Below are positions 1 to 20,452 of a stretch of 20,452 nucleotides of DNA, piece by piece. Below the pieces are notes generated by a model, which worked only from the letters and a program-made list of their open reading frames with translations, was not told the origin of the DNA and searched no databases. Every line of letters starts with the position of its first letter. The stretch's first letter is position 1. This DNA is from a virus. Made by a program: the position numbers and the translations under genes. The DNA is taken from the IMG/VR virus record IMGVR_UViG_3300006789_005095, positions 1 through 20,452 of that record; one strand, 5' to 3'.

Positions 1-3000
1 ATCTTGAATGTATTTATACACGAGATTTATGTATTAATTTTACTAAACAGCATCCTATTGAAGCTATTGGGCGGTATGAAAAGATAGATATTCAAGGAAT
101 TTATTGGACTGATAACTTCAATCCTCCAAGAAAACTGAATGTAGCTAATGCAGATGCTATGGCTACTCCATGTGAGTTTTTAGATTTAGCTCCAAAGACA
201 GGTTTTAGTATACCCATACTTAATCAAGTAGCTACAGGAGGGAATCTTTTATGTGGTGTATATCAATTAGCATATAGATATAAAAATGCTGAAGGTTTAG
301 TTTCGGATTGGTCTCCTTTATCTAATCTAGTTCCTGTATATGAAAGTAGTGATACTGATCCATATTGTAATATAAGTGGAGGAGAATTTGATATGCTTAC
401 TAAGAAAGGAACTCAAAGTAATAAAAGAATACGATGGCAATTAAATAATTTAGATACAGCATTTGAATTTCTTGAGTTATGTGCTATATACCATATAGAT
501 GATGTTCCAGGAAATGAACAGATTTACATTTTCTCAGAATTAACAAATGGTTTAACAAATCTAGTAGTAGAGCATACAGGATCAGAAGAGTTTATTCCTC
601 TTACATTTACTGATTTTACAACAGGTATTGGAGCAACATTTGAAAAAGTAAAAACTCTATCTTCAAAAGATAATAAATTATTTTTTGGGAATATTGTTAA
701 TACTACATTTAATGTTGATTATGATGCACGGTCTTATAGATTTAATGCGGCTCAACTTGCACAGTTAGATTCATTATCTGATTTACCAGTCGTTATTAAT
801 GGAACAACTCCTTATGCACCTGGAGCAGGTGAAACGGCTATTGATTTAGTACCTGAACAACATGATGCTATAAATCCTTTTAACGATGAGAACCCTGCAA
901 CGAATGCTAACTGGTTTACTAATGATCAATATACTTTTCAATTAGATGGAGCTACTCTAGGAGGATCAGGTCATAATGTTAGTTATACTTTTATAAGACA
1001 ACAAAATGAAGAAGATACTATAGACAATTCAGTTGGACACGGACCAACTGCTAATGTATATTATACGGATCATGTTAATTGTACTACTACTCAAGTTAAT
1101 CCAAATCGAGCATGCTTCTATGCTCCTCAGAATACGATAGGAGGATCGGTATCTCTTGGAGTTCCTGGTGATAACTATAATATGAATAATACATATGACA
1201 ACTATAAGTCTCCTTATAAATGGAGTTTATATGGAGCATATGCAAGAGGAGAAACTTATAGATTTGGTATAGTATTTTATAATAATAAAGGACAAGCAAG
1301 TTTTGTAAATTGGATTGGGGATATTAAAATTCCATTTTCTTATACTACAGGGTTAGGAAATCCTTTTGGATTCTTTCATGTAAGTAATTGGGTTGGATCT
1401 CCAGGAAGTCCTACTATGTTAAATACCAATGATTCTCTTGGAAACGCACCCTCGTTCCCACGAGAAGGAACTTTATTTACTAATAATATTGGTATTCAAT
1501 TTAGTGTGAATTTAGATCCAGCAACATCAGGAATAGATATAGCTGCACTTGGGATTACAGGATTTTCTATTGTTAGATGCGATAGAAAAAATAATGATAA
1601 ATCTAAATTTGGTCATGGGTTAGCACATACATTAGATCGATTAAGGATGGATGAAGGTGAATGGGCTGGTATGACAAATCCTCAACCTAATTTATGGGGA
1701 GGAGGAAATGATGAAGATATAATAATACCATCATGTGGATTATATCCTTCAACGTGTGGAGGACCTATTATTGCTTATATGGATGCTGCTACTGGAAATG
1801 CTAGTGGTGTAGGTAATCAGTGTGACCTCATGCCATGGAATACTGGGGGTGGTTTAGATTTAGGATATGATGTGTGTCAGACTAGAAAATCAGAACTGTT
1901 ATTATATGGACCTCTTGGATGGAAGAATAGTGATCCAACTAATACAGGTAATTTAAATACTGGGTTAGGAATAGATACTGCAATAACATCTGGAGATTAT
2001 ATAAAGATTGAATCTGTAATGGCTCCTCAGTATAATATAGGGATGAATATGGATAATTGGGTACCAGGCGGTTTAGTATGGAGATTGTATTCAAACAGTT
2101 GGTATAAATATTATTATGGAGCTACTATGGTAGGTGGAGTATTTGGATCAAATGCATCAGCTTTAAATTATACTTATTTAAATGGTGTACCTTCAGTTGC
2201 TACAACACAAGATCCAGCTAATAGTAAACAACTTATTGATTGGGGATCACATGTAGGAGATGGATTATTTATTCCTGAGACTAGTGATACAAGTTTAGAA
2301 TTCTCATTTATGAATGCTAGTCATCCGGGAGGAGAGTTTTGGACTGGTATGGTATGGAGTCCAGGAGATAATTGGGTTTCTTCTAGGCCACAATCTATTG
2401 GAAGCGAATGTTTTTTACTTACTCTTAACCAAGCAAATCAATGGCAAGGAGCTAATTATTTAATGGGAGCTTCATTAGATGCATTTGCTACTACAACTAC
2501 AGTTCCTAATTATAGAGCTATTTTTAGCTATGAAAAGTATGTAGTTCCTTATGGTGGAAATACATATGCTAATAGATCAAACTCAACATATATTAGCACA
2601 GGTCATTTTTATCCTATTTTACCTTTAACATTATTAACAGTTCCTTTAGTATCACAATGTTGGGGTGGAGATACACAATGTCAATTATATGATTTTACAC
2701 AATATGAAAAGAATTGGGGACAAAGTGGATTTGAAAATTGGGATTCATTAGATGCGCAAGGATGGAGTATGCCGTCTAATAGTGGAGATGCTCAATGGGG
2801 AGTACAATGGAATTGTATATTCCCTACTGAAGCGCATATGACTAATGTATTATGGAGATCAGGTTATCATTTCAATAATAAAGGAGGATCTGGAAATGCA
2901 GTTCCAAATAATGGTACTAATCTTCATGATGATATGCAATTAATGGCAGCCTATTATTCTACTAATGATGTTCGTTCATATTTTCCAAAACCATTAAATG

Positions 3001-4706
3001 TATCATTTGGTGAAGAGTTTGATACTCGAGTATATTATTCTGAAACAAAGATCAATGGAGAAGCAAATGATTCATGGGCTGTATTTTTACAAAATAATTA
3101 TAAAGATGTAGAGGGAGTATATGGACCTCTAAATAAGCTTATTAGATTACATGATACAATGTACTATTTCCAGGATACTGGATTTGGAGCTTTATCAGTT
3201 AATCCAACTGCAATGGTACAAGCTGCTGATGGGACTTCGTTACAATTAGGAACTGTAAGTACAGGGGCTGGAGCATTCATACAAAGTTATAAATATATCT
3301 CAACTTTATATGGAGCAAAACAACAATGGGCAGTGACCCATTCAGATAATGCATTATATTTCTTTGATATAAATCAACGAAAAATGTTTACTTATAGTGG
3401 AGAAGGAACAATGCCAGTATCTGATATAGTAGGATTACATTCTTACTTTCAAGATAATTTAGTTGGAAGTATTTTAGTAAAAGATAATCCTATTCTTAAA
3501 GAAGGAATCTCTTGTGTGTATGATGCTGAAAACAATGAAGTTCTATTTACTTTCCATGATCAAGGATATAGTTCAGCTTATGAGATGCCTATAGTAAATA
3601 TACAAGAAGGAGGAGCTATGCCTAATAGAATACTTGCATTAACAGTACGTCCTGATAGTAATACATGTGATGATTGTTTTACTCAAGATTGTGATGACTA
3701 TTTTCCTGCTCCAGTTACTGTATCTGGATGGGTTATATTAACGAATATTTTACTTAATGCTGATGGTCCTTTTACTGGATTTATTTTAGGTAAATTTGGA
3801 TGTCCTGCTTTACCTATCCCAGTTCCTAATCCTCTAGGACATCAAATTGGAGATATACTTCTATGGATCCCAGAAGCTTGGAATTCATATCCTCCTGGAA
3901 TACAGCCTCCTGCTCGATATAGCGATATTGATATAAGTACTCTTCAAACGTTAACATCAGAATGTGGTATAGGAACTAATAGTTTTACTGTAGGATATAA
4001 TGAATTAGTTAAAGGATATACATCATTTTATGATTTTCATCCAAGTATTTATATAAACAGTGGTAGATTTCTTATTACTCCTAATACACAAAATCCATGT
4101 ATGTCTCCAGTGAGGTTTGGAGAAGATCAATTATATATGCATGGTGTTGGGACTTATGGAAAATTTTATGATATGATATACCAAAGCAGTGTAACATTAA
4201 CATCAAACCTGGAATCATCTGTCACAAAAGTTTTTGATAATGTTTCATTTCATATGGAAAGTTTATGGTTAGTAGGAAGACAAGATGAAGAACAAATAAA
4301 TATCTATGATAGAACCGTGACAGGACTAAACAGTGGGTTACCAAGTGTTCAGAATATAGATATAAAAAATAATACATTTGATAAAATACGATTTTATACT
4401 GATTATCAAATGAGTGATTATATAACATTAGTACCTGGTACGGGTGCCGGTACTAATATTAGAAAAGTAGAACGAGAATGGCAAACAATGGTAGCAAGGA
4501 ATATAATGGATGAGAATTTAGTAGATGCAGATATTTTTAATGTGTTTAATTATAATCCTACTAAACCCTTTAAAGATAGAATGAGAGATAAGTATTTATT
4601 TATCGATCTAATTTATAACAATTTTGATACTGAAACCGGAGAACCAAGGAATATTAAGTTTATTTTACACTACTTTAAAACTTTTTTTAGACCTTCTTAC
4701 CGATAA
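1..4706 (+). CDS. Tail muzzle / tail stabilization-type protein, 5'-truncated by window
   Basis: The frame is open from position 3, so the ATG at 159 is internal and the true start lies upstream; 1,567 residues are visible. Numbering from position 3, there is a YWTDNFNPPRKLN block at 34-46, a fibronectin-like AYRYKNAEGLVSDWSP block near 90-105, an FSIVRCDRK block near 520-530, a DTRVYYSETKINGE block followed by a GPLNKLIRLHDTMYYFQD stretch (about 1007-1060), a propeller-like YGAKQQWAV...ALYFFD segment near 1103, and YDAENNEVLFTF from 1173. The C-terminus (RMRDKYLFIDLIYNN ... FFRPSYR) is the usual ending of this family. These blocks recur in large tail proteins of crAss-like and other Bacteroidetes phages, annotated as stabilization protein (P22 gp10-like) or, in the crAss001 virion, muzzle, which closes the end of the short tail. 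There is no membrane segment. A CxxCx4C cluster sits at 1222-1230. Assignment is by pattern memory; another large tail-tip protein is the main alternative. Confidence 0.72.
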   Translation, partial: LECIYTRDLCINFTKQHPIEAIGRYEKIDIQGIYWTDNFNPPRKLNVANADAMATPCEFLDLAPKTGFSIPILNQVATGGNLLCGVYQLAYRYKNAEGLVSDWSPLSNLVPVYESSDTDPYCNISGGEFDMLTKKGTQSNKRIRWQLNNLDTAFEFLELCAIYHIDDVPGNEQIYIFSELTNGLTNLVVEHTGSEEFIPLTFTDFTTGIGATFEKVKTLSSKDNKLFFGNIVNTTFNVDYDARSYRFNAAQLAQLDSLSDLPVVINGTTPYAPGAGETAIDLVPEQHDAINPFNDENPATNANWFTNDQYTFQLDGATLGGSGHNVSYTFIRQQNEEDTIDNSVGHGPTANVYYTDHVNCTTTQVNPNRACFYAPQNTIGGSVSLGVPGDNYNMNNTYDNYKSPYKWSLYGAYARGETYRFGIVFYNNKGQASFVNWIGDIKIPFSYTTGLGNPFGFFHVSNWVGSPGSPTMLNTNDSLGNAPSFPREGTLFTNNIGIQFSVNLDPATSGIDIAALGITGFSIVRCDRKNNDKSKFGHGLAHTLDRLRMDEGEWAGMTNPQPNLWGGGNDEDIIIPSCGLYPSTCGGPIIAYMDAATGNASGVGNQCDLMPWNTGGGLDLGYDVCQTRKSELLLYGPLGWKNSDPTNTGNLNTGLGIDTAITSGDYIKIESVMAPQYNIGMNMDNWVPGGLVWRLYSNSWYKYYYGATMVGGVFGSNASALNYTYLNGVPSVATTQDPANSKQLIDWGSHVGDGLFIPETSDTSLEFSFMNASHPGGEFWTGMVWSPGDNWVSSRPQSIGSECFLLTLNQANQWQGANYLMGASLDAFATTTTVPNYRAIFSYEKYVVPYGGNTYANRSNSTYISTGHFYPILPLTLLTVPLVSQCWGGDTQCQLYDFTQYEKNWGQSGFENWDSLDAQGWSMPSNSGDAQWGVQWNCIFPTEAHMTNVLWRSGYHFNNKGGSGNAVPNNGTNLHDDMQLMAAYYSTNDVRSYFPKPLNVSFGEEFDTRVYYSETKINGEANDSWAVFLQNNYKDVEGVYGPLNKLIRLHDTMYYFQDTGFGALSVNPTAMVQAADGTSLQLGTVSTGAGAFIQSYKYISTLYGAKQQWAVTHSDNALYFFDINQRKMFTYSGEGTMPVSDIVGLHSYFQDNLVGSILVKDNPILKEGISCVYDAENNEVLFTFHDQGYSSAYEMPIVNIQEGGAMPNRILALTVRPDSNTCDDCFTQDCDDYFPAPVTVSGWVILTNILLNADGPFTGFILGKFGCPALPIPVPNPLGHQIGDILLWIPEAWNSYPPGIQPPARYSDIDISTLQTLTSECGIGTNSFTVGYNELVKGYTSFYDFHPSIYINSGRFLITPNTQNPCMSPVRFGEDQLYMHGVGTYGKFYDMIYQSSVTLTSNLESSVTKVFDNVSFHMESLWLVGRQDEEQINIYDRTVTGLNSGLPSVQNIDIKNNTFDKIRFYTDYQMSDYITLVPGTGAGTNIRKVEREWQTMVARNIMDENLVDADIFNVFNYNPTKPFKDRMRDKYLFIDLIYNNFDTETGEPRNIKFILHYFKTFFRPSYR

Positions 4707-4708
4707 AG

Positions 4709-4739
4709 TTGAATATTACAAAAATTAATCGTAGTTTTG
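4709..4739 (+). promoter_or_regulatory. Bacteroidetes-type promoter, TTG-N20-TAGTTTTG
   Basis: TTG at 4709-4711 and TAGTTTTG at 4732-4739, followed by T, match the Bacteroidetes -33 (TTG/TTTG) and -7 (TAnnTTTG) boxes with a 20-base spacer. The site begins three bases after the muzzle stop codon and fills the 49-base gap. Transcription would start near 4744-4748, leaving a leader of only about 8-18 bases before the candidate start codons at 4756 and 4762. It would allow the cargo and giant genes to be transcribed separately from the tail genes by host RNA polymerase. One match in A/T-rich DNA can occur by chance, but its place in the longest gap of the window supports it. Confidence 0.55.
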
Positions 4740-4742
4740 TAA
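4716..4742. repeat. Perfect 8-bp inverted repeat overlapping the -7 box
   Basis: TTACAAAA (4716-4723) and TTTTGTAA (4735-4742) are exact reverse complements around an 11-base loop. The right arm covers most of the -7 box. It could be an operator for a dimeric regulator, a weak A/T hairpin ending or trimming the upstream transcript, or chance in A/T-rich DNA. There is no G/C-rich stem and no clean U-tract, so a classical intrinsic terminator is not supported. Confidence 0.45.
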
Positions 4743-4755
4743 GTTTTATAACATA

Positions 4756-7700
4756 ATGCTAATGGCAAAGAAAAAGAAACCAAATATAAGTAAAGATTAT
4801 TGGATGAAGTTTGGAGGTAGTCTTCGTAAAAAGAAAGTACCTAAAATGAATATGGGCGGTATTACAGGAAATATTAGCCTTCAAAATAACTTCGACAACT
4901 CACTTGGGTCTATCTTCGTTGATCCTGGAGGACCAGCTGCAGAATGGAATGGGTGGACTACACCTCTATATCCTGGACAACAAAGACAACATGTAACTAA
5001 GGGAACAGTAATTAGTCCTACTAATCCACAGTATATTCCAGGAGAACAGCGAGGGGGTAGTAGTAGTTCAGGATCTACAGATTATGTTTATCGCACGAAT
5101 ACAAAGAAACCTTATAAGTTTCATGAGTATGGAGGTACTCCTCAAGATGATCCTACATTTAAAATGTGGTTCGCGAAGAATGCTAGACGACCAGATGTTA
5201 TGAAGGTTTCTGGTAATACAGAGTCATTAAAACAATTATTTTTAACTGATATAAATCAAGATCAACTTCCATTATTTAGTAATGAGATGGATGATTATGG
5301 TGGGTCTGATAAATCTGTAAGACCATTTGATCTTAGTAGTAAAATTATAGGAGGATTAGAAAATATTAATACTCCTCCGCCTAGCAAAAGAAGTATAAGA
5401 AATAGTAGAAAAGCTGCAGGATTGAAAGAAGGTGAAACTATGAAACAATTTTGGGATCAGTATTTTCAGAAAGGATTAGAAGAACAAGAACAAATAAGAC
5501 AGCCAAAGGGATATGGAGGAAGAAATTTACCTAAAGCTGGATCTGGTATTAGAATTGATGCTACTAGAGATTACTCTGGTATAGCAGAAAGAAACCCAAA
5601 TTGGAAACAGGGTATGGGAACTGTAGGAGATACAAACATCTTACAAAAAGCGGGACCTTGGGGGATCTTAGCTGATATGGTATTTGATGCATTTGGATTT
5701 TCTGGGGATATGGAACAACATAAGGATAATGTACGAGATGCTCATGAATCTACAGGTACTTTAAATTTACTTAATAGAGATGGTGCTAATAAGGATAGTT
5801 TAGATATGTCAACACGAACTGATGCTCTAAATGCATTGGCTGGTTATTTAGGAACTCCTGCTCCAGATTTTATGAGTGAGCTAGCACCAGAATTAATACA
5901 AGGAGTAGGAGCTATGGCTACAAGCGGTGCTGGTAATAGTTTTAATATCGGTGGAGGAGGAGGTGGAGAAGTAGGAGATGTCATTGATTATGATGCTATA
6001 TCAGGAGGTACACATGCGAGATATGGAGGACATATGGCTGCAGAGTCAGGAATGGATCTTAGAAATTTACACCGTTTGGAAAATGGAGGGACTTTAGACC
6101 TAGGGCCAGGAGCCGGAACAGGTATACAGAAACTGGATAATCCATATTCTAACGAATCGTTAATGGAGAGTAGTGGAATAGATCAACTAAGTGCAGGAGG
6201 ACCATCTACACAGAATTATGAAGCAGAAGGAGGAGAAGCAATTATGCATGCAGAAGGAGGTCAACCAGCTACCACAGGAAATCTAGAAGAAGTATCTGCA
6301 AATGTATCTATGCTAGAAGGATCTAGTCATGAGAAAGGGGGTGAAGAAGTAACCGGAGAAGGGGAACAATATGTATTTTCTAAAAAATTAAAATCAGATA
6401 CATGGAAAAAATCATTTGCAGATGCAGCAGAAACAATAGCTAAGAATATAGAGAAGTTTGAAAAGGTTAGTACTGAAGAGGATTCAGATGAGATTACTAA
6501 ATCTACAGCAAATGCTATGATTCAATCTTGGCAACAAAAATTAATGGAGTTGCAACAAGAACAAGAAACAAAAAGACAAGAAAAGTTTATGGATATGATG
6601 AACAATGGAGCACCTGCAGAAGAATTACAAAAAGCTTTTCCAGATCTATATGAGCAATTTATGGCGGAGCAACAATTACAAGAACAAGCTCAGATGCAAC
6701 AAGGACAAGGGGGAATGGAACAAGAAGCACAAATGGCTGCTAACCCAATGGGAGATATAGATATGTCAGCTCTATCAGGAGATGCTCAACAAATGGTTGG
6801 TGCTAAATATGGATTACCTCAATATAATCATGGAGGTTCTCATGACGAGTTTACACCTTATAATTTTAATCAGTATTTTAATGATAATTTTAGTTGGAAT
6901 ATAGGAGATGAATCAGATGTAGACTTTGGACTGAAACGTAATAGGTATACTCCTAAGAAGAGTGAGTTATTAGATTACTTAACAATTAATTTCCCAGAAG
7001 AAGGATATAATTTTGGTTTAGGGGAGACTGAGGGAGGAGATATATATACTAATCCTAAAGATGCTTATAATGCATTACTTGCAGATTTTAGTACGGAAAG
7101 AGGTACACATTTAGAAGACAAAATTGGATTACAAACTAAACCAAAAAAGGATGATTACCGATCAGAAATTACAGTTCCAGATCCACGAGATGAAACAAAA
7201 ACAGTAACTAGTATGGATTGGACAGATGAGAATTCACAAACTCAATTTAATCAAGATGAAGCAGCATGGTCATTATATAATAGCGGTTTACCTAGTAACT
7301 GGGCAGAGAACTTTGGAGCAGATGCTGGTCTTAGCCAAAGAAAATATTTTAAAACTTTATATACAAGTTTAATAGCTAAAGGAACAGATCCAGAGATAGC
7401 ACAAAGTCTTGTTAATAAAGAAAAATTACAAAAAGAGGATATAGATGCAGCATTTTTAGAAATGGAAAATGAAGAAAAGGAATTAACTGATGCAGAGAAA
7501 GCGCAGTTAGAAATAGAGAAGATCGCTAAAGCAAAAAAGAATAAAGAATTACTTGGGAATATAGGAACAACTCTTACAGATCTAGCCCCAACATTCTATA
7601 ACTTAGCGATGGGTAATAAAGCAGCTGCGAAAACTCCATATGTAGGTAATAAATATGAAGATGATATACTAGATAATCTAGAAAAAATAGGAAATACTGA

Positions 7701-8205
7701 TATTGAGATGCAATTAGATCAGAATGAAGAAACACTTAATATGGCAAAGTATTTAGCACGACAACACTCTGATGGTTCGAGTGGAGGATATATGACTATC
7801 TTAAATCAGTTTATGAATGCAAAAACAGAGGCTGATAGAAAAGCATTCTTTGATAAATATAAGTTTGATCAAGCAGCTCTTACTACTGCGAATGAATCTT
7901 TATATAACCTTGGAGAAAAAGACAGAATTGAAAATACAGCTAGAATAGATTCAGACTTCCAACATGACGCAGCTAGAGAAGCATTCACTGCTAAAGGATG
8001 GGAAGGTATATCTGGCTATGCTCAATTACAACAAAAGATGAAGAATAGTGCAAATAGAGATGTAGAACTAAGAAGCTTACTTGATGATATATATCCTGAT
8101 GCTTCTTTATATATGAATTCAGAGGGCGATGTTGATATTCAAAAAATCTTAGGAGAGAATCCTGAGTTAATAGAATACTTCCAAAAATACTTTAAAACCA
8201 ATTAA
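4756..8205 (+). CDS. Predicted virion cargo/structural protein, Gly-Gly-rich, crAss-like phage type
   Basis: This 1,149-residue protein is unlike any enzyme I recognise. In order it has a very basic N-terminus (MLMAKKKK...KKKVPKMNMGG), scattered (Y/E/K/H)GG turns across residues 30-700, an amphipathic stretch near 300-316, a run of six glycines at 399-404, a conserved block AEGGEAIMHAEGG (490-502) then SSHEKGGEEVTGEGEQYVFS (523-542), a Gln/Glu/Met-rich coiled coil at about 590-670, YGLPQYNHGG at 685-694, and a helical C-terminal third with LAPTFYNLAMGN. Proteins with the 'SHxxGG...G.xYVFS' block and 'LAPxxYNL' segment are common beside tail genes of crAss-like and other Bacteroidetes phages; from its place next to the muzzle gene I infer a packaged, ejected cargo protein. 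It starts 49 bases after the muzzle gene. ATG 4762 (MAKKKK) is an equally good start; neither has a Shine-Dalgarno. The next gene follows after 2 bases, so the two are likely co-translated. Confidence 0.6.
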   Translation: MLMAKKKKPNISKDYWMKFGGSLRKKKVPKMNMGGITGNISLQNNFDNSLGSIFVDPGGPAAEWNGWTTPLYPGQQRQHVTKGTVISPTNPQYIPGEQRGGSSSSGSTDYVYRTNTKKPYKFHEYGGTPQDDPTFKMWFAKNARRPDVMKVSGNTESLKQLFLTDINQDQLPLFSNEMDDYGGSDKSVRPFDLSSKIIGGLENINTPPPSKRSIRNSRKAAGLKEGETMKQFWDQYFQKGLEEQEQIRQPKGYGGRNLPKAGSGIRIDATRDYSGIAERNPNWKQGMGTVGDTNILQKAGPWGILADMVFDAFGFSGDMEQHKDNVRDAHESTGTLNLLNRDGANKDSLDMSTRTDALNALAGYLGTPAPDFMSELAPELIQGVGAMATSGAGNSFNIGGGGGGEVGDVIDYDAISGGTHARYGGHMAAESGMDLRNLHRLENGGTLDLGPGAGTGIQKLDNPYSNESLMESSGIDQLSAGGPSTQNYEAEGGEAIMHAEGGQPATTGNLEEVSANVSMLEGSSHEKGGEEVTGEGEQYVFSKKLKSDTWKKSFADAAETIAKNIEKFEKVSTEEDSDEITKSTANAMIQSWQQKLMELQQEQETKRQEKFMDMMNNGAPAEELQKAFPDLYEQFMAEQQLQEQAQMQQGQGGMEQEAQMAANPMGDIDMSALSGDAQQMVGAKYGLPQYNHGGSHDEFTPYNFNQYFNDNFSWNIGDESDVDFGLKRNRYTPKKSELLDYLTINFPEEGYNFGLGETEGGDIYTNPKDAYNALLADFSTERGTHLEDKIGLQTKPKKDDYRSEITVPDPRDETKTVTSMDWTDENSQTQFNQDEAAWSLYNSGLPSNWAENFGADAGLSQRKYFKTLYTSLIAKGTDPEIAQSLVNKEKLQKEDIDAAFLEMENEEKELTDAEKAQLEIEKIAKAKKNKELLGNIGTTLTDLAPTFYNLAMGNKAAAKTPYVGNKYEDDILDNLEKIGNTDIEMQLDQNEETLNMAKYLARQHSDGSSGGYMTILNQFMNAKTEADRKAFFDKYKFDQAALTTANESLYNLGEKDRIENTARIDSDFQHDAAREAFTAKGWEGISGYAQLQQKMKNSANRDVELRSLLDDIYPDASLYMNSEGDVDIQKILGENPELIEYFQKYFKTN

Positions 8206-8207
8206 AA

Positions 8208-11200
8208 ATGGCCGTAAATAAATACATGAAGCCGGCTGAACAGCCTTTGTTAGATACTTATGTACCTCTTCCGTTTAAGGAATTGTCTTTAGCATACGCT
8301 ACAAAACAAAAGGAACATAATGACGCAGAAGAATTAGCAGGTAGTTTAGATGATAAGATTTTAAAAGTAAGAGCATCTACTCCTTTACATACTAGAGAGT
8401 TACTGAGAATTAGAACTGAGTTAGATACTGAATTAAACGATCTGATTACTAAGCATAATGGACGATATGCTGATATGGTTCCTTCACTTAATAAAATAAA
8501 GAAGAGAATTGATCAAGATTTTACTGATGGAAATTTATTTGCTATTAAAGAAACTACAAAACGTAAAGGAAAGTTAGATAAAGAAATAGAGAAACAAGAA
8601 AGTAAAGGAACTTATAGTGATGAGTATAGCCCTTGGTTAGGAGGAGAAGCTGAGTTTTCTCATTTTTATAATCAAGGTCTAGTTTCTGATGGTTCAGGAG
8701 GATATACATGGGATACAGATGCTAGTGCAGGATTTGAAACTAGGCCTGATGGAAGTCAAGTTCTAAAAACATATGAATATACTGGTTTACACAAAGGCTC
8801 AGAACAACTTAAGATTGCTAATGAGAATACATTTGATAAGATAAAACCAGATCTAAACTCATGGATGGAAAAAACTGAGAAGGGAGAAATGACAAAAAAT
8901 GAACTTAAACAAATCTCTTTATCTAAAATTTATAGAGCAGCTCATAATGACCATCCATATTATCCAGATGATTTCCAACAAGAATTAGATCTTATTGTAC
9001 ATAACTGGATGAAACCAGAAGCTGTATTATCATCAGCTATGAATGCTATTGATAATATATTTGGAGTAAATCCTACAGATGCTGATGTTAAAGAAGCTAA
9101 ACAGGATGCTATAGACGGGTTAAATGCAGATCAAATAGGAGAAGACGGTTATAACGGAACAGCTTATAATTGGGCTAAAACAGCTTATGTAGGATCTATG
9201 GGTGAGAAGTACTTAATGACTGATCAAGCATATTCACATACATTTGATGATAATTATGGTAATAAGAATAAGAATGCAGTACCAAGAACTGATTGGGTAC
9301 CAATAGTTGAAAGTACAACTCCATTTGTACAGGCTGGAAAACCTAGAGATATACATGGAGATTATATAAATGAGTCTTCTAATCCAATAGCAGAGTATCT
9401 AAAAATTGTAGATACTAATAAAAAGACTCTTATGCAGATTAATCAGGAGTATCAAGACATAGTAAACAGCGGTGCTAATTTAGATGATGATTATATAGAT
9501 GAATGGCAAGAGAAAATTAATACAGCAGAGTATCAATATGATGCTTCAGCTTTTGCTGCAGTTAATTTAATTCAAGACGCAGCTACCAATCTAGGTCTAC
9601 GAAAAAGAGGAAATTATCTAATATACCATCAAAACGGAACAAGAAAACAAGTCCTAATAGGAAGTACTGATTACAATCTAAATGGATGGGCAGCTGTTCA
9701 ATTTGATGATAATGGAGTACCGTATGATGTAGAAGATTCAGATTATAGAAACCTTAGACGACCAGGAAGTGCTTATAATTATCTTGATGTAAGTCACGGA
9801 TTACTAGCAGGAGTTTATCATATAGAAGCTAATTCTGGTAATTCACCTTTATTTGATGAAGCGGATAGAATACAAGCCTCTATGGGTACAGACGGATACT
9901 TTGGAGGAAGATCAATCAAATTACCTATGTTCTCTACAACAAGTAGTAAACAAATGGATGAAAGTATACTTACTAATCTAGTTACGACATTGTCTAAAGA
10001 AGATCAATATTTTAGAACTAGCTCAGGAACAGAAGTTACTCTTAAAGATCTTATAACTGGAGTTGATATTGGAGGAGACACAAAGAAGATTGATCAAGAT
10101 ATTATAGATGACTTTGATAAATATGTAAAAACTACGCAATGGACAGCAGTTCCTGATCCGGCTACAGGTAGTTACCTTGGAGTAATAACTATACCGTTAA
10201 AAAATCCTTCTGGAACGAATGCTACAATGAATCTTTATTACCCTGCTCCAAAAGAAGTAATGGAAACTTGGAGAAGACAGGGAGAATATGAAGAAGTTCT
10301 TGATGAAGATTTAGGAACTACTCATAAGATAACAAGACCTAGAACAGCTGTAGAAAAAGCTAAATGGGATGATATATTCCATGCACAGTTAGATATTCAA
10401 AGAGCGATCTCTGTACCAGGAAATGTACAAATGAGTTCATATGAAGATGGTGAAGGTAATCCATTAGGATTCTTTTATTTTTCAGAGCTGCCTAATGGCC
10501 AACCTATTCTAAATGAACAGTATATGTTCCAACCACAAGCAGGATTAATTGCAGGTATAAACCCGCAAGATGGAAGTACTATATATACTACTGGAAATGA
10601 ATTATATAATGTAGATACTGATGTAGATAAATTAGGATATTTAATTTCTTTAAATGATCCTAATATGGAAGCTAGTAGAGCCTTTTGGATGAATCAGGCC
10701 CAAGCGCCTGAAACACCTATAGCTGTTGAAGGAAGCACTCTTCAAGAGCCTGCAACCGGTGTTGGTTCAGATGTCTCAGGTAAACCATTTGTTACACAGT
10801 TAAGGAAAGGACAATACATGTTCCCTGATGATAGATTAGAAGGTACAGATGATATACTTAATTATGGAGGGATTACAAAGGATGTCGTAGGATTACAAAA
10901 ACAAACTGCAGTAATATTTGCTGAAGCAGGTAATAAATATAATGTAGATATGATAGACTTTATGGAGAAAGAGTTAGATAAGATAGAAGCTGATGGAGAA
11001 ACACATGTTGAATTAGCAGATGGGTCAAAAATAACATTAGCACATGCTATTAATCAAGGATATGTAACTTTACAACCTGTCTCTGGAGGAACGTCTAGAT
11101 ACATGGACCAAGGGTTTAGAGTACCTTTAGCTAGTGGAGCTCGAACTTATGAAAAACAACTTAAAATGTATAATGAGTGGGTAGACGGTGGAAAAAATGG

Positions 11201-11621
11201 GCCGCCTGTTGCTAATCCTGCAGAAGGAGGATTCCATGTGATGGGACAAGCTGCAGATCTAGACCAGAACGAAGCTATGTATGATTGGGTCTTTACTACG
11301 ACGGGAGATGTAGTAGGAATAGGAGGACTAAATGCAGGAGTTAATACTGTATACCAAGGTCTAGACGCAACTCAGAAAACTGTAACTGGAATATTAGCAA
11401 GTGAGCTGCAAAAAGATGATGGAACTAAGATCTTCCCAAATTTCAAAAACGCTAGTTTAAAAACATTATTTACTTCACTAGATAAAGCACATTCCAGTTC
11501 ACCGCGACCACTTCTAGGACCAGGATTAAAACAGTTTGATCAAGAATGGTGGCATTGGTCACAAGGAGAAATTACAGGAACACCAGCGGCTACGTATACG
11601 TATCCGTCATGGGCAAATTAA
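8208..11621 (+). CDS. Predicted virion cargo protein with C-terminal M15-type murein peptidase domain
   Basis: This protein has 1,137 residues; its ATG follows the previous TAA by 2 bases. The N-terminus (PLLDTYVPLPFKEL at 13-26, then charged helices to about 130) is typical of a Bacteroidetes/crAss-like phage family coded beside the tail genes. The middle (about 130-900) is mixed helix and strand with no motif I can name. The C-terminal 200 residues carry the LAS-family metallopeptidase signature of Peptidase_M15 (VanY/D,D-carboxypeptidase and phage L-Ala-D-Glu endopeptidase type): SGAR at 976-979 with Q984, HVMGQAAD with metal ligands H1010 and D1017, and EWWHW with catalytic E1113 and ligand H1116. 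It probably cleaves a peptidoglycan stem peptide. There is no signal peptide or holin-like segment, and the domain is fused to a large virion-type protein, so I infer local wall opening during DNA entry and not lysis. Exact bond specificity cannot be told. Confidence 0.7.
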   Translation: MAVNKYMKPAEQPLLDTYVPLPFKELSLAYATKQKEHNDAEELAGSLDDKILKVRASTPLHTRELLRIRTELDTELNDLITKHNGRYADMVPSLNKIKKRIDQDFTDGNLFAIKETTKRKGKLDKEIEKQESKGTYSDEYSPWLGGEAEFSHFYNQGLVSDGSGGYTWDTDASAGFETRPDGSQVLKTYEYTGLHKGSEQLKIANENTFDKIKPDLNSWMEKTEKGEMTKNELKQISLSKIYRAAHNDHPYYPDDFQQELDLIVHNWMKPEAVLSSAMNAIDNIFGVNPTDADVKEAKQDAIDGLNADQIGEDGYNGTAYNWAKTAYVGSMGEKYLMTDQAYSHTFDDNYGNKNKNAVPRTDWVPIVESTTPFVQAGKPRDIHGDYINESSNPIAEYLKIVDTNKKTLMQINQEYQDIVNSGANLDDDYIDEWQEKINTAEYQYDASAFAAVNLIQDAATNLGLRKRGNYLIYHQNGTRKQVLIGSTDYNLNGWAAVQFDDNGVPYDVEDSDYRNLRRPGSAYNYLDVSHGLLAGVYHIEANSGNSPLFDEADRIQASMGTDGYFGGRSIKLPMFSTTSSKQMDESILTNLVTTLSKEDQYFRTSSGTEVTLKDLITGVDIGGDTKKIDQDIIDDFDKYVKTTQWTAVPDPATGSYLGVITIPLKNPSGTNATMNLYYPAPKEVMETWRRQGEYEEVLDEDLGTTHKITRPRTAVEKAKWDDIFHAQLDIQRAISVPGNVQMSSYEDGEGNPLGFFYFSELPNGQPILNEQYMFQPQAGLIAGINPQDGSTIYTTGNELYNVDTDVDKLGYLISLNDPNMEASRAFWMNQAQAPETPIAVEGSTLQEPATGVGSDVSGKPFVTQLRKGQYMFPDDRLEGTDDILNYGGITKDVVGLQKQTAVIFAEAGNKYNVDMIDFMEKELDKIEADGETHVELADGSKITLAHAINQGYVTLQPVSGGTSRYMDQGFRVPLASGARTYEKQLKMYNEWVDGGKNGPPVANPAEGGFHVMGQAADLDQNEAMYDWVFTTTGDVVGIGGLNAGVNTVYQGLDATQKTVTGILASELQKDDGTKIFPNFKNASLKTLFTSLDKAHSSSPRPLLGPGLKQFDQEWWHWSQGEITGTPAATYTYPSWAN
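11082..11582 (+). other. Peptidase_M15 / LAS metallopeptidase domain
   Basis: Approximate domain, residues 959-1125 of the second cargo protein. S976-G-A-R979 corresponds to the substrate-binding SxxR motif, H1010-x6-D1017 (HxxGxAxD form) supplies two zinc ligands, and E1113-W-W-H1116 supplies the catalytic Glu and third ligand. All key residues are present, so the domain should be active. About 95 residues separate the second and third motifs, which seems rather long and suggests an insertion (VVGIGGLNAGVNTVYQG region). Confidence 0.8.
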
Positions 11622-11624
11622 GAA

Positions 11625-11640
11625 AAACTAAAATTAGTTT
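11625..11640 (+). other. Small A/T hairpin directly before the giant gene
   Basis: AAACTA (11625-11630) and TAGTTT (11635-11640) are inverted around AAAT in the 22-base gap, ending three bases before the ATG at 11644. The stem is weak (one G-C pair). The site lacks a Shine-Dalgarno, and the A-rich bases before the ATG are the usual Bacteroidetes start context. It could modulate initiation, or be chance. Confidence 0.25.
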
Positions 11641-11643
11641 AAA

Positions 11644-14600
11644 ATGAGTAATGGAAAAGATAAACCAAATAAAAGGGGTAAGATAACTATTCCTACGGCT
11701 AATGTACAATCTTCATTAGATCCGATCACAAATTTACCAGTAATCCAGGAACATATTGTTCCGCCAGATGTTACTGATTCATATGACTTATATAGAAGTG
11801 TTAATCCAGGAACCCATCCTGGCCAACTGAATACTCCAGATGTTAGTGAGCTTAACTTCTATGGTATGGATGATGTTACTTGGGATGTAGATCGACCAGA
11901 TAAGATAGATTATCGAAGAGCCATGAATCAGAGTGGTTGGGAACAGTTTGGAGCATTCTTAAATCAGTCTATAATAGGAGAAGTAATAGGAGGAACTGTA
12001 GAAGGGATTGGCGCACTTATGGATTATCCAATTAATTGGATAATAGAAGCATATACTGGTAAAAAGCAGTACCAAGATTATGAAAACGGTCTTACTAGAA
12101 TAGGATCTGGCGTTCGAGAATGGACGATGGATGCTACTCCAATTTATCAAAAATCTACAGCAAAATGGAATCCATCTGACTCTGGATGGTGGGCTCAAAA
12201 TGGTGTATCTGTAGCTTCTACACTTTCTTTATTAATTCCAGCTGCTGGAGCTGTAAGAGCAGTTGGTATGGTAGGAAAGATGGGGAGAATGGTAGCTGGA
12301 GCAGGTAAGCTCTCTAAAAGCGCTAGGGTTGCAAAGACATTTGCAAAAGCTGAAAATCTAATGACTTTAAGTAAAACTGGTAAATGGCTTGCTAAGTCAA
12401 CAGTTATGGGAGTAAGTATGCGTCATATGGAAAACTTCCGAGAAGCTTCGGAAACTTATAAGGTTTCACTAGATAAAAATTATGAGTTTTTAAGGAAAGG
12501 AGATAATTTAGAAAATTTCTTAAACTCTGGTGAAGGAGAAAAATTTAAAGCTGAAAATGGCTTTAAAGATAATTCAGAGGTCAGCGCACAAATAGTAGCA
12601 AACTATTTAGCTAGTAATGCAGCATCACACTCTTATAATATGAATTGGGCTAATGTAGGATTTGATATATTACAATCTGCATTATTTTTAAAAGGAGCAA
12701 GAATAGGAAGAACACGTACTGGTGCATTTTCTAGACCGTCTAAAGCAGTTACAAAAGCTCAGAATAACACACTGAAAAATCCTAAAATCCCAAGAACTAA
12801 AGTTGGTAAATTTGTTAAGTGGGCTAAACCTGTAGTACCATGGGCTGCCTGGTCTTATTCAGAAGGTATGGAAGAGCAATGGAACTTTATTTCTATGCAA
12901 GAAGGAATTAGAAAAGGAGATATTATGGCTGGAAACACTGGATGGATGAATGAAGGTTTTATGCCACACGAGATGGGCTTTGGCGCTAGGATAAAACGAT
13001 ATTTTGCGGATGATGAATTATGGACTTCAACATTATTTGGTTCAATAGGAGGGGGTGTCTTTACCACTGTTTCTAATCTAAAGAATAGGAAAGCTCAAGC
13101 TGCGCTAAACGAGCAACGAATTATAGAGATAGGACAACGATCAGAGTTTATTCAGAAAGCTTTAGATAAGAAAAATGCTGCTTTAGAAAGAGGAGACGTA
13201 AATGCAGCAGAAGAACAAGATATGTTATTAGGAATGAATCTTGCAATTAGCGCTGCGAATGCGGGAAATGTAGATATGTTAATTGAGATGCTTAATGATC
13301 CAGCTTTTGAGGAGACTTTAGAAAAAGCCGGAGTCCCAAAAGCTGAGGTAGAAGCTAACAAAAACTCGTTAATTAAGATAATAGAAAATACAGAAAAGGT
13401 ATACCAGAAGTATACTAATAGACTTACAGATAAAAAGTGGGGTCCTGGAACCGCGCAAGCATTAACACAGTTAGAAACGTTAGTTAATATTTATGATGAA
13501 CTTGTTAATAATGTAACTACTCAACTTGCTGATAATGAGCAAAATGATGTATACAGTAAAGAACAATTTAGTATTGGCCCAAATACTAAAGCGCGATATG
13601 ATGCTATGACTTCTCGAAAGATGTTAGAAGAGCAATTAGAATCTTATGAAGCTATGAGAACTAGAGCTGCAGCGCAGAGCCAAGATAAAAGTCTTACAAA
13701 ACAGGAAAGAAAAAACGCTGAAGAAATAACAAAAGCTATAGATAATATACTTGAACCTTATAAGGCTAAGTTAGCAGAAGCTCAGAAAGACGAAATAAAA
13801 TTAAAAGCTGAATCTCAAGAAACTTATGATTCAAAAGCACTTGCTGCAGAAAATAAGTTTTTAGATACTATTAATTCTGGAGGAGAACAAAGTTTAAAAG
13901 CAAAGAAAGAAGAATATAAATATCATAGAGATACTGCATGGCAAGCTATGCAAGATATATTAAATGGAGAATCTATTAAAACAAAAAATAAAGAAGGTAA
14001 GATTTCTGATACAAGTTTTAAAGGAAAAGAGGATCAAAATACTAAGCTTAGAGACGATGCTACAGTTAATAATGAAGAAGCTATTAAAGTATCTGTTGAG
14101 AATAGAGCAATATTAGAAGATTTTAGAACTCTAATAACTGAGAATCCTGATATTACTGAAGATCAAGTGAGAGATTTCTTTGCGCAGTATCCTGATAATG
14201 CATACATTCAAGAACAAGGTAGAGAAATATTAAATAATTTTATAAGAAGTTCTGTAAATAATTCAATGCATACTATGTATGAAGAATTATATGCACAAGC
14301 AAATCAAACATCTAAAGAAGTAAGTGAACATATAGATGAAAAAATTGAAGCTTTAAAGAAAGAAATATTTGATCCTAAAATTAGTCGGAAAGAACAAGCT
14401 CGTAGAGTTCAAATGGAACAAGATTATAAAGAAGCTGGAGCGAGGGGAGCTAAAATCTTATACGGCGTATCTGAGAGTCAAGACTATTTAATAAAAAACC
14501 TATTTGATAATTATACTACAGTAGTTCCAGTAGTATGGGGAGAAAAAGTAGGAGCTATCTATAGAGATACAAAAACAAATGAACTTATATTTAGAGAAGG

Positions 14601-17600
14601 CGCAACAAATAAAGAGTACATTATTCAAGAAGAGATCTCAAATAAAGAATTTTTAGATAGTAACGGTAAATTAATGGAGGGTCCTTCTCTAGGGTATCTC
14701 GATATGCTCTTATTAAGAGATTCAAATTATAATATTAATATAGTAGAAGATGGAAGAACATTTAATATAGAAGGAGAATACTTTAATAATTTAGCAAGTG
14801 ATCCTACTACAGCTATTGAATACGACACAGATGCAAACGTTGTTTCAGTAACATTAACAAAATGGGATGGAACAAAAGTAACTTTTACTAGCCCAGGAAT
14901 TACATATGAACTAGCAGATCTTATAGAAACTTTAGAAGCCGTTAAAAGAACTAGATTTAATGAGTTAGTTAAAGATGATTTTTTAATTATTGAACATGAA
15001 GGAAAAGAATATATTATAAGTTATGAAGAACAGGGTTTAACAGCTAAAGATATAAATGGAAAGCCTTTAAAAGATAATTTAAATGAAATCATATTAAGAA
15101 AAGCTAATATTCAACTTAGCAATGCTATACAAAATGAAATTAATAACCTTAAAACAGAATACAATGAAACAATCACAGCTACTAATGCTGTTGCCAGCCC
15201 AGTTACAGAAACAAATCTTATGTCTCCCGAAATGGGAGAGAGTGAAAACGCTCAAGAAGCTGAGAAGCGGGAAGAATCCAAAATCATTGCGACCAATACA
15301 ACGGTTAACCCAAAACCCAGCGTAAAACAATCTAAGACTGAGCAGCAAGAGCAAGAACGATTATTAACTATCCAAGAAAATAAAGTTGAGATAGGTCAAA
15401 GCACTTCCGATGAGAAGACTGCACCAATAGAAGCTTCAGATACTAGGCTTGAAGAGCTTAGAAATGAAGTAAAAGCTTTACGAGCACAATTAGAAACTGA
15501 AGAAGGTAGAACTCATGGTGGTTTTATACGGTCAAAAATTGCAAAGTTAGAAGCAGAGATAAAACAACTGGAAGCTGTTGACGAACAACTTCAAGTTATT
15601 GAGGCTACTACAAATACACAAACTGGCCAAACAACTGAAGAACAAGAAAGTACTATAGTTACTGATAATACTCCTACTACAGCTGGAACAGTAGTGCTTA
15701 ATAAAACTTATCCGCGTGCATGGTCTCAACAATTTATGGGAGTTCCTGAATCTGATAAGTCAATAGCTCCTAAAGGATTTTTAACTCTGAGAGACGCAAA
15801 TGGTAATTTAATTCCTGTTTATTCTAGTACTAGCGGTGCTGCATATGTAATTAAGAATGCTAAAGATATGTCGAATGAAGAGCGTAGATTATTAAGCGAA
15901 GGCTCTGAAAGAATTAAGACATTACATTATTTTGAACCTCAAGTAGATTCAAATAATAATACAATACTAGAAGGAAGTCGAGTTATTGAATCAGAAAGTC
16001 TTAAACAATATCAAAGAGAAGGTGAATTTCAGGTTATTGTATTTAAAGCAGACGCAATAAAAGAGTCTGATATAATCAGGATGGATTTAACTAATAGTGC
16101 TGAAGTTGGAATTGGGACAAATATAATCCTTAGAGTAGAGCCTAGTAATCCTTATTACAAACCTCCTACTGCAGAACGAGAAGCAAGTATTGTAATTACT
16201 GTAAGGCTAGCTTCTAATCCATCTATTATTTTAGCAAAATTAACTAAGGGTGATAGGTTTAGAGTGCAGAATGCAAAGCTAAGAGCTAAGATTGAAAAGA
16301 TGTATAAAGGAGAACGAACTGTTGATATTCAAGCCAAGATAGCAGGAAAGACAAATGGTTTTGTTATTAACCAAAAAACTAATGGGGGTGAATCTTTACA
16401 ACAACCAATCTCTATATTAGGACCAGATATAACTCTTGGAATACACCAAGGAGAATCAGGTATTGTATATAATAATACTGATATACCTAGCTATAAGTCT
16501 GTATATTCTGAAAATGGATATATATATGCAGCTATTAAATCTGCGAGTGGTAGAATGGTACCTGTAAGAATAGCAACTTCTACATTAAGCGAGGCTGCAG
16601 TTCAAGTTATTTTAGATACACTTACTAATGATACTATAACCGCTAAAGATAAACAAGCTATTGTAAATCAAATAGTTCATATTCCATTAGGATCCAGAAA
16701 AGATGATAACTTTAAATTGGGAGGTAAGATGAAAAGAATTCTTGCAATGGATAACTTTGTTTTAAAAATCCCATTTGGTGAGGGAAGAGTGATTGGGATC
16801 CAGTATAATATGGAAGGAAGTGAACAATATAAACGTAATAATTTAAAGAATGCTTTAGAAGGTAAAGAATTCTTTTTTAAATTATATGATGAACAAGGTA
16901 ATTTAACATCAGGTGAAGGCGCAGTAATCGGAACAGCTGGATCCTCAGTTCAAAGAAATTCATTATTAAGTAGTAAACTTTTAGAGCTACAACCAGGAGA
17001 GATTAAAGCAGCTATATTAGAACACTTAAGCTCTAAGGTTTATCATGTTGAAAAAAATAAGATTAATACTAAAGATGAATACTTTAGTCCTTTACGTCAA
17101 GAACCTTTTAAGAATTATTTAGATTATTTAGGTGAATCAGGAATCTTAACAACAGATATTCCAGGAGTAAATGAACAACAATTTCATCATGCTGCTATTT
17201 ATGTTGAGGTAAGCGATGAAATTATAGAAGCATCTCAATCTGATGTACCATCTTTTATGACAGGTGCTGTAGAAGTAATGGGAACTCCAGAGATTATAAT
17301 TGAGCAAGAACAACAAACATTAGAAGATTTATTAGCGGGACAAGTTCCAGATGAATTAAAAGATAAAAAAACTGAGACGCCAGGTAAGGGTAAGATTGAT
17401 GAGATAAATCCAGATAATATAGATGATGAGTTTAAGTTAAGAAAATATGAAGATTTTGAAGGTAATTATGATATTATCACAGAAGGAGAAAAAGCTTGGT
17501 TCTTATCCAGATTTGGGGAAGAAGGTTTAGAATTAATAAATAGAGTTAAGTATTTAATGCTTAAGGATGGACGTCAGGCTTATGGTTATTACCATAAAGG

Positions 17601-20452
17601 AATGGCTATTGTAGCAGGCGAAGCAAAAGAAGGGACAATTTATTGGGAAGGTTTCCGTCGTATTTATGATATGCATTTAACCGATGAGGAGAAGACTACT
17701 ATTGAGATGGAAGTTATAGAAAAATGGAATGTATCTGGTGAAGAGGTTGAAACAAAATTAGCATCAGAGTTTATGAAATATAAACTGAATCAAAATGAAA
17801 AAGGTTTAGGCGCTAAAGTAAAAAGATTCTTCCGTGAATTGTGGTATTACATGAAGAATATGATGGGAATGAAAAATGAAATCCAACGTCTATTTAGAGA
17901 TTTAGATACGAGAGATTTTACTAAGTATACAGCTGAAGAAGCAGCCACTTTATCAGAAGTTACTGTTCCTAAACTAAGAGCAAAGAAAGGATTTTCTACG
18001 GATCAAGTTGACGAAATTGTTGGTGGTATAAACTTTAATCTTATAGGTACATTACAAGAAAATTATGGAGAGAACTGGATTGATGAGTTAAGTAATGGGG
18101 CTGTTCTAAAAAGTGCTTATGAATCAGTTAGACAAACTATTGCAGCAAAAGCTATAAAGATTAATAACGTAACTGAGAAGAGTGAAGATCTTACTATATT
18201 AGGAAAAACATATGCTACAGTATCTGACCCTTCCATATGGTATGATAAACCTGATAAGTATGGAAATATAATAAGTCCAGGATTTATTACTCTTGCTACA
18301 AAAGAATTAGAAAATATCGGAGTTAAATATAAAGTAAATCAAAAAGGAGGAATTGATTTTAATAAAGCTCCAGGAATAGAAACAGTTACTGAAGAAATTT
18401 CAGAAGAGATAACTGATTATGAAGAGGTACAAACTGAAACGAAACAACATATTTTTAATATTAATTTTTATCATACTCCTGTAAAAGACACATTATCTAG
18501 AGACATTAAAATTGGTTTAAGCTTTATAAAAAGTAAAGAAAAAGGAAAAGTATTTGGTAATTATAGATATGTACCATTCGATGAGGTATATGCATACTTA
18601 TCAATAGCTCTTGCAAATACACCAACTGGAGATGTTATTACTAGATTATCTCAATTAGCTGAGAAAGGAGCACATCCATTAGTAAATGAAGTGGTAGAAG
18701 TGTATGGACAAGCTACAAAGCAATGGCAAAATAAATTTGCTGCTCATTTCAATAAACAAAATATTAGATTTAAAACTTTAATCATAGAAGATGGCGCTGT
18801 TAAAGTAGTATTTACTAATAGAAATGGCCTAGAAAGACAAATCATCAGTAAATGGATTGATAATAGAGGAAGTACTGATATTTATATACCGACAACTGGG
18901 AAACCAGATTTAATAAACGATCAAGCAGTTAAGAAACTTGATGAGCTATATAAAGAAACACAAAGACTTTCTAAACTTGGTAACAAGAAAGACTATTTAA
19001 TTAGTATGTTTAAGACATTAGAATATGCTGGAATCTCATTAGGCAATGAAGTCTATAGAGCTATGTTGAATGATGACACTACGCAAATAGCAGATCTTCA
19101 TTCATATATGGTAGGAAATAGGTCCTTTGAGCATATATTAAAAGGTTTAAAGAGAGCAATTCCAACAAGTCCTTATCTTGCGGGAAGCGCAGAAACTTCT
19201 ACACTAAGAAGACTAGCTTCTTTAGCAGCTGCATTTAGAATAGATAATTATGGTGCATCCTTTTTGAGCGGCGCGAAGAAACCAATCTACGCTATTAATT
19301 TAAACACGTATGATTCTAAACTAACACTTAAATTACGATCAGATGAGACTTATGAACAGGTTATACTAGATAGATTTAGAGATACTTTTTATAGTCCTGG
19401 TAAAAATATGAGACATCTAATCTTAGATATGTTATTAACTAATCCAGAAGTTCGTGCTAATTTCCAATTAAGTACTTTTGATGTAATTAAAGAGAAAGGA
19501 AATGCTGGACGAGCGACTGCATTCGATGGGATGAGCCAGTTATTATCTGCTCAAACTAGATTTGCTATGTTCTTTAATAGCGGATTAGAATTTGGTGAGT
19601 TTAATACTGGTACTAAAGCAGATAAATCACAGTCTAAATATATTACTTTACCAAAAATATCTCCAGATGGTAGATTTAATAGCACCTTATGGAAATCAGG
19701 AAATGATAGATCTTATAATGGATGGATTAAAACTGCAGTAGAGTTATTAAAACCTGCGGTCTATGGGGAATTAGCCAGAATAGCTAAAACAAATAAACAG
19801 TTATTTGGGAATAATCCAATAAGTATAGATGAGCAAGTTAAAAATATTCATTATAGAAACGTTAAAGGAGATAATGAAGGGAATGGATTAAGTTTTATAG
19901 CATTTCCAGAATTAAATGATCCAAGATATAATTTCTTTACGCCTCATGGTAAACTAAATAATATATTTGAAAATCTTAGTTCTATGGCTGCTGTAGAAAA
20001 ACAGAGAATAGATATTGGAGATGCGCTAACAAGATATGTAAAAGATAATATAGCTTCTACAATGGAAGCATTAGAATTGGCTGGAACTATAACTAAACGT
20101 AATAATAAATATGAAAATATAAACTTACCTGGAATGGCATTATCGGGTAAGACTGTTCAAGGAGACATATCTCCAGCATTAGTAGAGTTTGCAGTGAATG
20201 ATTTAGTATATAGACCATATATTAATACAACATTTGGACCTGACTTAGCTTATTACCAGACAGATGAGAATGGAAATCCTATTGTTGATGCAGGGAAAAG
20301 AGCATACCAATCAGTTACCCCGGGAATTGATGCTGTATGGAATGAAGAAAAGCAATATGGTCTTCCGAATAAATTTTCACATGCTATCTTACAAGACATA
20401 TTTAAAGATAAAGAAGAACATATACAAAAGATATTAGAAACAGCGGGAGTTG
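11644..20452 (+). CDS. Giant multidomain virion protein, probable N-terminal part of virion RNA polymerase polyprotein (3'-truncated)
   Basis: I read this frame through from ATG 11644 to the window end without a stop: 2,936 codons, continuing beyond. The layout is: amphipathic hydrophobic helices at about 103-135, 187-211 and 461-479; charged coiled coil at about 480-900; beta-rich modules at 900-1150; a Thr/Glu/Gln-rich linker with a leucine-heptad coil (1267-1320); beta-rich modules at 1360-1930; a decayed zincin-like domain near 1935-2080; and a final 700 residues resembling the segment before the polymerase core in Bacteroidetes phage giant proteins (PIYAINLNTY, ADKSQSKYITLP, FAVNDLVYRPYI, FGPDLAYYQ...KRAYQSVTPG). 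In crAss-like phages the virion RNA polymerase (phi14:2 gp66 type) has a DxDxD catalytic loop; none is present here, so the core should lie downstream. The protein is inferred to be packaged, ejected and active in early transcription. A giant polyvalent structural protein without polymerase is the alternative. The start follows the previous stop by 22 bases. Confidence 0.65.
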   Translation, partial: MSNGKDKPNKRGKITIPTANVQSSLDPITNLPVIQEHIVPPDVTDSYDLYRSVNPGTHPGQLNTPDVSELNFYGMDDVTWDVDRPDKIDYRRAMNQSGWEQFGAFLNQSIIGEVIGGTVEGIGALMDYPINWIIEAYTGKKQYQDYENGLTRIGSGVREWTMDATPIYQKSTAKWNPSDSGWWAQNGVSVASTLSLLIPAAGAVRAVGMVGKMGRMVAGAGKLSKSARVAKTFAKAENLMTLSKTGKWLAKSTVMGVSMRHMENFREASETYKVSLDKNYEFLRKGDNLENFLNSGEGEKFKAENGFKDNSEVSAQIVANYLASNAASHSYNMNWANVGFDILQSALFLKGARIGRTRTGAFSRPSKAVTKAQNNTLKNPKIPRTKVGKFVKWAKPVVPWAAWSYSEGMEEQWNFISMQEGIRKGDIMAGNTGWMNEGFMPHEMGFGARIKRYFADDELWTSTLFGSIGGGVFTTVSNLKNRKAQAALNEQRIIEIGQRSEFIQKALDKKNAALERGDVNAAEEQDMLLGMNLAISAANAGNVDMLIEMLNDPAFEETLEKAGVPKAEVEANKNSLIKIIENTEKVYQKYTNRLTDKKWGPGTAQALTQLETLVNIYDELVNNVTTQLADNEQNDVYSKEQFSIGPNTKARYDAMTSRKMLEEQLESYEAMRTRAAAQSQDKSLTKQERKNAEEITKAIDNILEPYKAKLAEAQKDEIKLKAESQETYDSKALAAENKFLDTINSGGEQSLKAKKEEYKYHRDTAWQAMQDILNGESIKTKNKEGKISDTSFKGKEDQNTKLRDDATVNNEEAIKVSVENRAILEDFRTLITENPDITEDQVRDFFAQYPDNAYIQEQGREILNNFIRSSVNNSMHTMYEELYAQANQTSKEVSEHIDEKIEALKKEIFDPKISRKEQARRVQMEQDYKEAGARGAKILYGVSESQDYLIKNLFDNYTTVVPVVWGEKVGAIYRDTKTNELIFREGATNKEYIIQEEISNKEFLDSNGKLMEGPSLGYLDMLLLRDSNYNINIVEDGRTFNIEGEYFNNLASDPTTAIEYDTDANVVSVTLTKWDGTKVTFTSPGITYELADLIETLEAVKRTRFNELVKDDFLIIEHEGKEYIISYEEQGLTAKDINGKPLKDNLNEIILRKANIQLSNAIQNEINNLKTEYNETITATNAVASPVTETNLMSPEMGESENAQEAEKREESKIIATNTTVNPKPSVKQSKTEQQEQERLLTIQENKVEIGQSTSDEKTAPIEASDTRLEELRNEVKALRAQLETEEGRTHGGFIRSKIAKLEAEIKQLEAVDEQLQVIEATTNTQTGQTTEEQESTIVTDNTPTTAGTVVLNKTYPRAWSQQFMGVPESDKSIAPKGFLTLRDANGNLIPVYSSTSGAAYVIKNAKDMSNEERRLLSEGSERIKTLHYFEPQVDSNNNTILEGSRVIESESLKQYQREGEFQVIVFKADAIKESDIIRMDLTNSAEVGIGTNIILRVEPSNPYYKPPTAEREASIVITVRLASNPSIILAKLTKGDRFRVQNAKLRAKIEKMYKGERTVDIQAKIAGKTNGFVINQKTNGGESLQQPISILGPDITLGIHQGESGIVYNNTDIPSYKSVYSENGYIYAAIKSASGRMVPVRIATSTLSEAAVQVILDTLTNDTITAKDKQAIVNQIVHIPLGSRKDDNFKLGGKMKRILAMDNFVLKIPFGEGRVIGIQYNMEGSEQYKRNNLKNALEGKEFFFKLYDEQGNLTSGEGAVIGTAGSSVQRNSLLSSKLLELQPGEIKAAILEHLSSKVYHVEKNKINTKDEYFSPLRQEPFKNYLDYLGESGILTTDIPGVNEQQFHHAAIYVEVSDEIIEASQSDVPSFMTGAVEVMGTPEIIIEQEQQTLEDLLAGQVPDELKDKKTETPGKGKIDEINPDNIDDEFKLRKYEDFEGNYDIITEGEKAWFLSRFGEEGLELINRVKYLMLKDGRQAYGYYHKGMAIVAGEAKEGTIYWEGFRRIYDMHLTDEEKTTIEMEVIEKWNVSGEEVETKLASEFMKYKLNQNEKGLGAKVKRFFRELWYYMKNMMGMKNEIQRLFRDLDTRDFTKYTAEEAATLSEVTVPKLRAKKGFSTDQVDEIVGGINFNLIGTLQENYGENWIDELSNGAVLKSAYESVRQTIAAKAIKINNVTEKSEDLTILGKTYATVSDPSIWYDKPDKYGNIISPGFITLATKELENIGVKYKVNQKGGIDFNKAPGIETVTEEISEEITDYEEVQTETKQHIFNINFYHTPVKDTLSRDIKIGLSFIKSKEKGKVFGNYRYVPFDEVYAYLSIALANTPTGDVITRLSQLAEKGAHPLVNEVVEVYGQATKQWQNKFAAHFNKQNIRFKTLIIEDGAVKVVFTNRNGLERQIISKWIDNRGSTDIYIPTTGKPDLINDQAVKKLDELYKETQRLSKLGNKKDYLISMFKTLEYAGISLGNEVYRAMLNDDTTQIADLHSYMVGNRSFEHILKGLKRAIPTSPYLAGSAETSTLRRLASLAAAFRIDNYGASFLSGAKKPIYAINLNTYDSKLTLKLRSDETYEQVILDRFRDTFYSPGKNMRHLILDMLLTNPEVRANFQLSTFDVIKEKGNAGRATAFDGMSQLLSAQTRFAMFFNSGLEFGEFNTGTKADKSQSKYITLPKISPDGRFNSTLWKSGNDRSYNGWIKTAVELLKPAVYGELARIAKTNKQLFGNNPISIDEQVKNIHYRNVKGDNEGNGLSFIAFPELNDPRYNFFTPHGKLNNIFENLSSMAAVEKQRIDIGDALTRYVKDNIASTMEALELAGTITKRNNKYENINLPGMALSGKTVQGDISPALVEFAVNDLVYRPYINTTFGPDLAYYQTDENGNPIVDAGKRAYQSVTPGIDAVWNEEKQYGLPNKFSHAILQDIFKDKEEHIQKILETAGV
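15106..15708 (+). other. Low-complexity linker and coiled coil inside the giant protein, with a base-composition shift
   Basis: Residues about 1155-1355 of the giant protein are rich in Thr, Glu, Gln, Ser and Asn and poor in aromatic residues. A leucine-heptad coil lies at 1267-1320 (RLEELRNEVKALRAQLE, then KLEAEIKQLE). Around 15190-15350 codons rare elsewhere in the window cluster (GCC, AGC, CCC, TCC, CGG, ACC, ATC). I read it as a flexible inter-domain hinge separating an ejection-type N-terminal half from the later modules. Confidence 0.55.
17446..17883 (+). other. Degenerate zincin-like domain (HExxH replaced by WEGFR)
   Basis: Residues about 1935-2080 of the giant protein read AYGYYHKGMAIVAGE, then TIYWEGFRRIYDMHLTDEE (1999-2016), then EEVETKLASEFMKY (2033-2046). 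Related phage and mobile-element polyvalent proteins have the same order: a strand, 'HEafH', a helix ending in '(S/T)xEE', then 'EExxAxxFxxY'. Here the Glu is kept (E2002) but both zinc His positions are Trp and Arg (W2001, R2005). The fold is probably retained and catalysis lost. The alignment is by eye, so this is tentative. Confidence 0.45.
18241..20452 (+). other. Region resembling the segment upstream of the virion RNA polymerase core
   Basis: Residues about 2200-2936 carry, in order, a KVFGNYRYVPFDEVYAYL block, QNKFAAHFNKQNIRF, a LASLAAAFRI...GAKKPIYAINLNTY block, ANFQLSTFD, ADKSQSKYITLP, and FAVNDLVYRPYI...FGPDLAYYQ with KRAYQSVTPG (2885-2894). From memory, giant proteins of crAss-like phages show comparable blocks (NKxxxxF, INLNTYLS, sDKS, vNdxI..E..., GDPAxYK, KR...sPG) before a DFDxDK catalytic loop. 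No polymerase catalytic motif is visible within the window. Confidence 0.45.

Follow-up and report, generated by a model that had tools for sequence, protein, structure and literature searches.

The 20,452-nucleotide stretch of viral DNA analysed here (the window) ends in a giant open reading frame that very probably encodes the front half of a one-piece crAss-like virion RNA polymerase, this being the explanation that best accounts for its sequence features as a whole. The first-pass annotation had described an open frame of at least 2,936 codons reaching the edge, and this is what is seen, with an ATG at 11644 and no stop codon inside the window. As the window is the entire IMG/VR record, the frame is interrupted by the end of the contig. 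The probability of an equally long open frame arising by chance is ~10^-112 at the 33.8% GC content of this DNA. The features discussed below are listed in Table 1.

Table 1. Features of the window, in order of position
Feature	Residues of giant ORF	Position	Strand	Basis
crAss muzzle protein, 5' end lost to contig edge		3..4706	+	PF25731, E 1.5e-108; PF25729
crAss cargo protein 1 homologue, weak		4756..8205	+	PF25725, E 2.6e-4, under Pfam cut-off
Virion/cargo protein with C-terminal M15/VanY-like peptidase domain		8208..11621	+	FHVMGQAADLD...EWWHW; PHROG endolysin, E 5.8e-4
Giant ORF (P0001)		11644..20451	+	ATG start, 2,936 codons, still open at contig end
crAss gene 1 conserved N-terminal domain	82-594	11887..13425	+	tblastn; hhalign; hydropathy
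Apparently beta-rich region	930-1870	14431..17253	+	Clade alignment; low-confidence AlphaFold, pLDDT 46
Degenerate zincin domain	1947-2088	17482..17907	+	Zincin HMM, alignment, blastp
N-terminal part of gp66-type, putatively two-barrel RNA polymerase	2198-2936	18235..20451	+	hhalign; 6VR4 matches; motif positions

Relatives of the giant ORF

Searching Pfam and PHROGs with the giant ORF itself gave nothing usable. Relatives were found in IMG/VR (L001, L002/L008, L004/L005, L006, L007, L026 and L030; L002 and L008 come from opposite ends of a single 88.7-kb contig and overlap within the giant ORF), the closest of which, L001, is 61% identical to the window's protein over residues 7-2935. At the nucleotide level, the differences between the window and L001 amount to 0.29, 0.21 and 0.45 at codon positions 1, 2 and 3, respectively, and are thus highest at third positions. 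Relatives in which the polymerase core can be seen share about 42-61% identity with the window. In L001, the frame is a single complete ORF of 5,542 amino acids (622 kDa), and the open frame of 5,520 codons in L026 was also counted as complete. The window's own ORF presumably continues as these do, as the front part of a frame of ~5,500 codons. No second IMG/VR contig matched the exact DNA from near the end of the window. A search of GTDB genome contigs yielded no relatives.

Read from the N-terminus, the L001 protein comprises an RNAP-associated cargo region (gene 1), a dead zincin, a gp66-type polymerase (gene 2) and an RNAP-associated C-terminal part (gene 3), the last of these matching gene 3 of Dulem virus 41 (E 1e-70).

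The polymerase part

Because the record stops ahead of the catalytic core, the polymerase core is seen only in the relatives. The motif GSDFD[IV]DK is present in each of the six relatives whose sequence extends to the core (L001, L002, L004, L006, L026 and L030). In L001 the motif lies at residue 3335 and the window ends at the equivalent of L001 residue ~2899, so that the catalytic loop is expected ~436 residues beyond the edge, in support of the earlier proposal that it would be found just outside the window. The contig ends ~70 residues ahead of the first conserved lysine block. Two such blocks, DPRKTYY(Y/F)G and QIKHS (L001 residues ~2970 and ~2994), align with QPLKGVYFG and LKYSQ of gp66, and the lysines of DPRKTYYYG and QIKHS are likely to be those of the first barrel.

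Comparison with phi14:2 gp66, suggested in the first-pass annotation, was well founded. Searches of the PDB with the L001 segment and with a profile of the clade each gave a single match, the gp66 structure 6VR4 (E 3e-20 and 5.7e-28, respectively), and the profile aligns with it in colinear stretches (138-251 with 237-361, 490-873 with 644-1031 and 1187-1260 with 1329-1401), the colinearity with gp66 beginning at about window residue 2275. The DxDxD loop of the relatives lies in the gp66-like block that matches 6VR4 residues 1329-1401; the window stops before it.

Evidence from the window's own part comes from hhalign. With a query restricted to the window-anchored profile (residues 1920-2936), residues ~2198-2899 matched four gp66-type polymerases in their N-terminal halves (probability 98.6%, score 137); gene 3 proteins, aligned as a control, gave 0.1% and a score of 18. 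The last ~700 residues can therefore be equated, as had been claimed, with the blocks ahead of the DFDxDK loop, and this without recourse to the core. An HMM of the window tail alone gave no direct match to 6VR4; longer relatives and profile-profile comparison were required. Sequence blocks for both barrels are found in the relatives; the AlphaFold models, which do not extend to the core, are poor, with mean pLDDT values of 39 for residues 1920-2936 (5 rows) and 46 for residues 930-1925 (7 rows), and could not be used. A tree of polymerase cores groups the members of the window's lineage together with good support, on a long branch, but does not settle the placement of the lineage among the families, as long branches meet.

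A degenerate zincin at the gene 1/gene 2 junction

Ahead of the polymerase part, an HMM trained solely on intact zincins from other crAss lineages matches the window (E 7.8e-17) and those relatives that cover this stretch, and blastp of the domain against Dulem virus 41 gives an E value of 7e-13. Where HExxH belongs, however, the window has YWEGFR (residues 2000-2005, nucleotides 17641-17658). The same pattern, YWE[AGS]FR, is present in seven of seven members (the window, L001, L002, L004, L006, L026 and L030), whereas other lineages have YHEAFH-like sequences; both zinc-binding histidines have therefore been lost. In the window and L001 the position of the third zinc ligand is altered too (LASEF). 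Fusion by itself does not explain the loss of the zincin, since Suoliviridae in which genes 1 and 2 are fused retain HExxH. Nor is the domain essential across the order, given that some Steigviridae proteins (phi14:2 gp67 and the cr106_1 gene 1 protein) have no recognisable HExxH.

The giant ORF had initially been termed a polyprotein. The intact protease signature that self-processing calls for at the junction is missing from every member, a result that covers the zincin domain only and, as the zinc ligands are gone, leaves a self-cleaved polyprotein unsupported for the one protease domain within the window. Self-processing, whether by the chain's own zincin or by another phage protease, would involve cuts at the old gene boundaries and would leave virions holding the usual two or three proteins. 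It fits with the separate genes of other crAss lineages, whose boundaries fall at the same places, and with the intact YHEA[FW]H zincin found at the same junction in the Suoliviridae gene 1-2 fusions. Set against this are the replaced histidines, the changed third ligand and the lack of any known cleavage site, and we regard self-processing as unlikely. From the sequence, a single uncut chain of ~620 kDa appears the more likely product, with cleavage by another phage-encoded protease a possibility.

Other identities for the giant ORF

The polymerase of coliphage N4 is T7-like. An N4-type (T7-like) vRNAP was considered and rejected, as the core of the relatives matches only 6VR4 by sequence and no T7- or N4-type PDB chains. 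More broadly, the ORF might encode some other large ejection or structural protein (an N4-type vRNAP, for example) that is related to crAss gene 1 in its N-terminal part alone. The window does stop short of the polymerase core and the layout of N4 vRNAP is comparable, with an N-terminal domain, an RNAP and a C-terminal HExxH-containing part (PMC12633501). The putative two-barrel DxDxD block of the relatives, with its sole PDB match, nevertheless refutes such an identity for them, and the resemblance of the window tail to the front halves of gp66-type polymerases makes it very improbable here. It is likewise very improbable that the fused ORF is an artefact of assembly or annotation, as an in-frame TAA near the start of the L004 ORF (near 10739) might suggest, for this single stop, whether a sequencing error or a point mutation, is missing from L005 (99.95% identical to L004 over 2,100 bases), L001 and L026 both have complete ORFs of ~5,500 amino acids, and L002 and L008 share sequence within the ORF, where the two can be joined without a break in the frame.

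Regions ahead of the polymerase

The N-terminal domain of the crAss-like polymerase chain has tblastn matches in crAss002, p-crAss and jaberico (E down to 2e-21) and aligns with Intestiviridae gene 1 in hhalign (probability 100, E 1.7e-44), a gene annotated as 'RNAP associated protein fused to zincin protease'. The domain is helical and glycine-rich, and hydropathy analysis identifies a hydrophobic segment at residues ~193-211. The region that follows appears beta-rich, is conserved in the clade and contains a low-complexity linker (residues ~1190-1345). The initial view that the regions preceding the polymerase are mostly undescribed does not hold for residues 82-594, which were already known as RNAP-associated.

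Upstream genes

The Crass-fold muzzle protein encoded at the left end of the window (PF25731, E 1.5e-108) places the virus in the order Crassvirales. The window's gene order of muzzle, cargo, cargo and giant ORF is that of the named crAss phages, in which stabilisation/muzzle genes are followed by two cargo-like genes and then by the transcription block, so that the giant ORF occupies the genomic place of gp66-type genes, behind the tail stabilisation/muzzle and cargo genes.

Within the second cargo-type protein, the M15/VanY-like peptidase domain to which it is joined corresponds to window positions 11109-11618. The domain is clearest in the L001 counterpart, where the match to VanY (PF02557, E 1.9e-6) is over the Pfam cut-off. 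It is probably a virion-borne peptidoglycan hydrolase that aids ejection.

Gene fusion across crAss lineages

In the lineage of the window, genes 1, 2 and 3 are all found in one ORF, whereas the named families sampled use two or three genes. Steigviridae have three. The phi14:2 polymerase (6VR4) shares with the window's lineage its colinear sequence, its loop (GSDFDIDKMY), the lysine blocks and its place after the muzzle and cargo genes, but gp66 (2,180 amino acids) is separate from its neighbours gp67 (gene 1; 1,797) and gp65 (gene 3; 1,421) rather than part of one chain. In Intestiviridae and Crevaviridae, gene 1 is separate and genes 2 and 3 are fused (1957 and 4070 amino acids in p-crAss, 2020 and 4245 in crAss002, about 2509 and 4133 in cr127_1). 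The p-crAssphage gp45 and gp44 and crAss002 gp32 and gp33 proteins have a homologous gene 1 N-terminal domain and core; unlike the situation in the window, Intestiviridae gene 1 is an ORF of its own (~2,000 amino acids) that carries an intact HExxH zincin towards its end. The converse arrangement, with genes 1 and 2 fused and gene 3 separate, is seen in Suoliviridae and Flavobacterium phage Fpv1 (4946 and 1667 in cr118_1, 4551 and 2007 in cr1_1, 4401 and 1596 in Fpv1); for Crevaviridae and Fpv1, whose match to the core is weak, the genes were assigned from their position and size. The giant ORFs of Suoliviridae (cr118_1, cr1_1 and cr52_1; 4,464-4,946 amino acids) resemble that of the window in having a zincin at the junction but differ in keeping HExxH and a separate gene 3, and in some members TAG encodes an amino acid.

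Two other systems invite comparison. The crAss001 proteins gp47, gp49 and gp50 are likewise RNA polymerase-associated cargo, packaged in the crAss001 virion (PMC10172136), but are encoded separately, by three genes distributed over two strands. The vRNAP of coliphage N4 (gp50, about 3,500 amino acids) is, like the chain proposed here, one giant ejected polypeptide with an N-terminal domain, an RNAP and a zincin-bearing part; the polymerase of the window's lineage, however, appears to be of the two-barrel type and belongs to a separate family.

What is new, as judged from these sequences, is the full three-gene fusion with a degenerate zincin, giant crAss polymerases being already known. Our survey sampled about 16 genomes, and crAss polymerases as long as ~6,000 amino acids are already mentioned in a review (PMC10136315); we therefore make no claim to priority for the full fusion.

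Possible role of the fused chain

In the literature, phi14:2 gp66 is an active polymerase that serves in rifampicin-resistant early transcription, and the phi14:2 and crAss001 counterparts are virion proteins, those of crAss001 being the homologues gp47, gp49 and gp50 (PMC10172136, PMC6235969). By homology, the giant chain would be synthesised late in infection and, as for crAss001 and phi14:2, would be packed into the capsid beside other cargo proteins. It would then be ejected via the tail, partly unfolded, and refold in the host, where the polymerase would transcribe the early genes, the chain remaining uncut throughout. Packing in the capsid, ejection in a partly unfolded state and use in early transcription is the most likely course of events. 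More tentatively, and with a little less than even confidence, we suggest that the whole ejected transcription block is one permanent ~620 kDa chain with its boundary protease inactivated, loaded, threaded and working uncut, which would fix both a 1:1:1 ratio of the parts and an N-to-C order of ejection.

The fused lineage offers a natural experiment on how the parts of giant crAss polymerases are stored, ordered and ejected. An all-in-one chain with a degenerate junction protease suggests that the parts can work without being separated, and the contrast with the partly fused Suoliviridae, in which the zincin is intact, provides a direct way to test what the zincin does.

Further domains of the transcription block

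The gene 3 part of L001 includes a PD-(D/E)XK exonuclease-like region (residues ~4330-4550; PHROG 298, E 3.9e-12). In cr112_1, the region matching this stretch (E 2e-6) sits in gene 1, and the domain thus seems to have been relocated within the block. At about residue 4210 of L001 (LPEEAGHFYVEMM) there is a second zincin-like motif, EExxH, which is conserved in Steigviridae gene 3 proteins (ALPEEFAHF); phi14:2 gp65 and the gene 3 proteins of cr7_1 and cr1_1 have a true HExxH in their N-terminal parts. Finally, Fpv1 gp33 (L031, 2013-15218), a 4,401-amino acid 'virion structural protein', shows a weak match to the polymerase region (E 1e-3), and Fipvunavirus may be related to the crAss phages, though filed outside Crassvirales.
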